From: Bacteroidaceae bacterium
Lineage (GTDB): Bacteria > Bacteroidota > Bacteroidia > Bacteroidales > Bacteroidaceae
DNA length: 61,967 nt
Direction: 5' to 3'
Assembly: GCA_024398665.1 (NCBI GenBank)
Contig: JAKSIS010000012.1
Location: forward strand, 1 to 61,967
Made by a program: the position numbers and the translations under genes. Positions 1 through 61,967 of this stretch are shown here, in pieces (the first letter of the stretch is position 1; every line of letters begins with the position of its first letter). The notes below the pieces were generated by a model. It ran no database searches. It was not told where the DNA came from and was given only the letters and a program-made list of their open reading frames with translations.

Positions 1-969
1 GTATTTTGGCAGTCTTGAAGCAGGCCCCTGAACAAGACGGTAATGTCCTTCGCCACTATGTATTTTTCTTTGGAAATTATCATCTCCAAGTCGTTGAAGA
101 GCAAAATTACCTTCAAGGCCTCCAATAGAACCTGCCCATATGATGTATTCAAATTCGTATCTCGGTTCACCGACAATTGAATTTTGAGAGGATATATAGA
201 AACAATCGCTGTCGTCAGTATGTGAACCTGTGGCTGTAATGTGCAGCGAATCGCAGTTGTATGTGTAGTATGTCACGTAGTAAACGTAATCATCATCTTC
301 ATCTAATATTGCGGTCCTTGGAGTCCAGTGCCCCCAAGCGTTCCATCTGGCTTGGGCTGAAGCAACAACAATATTGTCCACTGAATATGTAACTCTTTCC
401 GAACCGCTATAGTTTCCATTTTCGCTGTTCTGATTTTCCGTACCCCGCAACATCATTTGAAACTGTCCGGTATCATACTTTGAAATTGTTTCCATGTTGA
501 ACAGCATGTTGTCATATTCCAGTTCACCTGTCCGTTTGTCAAACAGCGCCAGAGATTTGAAACTTTCATTTCCGTACCGCCATGTCAGTTCAATGACATT
601 GTAGTCATCGGCCCTTTCAATCAGGCTGCGTATTCTTTCCGTTGCGGCATTTATGTTCAATGTGCTGCCGTCAGATTTCATACTGTCTTCATATCTTATG
701 ACTTCAAATACCGAATCCTTCTTTGAATACACTGGAAAATACCCGTAATCTTCGCCAAAGAAGAGCGTGCTGTCCGGTTTTACATCCTTCAGCAGCCTTG
801 AACCTGTTATTTCAATATTACGTGAAGCAAACAGTCCTGCATTGTCAGTTACCAGTTCCTCCAATGAAGTGTTCCATTCACAAGTGTCATCAAATTCAGG
901 CAGGAAGTCATTTGAACATGCGCATAAGAAACCTGCCAGCATGGGAAAAATAAAATGTTTTGCTTTCAT
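1..969 (-). CDS. Surface lipoprotein of unknown function, 3' part beyond the window
   Basis: Open from an ATG at 969 to the window edge with no stop (323 codons visible). The N-terminus MKAKHFIFPMLAGFLCAC is a lipoprotein signal with lipobox LCAC (lipid-bearing Cys18). The protein is a paralogue of the one at 3944-4951: both share an N-terminus identical at nearly every residue to about position 42, the blocks TWRYG, KRTGELEYDNMLFNM and IWAG, and a late GxGxY. By that alignment about 15-20 residues are missing here. It starts 52 bases after the O-antigen ligase-like gene and is probably the last visible gene of that operon. I do not recognise a domain; a surface or periplasmic location is inferred from the lipobox. 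Confidence 0.85.
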   Translation of the reverse strand, partial: MKAKHFIFPMLAGFLCACSNDFLPEFDDTCEWNTSLEELVTDNAGLFASRNIEITGSRLLKDVKPDSTLFFGEDYGYFPVYSKKDSVFEVIRYEDSMKSDGSTLNINAATERIRSLIERADDYNVIELTWRYGNESFKSLALFDKRTGELEYDNMLFNMETISKYDTGQFQMMLRGTENQNSENGNYSGSERVTYSVDNIVVASAQARWNAWGHWTPRTAILDEDDDYVYYVTYYTYNCDSLHITATGSHTDDSDCFYISSQNSIVGEPRYEFEYIIWAGSIGGLEGNFALQRLGDDNFQRKIHSGEGHYRLVQGPASRLPKY

Positions 970-971
970 AT
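857..971 (-). repeat. Near-identical 115-bp gene-start repeat, copy 1
   Basis: This stretch covers the start codon, signal peptide and first residues of the lipoprotein at 1-969. It matches 4839-4953 at all but about three bases, including synonymous positions, whereas the remainder of the two genes is clearly diverged. Confidence 0.9.
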
Positions 972-1021
972 GAAATCTGTTTATCAGTTTGTTACATTAT
1001 ACTCGTTTCGCGGTTATTCGA

Positions 1022-2593
1022 TTATGGCACAATATGTTTCCGGACATCAAAGCGCATGGCTCTTGTTTTTGATGACTGAATCTTTACCGGGTGGGACAGG
1101 AGTTCACGACCTGTCCTGTTCATGTTGACCGTGTCATTATCTGACTCATAAATTTTGAACATAGTGTATAGCGGAGTGATTCTTGACGGACACATTTCTG
1201 ATGCCATTATGAGATGAGCAACGGCAGAATCATTATTTCCAAGTTTCCGGTAAATTTCACCTATGAGAAGTTCTGTGTCATAAGCTGCAATGTGTTCGCG
1301 ACTGAACAATGCATCATTCAGGCTCTCGTTATAATTTCCCGAATAAAATTCCGCAACGGCTCGGCTGTAACGGTATCTGGCATTATGCCGTAGTGCGGTA
1401 TCAGCTGTTTTGATAAGATCCATTGATATGCACTTGTCATTACTGTCCTTGCTCAATTGTTCTGTAATCTGTTTCCATGCAGTTTGTGACCCGTACCATG
1501 ACATGAATGGAATGACTGTGATGACCATTAGTATGAACGGCAGCGTTGCGGGTATTCTGATGCCGGCTTGTGATATGGGCAGTACAATACACATCAGTAG
1601 TGAAACTGCAGTCATGGGATATCTGAACGGATAAGAGAATAAGGAAAGCATGCCAATCGAGCATACGGTCATAAGAAAGAAGGGTCTATACTGTCCGAAC
1701 TGTTTTATGAGAAGCCGTACTGCAGTAACAGAAAAAGCAAGCAATGCAGTCAGACCGATTATTCCATAATTGACAGTCAAGAGAACAAATTCGTTCAACG
1801 GATGTGTTATGTTGTCTGTCAGCATAAGTAGTCCCGAAGAATTGACGGTCTTAAGATAATTGGCCTGGTAAAGCATGTATTCTCTGGCAAATCCGTTTAC
1901 TCCGTGCCCCAGCAGAGGCTTGTCTTTTATCATCTGCCAGCACACGTCAAGTATCAGTAAGCGTCCGCTTGTCGAACCTCCCTTGTGCCTGAACAGGAAA
2001 ATGGTCATTATTAGTACGGTTGCAGTACATAAGAGTAGAAGTGCGGTCTTGAGCCGGACATTTCCATGCCATAAAAACAGAAAAACAAGCATACCGGCTG
2101 ACAGTCCAAGCATACCGGCACGTGACTGTAAAAGACACATAACAAAAATATCCAATGCAAACACTGCAAATACACGAAACACATTCGTATTCATTCTTCC
2201 CTCATCAGTCACTGTGGAAAATGGGAATGTAGCGCACATCAGAGCCGCTACACCTGCAGGGTTGTCAAAATCGGATGTGGCTGGAAATGGTGATACAGCA
2301 GGAATTATATCGGCCATCTGTAAAATGCATATTACCGCCACGGCAATGTTTGTGGATATTGCTGAAATGGCACAAATCCTTGCCGTCAGTCCATATGACC
2401 AGTTACGGCAAGGGTTTGAAAATCTGATAATGAAAAGAAGCATTGCGGCAATGAAGAATGATATGACGAAGCCTATCCATTTGCCTTGAATCTGCCATTC
2501 GTTCACAGTCCTGAAAAAAGAGAATGATGAAAACAGACAGACTATTGGAAATAGAATAGCTATGATGTAATTGCCGCTGCCACCTTTTTTCAT
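1022..2593 (-). CDS. O-antigen ligase/polymerase-like (Wzy_C) membrane protein with TPR-like tail
   Basis: About 523 aa with roughly ten hydrophobic segments in the first 380 residues. The large central loop contains LLGHGVNGFAREY and, later, THPLNEFVLLTVNYGIIG, the GHG...H..N...G..G pattern of the Wzy_C family (O-antigen ligases and polymerases, and some protein O-glycosyltransferases, of the inner membrane). The last 130 residues (RHNARYRYSRAVAEFYSGNYNESL and following) look like TPR helices on the periplasmic side. I chose the ATG at 2593, two bases after the stop of the upstream gene, rather than an ATG at 2635 that would overlap it. No glycosyltransferases or sugar-nucleotide genes surround it; its neighbours are lipoproteins, so a role in modifying surface proteins is possible but is inference. 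Confidence 0.85.
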   Translation of the reverse strand: MKKGGSGNYIIAILFPIVCLFSSFSFFRTVNEWQIQGKWIGFVISFFIAAMLLFIIRFSNPCRNWSYGLTARICAISAISTNIAVAVICILQMADIIPAVSPFPATSDFDNPAGVAALMCATFPFSTVTDEGRMNTNVFRVFAVFALDIFVMCLLQSRAGMLGLSAGMLVFLFLWHGNVRLKTALLLLCTATVLIMTIFLFRHKGGSTSGRLLILDVCWQMIKDKPLLGHGVNGFAREYMLYQANYLKTVNSSGLLMLTDNITHPLNEFVLLTVNYGIIGLTALLAFSVTAVRLLIKQFGQYRPFFLMTVCSIGMLSLFSYPFRYPMTAVSLLMCIVLPISQAGIRIPATLPFILMVITVIPFMSWYGSQTAWKQITEQLSKDSNDKCISMDLIKTADTALRHNARYRYSRAVAEFYSGNYNESLNDALFSREHIAAYDTELLIGEIYRKLGNNDSAVAHLIMASEMCPSRITPLYTMFKIYESDNDTVNMNRTGRELLSHPVKIQSSKTRAMRFDVRKHIVP

Positions 2594-2595
2594 TG

Positions 2596-3942
2596 TTATT
2601 GCATATTCGGATCCCAGACTGGGCGGATTGCACATTCGAGTTCCCGCACAACTACTGTCTTCAACTTATCCAGAATATAATTCATATCACTCATGTCACT
2701 TTCTTCCGAAAATATGCCCCAAAAATACCAGATTGGTTTAACATCGGCAGTCCAGTACTCATTTCGGCACACTTTTGTTTCGTCTGATACAGTTCCTGTC
2801 CACCTTCTATCATCGCCCATTTTCATTGAAACGGTCCCATTTGATATTACCGAATAACTATCATCTGCCATTCCTTCGTTTTTACCTGAACGATACCAAG
2901 ACCAGGTGGTATGTTCAATCAGCTCAACGAAATCATCTTTGGTTGGCATTCTCCATTTGCCGCCCAGATAGTAATGGGCAACGTCATAGCCGGTTCCGCT
3001 TATTTCATTTCCAATGTCAGTGTATCCTGGGGTATTCTTATCCATGAAATCATACAGATCTGCAGTGATGTTATGGTATGTTCCATAAGATTTCAACATA
3101 CCCCATGCATAACACACTCCATATTCATTCCATGATTCTGCACCGAGATCACGGTCAGCCCACAGAATACCGCTGGGCAGACCAAAATCAACCTTCATAT
3201 CTTCAGCAGACAGCGTAGAAAATGTTTCGACGGGACCGAATGCGGTTTCTCCCGTTGATTTGACCTTCAGATATGGACAGTAATAGTACGTGGCTCCTAC
3301 TTTCAGATTATTGAGGTCAACTTTCATTTTCCCGTCATTTGACAATTCACAGAGAATAAAAGACGTTTCACTTGAATTCATGTCACTTGTCATAGACAAT
3401 GCCATGCCTGGCGTGCAAAGATTGAGATCATTTTTGTCAGTAATTATGCTTGCGTCAACAGTTGCTGAATAATGCTTTATTCCAGTTGCCTTTCCTGTTG
3501 CCATGTCAGGTGCGAACTGATTGGTCTTGAAGTGGGTGATTCCGCTCATTTCAATCCTGCTTCCGTCTTCTGACTTGAAGAATACGCACATGGCGTATTC
3601 CGTGTCCGGTGAAAGATTTGTCAATGTCGCCTCATACTGTCCTGATGTGGTGGTGGAACCCTGTGTGAAGACTTTGCAGTCAGAGTTCTTCTCTCCGTTC
3701 CTCCAGGCCTGGAACAGCAAATCAGCATTCGCGCCATCCTCGCAGTACAACAGCCCGCGGCTGCCGTATTCAAGGTCCTTGTATGAAATACCATTGAACT
3801 GGACAGAAACTGTGGCGGTAAATGTCGTTACTTTTACATCATCAGAAAGTGATACAGGTGCCAGTTCCTGGCTGCTTTCTTCCTTTTCCCCGCACGCAGC
3901 GAACAAGAGTGCGATAATTGGTAAAGTTACTATTCTCTTCAT
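2596..3942 (-). CDS. Lipoprotein with Fn3-like repeats and a C-terminal FISUMP-like domain
   Basis: 448 aa. The N-terminus MKRIVTLPIIALLFAACGE has a lipobox with Cys17. Residues ~30-245 look like two beta-sandwich (Fn3-like) repeats, each with the 'L.P.T.Y..C.F' type strand pattern (LSPDTEYAMCVFF, LKVGATYYYCPYL). The C-terminal ~200 residues (VDFGLPSGILWADRDLGA ... HYYLGGKWRMPTKDDFVEL) match the Fibrobacter succinogenes major paralogous (FISUMP) domain common in Bacteroidales surface lipoproteins. It lies one base after the stop of the 3944-4951 gene and two bases before the O-antigen ligase-like gene, so co-transcription is very likely. Binding partner unknown. Confidence 0.88.
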   Translation of the reverse strand: MKRIVTLPIIALLFAACGEKEESSQELAPVSLSDDVKVTTFTATVSVQFNGISYKDLEYGSRGLLYCEDGANADLLFQAWRNGEKNSDCKVFTQGSTTTSGQYEATLTNLSPDTEYAMCVFFKSEDGSRIEMSGITHFKTNQFAPDMATGKATGIKHYSATVDASIITDKNDLNLCTPGMALSMTSDMNSSETSFILCELSNDGKMKVDLNNLKVGATYYYCPYLKVKSTGETAFGPVETFSTLSAEDMKVDFGLPSGILWADRDLGAESWNEYGVCYAWGMLKSYGTYHNITADLYDFMDKNTPGYTDIGNEISGTGYDVAHYYLGGKWRMPTKDDFVELIEHTTWSWYRSGKNEGMADDSYSVISNGTVSMKMGDDRRWTGTVSDETKVCRNEYWTADVKPIWYFWGIFSEESDMSDMNYILDKLKTVVVRELECAIRPVWDPNMQ

Positions 3943-3943
3943 C

Positions 3944-4951
3944 TTATAGGATTATTATTGAATCATTATCATTTGAATTTTTTCTAACTTTAAAAACAAG
4001 TGGATCTTTTCGAGGAATCTGGTTTATATGCGAATAACGTCCTATGCCATTGGTGAAATGTTCGCTCCATTTCTGCTCATTCATGTCATTCAAGTTTCCC
4101 AAATTATTTTCATCGAAACATCCTTCAGGACCTGCCCAGATTGCATATATGAACTCATAATTTGAATTATACTGAAATGTGTAACTGCCACACATCCACT
4201 TGTTGTCATATCCTTCAAATGCGCTACAATATGGCGAAATTCCTGCACTGTCACAGCAATATGTATACACTGTGCGATAATACCTATACAGATCATCCTC
4301 GTACGTATTATAGGTATGACTGTTCCAATGCCCGGAAACATGCCACGATACACCTGTAACTGCTCTTAATAGTCCGCTTTCAGTGTAGTAAACTTCATCA
4401 TGCCCATTGATGTTTTCCTGTAGTTCGGCATTTCCCAACATCAAAGCAAAACTTTCGCCACTATATCTGGAAATTGTGCCCATATTGAATAGCATATTGT
4501 CATACTCAAGTTCACCAGTCCTTTTATTGAATAATGCTATTGAGTAGAATGTATCAGTTCCGTATCTCCATGTCAACTGAACCAAATCGTAATCATCGGC
4601 ATGTTCGAGTAGTGTGTTTATTCTTTTACGCGCTTCGTTAGAAATACAAACAGTAGTAGATTGTGTCTTGCTGTAATTCATTATTTTAATTACAGAATCC
4701 TCTTTTGAGTATACAGGGAAATAACCGTTTTCCTTACTGAAAAATAGAGTACTGTCAACTTTGACATCGGTTAGCAGTTTATAACTGACGACTTCAATAT
4801 TCTGGCTTTTAAACCACTCTTTGTTGCATGAAACAATCTCCTCCAATGAAGTGTTCCATTCACAAGTGTCATCAAATTCAGGCAGGAAGTCATTTGAACA
4901 TGCGCATAAGAAACCTGCCAGCATTGTAATAATAAAATGTTTTGCTTTCAT
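3944..4951 (-). CDS. Surface lipoprotein of unknown function, paralogue of the gene at 1-969
   Basis: 335 aa, lipobox LCAC (Cys18). Aromatic and acidic composition with the blocks TWRYGTDTFYSIALFNKRTG, ELEYDNMLFNMGTISRYS and YEFIYAIWAGPEG shared with the paralogue at 1-969. Mature region is rich in Tyr/Asp/Asn and contains several Cys. No recognisable catalytic motif. It begins 21 bases after the transglutaminase-like gene and ends one base before the FISUMP gene. Function unknown; exported to the cell envelope by inference from the signal. Confidence 0.85.
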   Translation of the reverse strand: MKAKHFIITMLAGFLCACSNDFLPEFDDTCEWNTSLEEIVSCNKEWFKSQNIEVVSYKLLTDVKVDSTLFFSKENGYFPVYSKEDSVIKIMNYSKTQSTTVCISNEARKRINTLLEHADDYDLVQLTWRYGTDTFYSIALFNKRTGELEYDNMLFNMGTISRYSGESFALMLGNAELQENINGHDEVYYTESGLLRAVTGVSWHVSGHWNSHTYNTYEDDLYRYYRTVYTYCCDSAGISPYCSAFEGYDNKWMCGSYTFQYNSNYEFIYAIWAGPEGCFDENNLGNLNDMNEQKWSEHFTNGIGRYSHINQIPRKDPLVFKVRKNSNDNDSIIIL

Positions 4952-4953
4952 AT
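4839..4953 (-). repeat. Near-identical 115-bp gene-start repeat, copy 2
   Basis: Partner of 857-971; covers the start codon and signal-peptide region of the second paralogue. The few differences lie around signal-peptide codons 8-10. Confidence 0.9.
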
Positions 4954-4972
4954 TGATAATGTATAACCATTC

Positions 4973-6913
4973 TTACCACCATTCAACAACTCCGTCTTTG
5001 AATCTGAATACACGCTCATCCCATCCGCGTGTCCTGTCATGTAACCATAGCAATGTTCCTGCTGGTACATTTTCATATGTCAGAGCGTTGTCGCCCGCCT
5101 TACATATAGAATGTGTTACCCAGTAGTAACCGTCCCAAAACTTGAGCTCATATTCATCTCCTGGATGAATGTCATTGTCATCACCGCGAGGTACAATCCT
5201 GACAAAGCTTACAGTGACAGGTTTCCCGAAGTCCATACCTATCCAGTTTCCGTTGGGCTGGCCGGTCTCAAAATTGCTGAGCCAATCATCATCAAAAGCT
5301 TTCTTGGCTGTAGCCAGGTCTGCACCGGCTGAAAATATAGGACGGCCCTCAATCTTAATAGAATCATCGTCAAAGAATGCGAGTTCTGCCAGACTTCCGT
5401 ATGACCCGTCCGGTGAGACATACCGCCAATATCTGAATGGTGAACCGGCATCAATTGGAATCTTGTCAGGATAACAGGTCGAATCTACGGAATACACTAT
5501 CTCCGGATTTTGGAAAGTGGGACTATGCGATGCTTCAATCCTGCCACCTTTTGTCCTGTTTCTCATGGAAACAACGTTTTCAGAAGAATAGTACTTCCTT
5601 CTAATTACCACATCCTCTTTCTTGAAGAAATTGTAATTTACAAATTCTATGTCACCGTTCTTGTGAATGATAAAAGGTGAAGTCAAAGCCACAAGTTCAT
5701 TCCCATCATATCCCAAAGCAATATAGAGAATGTTCCTTCCCATTTTCCTGAACTGCGCGTGTCCTTTCCTGACAGTGCCATAATCAACTATGGTCCATTC
5801 ACTGGAATGGCCGTTGAATGTGGCAATATAAGCATAGTCTTCAACGAGTCTGACATTGTTCCTGATTTTTATGCTGACATCTGTTGTCTTGTAGTACCTG
5901 TCAGTTACATCTGTACAAAACAGACTGAAAGGATACTTGTATACAGAATTGTTGTGATATGGCACCCTGTCACGATTGATGGCATACGTATGTCGATAAA
6001 TCTTGGGAATGCGCTGGTATGGGAAGAACGGACTGCCGGGACATGATGAGATGTCCCATTCTGATGGCATTTCTTCTCCGTGATCATTCAGGAGAGTATA
6101 CCACAAATGACCGGCACGGTATCTACCCCATGAAGGAGTTTCTTCTATTATGACGGGAATGCCAAGACTTCTGAATGTCAGAACTCCCAGATTGACATAA
6201 TCCGTACATGTTCCGTATGTCATTCTGGACAAGGTAGATGCGCTTCGCATTGGATAACCGCAGCGATTGTACATTCCGACTGGATGAATTTTGCGAATCA
6301 GTTCTCCGCGTATAACATTAACAGCACGGAAAGGGGAGTCATAACTTTCGTCATCATACTCCATCATGTTTATGTCATCGGAGAATTTTATAGACATGGT
6401 ATCTCTCCAATTGTCAAAACTCTGAAGTTCTACGCATTTGTATGGTAATATCCATTCGCAGAATTCGTCAAATGTAAGATGCTGTGCCCAGCGTTCATTC
6501 TCCCATACCCAAAAGGCCTGATCAATATTTTTTATCAGGAAGTCGGCGGTGATTATTCTTGCATCCTGGACGGTCTCATTTTCCATACCGGAATATTGTC
6601 TTTCAGAAAGGGATAAAAGTGAATCACGTTGTTCTTTCGGACTCAAATTGGATGCGAAAAGTTCCAATGCATTCCGATAATAGTCATTAATGCGATGGCT
6701 TTTATATGAATAATGTCCAGGCATATTCTCAATGAGGAATCGGGCTGCAGCGTATTTCAGGGAATCAGAACTATAATGTTCAAGGACAGTTTCAAGTTCG
6801 CTTCTATTTGGACCGGCCAGTTCAAGCGCATAGTCAAGAGCTTTGTTGCCATTGTCAATACAGCATGACAACAAGGTGACTGATAAAAATAAGAGTACTT
6901 TGCTTTTTGTCAT
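4973..6913 (-). CDS. Lipoprotein with transglutaminase-like core and C-terminal discoidin (F5/8C)-like domain
   Basis: 646 aa. Signal with lipobox LLSC (Cys17). A helical N-terminal half leads to a transglutaminase-like papain-fold core at ~225-295 with the expected triad visible: Cys236 in YGTCTDYVNLG, His269 in RAGHLWYT, Asp287 in SEWDIS. A beta-rich middle follows, then at ~510-640 an F5/8C-type carbohydrate-binding domain (KKAFDDDWLSNFET, GNWIGMDFGKPVTVSFVRI). Such proteins are usually amidases/proteases or transglutaminases acting on surface protein or peptide; the substrate cannot be told from sequence. First gene of the minus-strand lipoprotein run. Confidence 0.9.
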   Translation of the reverse strand: MTKSKVLLFLSVTLLSCCIDNGNKALDYALELAGPNRSELETVLEHYSSDSLKYAAARFLIENMPGHYSYKSHRINDYYRNALELFASNLSPKEQRDSLLSLSERQYSGMENETVQDARIITADFLIKNIDQAFWVWENERWAQHLTFDEFCEWILPYKCVELQSFDNWRDTMSIKFSDDINMMEYDDESYDSPFRAVNVIRGELIRKIHPVGMYNRCGYPMRSASTLSRMTYGTCTDYVNLGVLTFRSLGIPVIIEETPSWGRYRAGHLWYTLLNDHGEEMPSEWDISSCPGSPFFPYQRIPKIYRHTYAINRDRVPYHNNSVYKYPFSLFCTDVTDRYYKTTDVSIKIRNNVRLVEDYAYIATFNGHSSEWTIVDYGTVRKGHAQFRKMGRNILYIALGYDGNELVALTSPFIIHKNGDIEFVNYNFFKKEDVVIRRKYYSSENVVSMRNRTKGGRIEASHSPTFQNPEIVYSVDSTCYPDKIPIDAGSPFRYWRYVSPDGSYGSLAELAFFDDDSIKIEGRPIFSAGADLATAKKAFDDDWLSNFETGQPNGNWIGMDFGKPVTVSFVRIVPRGDDNDIHPGDEYELKFWDGYYWVTHSICKAGDNALTYENVPAGTLLWLHDRTRGWDERVFRFKDGVVEWW

Positions 6914-6938
6914 ATTTTTTAAATGTATCCCCTATCTG

Positions 6939-6969
6939 CAAATTTATCTGTCTGTTTTATTATCAGCAA
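6939..6969 (-). promoter_or_regulatory. Bacteroidales promoter for the lipoprotein operon
   Basis: On the minus strand TTG at 6967-6969, then 20 bases, then TAAATTTG at 6939-6946. Predicted start near 6932, about 19 bases before the ATG at 6913. Confidence 0.65.
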
Positions 6970-7027
6970 GAAATAATCATTATAAAATGTAACAGATGGT
7001 TCGGGGTTAACATTTTTTAAGGCTGGG

Positions 7028-7882
7028 CTATCCGTTGACAGACGAATAAAGTCCTATGAAATTGTCAGCGTATGTGCTGGAGACTGGAATGTGCGGGGCT
7101 GAGGCGTGTTCAAGTTCTGCATAAATGCCGTCCGATGTGCGCCGGACCTGGCGGACCTTGCGCAGGTTGACGTAGTACGAGCGGTGGCAGCGGGCCAGGC
7201 TGTTGGCGGTGCAGATTTCCTCAATGGCCTTCATGGAGTTCCTCAGGGGGAACTTTACCAGGCGGTCACGGTTCAGGTAGCATATGTTCACGTAGTTGTC
7301 AGCGGCTTCGATGTAGAGCAGGGTGCTGGCTGTGATGGCCAGTTTCATGTTGCCCTTGTCGTCAAGGAAAGGAATGGTGCTGTTCTCACGGCCCACCTGC
7401 CCACTGGCATATTTCTCAAGCCTGTCGTTCAGGGCTGCAATGCGGTCGTTCTTGTCCTGGACTTCCGATATGAGTCCGGTTATCACGTAGGGGAATACAA
7501 GTATGGAGCAGGTTATGAGGAACATGCTGGGCAGCAGGTCAACGTAAAGCGATGTGCGGCGGTCCATGAGCCAGATGAACAGCGTGCAGAACATTGCCAC
7601 TGCAACACCTTCAAGGATGGCCCAGGATATGAACTGGCTGTAGCTTATTTCATGCTTGTTCCTGACAAGCAGCATGGCCAGCCGGCTTACAAGTACGCAG
7701 ACAAGTTCTATTGCGGCCATAATGGCGGCGCGGAATGCCAGCTGCCCGGGTTCCACGCCCATCTGGATGTCAATATGGAACGGTTTGAACCAGATAAGGA
7801 AGAAGAATGCGTAGATGGGAATCAGTACGGTGTAGCACAGAATAATGTGCGACGAGAAATAAGTGTCTGGTACTTTTTTCAT
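7028..7882 (-). CDS. Membrane-anchored LytTR-family transcription regulator
   Basis: 284 aa. Four hydrophobic segments (about residues 10-35, 45-75, 80-105, 115-140), a short coiled coil (SEVQDKNDRIAALNDRLEKY), then a LytTR DNA-binding domain at ~175-280 with the usual blocks LLYIEAADNYVNI, FPLRNSMKAIEE and RCHRSYYVNLRKV. There is no receiver domain, so the membrane part is probably the sensor or the contact with a membrane partner. LytTR proteins bind pairs of short direct repeats. It lies 114 bases behind the lipoprotein operon on the same strand and might control it; that is inference. A second, related-architecture regulator is at 41086-41814. Confidence 0.92.
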   Translation of the reverse strand: MKKVPDTYFSSHIILCYTVLIPIYAFFFLIWFKPFHIDIQMGVEPGQLAFRAAIMAAIELVCVLVSRLAMLLVRNKHEISYSQFISWAILEGVAVAMFCTLFIWLMDRRTSLYVDLLPSMFLITCSILVFPYVITGLISEVQDKNDRIAALNDRLEKYASGQVGRENSTIPFLDDKGNMKLAITASTLLYIEAADNYVNICYLNRDRLVKFPLRNSMKAIEEICTANSLARCHRSYYVNLRKVRQVRRTSDGIYAELEHASAPHIPVSSTYADNFIGLYSSVNG

Positions 7883-7901
7883 TAGAGTGATGTTGTCAGG
7901 C

Positions 7902-7909
7902 GCAAATAT
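7902..7909 (-). promoter_or_regulatory. -7 box for the LytTR gene
   Basis: TATATTTG on the minus strand, about 20 bases upstream of the ATG at 7882. No clear TTTG at -33. Confidence 0.5.
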
Positions 7910-8086
7910 AGGGACTAATTCCGTCCCATAATCATTTGGGCTAAATTAATTTCAATCCGATTTCGCCACATATTTCACACTTTCACCCCATATTACCCTA
8001 TTCCGTCACTGAAAATGCCTGCCTGTCCCTTTTATTTTCACCAACAGTGCACTTGGAATATCTTTGTGGTGAAAATTAACGTTGAT

Positions 8087-8479
8087 ATGACGACAATTTG
8101 TTCTTCCCATTCAAACGGTTCACTGCTCATGGCCCTGACAGGTGATACTGCGGCTTATGCTCCGGTTGACGGCTGCTGGACTGAAACTGACCCGTGCCAG
8201 TTCGAGACCCAGGTGCGCAACCTTGCCTACGGCCTTATGGTAAGGAATTACCGTTCAGGCAATGTGATAGGCTTTTCCGGCTGCACAGATGATATGAAAC
8301 CGTTCATTTCCCTGGCATGCCGTCTGTCACACCTCCTGCCTGCCTTTTCGGAAGATGAGAGTGCTGCAGCCGTAATACCGGCTCAGGACATTGACTATCT
8401 TATAAGGATTGGAAGCACCTGGTCACGCAAGTACAGTTCTTCAGTTGACCGTACAATTACGCGTCTTATGCTTGGCTAA
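8087..8479 (+). CDS. Small protein of unknown function
   Basis: About 130 aa if started at the ATG at 8087 (MTTICSSHSNGSLLMALTGD). A start at 8015 in the same frame is possible but would lie upstream of the likely promoter, a TATCTTTG box at 8059-8066, so the shorter form is preferred. No signal peptide or transmembrane segment; the sequence has a mixed alpha/beta look, with several Cys in the first half. It converges with the BtuF-like gene and overlaps its 3' end by four bases. I do not recognise a family. Confidence 0.6.
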   Translation: MTTICSSHSNGSLLMALTGDTAAYAPVDGCWTETDPCQFETQVRNLAYGLMVRNYRSGNVIGFSGCTDDMKPFISLACRLSHLLPAFSEDESAAAVIPAQDIDYLIRIGSTWSRKYSSSVDRTITRLMLG

Positions 8480-9519
8480 TCAAGCGGATGGTAGAATCTC
8501 CTGCTGAAACTCAACTCGGGGTGGAATATTGTCATGAATTCGCCCAGCAGATATTCCGGATGGAAAGCCGTCTCTTCAAAATACGGCACGCGGTAAACGT
8601 CACATACCCATATGTTCCTTTCCCTGAACGGCCTGAATTCCCTGTATGAGCCGAAATCCTGTTCCAGCAGTCCGTAAGTAAGCCGTCCTGACGTACTGTT
8701 CTTGAGCAGCCACACGTCACTGTCCGATGCCTTTGCGTAGACTGATTCAAATGACATGGGCACTGACCCGCTCCTTTCTGAATCCCCAAATGCATATACG
8801 GCGCCGGCATCGCTTATGACCTGGGCAATTGTGCTCTTCCCGCCGGCCACATACCAGGCTGACCCGCTCCTGGTGTCAAGCATGACCTTGGGGCGCAAAG
8901 TTGTCCGTGCGGCCATCTCCTTAAGGGTTTCATAGCTGTCCCTGACCTGACGGAACAGCGTATCGGCCTTGTCACCGGCCCCGAACAGCCGCCCGTAGAA
9001 CCGCATCCATTCAGCGCGCCCCAATGCCGATGTCTCCATGTAGTCCGCGCATTCGACAAGCGGTATGCCCGTGCTTTCCAGCTGCCCGTAGCCGCTGTCT
9101 TCAAAAGGCGTGACCAGTATGGCGTCAGGGTGCAGTTCCATGATCCTTTCAATGGTGGGGTACATGCTGTTGCCGCAGTCTGCTATGCGCCCGCTCCTGA
9201 CACGTGCGCACACTGTGCTGTCAGTGATGTTCTCCGGTTCGCAAACCCCTGCAATGCAGTCCTCCAGCCCCAGTTCCACCATAAGGCGGGCAATGCTGTT
9301 GGACATTACCACAACCCTGTCAAAACTGCCGTCAAAACGGTAGGAACTCAAAACGGCGCCATCTTTCCAAGGATTGGCGACAAAGGCTTCAAAACCGCTG
9401 CCGTTCTCTTCAAGATAAAGTCCTGTGGCGTATTCCATAATACCGCCCTGAGGCATTGTGGAGGGCATGCGGCATGATGCAGCAAGCAGGAGTAGAAGTA
9501 TGGGGAGTATTCGTTTCAT
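8476..9519 (-). CDS. BtuF-like periplasmic corrinoid/metal-chelate binding lipoprotein
   Basis: 347 aa. Lipobox LAASC (Cys16). The body is a Peripla_BP_2 (class III) binding protein: FDRVVVMSNSIARLMVELGLEDCIAGV at the start, GRIADCGNSMYPTIERIMELHPDAILVTPFEDSG in the middle, and the long linking helix around YETLKEMAARTTLRPKVML. These proteins deliver B12, haem or ferric siderophores to ABC transporters. Being the last gene of a cobalamin-riboswitch operon and starting four bases inside the preceding gene makes B12 the likely ligand. No BtuCD permease or ATPase lies in this window. Confidence 0.9.
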   Translation of the reverse strand: MKRILPILLLLLAASCRMPSTMPQGGIMEYATGLYLEENGSGFEAFVANPWKDGAVLSSYRFDGSFDRVVVMSNSIARLMVELGLEDCIAGVCEPENITDSTVCARVRSGRIADCGNSMYPTIERIMELHPDAILVTPFEDSGYGQLESTGIPLVECADYMETSALGRAEWMRFYGRLFGAGDKADTLFRQVRDSYETLKEMAARTTLRPKVMLDTRSGSAWYVAGGKSTIAQVISDAGAVYAFGDSERSGSVPMSFESVYAKASDSDVWLLKNSTSGRLTYGLLEQDFGSYREFRPFRERNIWVCDVYRVPYFEETAFHPEYLLGEFMTIFHPELSFSRRFYHPLD

Positions 9520-11393
9520 TCCAGTTCCAGAATACGTGTCAATTCCGCTGATATTTCACCGGTGACGGCGTTGCTGCCAATCACGGCTGACTGTATGCGT
9601 ATGAAATTTATGCTGTCAAGCCCGGCTGCCGTGCCGTCATCCCGTACGGCCCAGTCTATGTCAAAGCGTGAACCGTCACTGCCGTTGGGCAGGTTGTCAG
9701 CATAGCCCCATTCATAGGCCTGCATTACCCAGCTGCCGTTTTCAAGTGCCATGTTGCAGGGCAGGAGGGTGCCTGTGAATGTGACACTTTCCGAATCATA
9801 CCACTTGGGGTAGTAGGCCTGTGCATGGAAACTGTTGTGCGGTATCATGCCGCTTGAGTCAGCGGTGGCCCAGGGAACGGAAGCGTCATCGGACTGCGGC
9901 CTGAAGTAGCTTATGCTGCAGTCCTGTGCGGAACGTGCGTACTCAGAACCGGCAATCTGGTACCAGCAGTCATCGGGCAGGGCGTTGCCGTTCACATCGG
10001 CGCTAACCCATACCACAGCGGGTTCGGCGCTGCCTTTCAGCGCGTTGCCGTCAATTTCAAAATCAAAGCCTTCACGGTTGGCTATGGCATGTCCCAGTCC
10101 TATTGTGATATACCCCCCGTAGCCGCCAAGAGTGACCATTCCGTTCCCGTTCAGTGCAGCCAGGCACTTGGCTGCCATGGTGCTGTCGTTGTCACCTTCC
10201 TCAAAAAGCGGCATGGTGTTGACGAACTGCCCGGGGGCCGGACGGTATTCGAACACACGGTCAGCCAGACCTTCCTGTGTGCTGCCCCGCCTTTCCTGCG
10301 CACTGACCCCGCCGTCATGGAAGACAATGCTGTTCGGGTTTATTCCGATGCCCTGCAGACGGTACTCCAGGCGGCCGTCAGCATTGAAGCACAGCACGCT
10401 GCCCGGAGTGACATAGTCAGCGGCGTCACAGATGTAGACTTTGCCGGAAGCGGCATCGGCCTTTATCCCGTACGGGCATTCAACCTGCGTGCCGTCCTTG
10501 ATGAAACAGTCGTCCAGTATCAGGCCGGTAGCCGTTTCCAGCACGCGTATACGGCCGTCGCCATAACCGTACAGCCATGCCCGGCCGCCGTCAATGTCCA
10601 TGTTGAGCACCGGAAAGTCATAGGTTTCTACAATGCGGTCAGTGCCGGTGTCAATTCTCTGAAGCCGGCTGTCATAGCTGTTGCTGGAGTAGTCGAACAG
10701 GCCGCGTGATATGACGTACACGCCGGTTCCGTCAGTGCATATGCGGCCGGGGTTGGGATGGACCGCAATGCGCGCCGTTTCTGTGAATGTGTCAAGGCTG
10801 ATGACTGACACCGTGCTGTCCGGGCGGCTGAAATCCAGTCCGCCGGAGTTCGATACGTACAGCTTTCCGCCGGCTGCGCAGATTCCGTCAGGGTTGCGCC
10901 CCACGCTTGCCGTTCCGGTGACCTTCATTTCCAGAGTGTCAATCCGGGCTACCGTACCGTCAAAACAGCATACGTACACGCTGCCGCCGTACGCGGCAAG
11001 GGCGCGTGGCTGTGCCCCCGGCATGCTTATCTGCGTAAGGGAGCGGCAGTCCGCCGGGTCAACAATCTCAACAGTACCCGATTCCGATACGGCAATGTAC
11101 AGGCGGCTTCCGTACAGTATCATGCCGCAGGCGGTGTCACCCAGGCGGCGGCCGTTTGCCTTTTCGAAACAGTCATATGACGTGGCGCCGTTCCTGCTCC
11201 AGCTTTCAGGACGGCCGGTGCTGAAGTCAAACCACGACATGGTGCTGTTGTTCTGGTTGAACAGGCCTTCACAGAGTATTAACATGCCGCTGTGCCCGCT
11301 TTCCTGCACGGGGGCGGGATCAGGCAGAAGCACCGGTTCCGGGTCACAGCCGGAAAGCAGAATCAGGAGTGGTATGATTCCGTATTTTCTCAT
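9516..11393 (-). CDS. BtuG-like beta-propeller surface lipoprotein with an extra C-terminal domain
   Basis: 625 aa, lipobox LLSGC (Cys16). Residues ~30-360 are a YncE/BtuG-type beta-propeller, with repeated blades such as LYIAVSESGTVEIVDP, VYVCCFDGTVARIDT, LYVSNSGG and DSTVSVISLDT. Residues ~385-625 form a second beta-rich domain (GGYGGYITIGLGHAI, EPAVVWVSADVNGNALPDDCW) often seen in Bacteroidales B12-locus surface proteins. BtuG proteins sit on the cell surface, bind cobalamin tightly and pass it to BtuB. Position in the operon between BtuB-like and BtuF-like genes, with four-base overlaps on both sides, supports this. The C-terminal domain makes it longer than a plain propeller. Confidence 0.88.
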   Translation of the reverse strand: MRKYGIIPLLILLSGCDPEPVLLPDPAPVQESGHSGMLILCEGLFNQNNSTMSWFDFSTGRPESWSRNGATSYDCFEKANGRRLGDTACGMILYGSRLYIAVSESGTVEIVDPADCRSLTQISMPGAQPRALAAYGGSVYVCCFDGTVARIDTLEMKVTGTASVGRNPDGICAAGGKLYVSNSGGLDFSRPDSTVSVISLDTFTETARIAVHPNPGRICTDGTGVYVISRGLFDYSSNSYDSRLQRIDTGTDRIVETYDFPVLNMDIDGGRAWLYGYGDGRIRVLETATGLILDDCFIKDGTQVECPYGIKADAASGKVYICDAADYVTPGSVLCFNADGRLEYRLQGIGINPNSIVFHDGGVSAQERRGSTQEGLADRVFEYRPAPGQFVNTMPLFEEGDNDSTMAAKCLAALNGNGMVTLGGYGGYITIGLGHAIANREGFDFEIDGNALKGSAEPAVVWVSADVNGNALPDDCWYQIAGSEYARSAQDCSISYFRPQSDDASVPWATADSSGMIPHNSFHAQAYYPKWYDSESVTFTGTLLPCNMALENGSWVMQAYEWGYADNLPNGSDGSRFDIDWAVRDDGTAAGLDSINFIRIQSAVIGSNAVTGEISAELTRILELE

Positions 11394-13351
11394 AGGTCAA
11401 CTGATGCTGTAAGACGTATCTGGCGGCCGGGCATGGGGTAGTTGCGCACCACTTCATAGCGGCTGTCGGTGAGATTCATGCATTCGGCCTTCAGGCGGAC
11501 TGTGGCCGATTCCAGTTTAAGGTCCCTCCACAGGCTGAATCCAAGTTCGTAATATGACGGCATTGCATATTCCGGACCGTTGTATGCGTTGCAGAAGTAT
11601 TTGCCGCTGTAAATGACATTCACGCCGGCGCATAGCGGACGCGTTTCCAGAAATGCAGTCCCCGCAGCCGAATGTCTTGGGGTGTAGGGCATCTGGTGGT
11701 TCCAGGTGGTACCGCCTTCCCTGGACTTGTCCATGGCACGCTGGTAGGTGTAAGACATCATGGTGCCGTACCGTACCGGCCCGCTGCATGCAAGTTCCAG
11801 ACCTGTCTCAAAGCCGTGCGTGGTGACCAGTCCCACGTTCTTCATCATCCACACGGCGGTGTTGCTGCCTGGAACGGCCAGAATGCGGTCTCTGACACGG
11901 CTGTCGTAGGCATCGGCATGCATTGACAGGGACAGGTGCCGGAATGCATGCTCCACAGCCAGACCTGCCGATGCCACCTGCGCGCGTTCGGGCCTGAGGT
12001 CGCGGCGGCCCACCTGTTCGAAATACAGGTCGTTGAATGTGGGCAGGCGCAGAGTGTTCTGATACGATGCCCTGACATGCAGCCCGGCCGCCGGCCATAC
12101 GGTCCAGTTGGCTGCAAAGACGGGTGACAGATGGCTTAGCGGTGCTGCCGGCAGACCGTCAAGGGCGTGTTCCCGTGTGGCGATATGGTTCAGACGAGCT
12201 GTCAGCACAAGTGATTCCGATGCGTACTTGAGCGCGGCTGAACTGTTCAGAATATAGCGCGATGACACTCCCTGCAATTCGCTGCGGCGGCCGTCAACCG
12301 CTGCCGATGCGCTCAGTCTGCCGGCAATGCGGTACAGCAGGACGGCGGAAACGTGGCATTCCCGTTCCAGGTAGCGGTTGTCAGTGGATCCGCTTGAATT
12401 GTTCACGTCCCGGTCCAGATAGCGTGTCCGTGACATGCCGTATTTGGCAACTGTCTGTAGGGTAAGCCTGCTGCCCAGGGCTGAACGCAGGGTGGCCTGG
12501 ATGAAAGCGTCCCTGTTCCACAGCCTTTCGCTGGCGGCATTCTCATTGTAAAGTATGTTTGCAGGCAGCCCCTGCTCAGACTGGTACCAGCATGCCCTGA
12601 CATTCAGATCGGACTGTCCGATGCCGCTGAACAGGGCTGCATCGGCACTCAGGCGTCTGACATCGGAATTCTTCCTTTTCATGATTCCTGAACTGGATCC
12701 GTTGTTCTGGATGTACGGATAGTCACCGCCGGTCTGCAGCCATTCCACGTTTGTTGAGACCGCACTGCTGCCGCAGACCAGGAAATCAGTCTGGGCCTGC
12801 GCGGAAACGGTGTGGAAACTGCCGGCCTTGAGCTGTGCGCGGCTCTTCATGCGCTGTCCGTCCAGTTCAGGCTTGTGCAGGCTGATGTTTACTGTAGCGG
12901 CCTGGGCGGCCATGGCGGCGCTTTGCAGCATGTCATTGTCAGGTCCGCTGACAAGCCTTACGGATCCGGTCCTGCCGGCTGAAAAACGGCCCAGGTCAAT
13001 CTGGCCCGTCTGGCTGTCAGTTATCATCACACCGTCCAGCGCGACAGCGGTGTGGCTGGCTCCCAGACCGCGTACTGACACGGTCTTCAGGCCTCCTATG
13101 CCGCCGTAGTCCTTGACTGTGATGCCGCTGAAATATTTGACAGCATCAGACACCTGCAGGGCACCGGTGGCGTTCATCAGTCCGGCATCGGACACCTGTT
13201 CTGTGCTCAGGGCATCTGCCCCGTATGTGCGGTCAGCGCTTATTCTGACCTCACGCAGGTCTTCAGTGCGTATGCTGTCCGGCAAAGACAGTTCCTGCGC
13301 ATTCACGTGGATGCACAGGATAGCGATAAGTGCCGGACAGCAGGTTCTCAT
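11390..13351 (-). CDS. btuB: BtuB-like TonB-dependent outer-membrane receptor
   Basis: 653 aa, short for a Bacteroidales TonB receptor and close to BtuB in size. Signal peptide MRTCCPALIAILCIHVNAQ. The plug domain is at ~35-150 (LREVRISADRTYG, ALQVSDAVKYFSGITVKDYGG, KTVSVRGLGASHTAVALDGV). The rest is barrel: alternating aromatic strands, LRLPTFNDLYF, and a final strand RQIRLTASVDL. There is no SusC-type N-terminal extension. It takes up its ligand across the outer membrane using TonB energy; B12 is assigned from the riboswitch and neighbours. Confidence 0.93.
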   Translation of the reverse strand: MRTCCPALIAILCIHVNAQELSLPDSIRTEDLREVRISADRTYGADALSTEQVSDAGLMNATGALQVSDAVKYFSGITVKDYGGIGGLKTVSVRGLGASHTAVALDGVMITDSQTGQIDLGRFSAGRTGSVRLVSGPDNDMLQSAAMAAQAATVNISLHKPELDGQRMKSRAQLKAGSFHTVSAQAQTDFLVCGSSAVSTNVEWLQTGGDYPYIQNNGSSSGIMKRKNSDVRRLSADAALFSGIGQSDLNVRACWYQSEQGLPANILYNENAASERLWNRDAFIQATLRSALGSRLTLQTVAKYGMSRTRYLDRDVNNSSGSTDNRYLERECHVSAVLLYRIAGRLSASAAVDGRRSELQGVSSRYILNSSAALKYASESLVLTARLNHIATREHALDGLPAAPLSHLSPVFAANWTVWPAAGLHVRASYQNTLRLPTFNDLYFEQVGRRDLRPERAQVASAGLAVEHAFRHLSLSMHADAYDSRVRDRILAVPGSNTAVWMMKNVGLVTTHGFETGLELACSGPVRYGTMMSYTYQRAMDKSREGGTTWNHQMPYTPRHSAAGTAFLETRPLCAGVNVIYSGKYFCNAYNGPEYAMPSYYELGFSLWRDLKLESATVRLKAECMNLTDSRYEVVRNYPMPGRQIRLTASVDL

Positions 13352-13352
13352 A

Positions 13353-14087
13353 TCATTCGCTCACTTTCAGCCTGTCAAGACAGAAATAAGACGGGGTGTT
13401 CATGCCCCAGTCGCCGTTGTCAGTCGATGAGAGGGTGAAAACCAGCCTGCTTACGCGTCCCAGTCCTGTCAGGTCAACTTTCTTCCAGGTGCTCACAATG
13501 TCAGTGCCGCTGGCAAGGAGGAATTCGACAGTGCCTGTTTCGCTTTCTGCGTTGTAGCCGGTTATGGTCAGCTTGAACCAGTCTTTGGCGCCCCAGTCCG
13601 TCTTGACTCCGCCAAAGCCGTCATCACCGTTCTTCATTGCAAGATATGCGTATGTTGAGTTGGTGACGTAGCATTCTACGGCGTTGTAGGCCTGGCCGTC
13701 CTGGAACGAAATTTCAGCCGGAGTGTCAAAGCCGCCGGTGTTGGCTATGAAATAGGTGTCGCCTTCCACGCCCCCTGCCGTGATGGCTGACAGGTTGGTG
13801 TAGCCGGGTGTGGAGTCATTGCTGCAGTTGGTGTAGGTGAAGCCTTCACCGAATCCCCATGCACCGAACGAATGTGCCAGCACGAACGGCTGCATTTCAA
13901 TGTAATCGGCGTAATAGTAGCCGGCGGGGGTGCTTATGTCTACCCCAAGATGGTACGTTTCCTTCTGCGTAAGGCGCCCGTTGGCGTCAAGCACGTGATA
14001 CACATTGTCATCAGTTTCCTCCTTCTGGCAGGAAACGGCTACAAGTCCCATCAGGACCGCAAGCATTACTGAATTGATTTTTCCCAT
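13353..14087 (-). CDS. DUF4465-type surface lipoprotein, probable B12-binding accessory
   Basis: 244 aa, lipobox VAVSC (Cys20). A single beta-sandwich-like domain fills the protein, with motifs typical of DUF4465 (WGFGEGFTYTNCSNDSTPGYTNLSAI, TYFIANTGG, VECYVTNSTYAYLAMKNGDDG, near the end STDNGDWGMNTPSYFCLDRLKV). DUF4465 proteins are common in Bacteroidales B12 loci, and my recollection, not checkable here, is that the BtuH cobalamin-binding lipoproteins belong to this type. First gene after the riboswitch and one base from the BtuB-like gene. Confidence 0.88.
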   Translation of the reverse strand: MGKINSVMLAVLMGLVAVSCQKEETDDNVYHVLDANGRLTQKETYHLGVDISTPAGYYYADYIEMQPFVLAHSFGAWGFGEGFTYTNCSNDSTPGYTNLSAITAGGVEGDTYFIANTGGFDTPAEISFQDGQAYNAVECYVTNSTYAYLAMKNGDDGFGGVKTDWGAKDWFKLTITGYNAESETGTVEFLLASGTDIVSTWKKVDLTGLGRVSRLVFTLSSTDNGDWGMNTPSYFCLDRLKVSE

Positions 14088-14223
14088 TGTCGTATAAGTT
14101 TAAAAACAGTTACTGAACCCCGGCAGCAGCCGGAACGGCAAAGGGTTGGGAATGCGGGCTTAATGCTTGACTGCAGGCCTGAAATTCTTTCCTCGAGAAC
14201 TGTTCCGGCAAAAAACTTGTCTT

Positions 14224-14390
14224 GCAGGTCTTCTGACTTGCCCTTCATGTCCGGCCTTCCCACCTTTATGGAGGCAGTGGCCTTGGAGCGGACATGTCGC
14301 TACGGGCTTACAGCAGCGGGACTGTTCAGGATTCTCACCTGATTCCCTTTTGATCCTATCCCCTGAAAGGAGGCATCGGAACAAGACACT
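14224..14390 (-). promoter_or_regulatory. Cobalamin riboswitch
   Basis: Read on the minus strand, the conserved elements appear in order: GGGAATCAGGTGAGAATCC at 14329-14347, CCGCTGCTGTAA at 14308-14319, the B12 box GCCACTGCC near 14273-14281 and the closing AAGTCAGAAGACCTGC at 14224-14239. It is placed to control the operon starting at 14087. Downstream, an 8-base complementarity (14202-14209 with 14129-14136) and a CCGGC/GCCGG hairpin at 14120-14133 close to the first start codon could be the expression platform. Known behaviour of the class is repression when adenosylcobalamin or a related corrinoid binds. Confidence 0.97.
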
Positions 14391-14391
14391 G

Positions 14392-14399
14392 CAAAAGTA
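14392..14399 (-). promoter_or_regulatory. -7 box for the B12 uptake operon
   Basis: TACTTTTG on the minus strand just upstream of the riboswitch; predicted RNA start near 14385. Confidence 0.6.
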
Positions 14400-14421
14400 C
14401 TCAAGTTTTGGAAAAGACACG

Positions 14422-14429
14422 TAAATTTG
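14422..14429 (+). promoter_or_regulatory. -7 box for the CPA2 antiporter gene
   Basis: TAAATTTG on the plus strand, divergent from the B12 promoter. It lies 18 bases before the ATG at 14448, giving a very short leader. Confidence 0.5.
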
Positions 14430-14447
14430 CAGACGTTTTTATCAACA

Positions 14448-16694
14448 ATGGCAGAAGAAGTCAATCTTGTAAAGGACCTTGCGCTGATTCTCATTTCGGC
14501 GGGCGTGTTCACAATAATTTCGAAGGCCTTAAAGCAGCCTCTCATTCTGGGATATATTGTGGCGGGCTTTCTGGTAGGGCCGCACATGGGCCTGTTCCCG
14601 ACAGTTACCGGCACTGAAACCGTAAGCCAGTGGTCCGATATAGGCATTATCTTCCTTCTGTTCGCTCTGGGGCTGGAATTCAGTTTCAGGAAGCTGCTGA
14701 AAGTGGGAAGCAGCGCGCTGATTACCGCCATGACCCAGTGCGTGGGCATGTTCATCATAGGATATGTGGTGGGTGAGGCTTTGGGCTGGAGCAATATGGA
14801 GTCCATATTCCTGGGCGGTATGCTGTCCATGTCATCGACCACAATCATAATCAAGGCGTATGACGAACTGGGCCTGAAGAACAGCACGTTCGCTCCGCTG
14901 GTGTTCGGGGCGCTGGTGTTTGAGGACCTGATAGCCGTGGTGCTTATGGTGCTGCTTTCAACCCTTGCCGTGTCGAACAGGTTTGCCGGGGGCGAAATGC
15001 TGCTGGGACTGGGAAAGCTGGTCTTCTTCCTGATACTGTGGTTCCTGGTGGGCATTTATCTTATCCCCACGCTGCTGAAGAAGGCACGCCGTTATCTTAA
15101 TGACGAGATTCTGCTGCTGGTCAGCCTGGGACTGTGCTTCGTCATGGTCACGCTGGCGCAGCTTGCCGGATTCTCAGCGGCACTGGGCGCTTTCGTCATG
15201 GGTTCGATTCTGGCCGAAACGCTGGAAAGCGAACATATAATGCATCTCACGAAAGGTATAAAGGACCTGTTCGGAGCCATATTCTTCGTGTCAGTGGGCA
15301 TGATGGTGGACCCGCAGGTCATTGTGCAGTACTGGGGTACCATACTTGTGCTGACAATCACTGTAATGGCCGGCATACTGTTCTTCTCGACGTCAGGTGC
15401 CATACTGGCCGGACAGGGACTTGACAATGCGGTGCATGCAGGTTTCAGCCTGGCGCAGCTGGGTGAATTCTCGTTCATCATTGCCGGTCTGGGCTGTTCG
15501 CTGGGAGTCATGCGTGACTTCATATATCCTGTCATCATCACGGTGTCTGTGATAACCACGTTCACCACACCTTATATGATAAAGGCCGGAACTCCGGCAT
15601 ATGAGTTCCTGCTGCGCCGCCTTCCCGATACATTTGTGGCTAAGGTGAATTCATTCGCCGGCCAGGACCGCGGAAATTCCCCGGCTGCACAGAACGAATG
15701 GAGAAAACTCATAAAGGACCTGGCCATAAGAATGCTTCTGTACGGCGTCATACTGGTGGCGCTGAACATTGGGTCGCACCTGTTCCTGGACAAGTTCATT
15801 GAATCGCATCTGGACGGACTGTCCGTATTCCTGCGCCACCTTATCAGCGTGGTGGTCACGCTGGCCGTCATGGCGCCGTTCATTGTGGGGCTGGCCATAT
15901 CAGGCACCCAGATATCCCGGTCGTCGCTGAAACTGATACGCGAAAAGCAGTCCAACATATGGCCGGTAATATCGCTGGCACTGCTCAGGATCCTCATTGC
16001 CATGGGTTTTGTGGTCAGTGTCATAGCCAGCCGCTTTGACCTGTCGTTCTGGGCAATCCTGCTCATACTTGTTTCAGGCGTATGCTTCTTCTACATAGGC
16101 CGCCGCTCGATAAGCCGCTTCACCGCTGTCGAGGACCGTTTCATGGCCAATCTGAACGAGAAGGAGCAGAGCCAGCGCAGAATGGCGCCGGTGTCGGCAT
16201 CGGTTCAGGACAAGATGGCGGGCTACGATGTCAGCACTGAAGTCTTTACGATATCCCCGGATTCCAGCTGCATAGGCAAGCCTCTGCGCGACCTTCCGTT
16301 CCGCCACAAGTCCGGCGTGAACATTGTGAAGATAATGCGCGGCAGCCACAATATCATGGTTCCGGCAGGTGATGAGGTCATTTACCCGTATGACAAGCTG
16401 CTGGCTGTGGGTACGGCCGCCCAGCTTTCAGAATTCCACGCCGACATGGCTGCCAGCATACATCAGGCTGAAGAGTCGGGGGAATTCGAACTTGAACCGG
16501 TGGTGCTTACCGCTGAATCATGGCTTACCGGAAAGACCCTGCGTGAAACTGACATGCGCAGGACCGGCTGCATGGTCATAAGCGTGATAAGTGACGGCCA
16601 GGTCATAACCAACCCCAAGCCCGATTATCTGTTCAAGGCCGGCGATACAGTATGGCTGGCCGGTGAAAAGTCCGCCTGCGGGTGGTGGACATGA
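14448..16694 (+). CDS. CPA2-family monovalent cation:proton antiporter with RCK_C/TrkA-C domain
   Basis: 748 aa from the ATG at 14448 (an in-frame TTG at 14427 overlaps the promoter box). About 12 membrane segments fill residues 1-385, with the family's signature blocks LGYIVAGFLVGPHMG, LLFALGLEFSF, GGMLSMSSTTIIIKA and GAFVMGSILAET. A second membrane region (~430-570) follows. The C-terminal cytoplasmic part (~600-745) has two TrkA-C-like repeats (SCIGKPLRDLPFRHKSGVNIVKI; GKTLRETDMRRTGCMVISV). These carriers exchange K+ or Na+ for H+ at the inner membrane; ion specificity cannot be read from sequence. It stands alone, followed by a terminator. Confidence 0.92.
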   Translation: MAEEVNLVKDLALILISAGVFTIISKALKQPLILGYIVAGFLVGPHMGLFPTVTGTETVSQWSDIGIIFLLFALGLEFSFRKLLKVGSSALITAMTQCVGMFIIGYVVGEALGWSNMESIFLGGMLSMSSTTIIIKAYDELGLKNSTFAPLVFGALVFEDLIAVVLMVLLSTLAVSNRFAGGEMLLGLGKLVFFLILWFLVGIYLIPTLLKKARRYLNDEILLLVSLGLCFVMVTLAQLAGFSAALGAFVMGSILAETLESEHIMHLTKGIKDLFGAIFFVSVGMMVDPQVIVQYWGTILVLTITVMAGILFFSTSGAILAGQGLDNAVHAGFSLAQLGEFSFIIAGLGCSLGVMRDFIYPVIITVSVITTFTTPYMIKAGTPAYEFLLRRLPDTFVAKVNSFAGQDRGNSPAAQNEWRKLIKDLAIRMLLYGVILVALNIGSHLFLDKFIESHLDGLSVFLRHLISVVVTLAVMAPFIVGLAISGTQISRSSLKLIREKQSNIWPVISLALLRILIAMGFVVSVIASRFDLSFWAILLILVSGVCFFYIGRRSISRFTAVEDRFMANLNEKEQSQRRMAPVSASVQDKMAGYDVSTEVFTISPDSSCIGKPLRDLPFRHKSGVNIVKIMRGSHNIMVPAGDEVIYPYDKLLAVGTAAQLSEFHADMAASIHQAEESGEFELEPVVLTAESWLTGKTLRETDMRRTGCMVISVISDGQVITNPKPDYLFKAGDTVWLAGEKSACGWWT

Positions 16695-16724
16695 AAAAAG
16701 GCGCGGGTGAGCCGTGCCTTTTTC
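16694..16724. terminator. Bidirectional terminator between convergent genes
   Basis: A/T-flanked hairpin: GGCGCGG at 16700-16706 pairs with CCGTGCC at 16712-16718, with an A run before and five T after. It can serve the antiporter gene and the convergent ABC permease gene. Confidence 0.8.
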
Positions 16725-16746
16725 CATAAAGTACCCTACGGAATTC

Positions 16747-18039
16747 CTATTTCATTCTGATCCAGGCCCCGAGATCCTTCCAGGTGGGCTTCTTGCCGTG
16801 CATGAACACGCCTACACGGAATATGCGGCCGGCTATCCATGCCATGAGGAAGAATGATATGAACAGCACTGCAATCGAAACGGCCACCTGCCATACGGGC
16901 ACTCCGAACGGTATGCGGGCCATCATGACCACAGGCGATGTGAACGGAATCATGGAGCACCAGAACACTATGCCCGAATCAGGGTTGTTCATTATGTTCA
17001 TCATGACCATGATTGCCAGAATGATGGGCATCATGATTATGAGGTTGAACTGTCCGGCATCCTGCGGATTGTCCACGGCTGAACCTACTGCGGCGTACAT
17101 GGCTGCGTAGAACAGGAAACCGCCCACAATGTAAAGGAACAGTTCAAGGAACAGTCCGGACATGAAGCTGACGCTGGTCAGATGGCTGAATATATCTGCG
17201 CTACCGGCTCCGGCGGTCATGGTGCTGCCTGACATGAGCGCCGGCATGACGAATGCGCTGACTGACAGTATCAGTACTGCCCATATCACAATCTGCAGTG
17301 CGGCCACAAGCGCAATACCGAATATCTTGCCCAGCATGAGTTCGGTGGGGGTGCAGGAAGTGACCATGACGTCCAGCACACGGCTCTGCTTCTCTTCAAT
17401 GACTGATGAAAGCACCTGTGAACCGTAGACAATAAGAATGAAGTACAGCATCATGCCCAGTATTATCCCAAGTGCGAATGATATGTCCGATGAAGTCTCC
17501 TCCATGGACTCGTCGTCGGCAGTGCTGTTCTTGAGGGTCTGTATGCTGCTTATGCGTACGTTGGCATCGGACAGAATCCTGTCCATGTCCTCAATGTCAT
17601 AGCGTGCCAGACGTGCCTGGCGTATGGCGTCCTGGACCTGGTTCTGTATGGCTTCATCAACGCTCATGACCGGCGAATCGTTGATTATGAGCTGCAGGCT
17701 GGACGTGTTGTCCACAATGTCGCTCCCTATGACCAGAATGCCGTACCAGCTGTCGCTGCCGTATGCCGCCCTTGCCGCGCTGAGGTCGTCAGGACTGACG
17801 GCAGCTTCTTCAAATACTACAGTCGCTCCGGACTGCAGTGACTGCATTATGGTCTTTCCTTCCGTACGGTCCAGCACGGCGACCTTCTTCGTGTTGCTCT
17901 TTCCGCCCAGCATGATAAGTGACGGGGCGACCATGAGCGCAATCATGAGCAGAGGGGTGAGAATGGTGGTGATTATGAATGATTTCTTGTGTACGCGCTC
18001 TCTGAATTCGCGTGCTACCAAAAGACTTATCCTGTTCAT
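16747..18039 (-). CDS. ABC-2 type exporter permease (NatB-like)
   Basis: 430 aa. One transmembrane segment near residue 25-45, a long extracytoplasmic domain (~45-185), then five segments (~190-400), e.g. ISFALGIILGMMLYFILIVYGSQVLSSVIEEKQSRVLDVM, which contains the ABC-2 permease EEK..R..E-like coupling motif. Ends in a basic tail. Ten bases after the ATPase gene, so both form one exporter. NatB-type permeases move Na+ or small compounds outward; substrate unknown. Confidence 0.9.
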   Translation of the reverse strand: MNRISLLVAREFRERVHKKSFIITTILTPLLMIALMVAPSLIMLGGKSNTKKVAVLDRTEGKTIMQSLQSGATVVFEEAAVSPDDLSAARAAYGSDSWYGILVIGSDIVDNTSSLQLIINDSPVMSVDEAIQNQVQDAIRQARLARYDIEDMDRILSDANVRISSIQTLKNSTADDESMEETSSDISFALGIILGMMLYFILIVYGSQVLSSVIEEKQSRVLDVMVTSCTPTELMLGKIFGIALVAALQIVIWAVLILSVSAFVMPALMSGSTMTAGAGSADIFSHLTSVSFMSGLFLELFLYIVGGFLFYAAMYAAVGSAVDNPQDAGQFNLIIMMPIILAIMVMMNIMNNPDSGIVFWCSMIPFTSPVVMMARIPFGVPVWQVAVSIAVLFISFFLMAWIAGRIFRVGVFMHGKKPTWKDLGAWIRMK

Positions 18040-18049
18040 GGCTGGCGTG

Positions 18050-18976
18050 TTAAAGTGTACCGTTCACGGCACGGATGAATATGTCGTTCATACTTGGAAT
18101 GATTTCCTGGAAGGAGCGCAGGGCCACCTTTTCATTCAGGAGTCCTATTACCGGACGTATGTCATCGTCACTGGCTATGTGTATCTTCTGCACGGTGTAT
18201 CCGCCCAGAAGACCCTGGGCCGGTCCTATGAGAGTGGCCTTTCCGTTAACAGCATCGATGAAGTCACGCGTCTCACCGCTGAATGTGACCTGGAAGGAGT
18301 TGCCGCCTGCCTTGCGCCTGATCTCGTCAACTGAACCTGACAGAATGTTCTGTGATTTGTTGATAAGGGTGATATCGTCACATATCTCTTCAACTGATTC
18401 CATGTTGTGGGTCGAGAAGATGACTGTGGCGCCGCGGTCGCGCAGTGCAAGGATCTCCCTTTTGAGAAGGTCCTGGTTGATGGGGTCGAAACCTGAGAAC
18501 GGTTCGTCGAATATGAGCAGTTCGGGTTCGTGCACCACGGTTGCTATGAACTGGACCTTCTGGGCCATGCCCTTTGAAAGGTCCTCGACCTTCTTCTCCC
18601 ACCAGTCCTCAATGTTCAGGCGTGAGAACCATTCGTGCAGGCGGGCGGTGGCATCGGACTTGGACATGCCGCGCAGCCGGGCAAAGAATACGGACTGTTC
18701 GCCAACCTTCATCTTCTTGTAAAGCCCGCGTTCCTCAGGCATGTAGCCTATGCGGTAAACGTCATCGGCTGTTATTTCACGGCCCTGGAATATGACCTTT
18801 CCGCAGTCGGGGATGGTCATGCGGTTCACTACACGGATAAGCGTGGTCTTGCCGGCGCCGTTGGGGCCCAGCAGTCCGTAGATTGAACCGCGCGGAATCT
18901 CAAGTGAGACGTCATCAAGGGCCCTGTGGCCGGTGTACGTCTTGGATACGTGCTCGATTTTAAGAATAGAATCCAT
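18050..18976 (-). CDS. ABC transporter ATP-binding protein (NatA-like)
   Basis: 308 aa. Walker A GPNGAGKTT near residue 40, Q-loop region YMPEERGLYKKMKVGEQ, signature DLSKGMAQKV, Walker B ELLIFDEPFSGFDP, and H-loop STHNMESVEEI. The C-terminal ~80 residues are the DUF4162-type extension typical of NatA and related exporters. It is the first gene of the two-gene exporter. It sits 59 bases after the SGNH hydrolase gene and could belong to the same transcript. Confidence 0.93.
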   Translation of the reverse strand: MDSILKIEHVSKTYTGHRALDDVSLEIPRGSIYGLLGPNGAGKTTLIRVVNRMTIPDCGKVIFQGREITADDVYRIGYMPEERGLYKKMKVGEQSVFFARLRGMSKSDATARLHEWFSRLNIEDWWEKKVEDLSKGMAQKVQFIATVVHEPELLIFDEPFSGFDPINQDLLKREILALRDRGATVIFSTHNMESVEEICDDITLINKSQNILSGSVDEIRRKAGGNSFQVTFSGETRDFIDAVNGKATLIGPAQGLLGGYTVQKIHIASDDDIRPVIGLLNEKVALRSFQEIIPSMNDIFIRAVNGTL

Positions 18977-19035
18977 TTTATTTCATTCAAGTTTTCAATT
19001 GTTGGACGTAAGGCAGCGGTGATTTACTACAGTTT

Positions 19036-19686
19036 TCACCTGTTTTTTTTGAATACCCGGTCAAAAATTATTCCGGCAATCATCCTTTCACCTTCCTCGT
19101 TGGGGTGGATGGTGTCGGGGAAATACTGTTTCTGGCCCTGGAACGGGGTGTTCAGGTCAATGAGCGGCAGGTTCTCCTCTGCGGCAATCTCCTTTAAATA
19201 AGGTATCACGCCGTTATAGATTATGCTGTCGTTTATGGTCCAGGCGTTTCCCATGGCGGGTACGGGCAGGCACAGCCATATCTGCGGCTTGGATGGCAGT
19301 GAGCGCACTTCAGCGATCATGGCCTTCACATCGGTCTTGAAGTTTTCGTGGCTGACCCAGTTCCGGGGCTTGCTGTCATTGGTGCCCAGTTTGATGGTCA
19401 CAATCTGGGGGTTGAATTCAAGGGCGTCACGGTACAGTTGTTCGTTGACATAGGGCATGTCGGTGCCGCTCATTGCGGTGACGCCGCAGACACCGAAATT
19501 GCGCACGTCATACTTTTCGCCCAGCATGGAGGCCAGAACTCCGGGATAGGCGTCATGTTCACGGTCCATAATGCCGTGGCCGTAGGTGATGCTGTCCCCC
19601 AGACAGGCCACTCTGATGGGTTCGCTCTTGCATGCTGAAAGGATCAGCACGGCTGCAAAAAGCAGCATTGGGAATGTCTTCTTCAT
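19036..19686 (-). CDS. SGNH/GDSL-type esterase lipoprotein
   Basis: 216 aa with a lipobox LSAC (Cys19). Catalytic blocks are complete: GDSIT (Ser nucleophile, block I), NFGVCGVTAM (Gly block II), LGTNDSK (Asn block III) and DTIHPNEEG (Asp and His, block V). The family hydrolyses acyl or acetyl esters; Bacteroidales members often act on sugar acetates. It overlaps the end of the DAHP synthase gene by four bases, so it is cotranscribed with it although no functional link is obvious. Confidence 0.9.
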   Translation of the reverse strand: MKKTFPMLLFAAVLILSACKSEPIRVACLGDSITYGHGIMDREHDAYPGVLASMLGEKYDVRNFGVCGVTAMSGTDMPYVNEQLYRDALEFNPQIVTIKLGTNDSKPRNWVSHENFKTDVKAMIAEVRSLPSKPQIWLCLPVPAMGNAWTINDSIIYNGVIPYLKEIAAEENLPLIDLNTPFQGQKQYFPDTIHPNEEGERMIAGIIFDRVFKKNR

Positions 19687-20756
19687 TTTCTGTTGATTGT
19701 TTCAAGTTGCCACCGGATACTCTCCGAATGTATGTTTTCAAATATGTTACTTATGCATTTGCCGTCAATGCCCATTTGGACTGCTTCACGTATGATATTC
19801 TCCATTACGGCGTTGTAGCGGTCGGGCTGGAGTACGGCCAGATTGTGCAGCTGCTTGTAGCTGCCTATTTCACGCGCAATTCCGAAACGGCGGGCCAGCA
19901 GTCCGATAAGTTCCTTGTCAACGCTGTCCAGTTCGTCACGCAGCGGCTTGAGACTCTCCCTGTCATATTCACTTGTTTCCCTGCGCTGCGAAAGGCTGCG
20001 CACCAGCTGTCCGAATTCATCGGGCGTAAGCTGCTGGTTCCTGTCACTGAGCGCGCAGGACGGGTCAGGATGGACTTCAACGAACAGACCGTCTGCATTG
20101 AGGTTCATTGCAGTCTGGGCCAGCGGCTGTATGAGCCCGGTCCTGCCGGCCATGTGGCTGGGGTCACAGAAAATGGGCAGCTGCGGTATGCGGCGGCGCA
20201 GTTCTATGGGTATCTCCCACTGCGGGGCGTAGCGGTAGACCGTTTCCCCGTATGAACTGAAACCGCGGTGTATGGCGGCCAGACGCCTTATTCCCGCCCT
20301 TGAAAGACGTTCGAACGCGCCAGTCCAAAGGTCTATGTCAGCGTTGATGGGGTTCTTCACGAACACCGGAATGCCGGTGCCGGCCAGACTGTCGGCAATC
20401 TCCTGGACGGCGAACGGGCTGACTGTGGTGCGCGCTCCAATCCAGACCATGTCGATACCTGCCTCCAGCGCGGCTTCGACATGAGCGGCATTGGCCACTT
20501 CAGTCATGATTCTCATGCCTGTCAGCTGGCGGGCTTTCCTGAGCCATTCAAGCCCCGGCCTGCCGGGACCTTCATAGCCTCCGGGTCTTGTGCGCGGCTT
20601 CCATATTCCGGCACGCAGCGTTCCTATGCCCATGCCGGACAGCATTCTGGCGCACTGTATCACCTGCTGTTCCGATTCGGCACTGCAGGGGCCTGCAATC
20701 AGTGCGCAGCGGCCGTCATCGGACTTGAGTCCTGTTATCGGTTCAATTTCAATCAT
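19683..20756 (-). CDS. Bifunctional DAHP synthase (type I-beta) / chorismate mutase (AroQ)
   Basis: About 357 aa from the ATG at 20756. Residues ~1-255 are the KDO8P-synthase-like barrel: IAGPCSAES, GIWKPRTRPGGYEG, MTEV, VWIGARTT, VKNPINADID, HRGFSS, CDPSHMAGR, VEVHPDP. Residues ~275-355 are an all-helical type II chorismate mutase (LRDELDSVDKELIGLLARRFGIAREIGSYK). The first activity makes DAHP from PEP and erythrose-4-P, the second converts chorismate to prephenate, so the protein commits and branches aromatic synthesis. The start overlaps the recQ end by eight bases; an upstream in-frame ATG at 20786 would overlap it more. Confidence 0.95.
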   Translation of the reverse strand: MIEIEPITGLKSDDGRCALIAGPCSAESEQQVIQCARMLSGMGIGTLRAGIWKPRTRPGGYEGPGRPGLEWLRKARQLTGMRIMTEVANAAHVEAALEAGIDMVWIGARTTVSPFAVQEIADSLAGTGIPVFVKNPINADIDLWTGAFERLSRAGIRRLAAIHRGFSSYGETVYRYAPQWEIPIELRRRIPQLPIFCDPSHMAGRTGLIQPLAQTAMNLNADGLFVEVHPDPSCALSDRNQQLTPDEFGQLVRSLSQRRETSEYDRESLKPLRDELDSVDKELIGLLARRFGIAREIGSYKQLHNLAVLQPDRYNAVMENIIREAVQMGIDGKCISNIFENIHSESIRWQLETINRK

Positions 20757-22650
20757 ATTCCTTTTCCAAAACAACTTTCCCGTCACGGACGGATATTTCG
20801 CCCTCGGCGGTCATGAACTTGAGCACGCTGTCTATGCGGCGCCTGTCATAGGGCAGGTCATAGATCTTCTGCTGCGGACAGTTTTCCATAGACAGGACAC
20901 TTGCTATATGTGTGCGTATGGTGTCACGCTGGCCCCGCGTCATACTGTCACCCGTATCCTCAAGGCACAGGTCGCAGTTCATGCAGGGCTGTTTACGCTC
21001 CTCGCCGAAATAGTGCAGCAGCATGCGGCTGCGGCAGCCGGTCCTGCGTGTCACGTATTCCATCATGGCACCTATCCTTTCCTTGTATTCTTCAAGACGC
21101 AGCCTGTAGAATTCGGGGTCAAAGTTCAGCATGGCGCTGTCAATCCTTTCACGGGCCCATGTGATTACGGGCGTGCGGCGCCTGGGGACGTAGCGGACCA
21201 CGCCCTGGCTCTGCAGGTTCTGCATGGTCATGTACATGGTCTCGTGGTCAACGCCTGCGCGTGTGCACACAAGCTTCTCGTCAATGTAGGCGTAGTCGGT
21301 GAAAATGCCGCTGTACAGACGCAGGATCACATTCATGATGTTTTCAGTGGTGCTGTCCTCATGTATGCGGTAAAGGTCGTCACGTCCGGCTGTGAACAGC
21401 AGTTTGGCCGAATAGTCAGCCTCATCAATGTATTCAATGTATCCCATGCGGGTAAGTATGCGCAGGGCGCTTTCCGCCGGTATGACCGGCAGCGAGAAAT
21501 GCTGGCAGAACTCACCCAGTGAGAATGAGTATGTGCATCCCCTGCCGTCACCCACTGCCATTTCATGGAAATAGGCCAGCCTGTCATACACGCCGCGTAT
21601 GAAATCCTCTTTGGGGAATGTGTCGCTTATGCGTTTGCTAAGTGTACGCCTGTCGCCCGGAGAATGCAGCAGCACTGCGTAGGAGCGCAGACCGTCACGT
21701 CCGGCACGCCCGGCCTCCTGGAAATAGGCTTCGATGGAATCAGGGATGTCCATGTGCACCACAGTCCTGACATCGGGCTTGTCAATGCCCATTCCGAATG
21801 CGTTGGTGGCCACCATTATGCGGCATCCGCCCTTTGTCCATATGCTCTGGCGGGCGTCCTTGACTTCAGGACTCAGGCCTGCGTGGTAGAAGGTCGATGT
21901 TACGCCGTTCTTTTCAAGATAGTCCGATATCTCTTTGGTGTCCCTGCGGTTGCGCGTGTAGACTATGCCTGCCCCGGGAACGCAGTCCAGTATGTGTCTG
22001 AGCTCCTCCAGCTTGTTCTCCGTGTCGCGGACCACGTATGACAGGTTCTCACGGTGGAAACTCATGCGTATCACGTTCCTTTCCGTGAATCCCAGACGGT
22101 CCTGGATGTCATCGGTGACACGCGGGGTGGCTGTGGCTGTAAGCGCCAGCACGGGAACTCCGGGCAGCAGTTTCCTGACATCGGATATGTTCAGATATGA
22201 GGGGCGGAAGTCATAGCCCCACTGTGATATGCAGTGTGATTCGTCCACGCATATCATACATATCCTGACATGTTTGAGCTTGGTGAGGAAAAGATCTGAA
22301 GAAAGCCTTTCGGGCGATACGTACAGGAACTTGCAGCCGCCGTACACACAGTTCTCCATGGTGGCTATTATGCTGTCGCGGTCCATGCCGGTGTGGATTG
22401 CCGCGGCCTTTATGCCGTGCTCCCTCAGAGAGCGCACCTGGTCCTTCATGAGGGCTATCAGGGGGGTGATCACAAGGCAGGTGCCGTCCATGGCCATGGC
22501 GGGAACCTGGAATGTGATGCTTTTCCCGCCGCCGGTGGGCATGAGCCCCAGGGTGTCACGGCCGCTGCCAATGCTTTCAATTATCTGCTCCTGGACACCG
22601 CGGAAACCGTCATATCCCCAGTATTTCTTCAGTATCTCCTTGTAGGTCAT
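20749..22650 (-). CDS. recQ: RecQ-family ATP-dependent DNA helicase
   Basis: 633 aa. Motif I MPTGGGKSITFQ, motif II VDESHCISQWGYDFRPSY (DESH form), motif III ALTATATP, motif V ATNAFGMGIDKPDVR, motif VI YFQEAGRAGRDG. A zinc-binding Cys cluster with CMNCDLC follows at ~530. Only ~90 residues remain after it, and I see no full HRDC domain, so this is a short RecQ type. It unwinds DNA 3'-5' in recombination and fork repair. Ten bases from recJ, its usual partner. Confidence 0.95.
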   Translation of the reverse strand: MTYKEILKKYWGYDGFRGVQEQIIESIGSGRDTLGLMPTGGGKSITFQVPAMAMDGTCLVITPLIALMKDQVRSLREHGIKAAAIHTGMDRDSIIATMENCVYGGCKFLYVSPERLSSDLFLTKLKHVRICMICVDESHCISQWGYDFRPSYLNISDVRKLLPGVPVLALTATATPRVTDDIQDRLGFTERNVIRMSFHRENLSYVVRDTENKLEELRHILDCVPGAGIVYTRNRRDTKEISDYLEKNGVTSTFYHAGLSPEVKDARQSIWTKGGCRIMVATNAFGMGIDKPDVRTVVHMDIPDSIEAYFQEAGRAGRDGLRSYAVLLHSPGDRRTLSKRISDTFPKEDFIRGVYDRLAYFHEMAVGDGRGCTYSFSLGEFCQHFSLPVIPAESALRILTRMGYIEYIDEADYSAKLLFTAGRDDLYRIHEDSTTENIMNVILRLYSGIFTDYAYIDEKLVCTRAGVDHETMYMTMQNLQSQGVVRYVPRRRTPVITWARERIDSAMLNFDPEFYRLRLEEYKERIGAMMEYVTRRTGCRSRMLLHYFGEERKQPCMNCDLCLEDTGDSMTRGQRDTIRTHIASVLSMENCPQQKIYDLPYDRRRIDSVLKFMTAEGEISVRDGKVVLEKEYD

Positions 22651-22659
22651 AGGGCCCTG

Positions 22660-24393
22660 TCAGGCTTTCAAATCCGGTGAATTGGGCTTTATGCTTTCAA
22701 TCTGAAGCAGCACCTCACCGTGCTTGAAGTTGTTTTCCTCAATGGTATAGACAATGTCAAATGACCTCTTGGTCTTGATGTAGGTCGCATATTCGCTCTG
22801 GCCGAATGCGATTCCGTTCATGGGGTGGCCGCTCTTGCTGTCAATCAGTTCCAGCTTGATGTGTTCGTGACCGCGGCCCACAACCTTGCTGGTGCCGTAG
22901 TCATATACGTTGCGGGTGCGGAACACCGGTTTCGTGTTCTCGGGGCCGAACGGCTGGAACTTCTTCATGTCCTTGAAGAACTTTGGGGTTATGTCCTTGA
23001 AGTCAAGGTCAGCGTCAATGTCAATGGACGCTTCAATCTGGTCCGGTTCAATATGGCCTGCCACATATTCCTCAAAGCGGCGCTTGAACTCTTCAACGTT
23101 CTCAACCTTGAGCGACAGTCCTGCGGCATAGGTGTGGCCGCCGAAATTCTCCAGCAGGTCCTTGCAGCTTTCAATGGCCTTGTACACGTCAAAGCCCGAT
23201 ACCGAACGTGCCGAACCGGTGGCCAGTTCTCCCGTACGGGTCAGAACCACGGCGGGCTTGTAGAACACCTCAGTCAGGCGTGAAGCCACAATGCCTATCA
23301 CTCCGCGTTTCCAGTTTTCGTTGTAGAGGACAATGGAATGGCGGTCTTCGCCGTGCTCCAGGTTGGTGACAATCTCACCGGCCTCTTCGGTCATCTCCTT
23401 GTCATCCTTCTTGCGGTCATCGTTCTCCTGGTCAATGCGTGCTGCCAGCTCCAGGGCGCGCGAGTAGTCGCGTTCGGTGAGCAGGTCCACGGCCTTCTTG
23501 CCGCTGCTCATACGTCCTGCGGCATTCAGGCGCGGTCCTATCTTGAATACTATGTCGTTTATGCTCAGGTTCTTGTCACCCAGCTTGCATACCTGTATGA
23601 TGGCGCGCAGGCCGGTGCAGGGGCTGCTGTTCAGCTGCTCCAGACCGTAGTGCGTGAGCACGCGGTTCTCACCCATTATGGGCACTATGTCCGATGCGGT
23701 GCTGACAGCCACCAGGTCAAGTGACGGCAGCAGTTCGGCGAACGGTATGCCGTTGTCCAGCGCGTATGCCTGCATGAGCTTGAATCCTACGCCGCAGCCT
23801 GAAAGATGCTTGAAGGGATAGTTGGAATCATCAAGCTTGGCGTTCAGTATGGCCACTGCGGGCGGCAGTTCGTCATCAGGCACGTGGTGGTCACAGACAA
23901 TGAAGTCAATGCCCTTTTCCTTTGCGTACCTGATTTCAGGAATGGCCTTTATGCCGCAGTCAAGCACTATCACAAGTTTCACTCCGGTTTCAAAGGCATA
24001 GTCCACACCCTGCACTGACACTCCGTAACCTTCATTGTAGCGGTCCGGAATGTAGTAGTCCAGGTTGTCATAATCCCTTTTCAGGAAATTGTACACCAGT
24101 GCGACGGCAGTCGTGCCGTCCACGTCATAGTCACCGTATACAAGAATACGCTCGCCGTGCTCTATGGCACTGTTGATACGGGCCACGGCCTTCCCCATGT
24201 CATTCATCAGCCACGGGTCAAGCAGCTCGTTCAGTTGCGGGTTGAAAAATTTCTGTACTTCGGTCTTTGTCGTTATGCCTCTCTGAATCAGAAGACGGCA
24301 GAGTATGGGACTTATCCCTACAGCTTTTGATAGTTCAGCGGCTGCCTCTGTCAGCTCCGGGGTGGGGGGCACACAGTTCCATCTGAAGTTCAT
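22660..24393 (-). CDS. recJ: Single-stranded-DNA-specific exonuclease RecJ
   Basis: 577 aa, full length. DHH phosphoesterase motifs: YGDYDVDGTTA (motif I), LDCGIK (II), VCDHHVPDDELPPAVAILN (III, DHH), and the DHHA1 region with GGHTYAAGLSL at ~420. The C-terminal OB-like part contains FGPENTKPVF. RecJ degrades ssDNA 5'-3' in recombination and repair, working with RecQ, whose gene follows ten bases on. First gene of the operon. Confidence 0.97.
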   Translation of the reverse strand: MNFRWNCVPPTPELTEAAAELSKAVGISPILCRLLIQRGITTKTEVQKFFNPQLNELLDPWLMNDMGKAVARINSAIEHGERILVYGDYDVDGTTAVALVYNFLKRDYDNLDYYIPDRYNEGYGVSVQGVDYAFETGVKLVIVLDCGIKAIPEIRYAKEKGIDFIVCDHHVPDDELPPAVAILNAKLDDSNYPFKHLSGCGVGFKLMQAYALDNGIPFAELLPSLDLVAVSTASDIVPIMGENRVLTHYGLEQLNSSPCTGLRAIIQVCKLGDKNLSINDIVFKIGPRLNAAGRMSSGKKAVDLLTERDYSRALELAARIDQENDDRKKDDKEMTEEAGEIVTNLEHGEDRHSIVLYNENWKRGVIGIVASRLTEVFYKPAVVLTRTGELATGSARSVSGFDVYKAIESCKDLLENFGGHTYAAGLSLKVENVEEFKRRFEEYVAGHIEPDQIEASIDIDADLDFKDITPKFFKDMKKFQPFGPENTKPVFRTRNVYDYGTSKVVGRGHEHIKLELIDSKSGHPMNGIAFGQSEYATYIKTKRSFDIVYTIEENNFKHGEVLLQIESIKPNSPDLKA

Positions 24394-24500
24394 TTTTTAT
24401 ATCGTTTTTTATTTTTATCATGTTGGGTATGTTTCAGTGGGACAGTGCGCTGCCGGCTTATGGATGCGGTTGGTACAAACCATCCCAAATTATCAAAGAG

Positions 24501-24531
24501 CAAAAATAATAAAAGAATTTCTTTTTATCAA
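24501..24531 (-). promoter_or_regulatory. Promoter for the recJ-recQ operon
   Basis: Minus strand: TTG at 24529-24531, 20 bases, TATTTTTG at 24501-24508. This leaves about 100 bases of leader before recJ. Confidence 0.6.
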
Positions 24532-24551
24532 GGAATGTCGGTGAAAAAAGT

Positions 24552-24585
24552 TTTGCCGCCATTTGCAAAAAGTTTGCTAACTTTG
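24552..24585 (+). promoter_or_regulatory. Promoter for the tyrosine phosphatase gene
   Basis: Plus strand: TTTG at 24552-24555, 22 bases, TAACTTTG at 24578-24585. The predicted start point is close to the GTG at 24591, so the message may be nearly leaderless. Confidence 0.65.
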
Positions 24586-24590
24586 GTGCC

Positions 24591-25058
24591 GTGAATGAAG
24601 TGAAACGTATACTGTTCGTGTGCCACGGCAACATATGCCGCAGTCCCATGGCGGAATTCATCCTTAAGGCCATGGTCAGGGCAAGAGGGGTGGAGGACCG
24701 CTACCTGATCGAATCGGCGGCGGTGTCCGATGAAGAGATTGGCAACGGCATATATCCGCCGGCAAGGCGCTGCCTGAACCAGCACGGCGTCCGGTTCGAT
24801 ACGCACAAGACCGCACGCAGGATAACCCCTGCTGACTACGGGCGCTTTGACCGCATAATATGCATGGACCGCAGCAATCTCAGGTGGCTGGAGCACATTA
24901 TTCCTGATGATCCGGAGAACAAGATCCACCTGATGATGTCATACACAGGACATGCCCGTGACGTTGCTGACCCGTGGTATACAGGGGATTTCGAACAGAC
25001 TTTTCAGGATATTCTGGAGGCCTGCACCTGCATGCTGGACTGCAGGACTGACAACTGA
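24591..25058 (+). CDS. Low-molecular-weight protein tyrosine phosphatase
   Basis: 155 aa from a GTG. The active-site loop CHGNICRS (Cys11, Arg17; CX5R) is near the N-terminus and the general acid Asp127 lies in DVADPWYTGDF, both as in the family. Another GTG three codons on is also possible. These enzymes remove phosphate from protein tyrosines, often balancing tyrosine kinases of polysaccharide export, but no such kinase is nearby. The next gene starts 10 bases after the stop. Confidence 0.93.
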   Translation: MNEVKRILFVCHGNICRSPMAEFILKAMVRARGVEDRYLIESAAVSDEEIGNGIYPPARRCLNQHGVRFDTHKTARRITPADYGRFDRIICMDRSNLRWLEHIIPDDPENKIHLMMSYTGHARDVADPWYTGDFEQTFQDILEACTCMLDCRTDN

Positions 25059-25068
25059 TTCTTTGACA

Positions 25069-26067
25069 ATGAGTGAAATTCACAGGATAATTTCAGTACC
25101 GGACCCGCTCATGACCTATGCTGAGCAGCTGGACTTTGTGACCGGGGCCGTTGACAGCGTGGAGAACCCGCTGTTCATACGCTTCTTTCTGAGCGATGCC
25201 GCCACGCAGACAGCTGCGCTCAGGGACCGCCTGCACTGGAACTGTGCGGTTTCCATAATAGGTCAGGCTCCGCTTGACGGCACGAAAATAGCCGCATGGG
25301 TATGGAGTGACGCCCGTGCTGCGGTAAGTCTTGAGAACGGGCTCTGCAAAGTTGAAGCAGGCGGCGCCTGCATGTACTGGTGCGCCGGCTGCCTGTCAGG
25401 CGCCGACGGGGCGTACAGCCAGACCGTTCAGCTGCTGGAGTCGTTCAGCGAAAGGCTGGAAGGGCTTGGGCTGAGGCTTGAGGACAACTGCGTGCGCACC
25501 TGGTTCTATGTCCAGAACATTGATGTGAACTACAAGGGCATGGTTGACGGGCGCAACGCTGTGTTCGATGCGCACGCCCTGACCCCGGACACGCATTTCA
25601 TAGCAAGCACAGGCATTGAAGGGCGTACTGCTGACTACCGTAGTGTCGTGGCGATGGATGCCGTGGCTGTCAGCGGGCTGGAGATATCTTACCTGTACGG
25701 GCTGACTCACCTGAACCGGACATCGGAATACGGGGTGCGGTTCGAACGCGGTGCCGTGGTAGGTGACCATGTGTTCATATCCGGAACGGCAAGCATTGAT
25801 GACAGGGGCAATGTCATGTATCCCGGTGACATTGTCAGGCAGACCGGCCGTATGCTGGAGAATGTGGGGGTGCTGCTCTCTGAATCCGGCTGTACTTTTG
25901 AAAATGTGCTCTCCATGCTGGTCTACCTGCGTGATCCTGCAGATTACCTGACTGTCAGGAATATATTCGAATCAAGATTTCCGGCCCGGCCGTACATTAT
26001 CCTGCACGCGCCGGTCTGCCGTCCGGGCTGGCTTGTGGAAATGGAATGTGTTGCAGCCCTATCTTGA
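25069..26067 (+). CDS. Two-part Rid (YjgF)-superfamily protein
   Basis: About 332 aa from the ATG at 25069. The C-terminal half (~200-332) has Rid-type features: RGAVVGDHVFISGTASID, GDIVRQTGRMLENVGVLL, VLSMLVYLRDPADY, PARPYIILHAPVCRPGWLVEMECVA. The N-terminal half is a diverged domain of similar size, giving the layout of the FkbO/Hyg5 chorismatase-like group, but I cannot confirm catalytic residues for that reaction. A role as an enamine/imine deaminase or a chorismate-type hydrolase is inference. It probably shares a transcript with the phosphatase gene. Confidence 0.75.
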   Translation: MSEIHRIISVPDPLMTYAEQLDFVTGAVDSVENPLFIRFFLSDAATQTAALRDRLHWNCAVSIIGQAPLDGTKIAAWVWSDARAAVSLENGLCKVEAGGACMYWCAGCLSGADGAYSQTVQLLESFSERLEGLGLRLEDNCVRTWFYVQNIDVNYKGMVDGRNAVFDAHALTPDTHFIASTGIEGRTADYRSVVAMDAVAVSGLEISYLYGLTHLNRTSEYGVRFERGAVVGDHVFISGTASIDDRGNVMYPGDIVRQTGRMLENVGVLLSESGCTFENVLSMLVYLRDPADYLTVRNIFESRFPARPYIILHAPVCRPGWLVEMECVAALS

Positions 26068-26074
26068 AACACTG

Positions 26075-27112
26075 TCATTTCAGGGGGTTCCTGTCAGATC
26101 TGAACCATTCGATGAATCTTGAAATGCCGTCGTGGAGGCTGGTGGAGGGCTTGTAGCCGCATTCCCGTTCCAGCTTTGAGGTGTCAGCGTAGGTGTGCAG
26201 CACGTCGCCCTGCTGCATGGGGAGGAAAATCTTTTCGGCTTCAACGCCAAGCGCGTTCTCGATCTCGCTTATGAAGTCCATCAGCCTGACGGGGCTGGAA
26301 CAGCCTATGTTGTAGACCTTCCACGGGATGCCGTTCGGGCAGGAAGCGGCGTTGGGCCTGTGACCTATGACCTGCATGGTACCCTCCACTATGTCATCTA
26401 TGTAAGTGAAGTCGCGGCTCATGTTGCCGTTGTTGAAGACCTTGATGGGTTCGCCCCTGCTGATGGCTGTCGCGAAAAGCATGGGTGCCATGTCGGGACG
26501 TCCCCACGGGCCGTAAACGGTGAAGAAACGCAGGCCTGTGGCGGGCATGCCGTACAGTTTGCTGTAGGAGTGTGCCATAAGTTCATTGGCCTTCTTTGTG
26601 GCGGCATAAAGGCTTACGGGGTTGTCCACGCGGTCGTCTTCTGAGAAAGGCACCTTCTCATTCATTCCGTAGACCGATGACGACGAAGCGTAGACCAGGT
26701 GCTGCACGGAGTTGTTGCGGCAGCATTCCAGCACGTTCATGAATCCTACAAGATTGCTGTCCAGATATGCGTAGGGATTGGTTATGGAATACCTCACTCC
26801 GGCCTGGGCTGCAAGGTTGACTACCACATCGAACTTCTCCTCCTTGAAGAATGACGCCATCTGGCCGCGGTCGGCAAGGTCCATCTTTATGAAGCGGTAG
26901 TTGGGGAACAGGGTGCTTTCACGCACGGAGCCGTCAATGAAACGCCTGCTGTGCGATATGATTCCGCATTCCTCAAGGCGCCCGTATTTCAGACGTACGT
27001 CATAATAGTCGTTGATGTTGTCCAGTCCTATGACTTCGTCACCGCGCTGTGCAAGGCGGAATGCCAGTTTCGAGCCTATGAATCCGGCGGCTCCAGTTAC
27101 AAGAATCTTCAT
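26075..27112 (-). CDS. NAD-dependent nucleotide-sugar epimerase, UDP-glucuronate 4-epimerase type
   Basis: 345 aa from the ATG at 27112, where the Rossmann strand MKILVTGAAGFIGSKLAFRL begins. SDR motifs: GLDNINDYYDVRLK, NLAAQAGVRYSI, active-site SSSVYG and YAATKKANE (YxxxK). The AAQAGVRYS and LRFFTVYGPWGRPDMA segments are typical of UDP-glucuronate 4-epimerases and CapI-like proteins. It supplies a galacturonate-type sugar for capsule or LPS. It converges with the Rid-like gene with only seven bases between stops. Confidence 0.9.
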   Translation of the reverse strand: MKILVTGAAGFIGSKLAFRLAQRGDEVIGLDNINDYYDVRLKYGRLEECGIISHSRRFIDGSVRESTLFPNYRFIKMDLADRGQMASFFKEEKFDVVVNLAAQAGVRYSITNPYAYLDSNLVGFMNVLECCRNNSVQHLVYASSSSVYGMNEKVPFSEDDRVDNPVSLYAATKKANELMAHSYSKLYGMPATGLRFFTVYGPWGRPDMAPMLFATAISRGEPIKVFNNGNMSRDFTYIDDIVEGTMQVIGHRPNAASCPNGIPWKVYNIGCSSPVRLMDFISEIENALGVEAEKIFLPMQQGDVLHTYADTSKLERECGYKPSTSLHDGISRFIEWFRSDRNPLK

Positions 27113-27137
27113 GTGGAAACAGTGCTTTTTCAGTTTA

Positions 27138-27172
27138 CAAAAGTACAACAAATAAACCGTTTTTGCGACAAA
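27138..27172 (-). promoter_or_regulatory. Promoter for the epimerase gene
   Basis: Minus strand: TTTG at 27169-27172, 23 bases, TACTTTTG at 27138-27145, with the ATG at 27112. Confidence 0.5.
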
Positions 27173-27307
27173 ATGACAAAATGAATGATTTTGGGTTCTT
27201 GAAATGCATATTTATGTTCAAAACGGGACTATTTGGCCTAATTATGCGACTTTATGCATTGCATTTTGAATTTTTTGCATTATTTTCGTGAAAAATATGG
27301 CTTATTT

Positions 27308-27339
27308 TTTGCTCGGGTGAATGACAAATGGTAATTTTG
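27308..27339 (+). promoter_or_regulatory. Promoter for gdhA
   Basis: Plus strand: TTTG at 27308-27311 within a T run, 20 bases, TAATTTTG at 27332-27339. Predicted start near 27346, leader about 67 bases. This is one of the best matches to the Bacteroidales consensus in the window. Confidence 0.75.
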
Positions 27340-27412
27340 CAGTCGATTTTGATAGCAAAATCACACAATTCAATTTGAATACGAACAAGTTTAATGCAAT
27401 AACGCTAAGATT

Positions 27413-28768
27413 ATGGACAAATTGGCAAAGAATTACGTTGAGAATTTCATGGCGGAACTGATCGCCAAGAACCCGGGTGAAAAGGAATTCCATCAGGCCG
27501 TTCGTGAGGTCGTGGAAAGTGTTGCTCCTTATATTATGGCAAACCCCTACCTTCTCGACCAGAAGATTATGGAACGTATCGTGGAACCTGAAAGGATGAT
27601 CATGTTCCGCGTTCCCTGGATGGATGACAAAGGTGAGATTCATGTAAACCGCGGTTTCCGCGTTCAGATGAACAGCGCCATAGGCCCGTACAAAGGCGGT
27701 ATCCGTTTCCACTCAAGCGTAAATCTGAGCATCATGAAGTTCCTTGCTTTCGAGCAGACATTCAAGAACAGCCTTACCACTCTGCCCATGGGCGGTGCCA
27801 AGGGCGGTTCTGACTTCAGCCCGCGCGGCAAGTCCGATGCTGAAGTGATGCGTTTCTGCCAGAGCTTCATGAACGAACTTTACCGTCACATCGGACCTGA
27901 CACTGACGTACCTGCAGGTGACATAGGTGTTGGCGGCCGTGAGGTAGGTTTCATGTTCGGCCAGTACAAGAAGCTGCGTGACGAATGGACCGGCACATAT
28001 ACCGGCAAGGGCCAGGGCTGGGGCGGAAGCCTTATGCGTCCTGAAGCTACCGGTTACGGTGCATGCTACTTTGCACAGGCCATGCTTGCAACACGCGGTC
28101 TGACTTTTGAAGGCAAGACTGTTGTCGTATCAGGTTCAGGCAACGTTGCACAGCACGCTGCTGAAAAGGCAATGCGCCTGGGCGCAAAGGTTGTCACCCT
28201 GTCTGACAGCAACGGCTTCATTTATGATCCGGAAGGCTTCACAGAAGAGAAGATAGCTTATGTAAAGCAGCTCAAGAACGTCATCCGCGGCCGTATCAAG
28301 GAATATGTGAAGCAGTATCCCAATGCACAGTACACTGAGGGCCAGCGTCCCTGGGGCATCAAGTGCGACATTGCAATGCCTTGCGCAACCCAGAACGAAA
28401 TCAACGGTGAAGATGCACAGAAACTGGTTGACAACGGCTGCTTCTGCGTATGTGAAGGCGCCAACATGCCTACTCTGCCTGAGGCTATTGCAATCTTCCA
28501 GAAGGCCAAGCTGCTCTATTCACCGGGCAAGGCTTCAAACGCCGGCGGCGTAGCCACTTCAGGTCTTGAGATGTCACAGAACTCAATGCGTCTCAAGTGG
28601 ACATCGGAAGAAGTCGATGAGAAGCTGCACCGCATCATGGCCGATATCCACGAGGCCTGCGTCAAGTACGGTACTGAAGAGGACGGCTACATCAACTACG
28701 TGAAGGGTGCCAACATTGCAGGCTTCATGAAGGTAGCCAACGCAATGTGCGACCAGGGCTTAGTTTGA
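27413..28768 (+). CDS. gdhA: NADP-type glutamate dehydrogenase
   Basis: 451 aa, the hexameric bacterial form. Substrate and catalytic regions PYKGGIRFHSSVNLSIMKFL and LPMGGAKGGSDFSPRGKSDAE, the PAGDIGVGGREVGFM block, and the nucleotide-binding VVVSGSGNVAQHAAEKAMRLGAKVV. It aminates 2-oxoglutarate with ammonium and NADPH. A 300-base spacer before it holds its own promoter. Oddity: its last ten codons and stop are repeated downstream with only silent changes (see the repeat at 28736-28872). Confidence 0.97.
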   Translation: MDKLAKNYVENFMAELIAKNPGEKEFHQAVREVVESVAPYIMANPYLLDQKIMERIVEPERMIMFRVPWMDDKGEIHVNRGFRVQMNSAIGPYKGGIRFHSSVNLSIMKFLAFEQTFKNSLTTLPMGGAKGGSDFSPRGKSDAEVMRFCQSFMNELYRHIGPDTDVPAGDIGVGGREVGFMFGQYKKLRDEWTGTYTGKGQGWGGSLMRPEATGYGACYFAQAMLATRGLTFEGKTVVVSGSGNVAQHAAEKAMRLGAKVVTLSDSNGFIYDPEGFTEEKIAYVKQLKNVIRGRIKEYVKQYPNAQYTEGQRPWGIKCDIAMPCATQNEINGEDAQKLVDNGCFCVCEGANMPTLPEAIAIFQKAKLLYSPGKASNAGGVATSGLEMSQNSMRLKWTSEEVDEKLHRIMADIHEACVKYGTEEDGYINYVKGANIAGFMKVANAMCDQGLV

Positions 28769-28872
28769 TGAACTTCCCACCTGCGTTGGCTGCCGTGTTC
28801 GCGAAGGCGAACTAAAAAAAGGACGGGCTGACACCGTCAGCCAACGCCATGTGCGACCAGGGTCTTGTTTAA
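28736..28872 (+). repeat. Duplicated gdhA 3' end around a hairpin-rich 71-bp insert
   Basis: The final 33 bases of gdhA (28736-28768, coding ANAMCDQGLV-stop) recur at 28840-28872 coding the same residues and a stop, with five base differences, all silent (TGA versus TAA at the stop). The 71 bases between carry a perfect hairpin GTTCGC/GCGAAC (28797-28802, 28807-28812), a second GGCTGAC/GTCAGCC (28826-28832, 28836-28842) and a 10-bp inverted repeat GCGTTGGCTG/CAGCCAACGC (28783-28792, 28838-28847). It looks like a small insertion that split off the original gene end. Confidence 0.85.
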
Positions 28873-28917
28873 ATAACAGACAAGTCTTGATATAACAAGA
28901 TAAATTGACGATATTTG

Positions 28918-28970
28918 CCGCTCTCCTGCCGGACCATGAACGAACCGTCGGGAGGGCGGTAATTTTTATT
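28918..28970 (+). terminator. Probable terminator after gdhA
   Basis: Arms 28918-28932 and 28945-28959 pair at 14 of 15 positions (two wobbles) with a 12-base loop, followed by TAATTTTTATT. It ends only 15 bases before the next start codon, so it might instead act as a leader hairpin of that gene. Confidence 0.6.
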
Positions 28971-28974
28971 GGAA

Positions 28975-31923
28975 ATGAACTCACAGGAACCGGATTATGA
29001 CGGACTCATGTCCAGGAGGATCAAGCGCATTCTTCTGGTCTGCAACAGTTATGACAGCTTTGCACTTGAAGAGGACGGCCACATTGAACAGCAGATAGCG
29101 CAGGACTACGCCCAGCTCAACATCAGCAACCCGCCTGACATCTGCCGCGTTGAAACTACATCAGAAGCTCTGCAGACGGCATCATCGGGCCAGCAGTTCG
29201 ACCTGGTGATCACCATGTACAACGTGGGTGAACCCGGCGTGTTCGACTTCTCGGTCCGTATGAAGAAACTGGCGCCTGACACTCCCATAGTCCTTCTTGC
29301 AACGTTCTCAAAGGAGATATACAACCGCATTCAGGACCATGAACATTCGGCAATTGACTGGTTCTTCTGCTGGAACAATTCAACGGACCTGATAATCGCA
29401 ATCATCAAACTGCTTGAGGACCGCATGAATGCCCAGCATGACATTGAGGAGTGCGGGGTCCGTGCAATTCTTCTCATTGAGGATTCGGTGCGCTACTATT
29501 CCACTTATCTGCCGGTTCTCTACAAGCTGGTTCTCCAGCAGAACAGCGCCGCCATCCGCGACACGCTGAACGAGAAACAGCAGACCCTGCGCAAGCGTTC
29601 AAGACCCAAAATACTCATGGCCACCTGTTACGATGAGGCCATTGAACTGTACGAACGCTACAAGCAGAACATTCTGGGTGTGATATCGGACATAGGCTTT
29701 GTGGTCCATAAGGACGATACCCCTGAAATGGAGAAGCTTGACGCGGGCATTGACCTGTGCCACCATATCCATGAGGACAATCCCACCATGCCCATACTCA
29801 TGCAGTCGTCACAGGAGGCCATGCGCACCGTGGCGCAGCAGCTGGGCTGCGGTTTCGTGGTGAAGAAGTCCAAGACGCTGACACATGACCTGTCGGAATA
29901 CATAGGGCGTGAATTCGGGTTCGGCGATTTTGTGGTCACGGACCCGCAGACCGGTGACGAACTGCTGCGCGCCAGTGACCTGTATGGCTTTGAAAAGATC
30001 ATCAAGGAAATCTCAAACAGCGATTTCCGCCGTCTTTCAGACAAGAACTACATTTCACGCTGGCTTTTCGCCCGCGGCCTGTTCGCACTTGGCAAGAAAC
30101 TGCGTCCGCTGACAATCCGTGATGACAGCGACCTTCCTGAAATACGCCGCATAAACCTTGCGGTGATACATGATTTCCGCATAAACCAGGGCGTAGGCGT
30201 TGTGGCAAAGTTCAATCCTGAAAACTACAACGACACCATACGCTTTGCCCGTCTGGGTGACGGTTCTCTTGGTGGCAAGGCCCGTGGCCTGGCATTCCTG
30301 AACCACATTCTTGTCAAGTATGACATGTATGACAAGTATGAGGACGTGCGCATTACGGTGCCGCGTACGCTTGTCATAACGACTGACTATTTTGACCGTT
30401 TCATTCTGGACAACGGTCTGCAGTATGTCATCAATTCCGATATTTCCGATGCTGAGATACTGTCCGAATTCGTGGCCTCAACGCTGCCGCATGACCTTAT
30501 GGATGCCCTGAAGGTGTTCATACACAATATACGCAAGCCGCTGGCTGTCCGTTCGTCATCAAGGCTTGAGGATTCATACTACCAGCCTTTCGCCGGCGTA
30601 TATTCCACATACATGATTCCCCATACGGAAAATGAGGATCAGGAACTGCGCCTGCTCACAAAGGCCATAAAGAGCGTGTATGCATCGGTCTTCTTCTCAA
30701 GTTCCAGGGGTTACATCCAGGCTACGGCCAACGTGATTTCTGAAGAGAAGATGGCTATAATACTTCAGGAGATATGCGGAAGTGAGGACAGCGGCTATTT
30801 CTTCCCCACATTATCAGGGGTGGCCCGTTCGCTCAATTTCTATCCCATAGGGCATGAGAAGGCCGAGGACGGCATTGTCAAGGTGGCTTTCGGCCTGGGC
30901 AAGGCCGTGGTTGACGGTGACCAGGTGCTGCGCTTTTCGCCCAAATACCCCAAGCATGTGCTGCAGACATCGACGGTCGAACAGGCCATGACTGAGACGC
31001 AGAAGTCCATGTTTGCCCTTAACCTCCAGCCTGACAAGTTCAAGACTTCACTGGATGACAGCGTGAACCTTGAACGGATTGATGTGGCCGGATGCGAAAA
31101 GTTCAGGAACCTGAAATATGTGGCATCGACCTGGGACATGGAGAACCAGCGTCTTGTGGATTCCACCTATCCGCAGGGCCCCAGGTTCATCACTTTCTCC
31201 CAGATGCTGAAATACAAGACTTTCCCCCTGCCTGAAATAGTGTCGGAACTTCTTGACATTGCGCAGAAGGAGATGAAATGCGGTGTCGAGATTGAATTCG
31301 CCGCAGACCTGGACCGCGGCGGCAAGCCCAAACTGCCCAAATTCAACGTGCTGCAGGTGCGTCCCATTTCGGTTGACAGCCGCAATGCTGAAGTCAGCTG
31401 GGATGAAGTTGACATGTCATCGCCTATGATCGTGTCGGACAGCGCGCTTGGAATGGGCTGGATAAAAGGCGTTTCAGATGTCATTTACCTGAAGAAGGAC
31501 GCATTTGACACGCAGAAGACCCAGGAAATGGCAGTCCAGCTGAAAGCCCTGAACCTGAAGATGCGCAATTCAGGGAAAGGATATGTGCTTGTGGGGTTCG
31601 GACGCTGGGGCAGCAGCATTCCGTCGCTGGGTGTTCCGGTGCAGTGGAGTGACATATCGGAAGCGAAGGTTATTGTGGAGTGCAGTCTTGAGGATTTCCG
31701 TGTGGATCCCAGCCAGGGCACGCATTTCTTCCAGAACCTGACTTCGTTCAATGCCGGCTACATAAATGTGGACCCGTATGGAAACTCCGCCCATGTCATG
31801 GACTTCACCGTCCTTGATTCCATGCCGGCGGTTGAAGAGACGGAGTATCTGCGCCACGTACGCTTTGACAGAGAACTTGAAATATGTATTGACGGCCGCA
31901 ACAGCAAGGCCCTGATAAAATGA
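28975..31923 (+). CDS. Receiver-like/PPDK-N fusion protein (PEP/pyruvate-binding domain protein)
   Basis: 982 aa from the ATG at 28975. The N-terminal ~130 residues look like a response-receiver fold (RIKRILLVCNSYDSFALEEDG, FDLVITMYNVGEPG, TPIVLLATFSKE). A second such domain covers ~155-300 (AILLIEDSVRYYSTYLPVLYK, ILGVISDIGF, PILMQSSQE). Residues ~420-800 carry the ATP-grasp-like nucleotide domain of PEP synthase/PPDK: LGDGSLGGKARGLAF, KPLAVRSSSRLEDSYYQPFAGVY, VLQVRPI. The swivelling phosphohistidine domain and the PEP/pyruvate barrel are absent, so it cannot be a complete PEP synthase. It may phosphorylate a partner or be regulatory. The CstA gene follows seven bases after its stop. Confidence 0.88.
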   Translation: MNSQEPDYDGLMSRRIKRILLVCNSYDSFALEEDGHIEQQIAQDYAQLNISNPPDICRVETTSEALQTASSGQQFDLVITMYNVGEPGVFDFSVRMKKLAPDTPIVLLATFSKEIYNRIQDHEHSAIDWFFCWNNSTDLIIAIIKLLEDRMNAQHDIEECGVRAILLIEDSVRYYSTYLPVLYKLVLQQNSAAIRDTLNEKQQTLRKRSRPKILMATCYDEAIELYERYKQNILGVISDIGFVVHKDDTPEMEKLDAGIDLCHHIHEDNPTMPILMQSSQEAMRTVAQQLGCGFVVKKSKTLTHDLSEYIGREFGFGDFVVTDPQTGDELLRASDLYGFEKIIKEISNSDFRRLSDKNYISRWLFARGLFALGKKLRPLTIRDDSDLPEIRRINLAVIHDFRINQGVGVVAKFNPENYNDTIRFARLGDGSLGGKARGLAFLNHILVKYDMYDKYEDVRITVPRTLVITTDYFDRFILDNGLQYVINSDISDAEILSEFVASTLPHDLMDALKVFIHNIRKPLAVRSSSRLEDSYYQPFAGVYSTYMIPHTENEDQELRLLTKAIKSVYASVFFSSSRGYIQATANVISEEKMAIILQEICGSEDSGYFFPTLSGVARSLNFYPIGHEKAEDGIVKVAFGLGKAVVDGDQVLRFSPKYPKHVLQTSTVEQAMTETQKSMFALNLQPDKFKTSLDDSVNLERIDVAGCEKFRNLKYVASTWDMENQRLVDSTYPQGPRFITFSQMLKYKTFPLPEIVSELLDIAQKEMKCGVEIEFAADLDRGGKPKLPKFNVLQVRPISVDSRNAEVSWDEVDMSSPMIVSDSALGMGWIKGVSDVIYLKKDAFDTQKTQEMAVQLKALNLKMRNSGKGYVLVGFGRWGSSIPSLGVPVQWSDISEAKVIVECSLEDFRVDPSQGTHFFQNLTSFNAGYINVDPYGNSAHVMDFTVLDSMPAVEETEYLRHVRFDRELEICIDGRNSKALIK

Positions 31924-31930
31924 TATTGTT

Positions 31931-33361
31931 ATGGTAACATTCGCAATTGCTCTGGTAGTCCTGATTCTGGGCTACGTGTTCTACGGAAAGTTCATTGAAA
32001 AGTTCTTCGGGGCCGATGGGAGCCGTCCCGTACCTTCTGCGACCATGGCTGACGGGGTGGACTTCATTGCCATGCCGGCATGGAAGGCCTACATGATACA
32101 GTTCCTGAACATTGCAGGCCTGGGGCCCATATTCGGCGCCATCATGGGTGCCAAGTACGGTACGGCATCGTACCTGTGGATTGTTCTGGGCACGATTTTC
32201 GCCGGCAGCGTGCACGACTATCTGTCAGGCATGATTTCCCTGCGCAACGGAGGCGAGAGCCTGCCGCAACTTGTGGGCCGCTACCTGGGTGACAACATCA
32301 GGAAGGTGTTCACGCTGTTCACCATGCTCCTGCTGGTTCTGGTGACAGCCGTCTTCGTGTCACAGCCGGCTGACCTTCTTGACAGCCTGACAGGAGGGAA
32401 GATAGGCGCAATATGGTGGATTGTCATAATTTTCGTGTACTATTTCGTGGCCACTCTCTTCCCCATTGACAAGGTCATAGGCAAGCTGTATCCCATATTC
32501 GGCGCCGCCCTGCTGTTCATGGCGCTGGGCATCATGGTTTCGCTGTTCGTAAGGCATCCGCAGCTTCCGGAAATGTGGAACGGACTGGGAACGAAATATG
32601 AATCGAACCCCATATTCCCAATGATGTTCGTGTCAATAGCCTGCGGTGCGATAAGCGGATTCCATGCAACACAGTCGCCGCTTATGGCCCGGTGCCTGAC
32701 AAATGAGAAGAAGGGACGCCCCGTGTTCTACGGCGCCATGATATCGGAAGGCATAGTGGCCCTGGTGTGGGCTGCTGCTGCAACGGCATATTTCGGAGAA
32801 AAGGGTGCCGATGCATCGGCCGCGCAGATTGTCATGGAGATATCCAAAACATGGCTTGGAAAACTGGGCGGCGTGCTTGCCGTGCTGGGTGTCGTGGCAG
32901 CTCCGGTTTCGACCGGTGACACAGCCCTGCGTTCAGCCCGTCTCATTGTGGCTGACTTCTTCCACATGAGACAGAAGACCGTGCGCAGCCGTCTGGTAGT
33001 TTCCATCCCCATCGTGATTGTGACGCTTATTTTCCTGTTCTACAGCCTGCGTGACAAGGACGGGTTCAATGTCATATGGCGCTATTTCGCTTGGTCCAAC
33101 CAGACCCTTTCGGTCTTTACACTGTGGGCTCTGACAGTATATTTCGAACAGAAGGGGAAGAACCTTCTCGTAACCATGATTCCGGCCCTGTTCATGACAT
33201 TCGTCACATCGGTCTATATCCTTATGGCAAAGGAAGGTCTGAAACTGCCGCCGGTTCTCGCTTATTCTCTGGGTGCCGCATTCACCGCCTTCATATGGAT
33301 GGTGTTCATGCAGTGGCGCTTCCATTTCCGCAAGGGCGACCTGGATACGCGTGAAAAATGA
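31931..33361 (+). CDS. CstA-family peptide/pyruvate transporter
   Basis: 476 aa, many hydrophobic segments, shorter than E. coli CstA. Family blocks: PAWKAYMIQFLNIAGLGPIFGAIMGAKYG, LWIVLGTIFAGSVHDYLSGM, VSIACGAISGFHATQSPLMARCL, GVVAAPVSTGDTALRSARLIVAD. The family takes up pyruvate or peptides during starvation. It forms a likely two-gene unit with the PPDK-N fusion protein upstream, hinting at a joint role around pyruvate; that link is inference. Confidence 0.92.
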   Translation: MVTFAIALVVLILGYVFYGKFIEKFFGADGSRPVPSATMADGVDFIAMPAWKAYMIQFLNIAGLGPIFGAIMGAKYGTASYLWIVLGTIFAGSVHDYLSGMISLRNGGESLPQLVGRYLGDNIRKVFTLFTMLLLVLVTAVFVSQPADLLDSLTGGKIGAIWWIVIIFVYYFVATLFPIDKVIGKLYPIFGAALLFMALGIMVSLFVRHPQLPEMWNGLGTKYESNPIFPMMFVSIACGAISGFHATQSPLMARCLTNEKKGRPVFYGAMISEGIVALVWAAAATAYFGEKGADASAAQIVMEISKTWLGKLGGVLAVLGVVAAPVSTGDTALRSARLIVADFFHMRQKTVRSRLVVSIPIVIVTLIFLFYSLRDKDGFNVIWRYFAWSNQTLSVFTLWALTVYFEQKGKNLLVTMIPALFMTFVTSVYILMAKEGLKLPPVLAYSLGAAFTAFIWMVFMQWRFHFRKGDLDTREK

Positions 33362-33380
33362 TTCAAATTGCTAAGCTGAC

Positions 33381-33414
33381 TTTGCAATAAAGCCAATTTA
33401 TTTGCCTAACTTTG
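33381..33414 (+). promoter_or_regulatory. Promoter for the AAA ATPase gene
   Basis: Plus strand: TTTG at 33381-33384, 22 bases, TAACTTTG at 33407-33414. This decides the start codon of the next gene at 33453 and excludes an in-frame ATG at 33402. Confidence 0.7.
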
Positions 33415-33452
33415 CGGTTCGTGTACGTATGTGTGCGCGAACCGCATTCGTT

Positions 33453-34631
33453 ATGGAACAGTTTTTCAGAACCCACGACTATCTCATAGAGCATCTTCAG
33501 GCTTCCGTAAGGCGTGACCTTATGGATGAGATAGACTGGTCCAGCCGCATGATAGGCATAAAGGGCACCCGTGGAGTGGGGAAGACCACGTTCCTGCTGC
33601 AGTATGCCAAGGAGAAGTTCGGCCGTGACAGGTCCTGTCTGTACATAAACATGAACAACTTCTATTTCCAGGGCCGCGGCATTGCTGAATTTGCAGGTGA
33701 ATTCCACCGGATTGGCGGGCGGGTGCTGCTCATAGACCAGGTTTTCAAACATCCTGACTGGAGCAGCGAACTGAGGAAATGCCATGACATGTATCCGGAT
33801 CTCAAGATCGTATTCACAGGTTCGTCAGTCATGCGTCTTAAGGAGGAGAACCCCGAACTTAACGGCATAGTCAGTTCATACAACCTGCGCGGATTCTCGT
33901 TCCGCGAATTCATGAACCTGAAGGCCGGTACGGCGGTGCGCGCATACCGTCTTGACGAGATTCTCAACGGTCATCAGCGCATAGCACGTGAGATACTCTC
34001 ACAGGTGCGGCCCTTGGAGTACTTCCAGGACTACCTGCATCACGGGTTCTATCCGTTCTTCCTGCAGCAGCGCAACTATTCCGAGAATCTGCTCAAGACC
34101 ATGAACATGATGATGGAGGTCGATATACTGCTCATCAAGCAGATTGACCTGAAATATCTGTCCAGGATCAAGAAACTGTTCTATCTGATGGCCTCGTCGG
34201 GCACGCAGGCCCCGAATGTCAGCCAGCTTGCCGCTGAAACCGATACGTCACGCGCTACGGTCATGAACTACATCAAGTATCTGGCTGACGCCCGTCTCAT
34301 AAACATGGTCTACGCCAAGGGAGACAGCTTCCCAAAGAAGCCCAGCCGCGTACTCATGCACAATTCGAACCTGATATATACCATCTATCCTCCGCGCCAG
34401 GACCGTCAGGACATAATCGACACGTTCTTCGTCAATGCCATGTGGAAGGACCATGTGGTGCACAAGGGTCTGAAGGGCTGGTCGTTCCTGGTTGACGGCA
34501 GCTGCAGCTTCAAGGTTGCAGTCTGTGAGGGCAAGACACGCCAGCAGCCTGATTCCTTCTACGCCGTGGACGGACTGGACATAGGACATGACAATGTCAT
34601 TCCGTTGTGGATGTTCGGACTGCTTTACTGA
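33453..34631 (+). CDS. AAA-family ATPase with DUF4143-like C-terminus
   Basis: About 392 aa. Walker A GTRGVGKTTFLLQ near residue 35; Walker B RVLLIDQVFKHPDW; sensor-like KIVFTGSSVMRL. The middle is followed by a winged-helix-like stretch (VSQLAAETDTSRATVMNYIKYLADARLIN) and a C-terminal nuclease-fold-like DUF4143 region. Homologues usually show Asp-Glu at the end of Walker B; here it reads Asp-Gln, which would weaken hydrolysis if the residue is catalytic. Role unknown; such genes are common and often recombined in Bacteroidota. Its own promoter precedes it and PFOR follows after 33 bases. Confidence 0.85.
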   Translation: MEQFFRTHDYLIEHLQASVRRDLMDEIDWSSRMIGIKGTRGVGKTTFLLQYAKEKFGRDRSCLYINMNNFYFQGRGIAEFAGEFHRIGGRVLLIDQVFKHPDWSSELRKCHDMYPDLKIVFTGSSVMRLKEENPELNGIVSSYNLRGFSFREFMNLKAGTAVRAYRLDEILNGHQRIAREILSQVRPLEYFQDYLHHGFYPFFLQQRNYSENLLKTMNMMMEVDILLIKQIDLKYLSRIKKLFYLMASSGTQAPNVSQLAAETDTSRATVMNYIKYLADARLINMVYAKGDSFPKKPSRVLMHNSNLIYTIYPPRQDRQDIIDTFFVNAMWKDHVVHKGLKGWSFLVDGSCSFKVAVCEGKTRQQPDSFYAVDGLDIGHDNVIPLWMFGLLY

Positions 34632-34664
34632 AGACAATGATTTTTAAAATACACTCAATTAACT

Positions 34665-37600
34665 ATGGCAAAGAAATTTATCACTTGTGATGGCAATGAG
34701 GCTGCGGCTCATGTGAGCTACATGTTCTCAGAGGTGGCAGCTATCTACCCCATCACACCGTCATCACCTATGGCGGAGCACGTTGACGAATGGGCAGCCC
34801 GCGGTCGCAAGAACCTGTGGGGCCAGAACGTCACAGTACAGGAAATGCAGTCGGAAGCCGGTGCAGCCGGTGCGGTCCACGGTTCTCTTCAGGCAGGTGC
34901 CCTGACAACCACATTCACCGCATCGCAGGGCCTTCTTCTCATGATTCCCAACATGTACAAGATTGCCGGTGAACTTATACCGTGCGTATTCGATGTATCG
35001 GCCCGTACGCTGGCCAGCCATGCCCTGTGCATATTCGGTGACCATCAGGACGTGATGGCATGCCGCCAGACCGGTTTCGCCATGTTCTGCGAAGGTTCCG
35101 TACAGGAAGTCATGGACCTGACAGCCGTAGCACATCTGTCAACCCTGGAAACCTGCGTTCCTTTCGTGAACTTCTTTGACGGTTTCCGTACATCACATGA
35201 GTATCACAAGATCGAAGTAATGGACCAGGAGGCTATCCGTCCGCTGGTCAAGGAAGAGTACATCAAGCGCTTCCGTGACCGTGCCCTGAGTCCTGAACGT
35301 CCTGTCACACGCGGTACTGCTGAGAACCCCGAGACATTCTTCACACACCGTGAAGCCTGCAACCAGTACTATGACAGCGTACCTGAAGTCGTAGAGAAGT
35401 ATCTGGGCGAGATCTCAAAGATCACCGGCCGCGAATACCATCTGTTCTCATACTACGGCGCAAAGGATGCAGACCGCATGATCATTCTCATGGGTTCAGC
35501 CACCGATGCCGCACGTGAGGCCATCGACTACCTGAACGCCAACGGCCAGAAGGTGGGTATGATTTCAGTACACCTGTACCGTCCTTTCTCAGTCAAGCAT
35601 CTGCTTGCTTCAGTTCCTGCAACTGTAAAGCGCATTGCCGTTCTTGACCGCACCAAGGAACCCGGTGCTGACGGCGAGCCCCTGTACCTTGACGTCAAGG
35701 CAGCCTACTACGATGCAAAGGAACGTCCTCTCATCGTTGGCGGCCGTTACGGTCTGGGTTCACATGACACCACTCCCGCACAGATCATCAGCGTATTCAA
35801 CAATCTGGCTATGCCGGAGCCCAAGAACCACTTCACCGTGGGCATTACCGATGACGTCACCTTCACTTCACTTCCTGAAGTCGAGGAGATTGCACTGGGC
35901 GGTGAAGGCATGTTCCAGGCCAAGTTCTACGGCCTTGGCGCTGACGGTACCGTAGGTGCCAACAAGAATTCTGTCAAGATTATAGGTGACAACACCGACA
36001 AGTACTGCCAGGCATACTTCTCATATGATTCAAAGAAGTCAGGCGGTTTCACCTGCTCACACCTGCGTTTCGGTGACACCCCAATCCGTTCAACCTATCT
36101 GGTAACCACACCTAACTTCGTTGCATGCCACGTTCAGGCTTACCTGCACATGTATGACGTTACACGCGGTCTGCAGAAGAACGGCACATTCCTGCTGAAC
36201 ACCATATTCGAAGGTCAGGAACTTGCCAACTTCATCCCCAACAAGGTGAAGCGCTACTTCGCTCAGAACAACATTACCGTTTATACAATCAACGCAACCA
36301 AGATTGCACAGGAAATAGGTCTTGGCAACCGTACCAACACCATTCTCCAGTCAGCATTCTTCCGCATTACAGGTGTCATTCCCGTAGAGCTTGCAGTTGA
36401 GAAGATGAAGGCTGCAATCGTCAAGTCATACGGTTCGAAGGGTCAGGACGTCGTAGACCTGAACTACGCTGCCGTTGACCGTGGCGGTGAATACAAGCAG
36501 TTCGCTGTTGATCCCGCATGGGCAAACCTCAAGGACGATGCTGAAAAGCAGGACGATGCTCCCGAATTCGTGAAGCAGCTTGTACGTCCCATCAATGCCC
36601 AGGCCGGTGACCTGCTCAAGGTCAGTGACTTTGTCAACAACGGTACAGCTGACGGCTCATGGATGGTTGGAACTGCTGCATATGAAAAGCGCGGTGTCGA
36701 GGCGTTCGTTCCCGTATGGAACAAGGACAACTGCATACAGTGCAACCAGTGCGCATACATCTGTCCTCACGCTGCAATCCGTCCGTTCGTTCTGACAAAT
36801 GACGAACTTGCCGGCTTTGAGAACCTGGACAACATTGAAATGAAGGCACCTGCAGCAATGAAGGGCATGCATTTCGTTATCGAACCTTCAGTTCTTGACT
36901 GCCTTGGCTGCGGCAACTGCGCCGACATATGCCCGGGCAATCCCAAGCTTGGCAAGGCTCTCACCATGGTTCCGTTCAATCCCGATGCAGCTGACATGAA
37001 GAAGATGGCCGCTGACTGGGACAAGCTGGTCAAGGTTCCTTCAAAGCAGAATCTGGTGGATATCAGGCAGAGTGTGAAGAACTCACAGTTCGCACAGCCT
37101 CTGTTCGAATTCTCAGGCGCCTGCTCAGGTTGCGGCGAGACCCCGTACGTCAAGCTCATTTCACAGCTGTTCGGTGACCGTCAGATGATTGCCAACGCAA
37201 CAGGTTGCTCATCGATCTATTCAGCATCAATTCCTTCAACACCTTATACTAAGAACGAAAAGGGTCAGGGTCCGGTATTCAACAACTCTCTGTTCGAAGA
37301 CTTCTGCGAATTCGGCCTTGGTATGGCTCTTGGCAACAAGAAGATGAAGGAACGCATTTCAGTTCTTCTGGCCGATGCAACTTCACACGAGCAGTGCCCC
37401 GCTGAATTCAAGGCTCTTGCCGAAGAATGGATTGCCTGCAAGGACGATGCCGACAAGACCAAGGAGATTGCTCCGAAGCTTAAGGAATACATTGCCGGAG
37501 GTGCAAATGCAGGTTGCCCGACCTGCAAGGAACTGCAGACTCTTGACCACTACCTGGTAAAGCGTTCACAGTGGATAATCGGCGGTGACGGCGCTTCATA

Positions 37601-38237
37601 CGATATAGGTTACGGCGGTCTTGACCACGTGATCGCATCGGGCGAAGACGTCAACATTCTGGTTCTTGACACTGAGGTCTATTCAAATACCGGCGGTCAG
37701 GCTTCAAAGGCCACTCCTCTGGGCGCCATTGCTCAGTTCGCCGCTCAGGGCAAGCGCATCCGCAAGAAGGATCTTGGCATGATTGCCACCACTTACGGTT
37801 ACGTCTACGTTGCACAGATTGCCATGGGTGCTGACCACGCACAGTGCCTGAAGGCCATCCGCGAGGCCGAGGCCTGGCACGGTCCTTCAATCGTGATAGC
37901 TTACGCTCCATGTATCAACCACGGTCTGAAGGCCAAGGGCGGCATGGGCAAGAGCCAGGCCGAAGAGGCCAAGGCTGTGGAATGCGGTTACTGGCATCTG
38001 TGGCGCTTCAACCCGGCTCTGGCCGAGGAAGGCAAGAACCCGTTCAGCCTTGATTCAAAGCAGCCCGACTGGACCAAGTTCCATGACTTCCTGATGGGTG
38101 AGGTCCGTTACCTGAGCGTCAAGAAGGCATATCCCAACGAAGCCGAGGAACTCTTTGCCGAGGCTCAGAAGATGGCTCAGATCCGCTACAAGAGCTATCT
38201 GCGCAAGCAGGCTGAAGACTGGAGCGAGAACGCTTGA
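34665..38237 (+). CDS. nifJ: Pyruvate:ferredoxin (flavodoxin) oxidoreductase
   Basis: 1190 aa, full-length single-chain PFOR. The N-terminal pyrimidine-binding domain starts with YMFSEVAAIYPITPSSPMAEHVDEWAA. A two-cluster ferredoxin domain is at ~680-770: CIQCNQCAYICPHA and CLGCGNCADICPG. Further Cys for the proximal cluster lie at GACSGCGETPYVK and later NAGCPTCKEL. The TPP site is IIGGDGASYDIGYGGLDHVI with DTEVYSNTGGQ. It oxidises pyruvate to acetyl-CoA and CO2 while reducing ferredoxin, in the cytoplasm. It ends in a strong terminator. Confidence 0.98.
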   Translation: MAKKFITCDGNEAAAHVSYMFSEVAAIYPITPSSPMAEHVDEWAARGRKNLWGQNVTVQEMQSEAGAAGAVHGSLQAGALTTTFTASQGLLLMIPNMYKIAGELIPCVFDVSARTLASHALCIFGDHQDVMACRQTGFAMFCEGSVQEVMDLTAVAHLSTLETCVPFVNFFDGFRTSHEYHKIEVMDQEAIRPLVKEEYIKRFRDRALSPERPVTRGTAENPETFFTHREACNQYYDSVPEVVEKYLGEISKITGREYHLFSYYGAKDADRMIILMGSATDAAREAIDYLNANGQKVGMISVHLYRPFSVKHLLASVPATVKRIAVLDRTKEPGADGEPLYLDVKAAYYDAKERPLIVGGRYGLGSHDTTPAQIISVFNNLAMPEPKNHFTVGITDDVTFTSLPEVEEIALGGEGMFQAKFYGLGADGTVGANKNSVKIIGDNTDKYCQAYFSYDSKKSGGFTCSHLRFGDTPIRSTYLVTTPNFVACHVQAYLHMYDVTRGLQKNGTFLLNTIFEGQELANFIPNKVKRYFAQNNITVYTINATKIAQEIGLGNRTNTILQSAFFRITGVIPVELAVEKMKAAIVKSYGSKGQDVVDLNYAAVDRGGEYKQFAVDPAWANLKDDAEKQDDAPEFVKQLVRPINAQAGDLLKVSDFVNNGTADGSWMVGTAAYEKRGVEAFVPVWNKDNCIQCNQCAYICPHAAIRPFVLTNDELAGFENLDNIEMKAPAAMKGMHFVIEPSVLDCLGCGNCADICPGNPKLGKALTMVPFNPDAADMKKMAADWDKLVKVPSKQNLVDIRQSVKNSQFAQPLFEFSGACSGCGETPYVKLISQLFGDRQMIANATGCSSIYSASIPSTPYTKNEKGQGPVFNNSLFEDFCEFGLGMALGNKKMKERISVLLADATSHEQCPAEFKALAEEWIACKDDADKTKEIAPKLKEYIAGGANAGCPTCKELQTLDHYLVKRSQWIIGGDGASYDIGYGGLDHVIASGEDVNILVLDTEVYSNTGGQASKATPLGAIAQFAAQGKRIRKKDLGMIATTYGYVYVAQIAMGADHAQCLKAIREAEAWHGPSIVIAYAPCINHGLKAKGGMGKSQAEEAKAVECGYWHLWRFNPALAEEGKNPFSLDSKQPDWTKFHDFLMGEVRYLSVKKAYPNEAEELFAEAQKMAQIRYKSYLRKQAEDWSENA

Positions 38238-38263
38238 CTTCTGCAGGCAAACCATATTGAAGG

Positions 38264-38302
38264 GGGGAGGGTGACAATGCGTCATCCTCCCCTTCGTTTT
38301 TT
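38264..38302 (+). terminator. Terminator of the PFOR gene
   Basis: Twelve-pair stem (38264-38275 with 38281-38292, one wobble), five-base loop, then TTCGTTTTTT. Confidence 0.92.
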
Positions 38303-38649
38303 GGTAGCCTGTATGCGGAGGAAAATTATCGTTCGAGAACGATTGAGCGAATTGGCCAGCCCATCCTTAACAGCTGGAGTGTGCGCACACTCTCACAGTT
38401 TGTGGCTCGTAACCATCTGAGAATGAGCGTCGTCCGTGTGACTGCCCGCTGAAGTGTGCTCACACCCCCTTTCAATTGCCAGTGTGCGCACACTCGGAAA
38501 AAATGATGCTCGTAATGTGCTGAAAATCAGTTGCCGATTTCTCATGGCGGCGGTAAACGCGCTCACTCTCAAAAATATTCCGGACTGGGACCATTTTTGA
38601 AAAATTGATTTGTACCTTTATGGCGGTAATCTGATACTTGATATTGCTT
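38303..38649. other. Intergenic region before the RAYT gene
   Basis: About 350 bases without a gene. It holds a tight 7-bp palindrome ATCGTTC/GAACGAT at 38328-38343 and three GTGTGCGCACAC-type palindromes (listed separately). A weak -7-like TACCTTTA at 38613-38620 precedes the RAYT start. Confidence 0.7.
38377..38495. repeat. Palindromic repeat group upstream of the RAYT gene (3 copies)
   Basis: GAGTGTGCGCACACTC at 38377-38392 (perfect 16-bp palindrome), an imperfect AGTGTGCTCACACC at 38453-38466 and AGTGTGCGCACACT at 38481-38494. The last two form a doublet of about 41 bases that recurs, with few changes, downstream of the gene. Confidence 0.92.
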
Positions 38650-39552
38650 ATGGAAAAACACCCAATCCCTCATGACATTTCCCAGAATGAACTGTTCTTT
38701 CATGTGTGTACTGACGGGCGTACCAATGGAATGGTTCATACGTGTGATGCCGATTACAGGCAATCAATTGTGATAAGTGCCATATCTGCGTACCTGACAG
38801 GTGTGAAAATTCTCTGCTTCTGTCACATGTCCTCTCATTCGCATTTCGTTATCCGGTGCAGGACTGTAGCTCAAGCACACAATTTTTCCATCAGCTTTAA
38901 ACGTGACTATGCCAGGTACATGTATATCGGACACGGGATGTCAATGGTCTATCGTGGTGTTAATGCAAAACCGCACGAAATCACTGACCTGTATTATTTG
39001 AGGAACTGCATTTCGTATGTGCTTCTGAATCCTGTTGTTGCATGTATTGTGTCCAGACCGGAGGATTATGGATGGTCGTCGTTCAATGCCTATTTCGGAG
39101 GGGACACTTCTGACAATGGTGCTGTGCCTCTTTCGTCAATGTCGGTGAGGGAGATCCGTACGACCTTATGTACCAGGCATGATCTGAAACATTCTGGGTT
39201 TGTCGTTGATAATCAGAAGAATCTGCTTGCCAGATCTTTTGTGGATTTCAAGTCTGTCGAGTCGATATTCGGTAGCAGGACTGATTTCTTCCGTTCACTT
39301 CTGATGACAAAATCAGCTTCGGAGGAAGATAAATATGTGGAAGTCCGATTGAAATACAGTGACGATGAATTGTTGGCAGAGGCAGTAAACATGGCTGCGG
39401 CCAAATTCAATGTCCGACAGTTGAGTGAACTGACTAAAGAACAAAAGAGACTGATAGCCGTTCATCTGAAGAAGAAATCTCATGTTTCCGTCAGTCGCAT
39501 TGCAAGGGTTCTGCGAATGAAGGCCTTCGAGCTGCGTTTCCTGAAGAATTGA
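38650..39552 (+). CDS. REP-associated tyrosine transposase-like protein (RAYT, Y1 family)
   Basis: 300 aa from the ATG at 38650. The Y1/IS200-like core fills ~1-135: FFHVCTDGRTNGMVHTCDADYRQ, LCFCHMSSHSHFVI, FKRDYARYMY, YRGVNAKPHE, YLRNCISYVLLNPVVACIV, DYGWSSFNAYF. The metal-binding pair is His63-Ser-His65, where the usual middle residue is hydrophobic, and the likely nucleophile is Tyr87. The C-terminal ~45 residues (LTKEQKRLIAVHLKKKSHVSVSRIARVLRM) resemble a DnaA-type helix-turn-helix seen in some RAYTs. No IS200/605 ends or OrfB partner; instead short palindromes lie on both sides, the usual RAYT setting. Confidence 0.88.
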   Translation: MEKHPIPHDISQNELFFHVCTDGRTNGMVHTCDADYRQSIVISAISAYLTGVKILCFCHMSSHSHFVIRCRTVAQAHNFSISFKRDYARYMYIGHGMSMVYRGVNAKPHEITDLYYLRNCISYVLLNPVVACIVSRPEDYGWSSFNAYFGGDTSDNGAVPLSSMSVREIRTTLCTRHDLKHSGFVVDNQKNLLARSFVDFKSVESIFGSRTDFFRSLLMTKSASEEDKYVEVRLKYSDDELLAEAVNMAAAKFNVRQLSELTKEQKRLIAVHLKKKSHVSVSRIARVLRMKAFELRFLKN

Positions 39553-39676
39553 TAAGGTGAATCCGGGTTTTTGCCAATGGTGGATTCTCGGACGGGTTAA
39601 TGCCTGCCTATAGTGACAACGGTATCGCTATCGTCGGGGGGAGCCTCAGGACTTTGCCGACCTTTCCGTGACATGG

Positions 39677-39861
39677 GAGTGTGCGCACACTCAGTGATTT
39701 CAAACCGCTCAGGACACCCCTGTCTGGCCTATTTAATAACGTCAGTGTGCGCACACCCCCATTTGATTGGCAGAGTGCGCACACTTGCGAAAGGGAATCC
39801 GAAATAGACTCTGAGTATCAACGAGATAGTGCGGCGATTTTCGCTGAGTGTGCGCACACTC
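39677..39861. repeat. Palindromic repeat group downstream of the RAYT gene (4 copies)
   Basis: GAGTGTGCGCACACTC at 39677-39692 and 39846-39861 (perfect), AGTGTGCGCACACC at 39744-39757, AGAGTGCGCACACT at 39772-39785. The 39744-39785 doublet parallels 38453-38494. The last two copies are both followed by a further shared GCGAAAGGGA. Confidence 0.92.
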
Positions 39862-40010
39862 GCGAAAGGGATTCGGGACGACAGACTGTGGAAAACTGCC
39901 TGAAGCTATGGCGGGCACGGAAGTGTGCCGTCCGATGCGGAAGCGGTGAAATGATTGAGAGGAAGAGGGATCTGCTGAAGACTAAACAAATGACTGCTGC
40001 AAATGTTATA

Positions 40011-40115
40011 GGAACCTGTCCCCTATAGCATGGAACCTGTCCCCTATAGCATGGAACCTGTCCCCTATAGCATGGAACCTGTCCCCTATAGTATGGGATC
40101 TGTCCCTATAACATA
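40011..40115. repeat. 21-bp tandem repeat, four copies plus a degenerate fifth
   Basis: Units begin at 40011, 40032, 40053 and 40074 (GGAACCTGTCCCCTATAGCA plus T), the first three identical, the fourth with one change. A worn copy follows at 40095-40115. On the minus strand each contains GGGGACAGGTTCC. The array ends six bases before the stop of the minus-strand gene at 40121. Confidence 0.95.
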
Positions 40116-40120
40116 ATGTG

Positions 40121-40528
40121 TCAGATGCGCGGTTTCTGCGCGATGCGGATAAACAGGGAAATCAGATAAATCAGAATACCGACAATTGCGACATTGACCA
40201 CAGGATATAAGCCTATACCAAGATAGTAGTTTGTCCCTAGTTCATTGTCCATTTCAGCCAGATCGCGGCCACCGGTAATCTGGACATAATTGCATATCTG
40301 ACGTAATCCCTCAATAAGTTCAAATGCTACAATGCCCATAGCCAGCTGACCTATCGGCCTGACCCACTTCTTTGCTTTCCATGCGGCAAGACACATGCCG
40401 ACAAACAGCAATATCAGAAGGACGGTATATATTATCACCGTGGTTTTGAAACAGCTGCTGCCAAAGCTCATAAAATTGTAACTATGGTTACTATAGTAGC
40501 TTTCTATCATTTCGTACATTTTGTCCAT
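40121..40528 (-). CDS. Small membrane protein, paralogue of the adjacent ExbB/MotA-like protein
   Basis: 135 aa with three to four hydrophobic segments. After the first segment it has WKAKKWVRPIGQLAMGI, matching WKAPNWVREIGLIGLAL of the upstream gene, and both end in a long GILIYLISLFIRI-type segment, so the two are tandem duplicates. An MotA/TolQ/ExbB-like relationship is weaker here than for the neighbour. Its start overlaps the upstream gene by 22 bases (a second ATG at 40519 is possible). Function unknown. Confidence 0.75.
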   Translation of the reverse strand: MDKMYEMIESYYSNHSYNFMSFGSSCFKTTVIIYTVLLILLFVGMCLAAWKAKKWVRPIGQLAMGIVAFELIEGLRQICNYVQITGGRDLAEMDNELGTNYYLGIGLYPVVNVAIVGILIYLISLFIRIAQKPRI

Positions 40529-40857
40529 AGCTGCCAGGATTTGAGATTAGTCTGAAACATGTTTATCACAACTGAAACCAGATACACAAGAAGGCCGTAC
40601 AACGGAGCGATAAATGCCACTCTTATACCTCCACATATGACGGTAGGAGCCATGTCTCCTGCCTTAATGATGTTTGAACACGCCTGTGACAATCCGACCA
40701 TCAAGCTGAGAATGCCTAATGCCAGACCGATGAGTCCTATTTCCCTCACCCAGTTCGGGGCCTTCCATGTTGCAATCAGAACAGCTACCAGTGCAAGAGT
40801 GACCAGTGTCATACAGACGACACTGCCCTCGACATACAATTGAAACAATCCGTTCAT
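40507..40857 (-). CDS. Small ExbB/MotA-like membrane protein
   Basis: About 116 aa from the ATG at 40857. Three hydrophobic segments: VVCMTLVTLALVAVLIATW, EIGLIGLALGILSLMVGLSQA and IAPLYGLLVYLVSVVINMF. The order and the GLxxGxxxLMVGL / APLYGLLVY pattern resemble the last two segments of MotA/TolQ/ExbB channel proteins, though the protein is only half the usual length and no ExbD partner is nearby. First gene of a two-gene unit divergent from a LytTR regulator, so probably its target. Confidence 0.75.
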   Translation of the reverse strand: MNGLFQLYVEGSVVCMTLVTLALVAVLIATWKAPNWVREIGLIGLALGILSLMVGLSQACSNIIKAGDMAPTVICGGIRVAFIAPLYGLLVYLVSVVINMFQTNLKSWQLWTKCTK

Positions 40858-40960
40858 AATTCGTATTATTAAGGTTAAACATCTGTCTGCGGTCCGATGC
40901 CGTCTCGAGCCTGACATCGGCCTTTCCGACTGCATAGTTACTCCGAATCCGGATGGGAAC

Positions 40961-40991
40961 CAAATTTAAAACCCTGCGTAAGGCCTTCAAA
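40961..40991 (-). promoter_or_regulatory. Promoter for the small membrane-protein pair
   Basis: Minus strand: TTTG at 40988-40991, 19 bases, TAAATTTG at 40961-40968. Both boxes touch copies of the AAAACCC repeat. Confidence 0.7.
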
Positions 40992-41034
40992 ACCCATTCG
41001 GAAGGGTTTTAACGTAGGAAAAAAGGGTTTTGAC
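40965..41034. promoter_or_regulatory. Candidate LytTR operator: two pairs of AAAACCC repeats
   Basis: AAAACCC on the plus strand at 40968-40974 and 40989-40995 (period 21), and on the minus strand at 41004-41010 and 41025-41031 (period 21). Extended form TTnAAAACCC(T/A). LytTR proteins bind two short direct repeats two helical turns apart, and this is the shared control region of a LytTR gene and a divergent operon. Confidence 0.65.
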
Positions 41035-41085
41035 AAATGAGACAAAGTCCTGAAAATGGATTTTTTGTCTATTTTCGCCATCGGT

Positions 41086-41814
41086 ATGAAACAGAAGCTG
41101 ATCATATTCGCATACTGGTGCATCATGGTGCTGCTGACAGCCGTCATGCTGTGCAGCCTGTCATACACGTTCCGCGAAGCCTGCCTTCTCTCGACCCTGC
41201 TCCTGCCAGGTGCTATGGTCGTGAAGTTTCTGTTGCCGAAAATCCTTCTGCAACCGGTAAGAACCAGAATCAGACAGTTGCTGCTTCTTGTGCTGACTGC
41301 TCTGATCATTGAACTGCTCCTTATTTTCGTGGGTCACGGTATTCTGCTCAGCATAAGGCATGAGGCATACTACATGTACGATGAGTTTCCGGAACCGTTC
41401 ATATCGGATATGATGGTCAATCCTGTATTTCTGACCATACTGCTCGTTCTGTTCAGCGGTGGTGACTACATTCTGAACGGATTTCTGAAAAGCCATCTGC
41501 AGCAGGCTCCTCAAAGCATTACGTTCACCAGCGACCGCAAGCCTGTCACATTGCTGCAGTCCGAGATCCTTTACGTGGAAAGCAATGACACGGAAGTCTG
41601 GATCCATTCCTTGGACGGACAGAAGTACCGCAACAAGACTCCAATTTCACAATGGGAAAACATGTTGGGGGTTGATTTCCTGCGCATACACCGTTCGTAT
41701 CTGGTTAACCGCTCTCACATGGCAGGGGCCGATGCCGATACTCTGACGCTCACAGACGGTCAGTCACTCCCTGTCTCACGGAAGTATAGGGAGCAGTTGA
41801 AATTCAAGCGTTAA
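41086..41814 (+). CDS. Membrane-anchored LytTR-family regulator
   Basis: About 242 aa from the ATG at 41086 (MKQKLIIFAYWCIM); an in-frame ATG at 41056 lies before a TATTTTCG -7-like box at 41070-41077. Four hydrophobic segments cover the first ~140 residues. The LytTR domain is at ~150-240: LLQSEILYVESNDTEVWIHS, NKTPISQWENML, FLRIHRSYLVNRSHM. Same layout as the regulator at 7028-7882 but little sequence similarity in the membrane part. Divergent from the small membrane-protein pair, with repeated operators between them. Confidence 0.9.
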   Translation: MKQKLIIFAYWCIMVLLTAVMLCSLSYTFREACLLSTLLLPGAMVVKFLLPKILLQPVRTRIRQLLLLVLTALIIELLLIFVGHGILLSIRHEAYYMYDEFPEPFISDMMVNPVFLTILLVLFSGGDYILNGFLKSHLQQAPQSITFTSDRKPVTLLQSEILYVESNDTEVWIHSLDGQKYRNKTPISQWENMLGVDFLRIHRSYLVNRSHMAGADADTLTLTDGQSLPVSRKYREQLKFKR

Positions 41815-41824
41815 AGGTCCCAAT

Positions 41825-41860
41825 AAAAAAGGTGGTCCCGAATTATGGGGCCACCTTTTT
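41825..41860. terminator. Bidirectional terminator
   Basis: AAAAAAGGTGG at 41825-41835 pairs with CCACCTTTTT at 41851-41860, with inner CCC/GGG. It serves the LytTR gene and the convergent hsp20 gene. Confidence 0.9.
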
Positions 41861-41890
41861 CATTGGGCGTTCTGTGCGCTTTTCTGCCTG

Positions 41891-42316
41891 TCAGTCTATG
41901 CTGATGGTACGTACTGCGGGAGCGGTCTTCTCTTCGGGCAGCTTGGGGACGCTGACTGTCAGGATGCCGTCCTCCACTTTGGCGCTGACTGCATTGCGGT
42001 CAGTGTCATCGGGCAGAATGTAACTCTGGCTGAACTGATGGAATGAAAACTCCCTGCGGATATAGCGGCTGTCATTCTCCTTCTTTTCCTGTTTTCTGGA
42101 ATAGCTGACTGTCATGATCCCGTCCGCATCGATCTTCAGTTCAATGTCTTCCTTCTTCAGGCCCGGAACGGCAAACTCCAGTTCGTAGTTCGTGCCGTTT
42201 TCTGTCACATTCAAAGCCGGTACATTGTTCATCGGGCGCTCTGAAAACCAGTCACCGTTCATGAAGTCGTTGAAAATACCGGGCAGCCAATTCTGATTTC
42301 TTCTTGCTACTAACAT
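41891..42316 (-). CDS. Small heat-shock protein, Hsp20/alpha-crystallin family
   Basis: 141 aa. Alpha-crystallin domain at ~35-135: APALNVTENGTNYELEFAVPGLKKEDIELKIDADGIMTVSYS, SYILPDDTDRNAVSAKVEDGILTVSVPK, and a C-terminal anchor with VRTISID. The N-terminus (NQNWLPGIFNDFMNGDWF) is the usual short hydrophobic arm. It holds unfolding proteins as an ATP-independent chaperone. The start has a good Shine-Dalgarno AGGAGA at 42324-42329, seven bases before the ATG, rare among its neighbours and consistent with strong, inducible translation. Confidence 0.96.
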   Translation of the reverse strand: MLVARRNQNWLPGIFNDFMNGDWFSERPMNNVPALNVTENGTNYELEFAVPGLKKEDIELKIDADGIMTVSYSRKQEKKENDSRYIRREFSFHQFSQSYILPDDTDRNAVSAKVEDGILTVSVPKLPEEKTAPAVRTISID

Positions 42317-42357
42317 AACTTAATCTCCTATAATTTAAAACGTTAAACAATTACTTC

Positions 42358-42466
42358 CATTCGGGAAACCATCGCTGTTCCCGAATGCTGTTGTTCAAAT
42401 CCGATGCCAATCGCGATAATATGACAAAATGACAGCATGATTGAAGATTGTAGTGACAAAATGACA
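42358..42466 (-). promoter_or_regulatory. Candidate stress-control region of hsp20
   Basis: Minus strand, upstream to downstream: two TGTCATTTTGTCA copies (42454-42466, 42422-42434; period 32), then TGGCATCGGATTTGA at 42395-42409, which fits sigma-54 spacing (GG and TG at -24/-12, last base A not C), then a perfect 10-bp inverted repeat CATTCGGGAA/TTCCCGAATG (42358-42367, 42378-42387), in the early leader. Confidence 0.45.
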
Positions 42467-42503
42467 AATTTCACAGTGCAATGATATTGTGAATCAAAAA
42501 CGC

Positions 42504-42511
42504 TATATTTG
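42504..42511 (+). promoter_or_regulatory. -7 box for the C1 peptidase gene
   Basis: TATATTTG, with a TTG at 42487-42489. Predicted start near 42518, so the leader is about 30 bases to the ATG at 42548. Confidence 0.55.
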
Positions 42512-42547
42512 CAGATTCTTAATCGGAAACATATTTATTCTATATTT

Positions 42548-43750
42548 ATGAGAAAGATTTTCCTTTTGTCTGCCATTGCTCTGATTGCAACGGCAGCTGT
42601 GGCCCAGCCTGAGGCCGAAGAGAAGACCGATGACAACAAACCGGTTTTCACGACAGTCAAAGAGATTCCAATCACATCAGTCAAGAACCAGGCCCGTTCA
42701 GGCACATGCTGGAACTATTCGACCCTTTCGTTCTTCGAGTCGGAGATTCTCAAGAAGAGCGGCAAGACTTATGACCTTTGTGAAATGTTTGTCTGCAACA
42801 AGGACTACATGGACCGTGCCGTCACCAAGGTACGCATGCACGGTGACGCCCAGTTCGAACAGGGCGGTTCAGCATATGATGTCCTGTACGTGCTCCAGAA
42901 CTACGGAATATGCCCTGAGGAGGCCATGCCTCTGCCCGGCACCCTGTACGGTGACACGCTGAACAATTTCAACCAGCTGTTTGAAGTCATGGTACCTTAT
43001 GTCGAAGCTGTTGCCCATACCAGTTCGAAGACTCTGAACCCCGCATGGAAGAAGGGTCTGCAGGGCATTCTGGACGCATATCTTGGCCAGTGTCCCGAAG
43101 AGTTCACATATGAAGGCAAGAAGTACACTCCCAAAAGCTTTGCTGAAAGTCTGGGTCTGGACTGGGAGGACTATGTGTCAGTGACATCGTTCACACACCA
43201 TCCCTTCTATACCGAATTCCCTGTCGAGGTCCAGGACAACTGGCGCCAGCCCGGTTCGTGGAACCTGCCTATCGAAGATATCCAGAGAATCATTGACAAT
43301 GCGATTGAGAACGGCTACACAGTGGCATGGGGCGGTGACGTAAGTGAGGACGGATTCACACGCCAGGGTCTTGCACTGCTGTATGACACCGAGAACGCAG
43401 ACCAGACCGGTTCCGACATGGCACGCTGGCTCAAGCTGAGCGCCGCTGAAAAGATGAGCAAGATCAGGGAACTGGGCGTGAATCTGGTTGAATCGACTCC
43501 CACGCAGGAAAAGCGTCAGGAGGAATTTGACAACTGGACTCTGACCGATGACCACGGCATGCTCATATACGGCATCGCCAAGGACCAGACCGGCCGCGAA
43601 TACTACATGGTCAAGAACTCATGGGGTGTTACCGGTGAATATGACGGCATATGGTACATGTCCAAGAACTTCATCGTTGCAAAGCTGATGGATTTCATGG
43701 TCAACAGGAATGCAATACCCAAGGACATACGCAAGAAGCTTGGAATCTGA
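42548..43750 (+). CDS. Secreted C1-family cysteine peptidase (bleomycin hydrolase/PepC-like)
   Basis: 400 aa. Cleavable signal MRKIFLLSAIALIATAAVAQ. The papain-type active site is complete: Cys54 in QARSGTCWNYSTLSFFE, His in DDHGMLIYG, Asn in YYMVKNSWG. The overall layout and the C-terminal end (DIRKKLGI) follow the C1B family of bleomycin hydrolase and aminopeptidase C, whose C-terminal tail blocks the cleft and gives aminopeptidase behaviour. Here the enzyme is exported, probably to the periplasm. Monocistronic, with its own promoter and terminator. Confidence 0.93.
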   Translation: MRKIFLLSAIALIATAAVAQPEAEEKTDDNKPVFTTVKEIPITSVKNQARSGTCWNYSTLSFFESEILKKSGKTYDLCEMFVCNKDYMDRAVTKVRMHGDAQFEQGGSAYDVLYVLQNYGICPEEAMPLPGTLYGDTLNNFNQLFEVMVPYVEAVAHTSSKTLNPAWKKGLQGILDAYLGQCPEEFTYEGKKYTPKSFAESLGLDWEDYVSVTSFTHHPFYTEFPVEVQDNWRQPGSWNLPIEDIQRIIDNAIENGYTVAWGGDVSEDGFTRQGLALLYDTENADQTGSDMARWLKLSAAEKMSKIRELGVNLVESTPTQEKRQEEFDNWTLTDDHGMLIYGIAKDQTGREYYMVKNSWGVTGEYDGIWYMSKNFIVAKLMDFMVNRNAIPKDIRKKLGI

Positions 43751-43762
43751 CAAGCCGATATG

Positions 43763-43799
43763 AAAAAGAAGGGGTGGCCTCAGCGGTCACCCCTTCTTT
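43763..43799. terminator. Terminator between C1 peptidase and BrkB genes
   Basis: GAAGGGGTG pairs with CACCCCTTC, A-rich before and T-rich after, placed between convergent stops. Confidence 0.9.
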
Positions 43800-43810
43800 C
43801 ATTCTGTATC

Positions 43811-45127
43811 TCAGAGGTCGGCGACCGGAGTGTCCCAGATGTCGCCCTGCAGGCTGGTGCGGGCGGTGTCGATGGATTTCAGGTGCTCTACCAGCGGGCT
43901 GTCCGGAGCCAGTGACGTGTCATCGAAACCGAAGTGGTTCAGTGCCGTGAGCGCCTGGAGGACCGTCATTTTTGCCGTGTCGAACGATGGTACGTAGTGT
44001 ATGGTTTCAGAACCTTCAACTATCACCGCCTCCACAAGACCGGCATCGGACATGTCATTCAGGGCGCTGTTGACCATGCGTATGGGGATGTGCAGCCTGC
44101 GGGCGATCTTTGCCGGACTCAGTGCGGGCTGCCTGTCATTGAACTGCCTGCACACGCATGACAGTACCATGAGCGCGTAGAAGTCCTGGTGGTGGCGGCT
44201 GAACCGTTCGGGTTCCTTGTAGTAGGTGAACGAATCGTTGTTCTGGCTTACGTATGTCAGTTCGCAGCCGAACAGTATGATTGACCATGAAATGTTGCAC
44301 CAGAACAGGAACAGCGGCAGTGCTGCGAAACCTCCGTATATGGCGTTGTAGCTGGTCAGTGTCAGCTGGCCGTGGAAGTACAGGTTCTGCAGCAGCTGGA
44401 ACAGCATGCCGGCCAGGAATCCCGGAATGACGGCATGCCTGAACTTGACCTTTGCGTTTGGCATGAACATGTAGAATCCCGTGAATATGAGACCGGCAAG
44501 AATATAGGGCATGGCCTTTATGAGGAACTGCAGGAAACCGCCCAGCAGCACGAATCCCTTCATGCGTGTCAGTATGGACGACGCCAGGACGGAAAGACCG
44601 CTCAGACAGATGATTGCAATGGGAATGAGCAGCAGCAGCGAGAAGTAGTCAGTGATCTTGCGGCTCATGGTGCGTGACTTCTTGACCTGCCATATTGAAT
44701 TCAGGTTGCTTTCAATGCCGTCAGCAAGGGAATAGACTGACCACAGCAGGAATATCAGGCCGATTCCAATGAAATAGCCGCTTCCAACATAATTCATGTA
44801 TCCGGCAATCCATCCCTGCAGCGTGTCGGCGGTATCCTGGGCTATGAAACCGTTGCTGAGAAGATTCTCCACAATGTTTTCAAGGCCGAATCCGCGTGCC
44901 ACGGCGAATATCAGGGCCAGGATGGGCACAATGGCGAACAGGGTGGAGTAGGTCAGCGCTGCGGCCTTGGTCATGACCTTGTCGTCAATGAAGCGGCGCA
45001 CGGCAATGACGCAGACCTTTGCGGTGTTGCATATGGCCTTCTGTGTGAAACTGGCGTTGTCCTTGTCAAATGACCATACAGTCTTGGTGAAGAAATCCTT
45101 CAGTTTTGTGAACAGCTGTTTGTCCAT
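43811..45127 (-). CDS. YihY/BrkB-family membrane protein
   Basis: 438 aa. Six membrane segments in residues ~45-300 with the family's blocks TKAAALTYSTLFAIVPILALIFA, LLWSVYSLADGIESNLNSIWQV, AIYGGFAALPLFLFWCNISWSIILFGCEL. The C-terminal ~130 residues form a soluble winged-helix-like domain (LSPAKIARRLHIPIRMVNSALNDMSDAGLVEAV). The family was once called ribonuclease BN, wrongly; its function remains unclear. It ends 13 bases from the uvrA start side, same strand, downstream of uvrA. Confidence 0.92.
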   Translation of the reverse strand: MDKQLFTKLKDFFTKTVWSFDKDNASFTQKAICNTAKVCVIAVRRFIDDKVMTKAAALTYSTLFAIVPILALIFAVARGFGLENIVENLLSNGFIAQDTADTLQGWIAGYMNYVGSGYFIGIGLIFLLWSVYSLADGIESNLNSIWQVKKSRTMSRKITDYFSLLLLIPIAIICLSGLSVLASSILTRMKGFVLLGGFLQFLIKAMPYILAGLIFTGFYMFMPNAKVKFRHAVIPGFLAGMLFQLLQNLYFHGQLTLTSYNAIYGGFAALPLFLFWCNISWSIILFGCELTYVSQNNDSFTYYKEPERFSRHHQDFYALMVLSCVCRQFNDRQPALSPAKIARRLHIPIRMVNSALNDMSDAGLVEAVIVEGSETIHYVPSFDTAKMTVLQALTALNHFGFDDTSLAPDSPLVEHLKSIDTARTSLQGDIWDTPVADL

Positions 45128-45140
45128 ATTCCGTATTCTG

Positions 45141-47942
45141 TTACAGTTTGTCCTTCAGAAAACGCCCGGTATGTGACTGGGGGCATGCCGCCACCTCTTC
45201 GGGCGTACCCGCCACTACCAGACGGCCGCCACGGTCACCGCCTTCAGGTCCGAGGTCGATGATATGGTCGGCGCACTTTATCACGTCCATGTTGTGCTCA
45301 ATGATTATGACCGTATGCCCGCGGCGTATAAGCGCTTCGAACGAATCAAGCAGCTTGCGTATGTCGTGGAAATGCAGGCCTGTGGTGGGTTCGTCAAATA
45401 TGAAGATTGTGGGCTCGGTCTTTTCAAGACTCAGGTAATAGGCCAGCTTGACGCGCTGGCTCTCACCGCCTGACAGGGTCGATGACGACTGCCCCAGTCT
45501 GATGTATCCCAGTCCCACCTGGCGCAGCGGATCAAGCTTGCGCACAATCTTCCTTTCCGCAGCGTCATCGGACGAAAAGAATTCTATGGCCTGGTTTACG
45601 GTCATTTCCAGTATGTCCCAGATGTTCTTTCCGCGGTAGGTGACTTCCAGGATGTCGTTCTTGAAACGCTTGCCGTGGCAGCTCTCGCATACCAGGTTCA
45701 GGTCAGACATGAACTGCATTGATACGGTGACCATGCCTTCGCCCTTGCATTCCTCACACCGGCCCCCTTCAGAATTGAATGAGAAATGAGTGGGCCGGTA
45801 GCCCATCTGGTGTGACAGCGGCTGGTCTGCGAACAGTTTGCGTATTTCGTCATAGGCCTTGACGTATGTGACCGGGTTTGAGCGTGAAGTCTTGCCTATG
45901 GGGTCCTGGTCAACGAATTCCACGCCTTTGACCATGCATGTGTCACCCTCTATTCCCTGACATTCGCCCGGGCGTTCGCCTGTTTCGCTGTAAATGTTTT
46001 TCAGGCGCAGGTACAGTATGTCACGTACCAGCGTGCTCTTGCCGGAACCGCTCACGCCCGTAACCACGGTCATGACGTTCAGCGGGAACTTCACGTCAAT
46101 GCCGTCCAGGTTGTTCTGGCGCGCGCCCTTCACTTCAATGTAACTGTGCCACGGCCTGCGTACCATGGGCACCGGGATGGATTCCTCACCTTTCAGGTAG
46201 CGTACCGTATGGCTGTCGCTGCCGCTCAGCAGACTGGACGTTTCACCCTGGTATACAATCTGTCCGCCGCCGCGTCCGGCTTCAGGACCCACGTCAATTA
46301 TGTAGTCCGATGCGCGTATTATCTCTTCATCATGTTCCACTACCACAACCGTGTTGCCGGCTTCCTGCAGCTGCCTGAGCACCCTGATCAGTTTGTCGGT
46401 GTCACGGCTGTGCAGACCTATGCTGGGTTCGTCAAGCACGTAGAGTGATCCCATGAGACTGCTGCCCAGTGATGTCACCAGGCTGATGCGCTGGCTCTCA
46501 CCTCCGGACAGCGTGCTGCCGGGGCGGTTAAGGGTCAGGTATTCCAGGCCGGTGTCCAGCATGAACTGTATGCGGCTCCTTATTTCCTGAAGGATGCGCT
46601 TTGATGTGACTGCGTCACTGCCCTCCAGCTGGAGATTGTCAAAGAATGTCTTCAGTTCTGAAATGGGAAGGTCAACAAGGTCTGTGATTGACTTGCCGCT
46701 TATCTTTACGTATCCTGCTTCCGGACGCAGGCGCTTGCCGTGGCAGTCGGGGCAGACGGTCTTGCCGCGGTAACGGGCCAGCATGACGCGGTACTGTATC
46801 TTGTACTGGTTCTTCTCAACCATGCGGAAGAAGTTGTCTATTGAAGCCTCATCGTTCCGGCCGTTTCCATGCCACAGGTAGTCCTTCTGGTCCTGGGTCA
46901 GTTCGTAGTAGGGCGTGAATATGGGGAAGTCATGTCTCTGCGCTTCAAGTATGAACCAGTCTTTCCATTCGCCCATCTTCTCACCGCGCCAGCATACCAC
47001 GGCGCCGTCATATACGCTCAGGGCGCGGTTGGGTATGACCAGTGATTCGTCAATTCCCATGATGCGCCCGAAACCTTCACAGCGCGGACAGGCACCGGCT
47101 GGCGAATTGAACGAGAACAGGTTCTCGCCGGGTTCCTCGAACTTCATTCCGTCAGCTTCAAAACGGTTGCTGAATGTGTAGAGCGATGTTCCGGGTGTGT
47201 CGTAGAAGCGCAGCATGCACTGGCCGGAACCCTCATAGAAGGCGGTTTCGAGCGAATCGGCCAGACGGCTTACGGTTTCTTTTGACCGGTCGGCCGTAAG
47301 GCGGTCAATGAGCAGGTTCATGTCATGCGGACATGAGGAAATGGCACTGCCGTCTTCAAGAAGGTCTTCAATTCGCAGCATCTCGCCGCCGCAGTCGACT
47401 CTTGTGAAACCTTCCTTCAGACTGGTGCGCAGCTGCTCTTCAAGGCTGCGGCCGGCGCGCTGCGGCATGGGGGCAAGCACGGTGAAGCGTATGCCTTCAG
47501 GCTGGGACAGCATGAACTGTATCACGTCCTCGACGCTGTGCTTGCGGACCTCCTGGCCGCTGACCGGTGAAATGGTCCTGCCTATGCGCGCATACAGCAG
47601 TTTCAGATATTCGTATATTTCAGTCTGGGTGCCTACAGTGGAACGCGGGTTGCGGTTGCCGGTGCGCTGGCTGATGGCGATAGTGGGCGGCAGGCCTTCA
47701 ATGAAGTCGCATTCGGGCTTCTTCATGCGGCCCAGGAACTGGCGCGCATAGGCCGAAAGCGATTCCACGTAGCGGCGCTGCCCTTCAGCGTAAAGCGTGT
47801 CGAATGCAAGTGACGACTTGCCGGAACCTGAAAGGCCGGTAATCACGACGAACCTGTCGCGCGGTATTTCCACATCGACGTTCTTGAGATTGTTCACTCT
47901 GGCCCCCCTGACGCGTATTGTTTCCTGCTCCTGATTTTCCAC
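45141..47942 (-). CDS. uvrA: Excinuclease ABC subunit A
   Basis: 933 aa if started at the GTG at 47942, which leaves a normal-length N-terminus before [20 protein letters not shown]. An upstream ATG at 48026 in frame would put the divergent purL promoter inside the gene. Two ABC modules: Walker [21 protein letters not shown] and [17 protein letters not shown], signatures LSGGESQR twice, and zinc-finger Cys pairs ([36 protein letters not shown]). [21 protein letters not shown] marks the UvrA proper. It finds DNA damage and loads UvrB in nucleotide excision repair. Confidence 0.96.
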
Positions 47943-47997
47943 TGCGCTGTTGATAATTCGACTGCGCGAAGTTACCCATTTTCCTAATAAAAATAGG

Positions 47998-48005
47998 TAC
48001 CTTTG
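47998..48005 (+). promoter_or_regulatory. -7 box for purL
   Basis: TACCTTTG, 24 bases before the purL ATG at 48029. Confidence 0.6.
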
Positions 48006-48028
48006 CAAATCCAAATTCATATGCACAA

Positions 48029-51000
48029 ATGATAATCTTCTTCAAGAACCCGTCAGGCACAATAGTTGCCACTGAGACCGCTTCGAAACCGTCAAGTGAA
48101 GACATAAGGAAACTGAGCTGGCTGTACGGCGATGCCGCCGCACTGGATGCCGGTTCTCTGGATGGCTATTTCATAGGACCGCGCCGTGAAATGATCACTC
48201 CGTGGAGCACCAATGCCGTTGAAATAACCCAGAACATGGGCCTTTCAGGCATTGCACGAATTGAGGAATATTTCCCTGCAAAGGATGAGAATGCCGATTA
48301 TGACCCCATGCTTCAGCGCATGTACAAGGGCCTTGACCAGAAGATTTTCACCGTTGACATAAAGCCGCAGCCCATACTCTTCATTGATGATCTTGATTCC
48401 TACAACGAAGAGGAGGGTCTGGCCCTTTCAAAGGACGAGATTGATTACCTGCACAAGGTTGAAGGTGAACTGGGCCGCAAGCTTACTGACAGTGAGGTTT
48501 TCGGATTCGCGCAGATCAATTCCGAGCACTGCCGCCACAAGATATTCGGCGGAAAGTTCATCATTGACGGAAAGGAGATGGAATCCAGCCTGTTCCAGAT
48601 GATCAAGAAGACCACCCAGGAGAATCCCAACCGCATACTTTCAGCCTACAAGGACAATGTGGCATTTGCACAGGGCCCTGTCGTTGAGCAGTTCGCTCCG
48701 GCTGACCATTCAACATCGGACTATTTCGTAATAAAGAACATAGAGACAGTCATTTCACTGAAGGCTGAAACGCACAACTTCCCGACCACGGTGGAACCGT
48801 TCAACGGCGCATCAACCGGTACCGGCGGTGAGATACGCGACCGTATGGGCGGCGGCACAGGTTCATGGCCCATTGCCGGAACCGCAGTCTACATGACATC
48901 TTACCCGCGCAACGATGAGAAGCGCACATGGGAAAAGGGCATGAAGGAGCGCCAGTGGCTGTACCAGACACCGGAACAGATCCTGATCAAGGCTTCAAAC
49001 GGCGCATCGGACTTTGGAAACAAGTTCGGCCAGCCTCTCATCTGCGGTTCACTGCTCACTTTCGAACATCAGGAGAACGGTGAACAGTACGGCTATGACA
49101 AGGTCATCATGATGGCCGGCGGCGTAGGCTACGGCACAAAGCGCGACTGCATAAAGGGTGAACCCCGGAAGGGCAACAAGATTGTGGTCCTGGGCGGTGA
49201 CAACTACCGCATCGGCCTTGGCGGCGGCAGCGTTTCGTCAGTTGAGACAGGCCGATACTCAAGCGGCATTGAACTGAACGCCGTGCAGCGTGCCAATGCT
49301 GAAATGCAGAAGCGTGCCTACAACGTGACCCGCGCACTTTGCGAAGAGGACACCAACCCCATAGTTTCAATACACGACCACGGTTCAGCCGGTCACGTGA
49401 ACTGCCTGTCGGAACTGGTCGAGGAATGCGGCGGTCTGATTGACATGACCAAGCTTCCTGTAGGCGACACGACCCTTTCATCGAAGGAGATCATTGCCAA
49501 CGAATCACAGGAGCGCATGGGTCTGCTGATTGACCAGAAGCACATTGAACACGTGCAGAAGATTGCAGAACGTGAGCGCGCCCCGATGTACGTTGTGGGT
49601 GAAACCACAGGTGACGCCCGCTTTGCCTTCCAGCAGGGTGACGGAGTGCGTCCGTTTGACCTGGCCGTAAGCCAGATGTTCGGTTCGTCACCAAAGACCT
49701 ACATGGTCGATGAGACCGTTGAACGCAAGTATGAAGACGCCACATATTCAGAGGATAAGATACAGGATTACCTTAAGGATGTGCTCCAGCTTGAGGCTGT
49801 AGCCTGCAAGGACTGGCTGACCAACAAGGTTGACCGTTCAGTAACCGGCAAGATTGCCCGCCAGCAGTGTCAGGGCGAACTGCAGCTGCCGCTTTCAGAC
49901 TGCGGTGTAGTGGCTCTTGACTACCGCGGAGAGAAGGGTATTGCAACTGCCATAGGTCATGCACCCCAGGCCGGTCTGGCCGATCCCGCTGCCGGTTCTG
50001 TACTTTCAGTTGCCGAATCGCTTACCAACATAGTTTTCGCCCCGCTGACTGACGGTCTGAAGACCGTTTCACTGAGCGCCAACTGGATGTGGCCCTGCCG
50101 CGCCCAGAAGGGTGAGGACGCACGCCTGTACAAGGGCGTCAAGGCCCTGTCGGATTTCTGCCAGGAACTTGGAATAAACGTTCCTACCGGCAAGGATTCG
50201 CTGTCAATGACACAGAAGTATCCTAATGGAGAGAAGATAATCAGCCCGGGTACCGTTATCGTAACTTCAGGCGGTCAGGTATCGGACATAAAGAAGGTGG
50301 TTTCACCTGTTCTGGCTGACCGCAAGGACAGCGTGCTGCTGCATGTGGATTTCAGCTTTGACAGCCAGAAGCTGGGCGGATCAGCATTCGCACAGGTGCT
50401 GGGCAAGGTGGGCAGCGATGTTCCCACGGTCAGGAATTCCGAATATTTCGCCGATGCGTTTGACGCAGTCCAGGAACTGGTGGAGAAGAAGCTGGTTCTG
50501 GCCGGCCACGACATTTCAGCCGGCGGTCTGGTGGTGACACTGCTTGAAATGTGCTTTGCCAACGTTGCCGGCGGTCTTGAGGTGTCTCTTGACAAGCTTC
50601 AGGGCAAGGATATGGTGAAGATGCTGTTCGCCGAGAACCCGGGCATTGTGCTGCAGGTCGAATCAAAGAAGCTTGATGCAGTGGGCCAGATTCTTGACGG
50701 GGCCGGTGTGGGCTATGCCGTGATAGGCCGTCCGTCCGATGCACGCACGCTGTATGTACGCCGTGAGAAGAAGAGCGTTTCCATTGACATTGACGCAATG
50801 CGTGACCTGTGGTACAGGACATCATATCTGCTTGACCGCAGGCAGTCCATGAACGGCTGCGCTGACAAGCGCTATGAGAATTACGGCAAGCTGCCCATGA
50901 ACATCAAGCTGCCTTACAGCTTTACCGGCAAGCTGTCACAGTTCGGCCTGAATCCGGACCGCCGCACAGCAAGCGGAATCAAGGCAGCAATCATCCGCGA

Positions 51001-51727
51001 AAAGGGCACCAACGGCGAACGCGAAATGGCCTACACGCTGTGGCTGGCCGGATTCGATGTCAAGGACGTCACCATGACAGACCTTGTCAGCGGCCGTGAG
51101 ACTCTTGACGACATCAACATGATAGTATATTGCGGCGGTTTCTCGAATTCCGATGTACTTGGTTCCGCCAAGGGCTGGGCCGGCGCATTCCTCTTCAATC
51201 CCAAGGCCAAGGAGACCCTTGACCGCTTCTATGCCCGCAAGGACACCCTGTCACTGGGTATCTGCAACGGCTGCCAGCTCATGATTGAACTGGGCCTGAT
51301 CAATCCCGACCACGAGAAGAAGAGCCGCATGCTGCATAACGATTCACACAAGTTCGAATCATCATTCCTGGGACTGACAATTCCTGAGAACGACAGCGTC
51401 ATGTTCAAGTCTCTGGCAGGCAGCCGTCTTGGCGTATGGGTGGCTCACGGAGAAGGCAAGTTCTCACTGCCGTACGCTGAGGACAAGTACAATGTCATTG
51501 CAAAGTACACATACTCCGATTATCCCGCCAACCCGAACGGATCGGACTACAATGTTGCAGGCATTGCCAGCGCTGACGGCCGTCACGTTGCAATGATGCC
51601 GCACCCTGAGCGCGCCATCTTCCCGTGGCAGTGCGGATTCTATCCCGCTGACCGCCGTGACGACCAGATCACTCCGTGGCTCGAGGCCTTTGTGAACGCC
51701 CGCAAGTGGGTTGAGGCACAGAAGTAA
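48029..51727 (+). CDS. purL: Phosphoribosylformylglycinamidine synthase (single-chain)
   Basis: 1232 aa, the long form with synthetase and glutaminase in one chain. N-terminal PurS-like part, then the catalytic FGAM synthase: [64 protein letters not shown], and the second half with [15 protein letters not shown] and [13 protein letters not shown]. The C-terminal class I glutaminase has Cys in [13 protein letters not shown], and His and Glu in MPHPERA. It converts FGAR, glutamine and ATP to FGAM in purine synthesis. No other pur gene nearby; the ChrA pair starts seven bases on. Confidence 0.97.
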
Positions 51728-51734
51728 GAGCCGT

Positions 51735-52271
51735 ATGCTGCTTACGCTGTTTGTCACCTTCTTCAAAATCGGCCTTTTCACCATTGGTGGAGGGTACGCC
51801 ATGATTCCGCTTATTGAGCGTGAAGTGGTTGACAGGCACGGGTGGATAAACCGTGAAGACTTCCTGGACCTGCTGGCAATAGCCCAGTCCGCCCCGGGAG
51901 TCTTTGCTGTCAATATATCCATATTCATAGGGTACCGCCTGCGCGGGGTCAGGGGCAGCGTTTTCTGTGCGCTGGGAACCGTCCTGCCATCGGTCATCAT
52001 CATTCTGGCAATAGCAATGTTCCTGGGGCAGTTCCGTGAGAACAGGGTGGTGGCCAATGTCCTGAAAGGCATACGTCCGGCAGTCATCGCCCTCATCCTG
52101 ACACCCACAATCAGACTGGCGTCAAAAGCCGGACTGAACCGGTGGAACTGGTGGGTGCCGCCTGTCAGCGCACTGCTCATATGGTGGCTTGGCGTGTCTC
52201 CGGTGTGGATCATCTTTGCCACCATTGTGGGTGCCGTAATGTATTACATCCTTAAAGTGCGGCGCGTATGA
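51735..52271 (+). CDS. Chromate transporter-family protein, N-terminal-type half
   Basis: 178 aa from the ATG at 51735. Single CHR domain: FFKIGLFTIGGGYAMIPLIEREVVDRHGWI, FLDLLAIAQSAPGVFAVNISIFIGYRLRG, VLKGIRPAVIALI. About six membrane segments. Short-chain ChrA proteins work as pairs encoded side by side; the partner overlaps by four bases. Chromate or another oxyanion is exported; actual substrate unknown. Confidence 0.93.
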   Translation: MLLTLFVTFFKIGLFTIGGGYAMIPLIEREVVDRHGWINREDFLDLLAIAQSAPGVFAVNISIFIGYRLRGVRGSVFCALGTVLPSVIIILAIAMFLGQFRENRVVANVLKGIRPAVIALILTPTIRLASKAGLNRWNWWVPPVSALLIWWLGVSPVWIIFATIVGAVMYYILKVRRV

Positions 52272-52843
52272 TCTGGATAAGACTGTTCTGGACATTCTTC
52301 AAGATAGGGCTGTTCGGCTTTGGCGGCGGCTATGGAATGCTGTCGCTCATTCAGAACGAAGTCGTGGAGAAGCAGACCTGGATTTCCAGCAGCGAATTCA
52401 CCGACATAGTTGCAGTCAGCCAGATGACTCCGGGTCCGATAGGCATAAATTCGGCAACGTATGTGGGCTACAAGGCCGTCGAGAATGCCGGCATGTCCAG
52501 GGCCGATGCGGTTCTGGGATCGCTGCTTGCATCATTCTCGCTCATGCTGCCGTCATTCATTCTGATGCTTCTCATAAGCGCCTTCTTCATGCGCTACAAG
52601 GACCACAAGGCCGTTCAGACCGTACTGGCATGGCTGCGTCCGGTGGTGGTGGGCATGCTTGCGGCTGCTGTGCTGCTTCTCATCAATCCTGAAAACCTGG
52701 GCGCTTCACTGACCCCGCAGTTCTTCATCAGCATAGGACTTCTTGTGGGGGCATTCCTGGCCACATACGTCTGGAAGGTGGGTCCCATCAAGGTCATAAT
52801 AGCCGCCGGCATTCTGGGCGGCGTAATCTACTCGTTTGTATAG
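52268..52843 (+). CDS. Chromate transporter-family protein, C-terminal-type half
   Basis: 191 aa. Second CHR domain: FFKIGLFGFGGGYGMLSLIQNEVVEKQTWI, DIVAVSQMTPGPIGINSATYVGYK, LAWLRPVVVGMLAAAVLLL. Translation is probably coupled to the first half through the ATGA overlap at 52268. A REP-like hairpin begins directly after the stop. Confidence 0.93.
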   Translation: MIWIRLFWTFFKIGLFGFGGGYGMLSLIQNEVVEKQTWISSSEFTDIVAVSQMTPGPIGINSATYVGYKAVENAGMSRADAVLGSLLASFSLMLPSFILMLLISAFFMRYKDHKAVQTVLAWLRPVVVGMLAAAVLLLINPENLGASLTPQFFISIGLLVGAFLATYVWKVGPIKVIIAAGILGGVIYSFV

Positions 52844-52878
52844 TGGGGACAGTCCCCATGTACCAGGGACTGTCCCCA
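52844..52878. repeat. REP-like nested palindrome
   Basis: TGGGGACAGTCCC at 52844-52856 and GGGACTGTCCCCA at 52866-52878 form a perfect 13-bp inverted repeat with a nine-base loop. The first arm itself extends to GGGGAC-A-GTCCCC. It fills the gap between the convergent ChrA and GHL10 genes and shares GGGGACAG with the 40011 tandem repeat. Confidence 0.93.
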
Positions 52879-52882
52879 TTGG

Positions 52883-54376
52883 TCAGAGGTTCACTTTGCA
52901 CTTGACCGGGGCCGATTCACGCTGCAGGCGGTTCAGTGCGGTTACAACATATATGTACTGTGTGGTGCCGTCGCGGTACGGCAGGTTCAGGAATGTGCGG
53001 CGGGTCATGCCTGCAATATGGCTGGGATCATCGGTGTTTATCACTTCACCTTTCTCAAAGCGGTATATTACGTACTGTACGGCGCGGTCCATCTCCTTCC
53101 TGGATTTGGGCGCGGTCCAGAACAGCACCGGGCCGTCACTTGTCTCAACCGGCATAAGCTTGCGTACCTTGCCGGGCGTGTTGTCCGGCGCATTTGCTGC
53201 CACAGGCTGAAGGGCAGGGGAGGTGTGAAACTCATGTGCCAGAACCGTCCTGTAGTCCGATGGGTTGTCAACCACTGACTTTGCGGGCCAGAAACAGTTG
53301 CCCTGCAGTCCCGGAAGAATGCGCTCCAGGTTCAGCTTGTGACGCTGCTGGTTGCTTTCGGGGTGGCTGGGGTCACGGCCGGTGACGGTGCGTTCCACAT
53401 CCTGCCCCAGGTACATCAGGCATCCGCCGTTGTGGTCTGACCACCACTGGGCCAGAACGGCGTAGTCAGCGGCCTTGTAGCCTGTGTTCCAGTATGTCTG
53501 GGGAATGCAGTAGTCCATCCAGCCCTTTTCTATCCAGTACAGGACATCGGCGTAAAGACCGCTGTAGTTCTCAAGACCGGTGGTTTCGCTTCCTTCCGGA
53601 TACTCCCCGCTGCGGTTGCGGTATATGCCGAACGGGGAGATTCCGAACTTCACCCATGGCTTCAGGTCCTTGACGGTGTTGTAGAGCTGTTCCACAAACA
53701 GGTTCACGTTGTCACGGCGCCAGTCCTCCTTGTCAGTGAAACCGCGGGGATCCTTTTTGAACGATGCATCGTCAGCGAACTTGCGGCTGCCGTCAGGGTA
53801 GGGGTAGAAATAGTCGTCTATGTGGAATCCGTCAATGTCGTATCGGCGTACAATGTCTGCTGCGACTGAACATATGTAGTCGCGGTTCTCCTCGAGTCCC
53901 GGATCGAACAGCGCCAGGTCTCCGAAACCTATTATCCGTTCCGGATGCACGTTCATCTGGTGGTCCTTAGAGAACTTCGTGGTGGCCGCTGTCTTTGCGC
54001 GGAACGGGTTTATCCACGCATGCAGTTCCATGCAGCGGCTGTGGCACTCATCAATCATGAACTGCAGGGGGTCCCAGTCCTCATCGGGCGCCTGGCCCTG
54101 CACTCCGGTCAGGAATGCGCTCCAGGGTTCCATATCGGACTTGTACAGGGCATCGGCCTCAACACGGACCTGGAACAGTATGGCGTTGATGCCGCATGAC
54201 GCCAGCGAGTCCAGCTGGCGGGACAGTTCCGCCTTGAGTTCAGCGGTTGGAATGCCTTCAAACTGATGGTTCACAGCCTGAATCCAGGCGCCGCGGAATT
54301 CACGCTTGGGTGCGGCTGCCAGGCAGAATGCTGCTGACAGCAGGCACAGAATTGTTGTAGCCAGGCTTCTTTTCAT
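52883..54376 (-). CDS. Family 10-like glycosyl hydrolase (GHL10/DUF187), secreted
   Basis: 497 aa. Signal peptide MKRSLATTILCLLSAAFCLAAA. The TIM-barrel part (~25-370) has FRGAWIQAVNHQF, INAILFQVRVEADALYKS, ELHAWINPFRA, VAADIVRRYDIDGFHIDDYFYP, FGISPFGIYRNRS and WMDYCIPQTYW, the GHL10 pattern. A C-terminal Fn3-like domain follows. Homologues act on cell-wall glycans in some cases; substrate here unknown. It overlaps the end of the aminotransferase gene by four bases and follows it in the transcript. Confidence 0.93.
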   Translation of the reverse strand: MKRSLATTILCLLSAAFCLAAAPKREFRGAWIQAVNHQFEGIPTAELKAELSRQLDSLASCGINAILFQVRVEADALYKSDMEPWSAFLTGVQGQAPDEDWDPLQFMIDECHSRCMELHAWINPFRAKTAATTKFSKDHQMNVHPERIIGFGDLALFDPGLEENRDYICSVAADIVRRYDIDGFHIDDYFYPYPDGSRKFADDASFKKDPRGFTDKEDWRRDNVNLFVEQLYNTVKDLKPWVKFGISPFGIYRNRSGEYPEGSETTGLENYSGLYADVLYWIEKGWMDYCIPQTYWNTGYKAADYAVLAQWWSDHNGGCLMYLGQDVERTVTGRDPSHPESNQQRHKLNLERILPGLQGNCFWPAKSVVDNPSDYRTVLAHEFHTSPALQPVAANAPDNTPGKVRKLMPVETSDGPVLFWTAPKSRKEMDRAVQYVIYRFEKGEVINTDDPSHIAGMTRRTFLNLPYRDGTTQYIYVVTALNRLQRESAPVKCKVNL

Positions 54377-55572
54377 TTCTTTTTCAGTGAGTTGTATTCT
54401 TCAAGAGCCTGGGCAAGGAGCTTCAGGGCGTCCTTCAGGTCATCAATGTTCAGCACGTAGGCCAGGCGTACCTGGTTCAGACCGTGGCTGGGGTCTGAAT
54501 AGAAACCCGTTCCGGGGGCCATCATGATGGTCTTGCCGTCGCGGCGGAAATCGGTGAGACACCATTTGCAGAAATCCTCGCAGTCGTCAATGGGCAGCTG
54601 GGCGGTCGTGTAGAACGCACCCATGGGAATGGGCGAATATACGCCCGGAATCTTGTTCAGACCGTCAATCAGGTACTTGCGGCGGGTTATGAACTCTTCA
54701 TAGGTGTTGGCCATGTAGTCGCGCGGTGCGGAAATTGAAGCCTCGGCAATGACCTGTCCTATGAGCGGCGGGCACAGGCGTGCCTGGCAGAACTTCATGA
54801 CGGCACGCCGGACTTCCTCATTCTTTGTCGCAATGGCTCCAATGCGTATTCCGCATTCCGAATAGCGCTTTGAAACTGAATCAATCAGTATGACATTGTT
54901 TTCAATGCCCTCAAGATGACAGGCCGATATGTACGGCGAACCTGTGTAGATGAACTCACGGTAGACTTCGTCAGAGAACAGGTACAGGTCATATTTCTTT
55001 ACCAGATCACGCAGCTGCAGCATCTCCTTTCGGGTGTACAGGTAGCCGGTGGGGTTGTTGGGGTTGCATATCAGTATGCCTTTGGTGCGTTCGGTTATCA
55101 GCTCCTCGAACTTTTCTACAGGGGGCAGTGCGAAACCGTCCTCGATGGTTGAAACTATGGGTTTGATGACTGCTCCGGCTGAAACGGCGAAAGCCATGTA
55201 GTTGGCATAGGCAGGTTCCGGAACAATTATCTCGTCACCCGGATTGAGGCAGGTCATGAATGCGAACAGCACGGCCTCACTGCCGCCGCTGGTCACAATG
55301 ATGTCATCGGGGCTGAACTTTATCTGGTACTGCTCATAATAGTCGCACAGCTTTTTCCTCAGACTTAAGAATCCCTGTGACGGGGTGTATTCCAGCACCT
55401 GGCGGTCAATGTTCTTGAGTGCGTCAAGACCTATCTGCGGGGTGGGCAGGTCAGGCTGGCCTATGTTCAGGTGGTAGACTTTGACGCCTTGGGCTTCAAT
55501 TTTCTGGGCAATGCCTGACAGTTTGCGTATAGGCGAACTTGGCATTATTTCAGCACGGTTCGAAATCTTCAT
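54373..55572 (-). CDS. PLP-dependent class I/II aminotransferase (aspartate aminotransferase-like)
   Basis: 399 aa. Fold type I motifs: VYHLNIGQPDLPTP, YTPSQGFLSLRKKL, VTSGGSEAVLFAF, CNPNNPTGYLYTR, LFSDEVYREFIY, and the PLP lysine in LIDSVSKRYSECGIRIG. C-terminal Arg region LNQVRLAYVL. It transfers amino groups between an amino acid and a keto acid; aspartate or a related substrate is likely but not proven. Confidence 0.95.
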   Translation of the reverse strand: MKISNRAEIMPSSPIRKLSGIAQKIEAQGVKVYHLNIGQPDLPTPQIGLDALKNIDRQVLEYTPSQGFLSLRKKLCDYYEQYQIKFSPDDIIVTSGGSEAVLFAFMTCLNPGDEIIVPEPAYANYMAFAVSAGAVIKPIVSTIEDGFALPPVEKFEELITERTKGILICNPNNPTGYLYTRKEMLQLRDLVKKYDLYLFSDEVYREFIYTGSPYISACHLEGIENNVILIDSVSKRYSECGIRIGAIATKNEEVRRAVMKFCQARLCPPLIGQVIAEASISAPRDYMANTYEEFITRRKYLIDGLNKIPGVYSPIPMGAFYTTAQLPIDDCEDFCKWCLTDFRRDGKTIMMAPGTGFYSDPSHGLNQVRLAYVLNIDDLKDALKLLAQALEEYNSLKKK

Positions 55573-55595
55573 TGCATTTGGGTGTGAACTGCCTG

Positions 55596-55631
55596 CAAAG
55601 ATAATGAAACCGCGGTTTCAGGCCGCGGTTC
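55596..55631 (-). promoter_or_regulatory. GH43 terminator hairpin abutting the aminotransferase -7 box
   Basis: Minus strand: GAACCGCGG pairs with CCGCGGTTTC (55606-55631) just after the GH43 gene, then TATCTTTG at 55596-55603, the likely -7 box of the aminotransferase gene whose ATG is at 55572. Confidence 0.55.
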
Positions 55632-55639
55632 TACATTAT

Positions 55640-56824
55640 TTAATGGATCCTTTTACCTAGAATCAGGTTGTCGCCGCTGTCGTCGACCGTCCATATTTCC
55701 GGTTTGCGCGGGCCGTTGCCCTCGCTGTGGTGGACTGAATAGAGCAGCTGGCCGTCAAATGTGTGGAACAGCATGCCGTGACCTGAATTGTCGCCGCGGA
55801 ATGCCTTCTCCTCCTGAATCCAGGGACCCTTTATGCTGCCGCTCTCAGACCATGCTATGCCCTGCGCGTAACGGTTCTCGCCCCAACTGGACCAGAGCAT
55901 GCCCAGACGTCCGGTCTGTGTGCGGAACATCTGCGGGCCGTCAGTCACCCAGCCCGGCATCTTCATGCCGAACGTGGCTTCACCTATTGAATTCATCTCC
56001 TTTGACCAGGGTGCTTCCGATGCGCGGAAAATGGTCGTGGGTTCAGCGGTGCGGTGTGTCAGGTCCTTTGACAGAGGCATATATGCCATGGTGCCGTCAA
56101 TCAGCTGTGTCCATTCGTGTACGAACACCATATATACTGTATCGTTCTCTTCATAAAGCGTTCCGTCAATGATATCCCATGTGGTGGGTCCCAGACAGAA
56201 TGTGGAGTCCTTTACAAGCGGGAGATACGGACCGTCAACCTTGTCCGATACAAGCAGCTGGGTCTGGTTCAGGGGAACGTTGTAGCGGCGCGGAACCTGT
56301 TCTATGCAAATGCCGTGGTTGTTCCATGTGCCGGCATAGTAGAACTTGCCGTTGAACTTGTGGATTTCAGCCGCAGCCACGAACTGGCCCTGCATCCATG
56401 TGTGTGAAATGTCTATCACATTGTAGGGGCCTGTCCACATTTCAAGGTCGGTGCTCTTGTACAGTGCTCCGCCGGTGCTGGTAAGCCAGTATGTCTTTGT
56501 GTCGGGATCAGGATAGATGAACGGGTCGCTCATTGACAGTTCCTTCAGCGGTACGGTGCGGACCTGGGCTGCCGGGCGCTGCACCTGAGGTGCCGGTGCG
56601 GCGGGGCGCTGCCTGGTCTGGCGGTTGGCATTGCTGCCGCCCTGCGGTATCATACCGCCGAAATTCCTCTGTCCGGGATTTGCAGGGGGCGCCTGTTCAC
56701 CGCGCGGAACGTCTGTGATTACGTAGTTGGGGTCAACCGTTGTTGTCTGGTTGTTCTGCGGTGCCTCACCGCAGGCTGCCAGCAGGCTGCAGGCTGCTGC
56801 AGCCAGAAGGATTCTGTTTCTCAT
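55640..56824 (-). CDS. Glycoside hydrolase family 43-like lipoprotein
   Basis: About 394 aa from the ATG at 56824, where the signal MRNRILLAAAACSLLAACGE with lipobox Cys18 begins. A Pro/Gln/Arg-rich linker (~40-95) precedes a five-bladed propeller: MSDPFIYPDPDTKTYWLTST (catalytic-base Asp region), WDIIDGTLYEENDTVYMVFVHEW (general-acid Glu candidate), GMLWSSWGENRYAQGIAWS, GHGMLFHTFDGQLLYSVHHSE. The family cleaves arabinose- or xylose-containing glycans. It stands apart from any SusCD pair, so no polysaccharide can be assigned. Confidence 0.92.
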   Translation of the reverse strand: MRNRILLAAAACSLLAACGEAPQNNQTTTVDPNYVITDVPRGEQAPPANPGQRNFGGMIPQGGSNANRQTRQRPAAPAPQVQRPAAQVRTVPLKELSMSDPFIYPDPDTKTYWLTSTGGALYKSTDLEMWTGPYNVIDISHTWMQGQFVAAAEIHKFNGKFYYAGTWNNHGICIEQVPRRYNVPLNQTQLLVSDKVDGPYLPLVKDSTFCLGPTTWDIIDGTLYEENDTVYMVFVHEWTQLIDGTMAYMPLSKDLTHRTAEPTTIFRASEAPWSKEMNSIGEATFGMKMPGWVTDGPQMFRTQTGRLGMLWSSWGENRYAQGIAWSESGSIKGPWIQEEKAFRGDNSGHGMLFHTFDGQLLYSVHHSEGNGPRKPEIWTVDDSGDNLILGKRIH

Positions 56825-56856
56825 ATTGGCTGTTTGGTTATGTTTGACAATTGTGC

Positions 56857-56890
56857 CAAAGATATGCTTTTTTGATGAAATGCAAACAAA
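56857..56890 (-). promoter_or_regulatory. Promoter for the GH43 gene
   Basis: Minus strand: TTTG at 56887-56890, 22 bases, TATCTTTG at 56857-56864. Confidence 0.65.
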
Positions 56891-56994
56891 TATTAAGCCC
56901 GATACCAAAACATTTGGAGATTTGAGAATAAAGATTGAATAAAATTCAATATTTTCGCACAGTTTTTTGTATTCACCATTTAATTATTACTAAT

Positions 56995-57681
56995 ATGAAA
57001 AAAGTTTTTTCTATCGCTCTCTCTGCAGTTCTGGTTCTTTCTGCTGCAGGTTGTTCTTCGTGGTCAAAGACTGCTAACGGCGGTCTGATTGGCGGTGGCG
57101 CAGGTGCAGCCATCGGTGCTGGTATCGGTATTCTCCTGGGTGGTGACGCAGAAAGCGCAGCCATCGGTGCAGCTATCGGTGCAGCCGCAGGCGGCGGTGC
57201 AGGTGCCATCATCGGAGACCGTATGGACAAGAAGGCTGAAGAACTTGCCAAGATTGAAGCAGCCAAGGTTGAAGAAATGGAAGACGTAAACGGTCTGCCC
57301 GGCATCAAGGTTACATTTGACAGCGGTATCCTGTTCGGTTTCAACTCATCAACTCTTAGCGAAGAGTCAAAGGCTACTCTGACCAAGTTCGCTGAAGTAA
57401 TGAAGGATATGGAACAGACCAACATCACCGTTTGGGGTCACACTGACAACGTAGGTACAGAGCAGGCCAATGAAAAGGTTTCTGCAAAGCGTGCCGATGC
57501 AGTTGCCACCTATCTCAAGAAGTGCGGAATGGCCAAGGAGCGCATCATCGCTGAGGGCAAGTCATTCACAATTCCCGTTGCAAGCAACGACACTGAAGAA
57601 GGCCGTGCACAGAACCGTCGCGTTGAGATCTACATCACCGCTAACGAAGAGATGATCAAGGAAGCTGTTGAAGCTGAATAA
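56995..57681 (+). CDS. OmpA-family lipoprotein with glycine-zipper segment
   Basis: 228 aa from the ATG at 56995. Signal MKKVFSIALSAVLVLSAAGC (Cys20). Residues ~28-75 are a Gly/Ala zipper (GGLIGGGAGAAIGAGIGILLGG and the like) expected to lie in the membrane. OmpA_C domain at ~105-215 with peptidoglycan-binding features: FDSGILFGFNSSTLSEES, VWGHTDNVGTEQANEKVSAKRADAVATYL, AQNRRVEIYI. It links the outer membrane to peptidoglycan. A TATTTTCG box at 56950-56957 is a candidate -7. Codon choice is the strongly biased kind seen in highly expressed genes. Confidence 0.94.
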   Translation: MKKVFSIALSAVLVLSAAGCSSWSKTANGGLIGGGAGAAIGAGIGILLGGDAESAAIGAAIGAAAGGGAGAIIGDRMDKKAEELAKIEAAKVEEMEDVNGLPGIKVTFDSGILFGFNSSTLSEESKATLTKFAEVMKDMEQTNITVWGHTDNVGTEQANEKVSAKRADAVATYLKKCGMAKERIIAEGKSFTIPVASNDTEEGRAQNRRVEIYITANEEMIKEAVEAE

Positions 57682-57710
57682 TCTGCAAACAGACTGCAAA
57701 CTTATACGAA

Positions 57711-57745
57711 AGGACCGCGTTTTTTCAGGACGCGGTCTTTTTTTT
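57711..57745 (+). terminator. Terminator of the OmpA lipoprotein gene
   Basis: GACCGCGT at 57713-57720 pairs with ACGCGGTC at 57730-57737, followed by eight T. Confidence 0.95.
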
Positions 57746-57780
57746 CGCTTTTCGGATAATGCGTTATTGAGAATATGATA

Positions 57781-57788
57781 TAACTTTG
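57781..57788 (+). promoter_or_regulatory. -7 box for the trp leader/trpB transcript
   Basis: TAACTTTG; predicted RNA start near 57795, giving a 175-base leader before trpB. Confidence 0.6.
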
Positions 57789-57810
57789 CTGCGAATAAAA
57801 GCGATGCAGC

Positions 57811-57873
57811 ATGATGAATTCAAGATTCTGGTGGTGGCAGTCTCAGACCGTACGATGGCGTGGGGTGGCATGA
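57811..57873 (+). CDS. trpL: Tryptophan leader peptide (attenuator), 20 codons
   Basis: ATG ATG AAT TCA AGA TTC TGG TGG TGG CAG ... TGG ... TGA: the peptide begins MMNSRFWWWQSQ and has four Trp in 20 residues, three in a row (codons 57829-57837) and one at 57856. Trp is the rarest residue, so such a run between a promoter and an intrinsic terminator upstream of trpB is hard to explain by chance. Ribosome stalling at these codons when charged tRNA-Trp is low would free 57860-57868 to form an antiterminator. No Shine-Dalgarno is visible, as is common here. Too short for normal gene callers. Confidence 0.8.
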   Translation: MMNSRFWWWQSQTVRWRGVA

Positions 57874-57903
57874 ACCGTATCAGAAACTGATTGAATTCTT
57901 CAA

Positions 57904-57944
57904 GTCCGTCCCCGCATGAATGATGAGAGGCGGACATTTTTTTT
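57904..57944 (+). terminator. Attenuator terminator upstream of trpB
   Basis: GTCCGTC at 57904-57910 pairs with GGCGGAC at 57929-57935 (one wobble), then A and eight T, 27 bases before the trpB ATG. The competing partner is GTGGGGTGG at 57860-57868, which can pair with 57906-57915 (nine pairs, one bulge) and so break the terminator's left arm. Confidence 0.8.
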
Positions 57945-57971
57945 ATAATCCGAAAATAAACGAAACGCAAT

Positions 57972-59333
57972 ATGAAACAGAAGAGATTTTTCCTGAGTGA
58001 GTCCGAAATTCCGACACAGTGGTACAACATACAGGCCGATATGCCCAACAAGCCCATGCCGCTCAAGAACCCCAAGACCGGTGAAGCCATGAAGGCCGAG
58101 GACCTGTTCCCCATTTTCGCACAGGAATGCAGCCGTCAGGAACTGGACCAGACCCACAAATGGATAGACATACCTGAAAAGGTCCGTGAAATGTACACCT
58201 ACTACCGCAGCACCCCGCTGGTCCGCGCATACGGACTGGAAGAGGCCCTTGGCACTCCCGCACACATCTATTTCAAGAACGAGAGCGTAAGCCCGGTAGG
58301 TTCGCACAAACTGAATTCAGCCATTGCGCAGGCCTATTACTGCAAGCAGGAGGGTGTGACCAACGTCACCACTGAAACCGGTGCCGGACAGTGGGGCACA
58401 GCCCTTTCATATGCTGCAAAGGTGTTCGGACTTGAGGCCGCCGTCTACCAGGTCAAGATAAGCTATGAGCAGAAACCCTACCGCCGCAACATGATGCAGG
58501 TCTTCGGGGCCCAGGTAACTCCTTCACCTTCAATGTCAACACGCGCCGGAAAGGATATCCTTACCGCCACGCCCAACCATAACGGTTCGCTTGGCACTGC
58601 CATTTCTGAAGCCGTAGAACTGGCCCGCACCACACCCAACTGCAAGTACACGCTGGGATCAGTCATGAGCCACGTGTCGCTGCACCAGACAGTCATCGGA
58701 CTTGAGGCCGAAAAGCAGATGGAAATGGCGGGTGAATATCCCGATGAGATTATTGCATGCTTTGGCGGCGGTTCGAATTTTGCCGGTCTGGCATTCCCGT
58801 TCATGCGCCACATATTCAGCGGTGAGCGCAAAGGCACGCGTTTCATTGCAGCTGAACCGGCTTCATGCCCCAAACTGACCAAGGGCCGTTTCATGTATGA
58901 TTTCGGTGACGAGGCCGGTTACACCCCCATGCTGCCCATGTTCACCCTGGGCCACAAGTTCGCTCCGGCAAACATTCATGCCGGCGGACTGCGCTACCAC
59001 GGTGCCGGCGTGATAGTGTCACAGCTTCTCAAGGACGGATTCATGGAGGCCATTGACGTTGACCAGATTGAGACTTTCGATGCAGGCATGCTGTTCGCCC
59101 GCACTGAAGGCATTGTGCCGGCTCCTGAATCATGCCATGCCATAGCCGCTACCATACGCCGCGCCAAAGAGTGCCGTGAGACAGGTGAAAGCAAGGTCCT
59201 GCTGTTCAACCTGACCGGGCACGGACTTATGGACATGAGCGCTTACAACCAGTATCTGGCAGGCAACCTTATGAACTATTCCATGAGCGAGGACGATGTT
59301 ACAGCCTCACTCATGAAACAGAATATGATCTGA
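57972..59333 (+). CDS. trpB: Tryptophan synthase beta chain, TrpB2 type
   Basis: 453 aa, longer than TrpB1 and with the TrpB2 layout. PLP lysine Lys113 in VGSHKLNSA, substrate loop TETGAGQWGTAL, phosphate-binding GGGSNF, and C-terminal FNLTGHGLMDMSAY. It joins indole and serine to tryptophan. No trpA or other trp gene is near, in line with TrpB2 proteins that can act alone on free indole. The upstream Trp-rich leader and terminator indicate control by tryptophan supply. The glutamine synthetase gene follows after two bases. Confidence 0.95.
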   Translation: MKQKRFFLSESEIPTQWYNIQADMPNKPMPLKNPKTGEAMKAEDLFPIFAQECSRQELDQTHKWIDIPEKVREMYTYYRSTPLVRAYGLEEALGTPAHIYFKNESVSPVGSHKLNSAIAQAYYCKQEGVTNVTTETGAGQWGTALSYAAKVFGLEAAVYQVKISYEQKPYRRNMMQVFGAQVTPSPSMSTRAGKDILTATPNHNGSLGTAISEAVELARTTPNCKYTLGSVMSHVSLHQTVIGLEAEKQMEMAGEYPDEIIACFGGGSNFAGLAFPFMRHIFSGERKGTRFIAAEPASCPKLTKGRFMYDFGDEAGYTPMLPMFTLGHKFAPANIHAGGLRYHGAGVIVSQLLKDGFMEAIDVDQIETFDAGMLFARTEGIVPAPESCHAIAATIRRAKECRETGESKVLLFNLTGHGLMDMSAYNQYLAGNLMNYSMSEDDVTASLMKQNMI

Positions 59334-59335
59334 CA

Positions 59336-61522
59336 ATGGGAAAACTCAGGTTCGATGTCGTTCAGGACGCCTTCAAGAAGAAGGCTGTAAAGGTTGAAAT
59401 GCCTCAGGCGCGTCCGTCGGACTATTTCGGCGAACTGGTGTTCAACCGCGAAAAGATGCGCCGTTACCTTGATGCCAAGACTTTCAGGGAATTGACTGAC
59501 TGCATTGACAACGGCCGTCCGCTTGACCGCAAGACGGCTGACGGTGTTGCGCAGGGCATGAAGACCTGGGCCATTGAACACGGAGTAACCCATATCTCAC
59601 ACTGGTTCCAGCCGCTTACTGAAGGGACGGCGGAAAAGCATGACTCCTTCCTGGAGTACGGCCGTGACGGCGGAATGATTGAAACTTTTGACGGCAAGTC
59701 GCTTGCCCAGCAGGAACCTGACGCATCATCATTTCCCAACGGCGGCATACGCGCCACGTTCGAAGCGCGCGGATATACGGCCTGGGACCCCACGTCGCCC
59801 GTCTTCATCCAGGATGACACGCTGTGCATTCCGTCGCTGTTCATATCATACACCGGCGAGGCACTGGACTACAAGACTCCCCTGAAACGCTCCCTGAAGG
59901 CCGTCAATGACGCGGCTCTGCCCATATGCAGGCTTTTTGATCCGTCAGTAGGCAAGGTCATAAACTTTCTGGGATGGGAACAGGAGTATTTCCTGGTCGA
60001 TGAGGACCTCTTTGCCGCACGTCCCGACCTGATGCTGACCGGACGCACGCTGTTCGGACATGAGGCGTCGAAGAACCAGCAGCTTGACGACCATTATTTC
60101 GGTGCCATACCTTCACGCGTGGCCGCATTCATGCGTGACGTTGAGATAGCAGGCTACCGTCTGGGCATTCCGCTCAAGACACGTCATAACGAAGCTGCGC
60201 CCAACCAGTTCGAAATGGCACCCATATACGGCGAGGCGAATCTTGCCAATGACCAGAACCAGATGATAATGAACGTCATGAAGAATATGGCGCGCAAACA
60301 CGGGTTCGTGCTGCTGCTTCATGAAAAGCCGTTCGCCGGAATCAACGGTTCGGGCAAACACAACAACTGGTCGCTTGGGACCGATACCGGCGTCCAGCTT
60401 ATGGCTCCGGGCAAGGATGCCATGGGCAATCTGCAGTTCATCACCTTCTTTGTGAATGTGCTTGCTGCGGTACAGAAATACAATTCGCTTCTCAAGGCAT
60501 CAATCGCCACGGCCACCAATGCGCACCGCCTTGGGGCCAACGAGGCTCCGCCGGCCATTGTATCGGCCTTCCTTGGAAAGACCATGACCGATGTCCTGCA
60601 CAAGCTGCTTGAACTGCCGTCAGACACACCCATTGAGATTGCCGGCAAGACCGGCGCATCGCTGGGTCTGGTCGAAATACCGGAAATCTTCATTGACAAC
60701 ACGGACCGCAACCGCACGTCGCCGTTCGCATTCACCGGCAACCGCTTCGAATTCCGTGCTGTGGGCTCCAGCGCCAACTGTGCCGGCGCCGTCACTACGC
60801 TGAACGCTGCCGTGGCTGACCAGCTGAAACTGTTCAAGTCACAGCTGGATGAACGTCTTGCACAGGGGGCGGCCCTTAATGTGGGCATCATGGATACGCT
60901 CAAGCCCATAATAGCCTCCATTCTGGATGTGATTTGCTTTGACGGCAACGGCTACAGTGAAGAATGGCACCGTGAGGCAGAACGGCGCGGGCTGGATACA
61001 GAGACCAGCGTTCCGGAAATGATAGCCGCTTATCTGCATCCTGATTCTGTGGCCATGTTCGCCCGCACCGGCATATACACCGCCAAGGAACTTGAGGCGC
61101 GCAATGAGGTCAAGTGGAACACCTACACCAAGAAAATCCAGATTGAGGCCAGGGTTATGGGACGCATGGCCACGAACCATATCATTCCCGCTGCTGAGTC
61201 GTATCAGAGCGTGCTGCTCAGAAACCTGTCGCTCATGAAGGATGTCATGCCTGATGAATTCGCATCGGTCGGTGCCGCAAACCTTGATACCGTAAGGCGC
61301 ATTTCATTCCTGACTGCTGAAATACGCCGTCAGGTCGATGCCATGGTGGAGGAACGCAAAAAGGCCAATGTGATAGAGTCTGAATATGAGAAAGCCAGGG
61401 CTTATCATGAAATAGCTGAATCGCTGGTTCCCATACGCCGTCTTGTCGATGAACTGGAGGAAATTACCGACAATGACGCATGGCCGCTGCCTAAATACCG
61501 TGAGTTGCTGTTTATCAACTGA
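59336..61522 (+). CDS. glnN: Glutamine synthetase type III
   Basis: 728 aa, the size of GSIII. N-terminal VFNREKMRRYL and THISHWFQPLTEGTAEKHDSF; active-site blocks GWEQEYFLVDEDLF, RHNEAAPNQFEMAPIYGEAN, GINGSGKHNNWSLGTDTG, NRTSPFAFTGNRFEFRAVGSSAN. The C-terminal part is helical. It makes glutamine from glutamate, ammonium and ATP. Placed two bases after trpB, so it is probably read from the same transcript and would then also feel the Trp attenuator, unless it has an internal promoter. Confidence 0.97.
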   Translation: MGKLRFDVVQDAFKKKAVKVEMPQARPSDYFGELVFNREKMRRYLDAKTFRELTDCIDNGRPLDRKTADGVAQGMKTWAIEHGVTHISHWFQPLTEGTAEKHDSFLEYGRDGGMIETFDGKSLAQQEPDASSFPNGGIRATFEARGYTAWDPTSPVFIQDDTLCIPSLFISYTGEALDYKTPLKRSLKAVNDAALPICRLFDPSVGKVINFLGWEQEYFLVDEDLFAARPDLMLTGRTLFGHEASKNQQLDDHYFGAIPSRVAAFMRDVEIAGYRLGIPLKTRHNEAAPNQFEMAPIYGEANLANDQNQMIMNVMKNMARKHGFVLLLHEKPFAGINGSGKHNNWSLGTDTGVQLMAPGKDAMGNLQFITFFVNVLAAVQKYNSLLKASIATATNAHRLGANEAPPAIVSAFLGKTMTDVLHKLLELPSDTPIEIAGKTGASLGLVEIPEIFIDNTDRNRTSPFAFTGNRFEFRAVGSSANCAGAVTTLNAAVADQLKLFKSQLDERLAQGAALNVGIMDTLKPIIASILDVICFDGNGYSEEWHREAERRGLDTETSVPEMIAAYLHPDSVAMFARTGIYTAKELEARNEVKWNTYTKKIQIEARVMGRMATNHIIPAAESYQSVLLRNLSLMKDVMPDEFASVGAANLDTVRRISFLTAEIRRQVDAMVEERKKANVIESEYEKARAYHEIAESLVPIRRLVDELEEITDNDAWPLPKYRELLFIN

Positions 61523-61612
61523 TTACGTTGATTTTCGCTATTTGGTATATTTGGGATATGTTTGCACTTTTTAAGTGACAATGAATTCTAAATATGTCTA
61601 CCTTTGCGGTCG
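61523..61612 (+). promoter_or_regulatory. Stacked -7 boxes after glnN
   Basis: TATATTTG at 61546-61553, TATGTTTG at 61557-61564 and TACCTTTG at 61599-61606, all plus strand. No ORF follows inside the window, which suggests a promoter for an RNA or for a gene beyond the edge. Confidence 0.5.
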
Positions 61613-61644
61613 AAAACAAAGGATAATTCTCATAAGCATTAATT

Positions 61645-61668
61645 GGTTAGTAATTAGGTTAGTAATTA
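61645..61668 (+). repeat. 12-bp direct repeat
   Basis: GGTTAGTAATTA twice in tandem, followed by a further GGTT. Confidence 0.9.
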
Positions 61669-61762
61669 GGTTCGGACCCCAGAATTTGCGATAAATTGCA
61701 AGGTCCACTCCATGAGGGAAACGCCCTCTGGAGGAAATTGAAAAAACTGAGTTCACGCGAGT

Positions 61763-61803
61763 GAATTCATTTTTTTTGCCCCTTGGGCAAAAAAAATGAA
61801 TTC
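61763..61803. repeat. Perfect 19-bp inverted repeat with three-base loop
   Basis: GAATTCATTTTTTTTGCCC, loop CTT, GGGCAAAAAAAATGAATTC. Confidence 0.95.
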
Positions 61804-61967
61804 GGTAAACCTTATTTTATTTCGCTCCGCGAAAGGGCGGCTTCCAGCCGCTACGCCTTGCTGCGCAAGGCTATTGGTATTTGCCCCTTGGGCAAAAAAA
61901 AATGAATTCGGTAAACCTTGTTTTATTTCGCTCCGCGAAAGGGCGGCTTCCAGCCGCTACGCCTTGC
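61775..61967. repeat. 105-bp tandem repeat of short hairpins, cut by the window edge
   Basis: Unit 61775-61879 recurs from 61880 to the edge (88 bases) with one extra A and one substitution. Each unit is a string of stems with three-base loops: TTTGCCC/GGGCAAA, TTTCGC/GCGAAA, GCGGCT/AGCCGC and GCCTTGC/GCAAGGC. Confidence 0.93.

Follow-up and report, generated by a model that had tools for sequence, protein, structure and literature searches.

The trpL attenuator of Escherichia coli (Yanofsky) combines Trp codons with the helices 1:2, 2:3, and 3:4 and uses the position of the ribosome as the switch. For the Bacteroidetes, Weinberg et al. (2010, PMC2864571) include the Bacteroid-trp motif in their Table 1 and take it for a likely cis-regulatory RNA, and Rfam names the family RF01692 tryptophan peptide leader. 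This motif entry was all that we found on amino acid attenuation in Bacteroidetes in a literature search that left subscription journals mostly outside its scope, and leaders of such kind with Tyr, Ile, or Phe/Tyr codons were likewise not described for this phylum in the papers searched. Attenuation of this kind is known in the phylum through Bacteroid-trp, and the leader analyzed here would, to judge from its sequence, be a variant that lies outside RF01692.

The window, as we call the whole analyzed stretch of 61,967 nucleotides, contains this leader ahead of trpB2. With a probability of roughly 0.88, we consider it to be a ribosome-mediated transcription attenuator that permits transcription of trpB2 when charged Trp-tRNA is short. 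The parts, their conservation, their covariation, and their folding behavior are direct observations, and the parts are the following:

57781 to 57788, + strand: TAACTTTG box, from its sequence the predicted -7 promoter box of the Bacteroidetes type (TAnnTTTG)
57811 to 57873, + strand: leader ORF MMNSRFWWWQSQTVRWRGVA*, 20 codons, with the C-terminal RWRG[VA]A common to nine loci including the window
57829 to 57837, + strand: Trp control codons TGGTGGTGG (TGG run), from the sequence
57847 to 57854, + strand: segment 1 (ACCGTACG), partner of 57859-57866
57856 to 57858, + strand: fourth TGG of the leader ORF, from the sequence
57859 to 57868, + strand: segment 2 (CGTGGGGTGG), used in both hairpin 1:2 and antiterminator 2:3
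57879 to 57891, + strand: small hairpin ATCAG AAA CTGAT between leader stop and terminator
57904 to 57915, + strand: segment 3, 5' arm of the terminator and partner of segment 2
57929 to 57935, + strand: segment 4, 3' arm of the terminator
57937 to 57944, + strand: T-run of the intrinsic terminator, 8 T, from the sequence
57972 to 59333, + strand: trpB2, TrpB-like PLP enzyme, the regulated gene (NF009057, TIGR01415, PF00291)
59336 to 61522, + strand: glnN, type III glutamine synthetase (PF12437, PF18318, PF00120), 2 bases behind trpB2

The first-pass annotation had named the box, the 20-codon ORF, the TGG run with the fourth TGG, the terminator, and trpB2, all with correct coordinates. TAnnTTTG is the -7 consensus of Bacteroidetes-type promoters, and the transcript would start a few bases 3' of TAACTTTG. 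The leader stop codon is at 57871, the terminator stem consists of 57904-57910 paired with 57929-57935, and 27 bases separate the terminator end from trpB2. An intrinsic terminator ahead of the structural gene is present, as in a classical attenuator, and so is a short leader ORF rich in codons for the amino acid under control. A simple terminator scan did not list the window terminator, the loop of which exceeds the length that the scan permits. For the hairpin at 57879-57891, comparable hairpins of different sequence were found in relatives (67.3% of cells paired in a poor alignment), and it may have a pause or spacer role. Near the end of the contig, within 61740-61967 of the window, we also noticed by eye a repeat of about 65 bases or more (tgaattcggtaaacctt...cgccttgc).

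Just as had been claimed, the antiterminator pairs GTGGGGTGG at 57860-57868 with 57906-57915; this duplex has one bulged base and an energy of -15.1 kcal/mol. The same annotation had missed a 1:2 hairpin; this hairpin exists, formed by 57847-57854 with 57859-57866 (a 26-base piece folds at -8.9 kcal/mol), and release therefore need not depend on ribosome masking alone.

Single features of the window leader are not exceptional. Among 60 shuffled versions of the window, 12 contained at least one short ORF with WWW, and folding of the leader by itself gave a z score of -1.42, with 18 of 200 shuffles equally good. As the WWW ORF by itself is explicable by chance, conservation decides. A second short WWW ORF of the window, at 3624-3668 (MSPHTVLMWWWNPV), is probably a chance occurrence.

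We therefore read the regions upstream of trpB2 at 63 loci from 101 genomes, namely the window's own and those of 100 relatives. The genus was taken as Candidatus Colenecus of the Bacteroidaceae, which PMC8957277 equates with GTDB UBA1179; most of the genomes are incomplete MAGs, and the window's genome is 84% complete. Among the 28 readable trpB2 loci of the genus, nine had leaders of the RWRG[VA]A type, 13 had other Trp leaders, and six had none that we recognized. Twelve of the 13 other leaders contain WWW and one contains FFFFWW; the latter, a mixed run of Phe and Trp codons, lies ahead of trpB2 at L026 (genome G032). The eight RWRG leaders besides that of the window have two or three Trp codons ahead of the common RWRG. 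All nine keep Trp codons, segment 2, and terminator, and this comparison supports the proposed trp attenuation logic.

A search for the core CGATGGCGYGGRGYGGC, which tolerated up to one mismatch, gave one match each in nine of 37 genus genomes, all of them free of mismatches and all ahead of trpB2. The reversed pattern gave six matches in six genomes at the same tolerance, so the bare count tells little, whereas the location before trpB2 tells much. Seven of the nine leaders carry the 25 bases ACCGTACGATGGCGTGGGGTGGCAT without any variation, even at synonymous sites, and the upstream half of the Trp leaders is variable with the Trp codons retained. The loci L013 and L015 have a divergent core, in which segments 1 and 3 show changes that match several of those in segment 2 and some pairs are lost. 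The TAnnTTTG box was found 5' of the leader in 9/9 leaders of the RWRG type, and in trpB2 genes without a leader it often lies 34-60 bases ahead of the start codon. A covariance model built from the nine Trp leaders (R1) gave one strong match per genome.

We built a tree from 72 TrpB2 proteins, in which the nine RWRG loci fell into one supported clade of 11 (98/90) together with two leaderless genes, the close trpB2 genes of G024 and G030 (89% and 88% identical). The RWRG label needs two changes on this tree, most simply one gain and one loss, and the genus loci with other Trp leaders fall into a trpB2 lineage apart from this clade. Relatives without the Trp codons or the terminator had been named as evidence against attenuation; G024 and G030 are such cases, but nine loci keep the leader.

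The position of the window element, ahead of a Trp gene in Bacteroidetes, agrees with Bacteroid-trp, and we asked whether RF01692 is its identity. The RF01692 model did not match the window leader at E values up to 10 in its own genome or up to 5 within 1.5 kb, it matched none of the nine RWRG loci at E values up to 10, and its gathering cut-off of 49 bits was not reached. As the element fails this score, it is not filed there, though it seems to work similarly. That it is nevertheless a diverged member of RF01692 is a question of descent that is compatible with attenuation, and we regard such an origin as unlikely. It would fit that RF01692 scored above its cut-off before trpB2 in two other genomes of the genus (G013, 49.9 bits; G023, 49.2 bits; more matches fell below the cut-off), so that both kinds of leader serve one gene. 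Besides the missing matches, the two kinds of leader are found on different branches of the trpB2 tree, and, by our reading, the RF01692 type of the genus has its likely antiterminator strand behind the leader stop, where the leader analyzed here has it ahead of the stop, which argues against common descent.

The attenuator arrangement was also found with other codons. When the 37 genus genomes were searched with R1, the best further match was a site in G016 ahead of a phenylacetate-CoA ligase-like gene, with an E value of 0.0024 for one genome and hence about 0.09 over 37; G028 and G034 had weaker matches at the corresponding site. The G016 leader reads MRVNSYIGYYYYYYRT*. Other weak matches of R1 (L192-L196, L200, and L201) were plain terminators or had no leader. 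The protein scored 456.9 bits against the curated PaaK cut-off of 646.3, so that the name paaK is given by resemblance. A Tyr-rich leader precedes the paaK-like gene at 15 of the 36 genus loci read, from which count L234, which has a leader with some Tyr codons and a terminator, was excluded; at 18 of the 21 loci outside this count, a TAnnTTTG box lies 34-46 bases ahead of the gene. The window's own genome has such a Tyr-codon attenuator, MKFVSASYYYYYYRT*, ahead of its paaK-like gene (L205; L232, C12:34000-46000). The pattern ACCGnACG....CGTGGGG is common to the Trp core and most of the Tyr leaders before paaK.

These Tyr leaders permitted a joint alignment of 21 leaders, nine Trp and 12 Tyr, the latter being 12 of the 15 paaK leaders (L204, a near copy of L203, as well as L237 and L238 were left out). 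Helix 1:2 was paired in 89.7% of cells, with three pairs changed on both sides (14/500 shuffles as high) and a covariation of 0.252 versus 0.153 in shuffles (0/500 as high). For helix 2:3, 91.8% of cells were paired, with three pairs changed on both sides (104/500) and a covariation of 0.267 (10/500), and helix 3:4 had 81.4% of cells paired, five pairs changed on both sides (3/500), and a covariation of 0.354 (0/500); the shuffles ignore relatedness, and slid controls, in which it is preserved, gave lower values for every helix. The mutually exclusive helices 1:2, 2:3, and 3:4 are backed by compensatory changes across the 21 leaders. An alignment of the trpB2 upstream regions of relatives had been proposed as a check on the reading, and its outcome is favorable, with Trp codons and terminator kept in nine leaders and the compensatory changes coming from the joint alignment. 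In the nine Trp leaders alone, helix 2:3 was not above letter shuffles (75/500), and it was 85.2% paired in register versus 44-53% when slid, counts that are rough as the 3' parts of L001, L005, and L008 are poorly aligned.

We also compared the 2:3 duplex of single leaders with shuffled sequences. That of the window was matched by 3.2% of 1000 dinucleotide shuffles, and the fractions were 0.003-0.032 in the window, L013, and L015, and 0.032 or less in the 12 Tyr leaders. They were marginal (0.07-0.12) in L003, L004, L006, and L009, and in L005 and L008 the duplex was no better than shuffles (0.52 and 0.54).

TnaC is an arrest peptide that senses free tryptophan. The leader peptide of the window could in principle act in the same way, with the RWRG[VA]A tail as the sensor of free tryptophan, rather than report a shortage of Trp-tRNA, and the retention of this tail across both subgroups despite several codon differences would suit such a function. 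We hold this to be very improbable, as the invariance of synonymous sites in seven of the nine leaders points to the RNA, several (not all) of the substitutions that set L013 and L015 apart preserve 1:2 and 2:3 pairs, the Tyr leaders with a similar core carry other tails (RT*, RD*, and RN*), and a biosynthetic gene is expected to respond to a lack of tryptophan and not to free tryptophan.

To follow the proposed attenuator at work, we folded the nine Trp leaders with masks that mimicked ribosome positions. With segment 1 covered and RNA polymerase just past segment 3, 5.5-7.8 expected 2:3 pairs formed in 9/9 leaders. With segment 2 covered, there were zero 2:3 pairs and 5.7-10.1 terminator pairs. 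The folds agree with the masking logic that had been suggested for the ribosome at the moment when the polymerase has just passed segment 3. The full RNA without a ribosome formed the terminator in 9/9 and hairpin 1:2 in 8/9 leaders. In the stalled state, full-length RNA at equilibrium favored the terminator in five of nine leaders, including that of the window (1.4 pairs in 2:3 versus 7.3 pairs in 3:4), and kept 2:3 in four. As the full-length stalled fold reverts to the terminator in these five, the switch must be kinetic and co-transcriptional. Without a ribosome and with the polymerase just past segment 3, 2:3 already formed in L008 (5.4 pairs) and partially in L005 and L006 (2.0 and 2.2 pairs). 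This outcome and the return of the stalled full-length RNA to the terminator both speak against a simple version of the mechanism.

The geometry of the ribosome differs somewhat among the leaders. According to PMC4833913, a ribosome covers up to 12 bases downstream. In six relatives, a Trp codon lies two codons 5' of the Thr codon that opens segment 1, which would place a stalled ribosome over segment 1. The Trp run of the window, by contrast, stops 9 bases 5' of segment 1, so that a stalled ribosome would reach only the first bases of it. The leader stop of L013 and L015 is more than 20 bases beyond segment 2, and the mask used was not at their true stop; a ribosome at the stop would leave segment 2 bare in these two, and hairpin 1:2 would have to act.

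From the leader sequences, we predict ribosome stalling, termination or read-through, and regulation by tryptophan as follows. With ample tryptophan, the ribosome would reach the stop at 57871 and cover segment 2, the terminator 3:4 would form, and RNA polymerase would halt near 57944. With scarce tryptophan, the ribosome would stall in the Trp run and disturb segment 1, which would leave segment 2 free for the emerging segment 3, and the terminator would be pre-empted. If the leader were not translated, 1:2 would form, and so would the terminator. The regulated target would be an enzyme of indole-to-tryptophan salvage in a lineage that seems to be without the rest of the Trp pathway.

A joint covariance model of the Trp and Tyr leaders (R2) extended the set of leaders further. 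In 11 genomes of the genus, it led to 11 loci (L271-L281) with MRLQGFIIISIIIPDCRCEEA* or close forms, i.e., Ile codons such as in IIISIII, and a terminator. The gene behind these leaders is taken as leuA; one copy, that at L279, was checked by profile search and is a 2-isopropylmalate synthase. Eight of the 11 Ile leaders were aligned, two of them shortened at the 5' end. Further R2 matches at L270 (in the window's own genome, E value of 3.2e-5), L282, and L283 were plain terminators or had no leader.

Among 251 Bacteroidaceae genomes, 33 had an R2 match at E values up to 0.001, distributed over 12 of 30 genera and including the window's genus and a few false matches. Outside the genus, we read 22 loci, which comprised 16 Phe/Tyr leaders, four Tyr leaders before a sodium:solute symporter, and two without such a leader (L303 and L304, plain terminators or no leader). 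The Phe/Tyr leaders (e.g., SYFYFYFTTK*; L289, L291-L302, and L305-L307) came from nine other Bacteroidaceae genera, and 15 of the 16 lie ahead of a gene with a prephenate dehydratase start (pheA), the remaining one being at a contig end. The one prephenate dehydratase copy checked passes the Pfam PDT cut-off and fails that of NCBIfam. In an alignment of 15 of these 16 leaders (L296, a near copy of L292, was left out), their own 1:2 hairpin was 97.3% paired, A-U changed to G-C in 4/15, and covariation was modestly above shuffles (40/500). The four leaders with Tyr runs before the symporter gene were those of L286, L287, L288, and L290; their position suggests a tyrosine transporter, and the one symporter copy checked passes Pfam SSF.

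A terminator with a constant effect, which only stops or damps transcription behind an incidental Trp-rich ORF, would account for the WWW ORFs in 12 of 60 window shuffles and for a z score of only -1.42, but we consider this explanation very improbable, as nine leaders retain Trp codons in one stretch while the surrounding codons vary, three mutually exclusive helices show compensatory changes, and Tyr, Ile, and Phe/Tyr runs occur in much the same layout, each ahead of genes to which its amino acid is suited.

It appears an even wager that the Bacteroidaceae possess a modular attenuation chassis that controls salvage and synthesis of several amino acids through swapped codon runs, i.e., Trp before trpB2, Tyr before paaK and the symporter gene, Phe/Tyr before pheA, and Ile before leuA, in which segment 2 would pair either backward with the leader strand or forward with the terminator, and in which the Trp and Tyr copies are similar enough for one element copied from gene to gene in the window's lineage. 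If this is true, attenuation would be one of the chief means by which that lineage senses a shortage of aromatic amino acids. The wider set of leaders is the more interesting outcome, and those before pheA can be tested in cultivable Bacteroides.

The regulated gene itself, trpB2, scored 689 bits for NF009057 (cut-off 366) and 592 bits for TIGR01415 (cut-off 518.85). TrpA and IGPS (TrpC) gave no match in any of the 11 genomes of the window's trpB2 clade, i.e., the nine with the leader and the leaderless G024 and G030, three of which are 96-98% complete, and in each of them trpB2 was the sole TrpB match. Within the 37 genus genomes, TrpA was found in 17 and IGPS in 17. As the clade has neither TrpA nor TrpC nor another TrpB, trpB2 is probably an indole-salvage enzyme, and it is probably the only tryptophan-forming enzyme of the clade, fed by indole from outside. 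With a TrpB2 of B. thetaiotaomicron, an E. coli trpA mutant had a growth benefit near wild-type cells, which the authors read as the use of secreted indole (PMC11535334). The window's trpB2 may likewise make tryptophan from indole. Attenuation would then be tied to the salvage of indole by gut bacteria that seem to have no other route to tryptophan, a tie that makes it testable how they respond to these two compounds in the gut.

The first-pass annotation had extended tryptophan control from trpB2 to, probably, glnN. For trpB2, this is supported by the comparison, but the glnN part did not generalize. Only two of the nine leader genomes (G000 and G031) have glnN directly behind trpB2, and in two more (G035 and G003) it lies one gene further, with G016 and G027 covered over about 1.5 kb downstream only. 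In the window, glnN is probably co-transcribed with trpB2 and its control by tryptophan is possible; a conserved feature it is not. In two relatives, at L094 and L098, a 630-aa gene at about 4372-6267 between trpB2 and glnN resembles, by eye, a glutamine-dependent NAD synthetase.

Compared with the window leader, the Tyr (paaK), Ile (leuA), Phe/Tyr (pheA), and Tyr (symporter) leaders have a similar order of parts with other codon runs and other genes, and the Ile and Phe/Tyr leaders differ from the Trp leader in the sequence of segment 2. With E. coli trpL, the window leader has in common the Trp codons, the helices 1:2, 2:3, and 3:4, and the predicted switch by ribosome position, a likeness of layout; unlike in trpL, segment 2 is part of the coding region, an extra small hairpin is present between the stop and segment 3, and the target is a salvage gene rather than the trp operon. 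Bacteroid-trp (RF01692) is likewise a Trp-codon leader RNA of Bacteroidetes that also occurs ahead of trpB2 genes of the genus, but the core of the window leader differs from it, and the antiterminator strand is located inside the coding part in the window leader and probably after the stop in RF01692.
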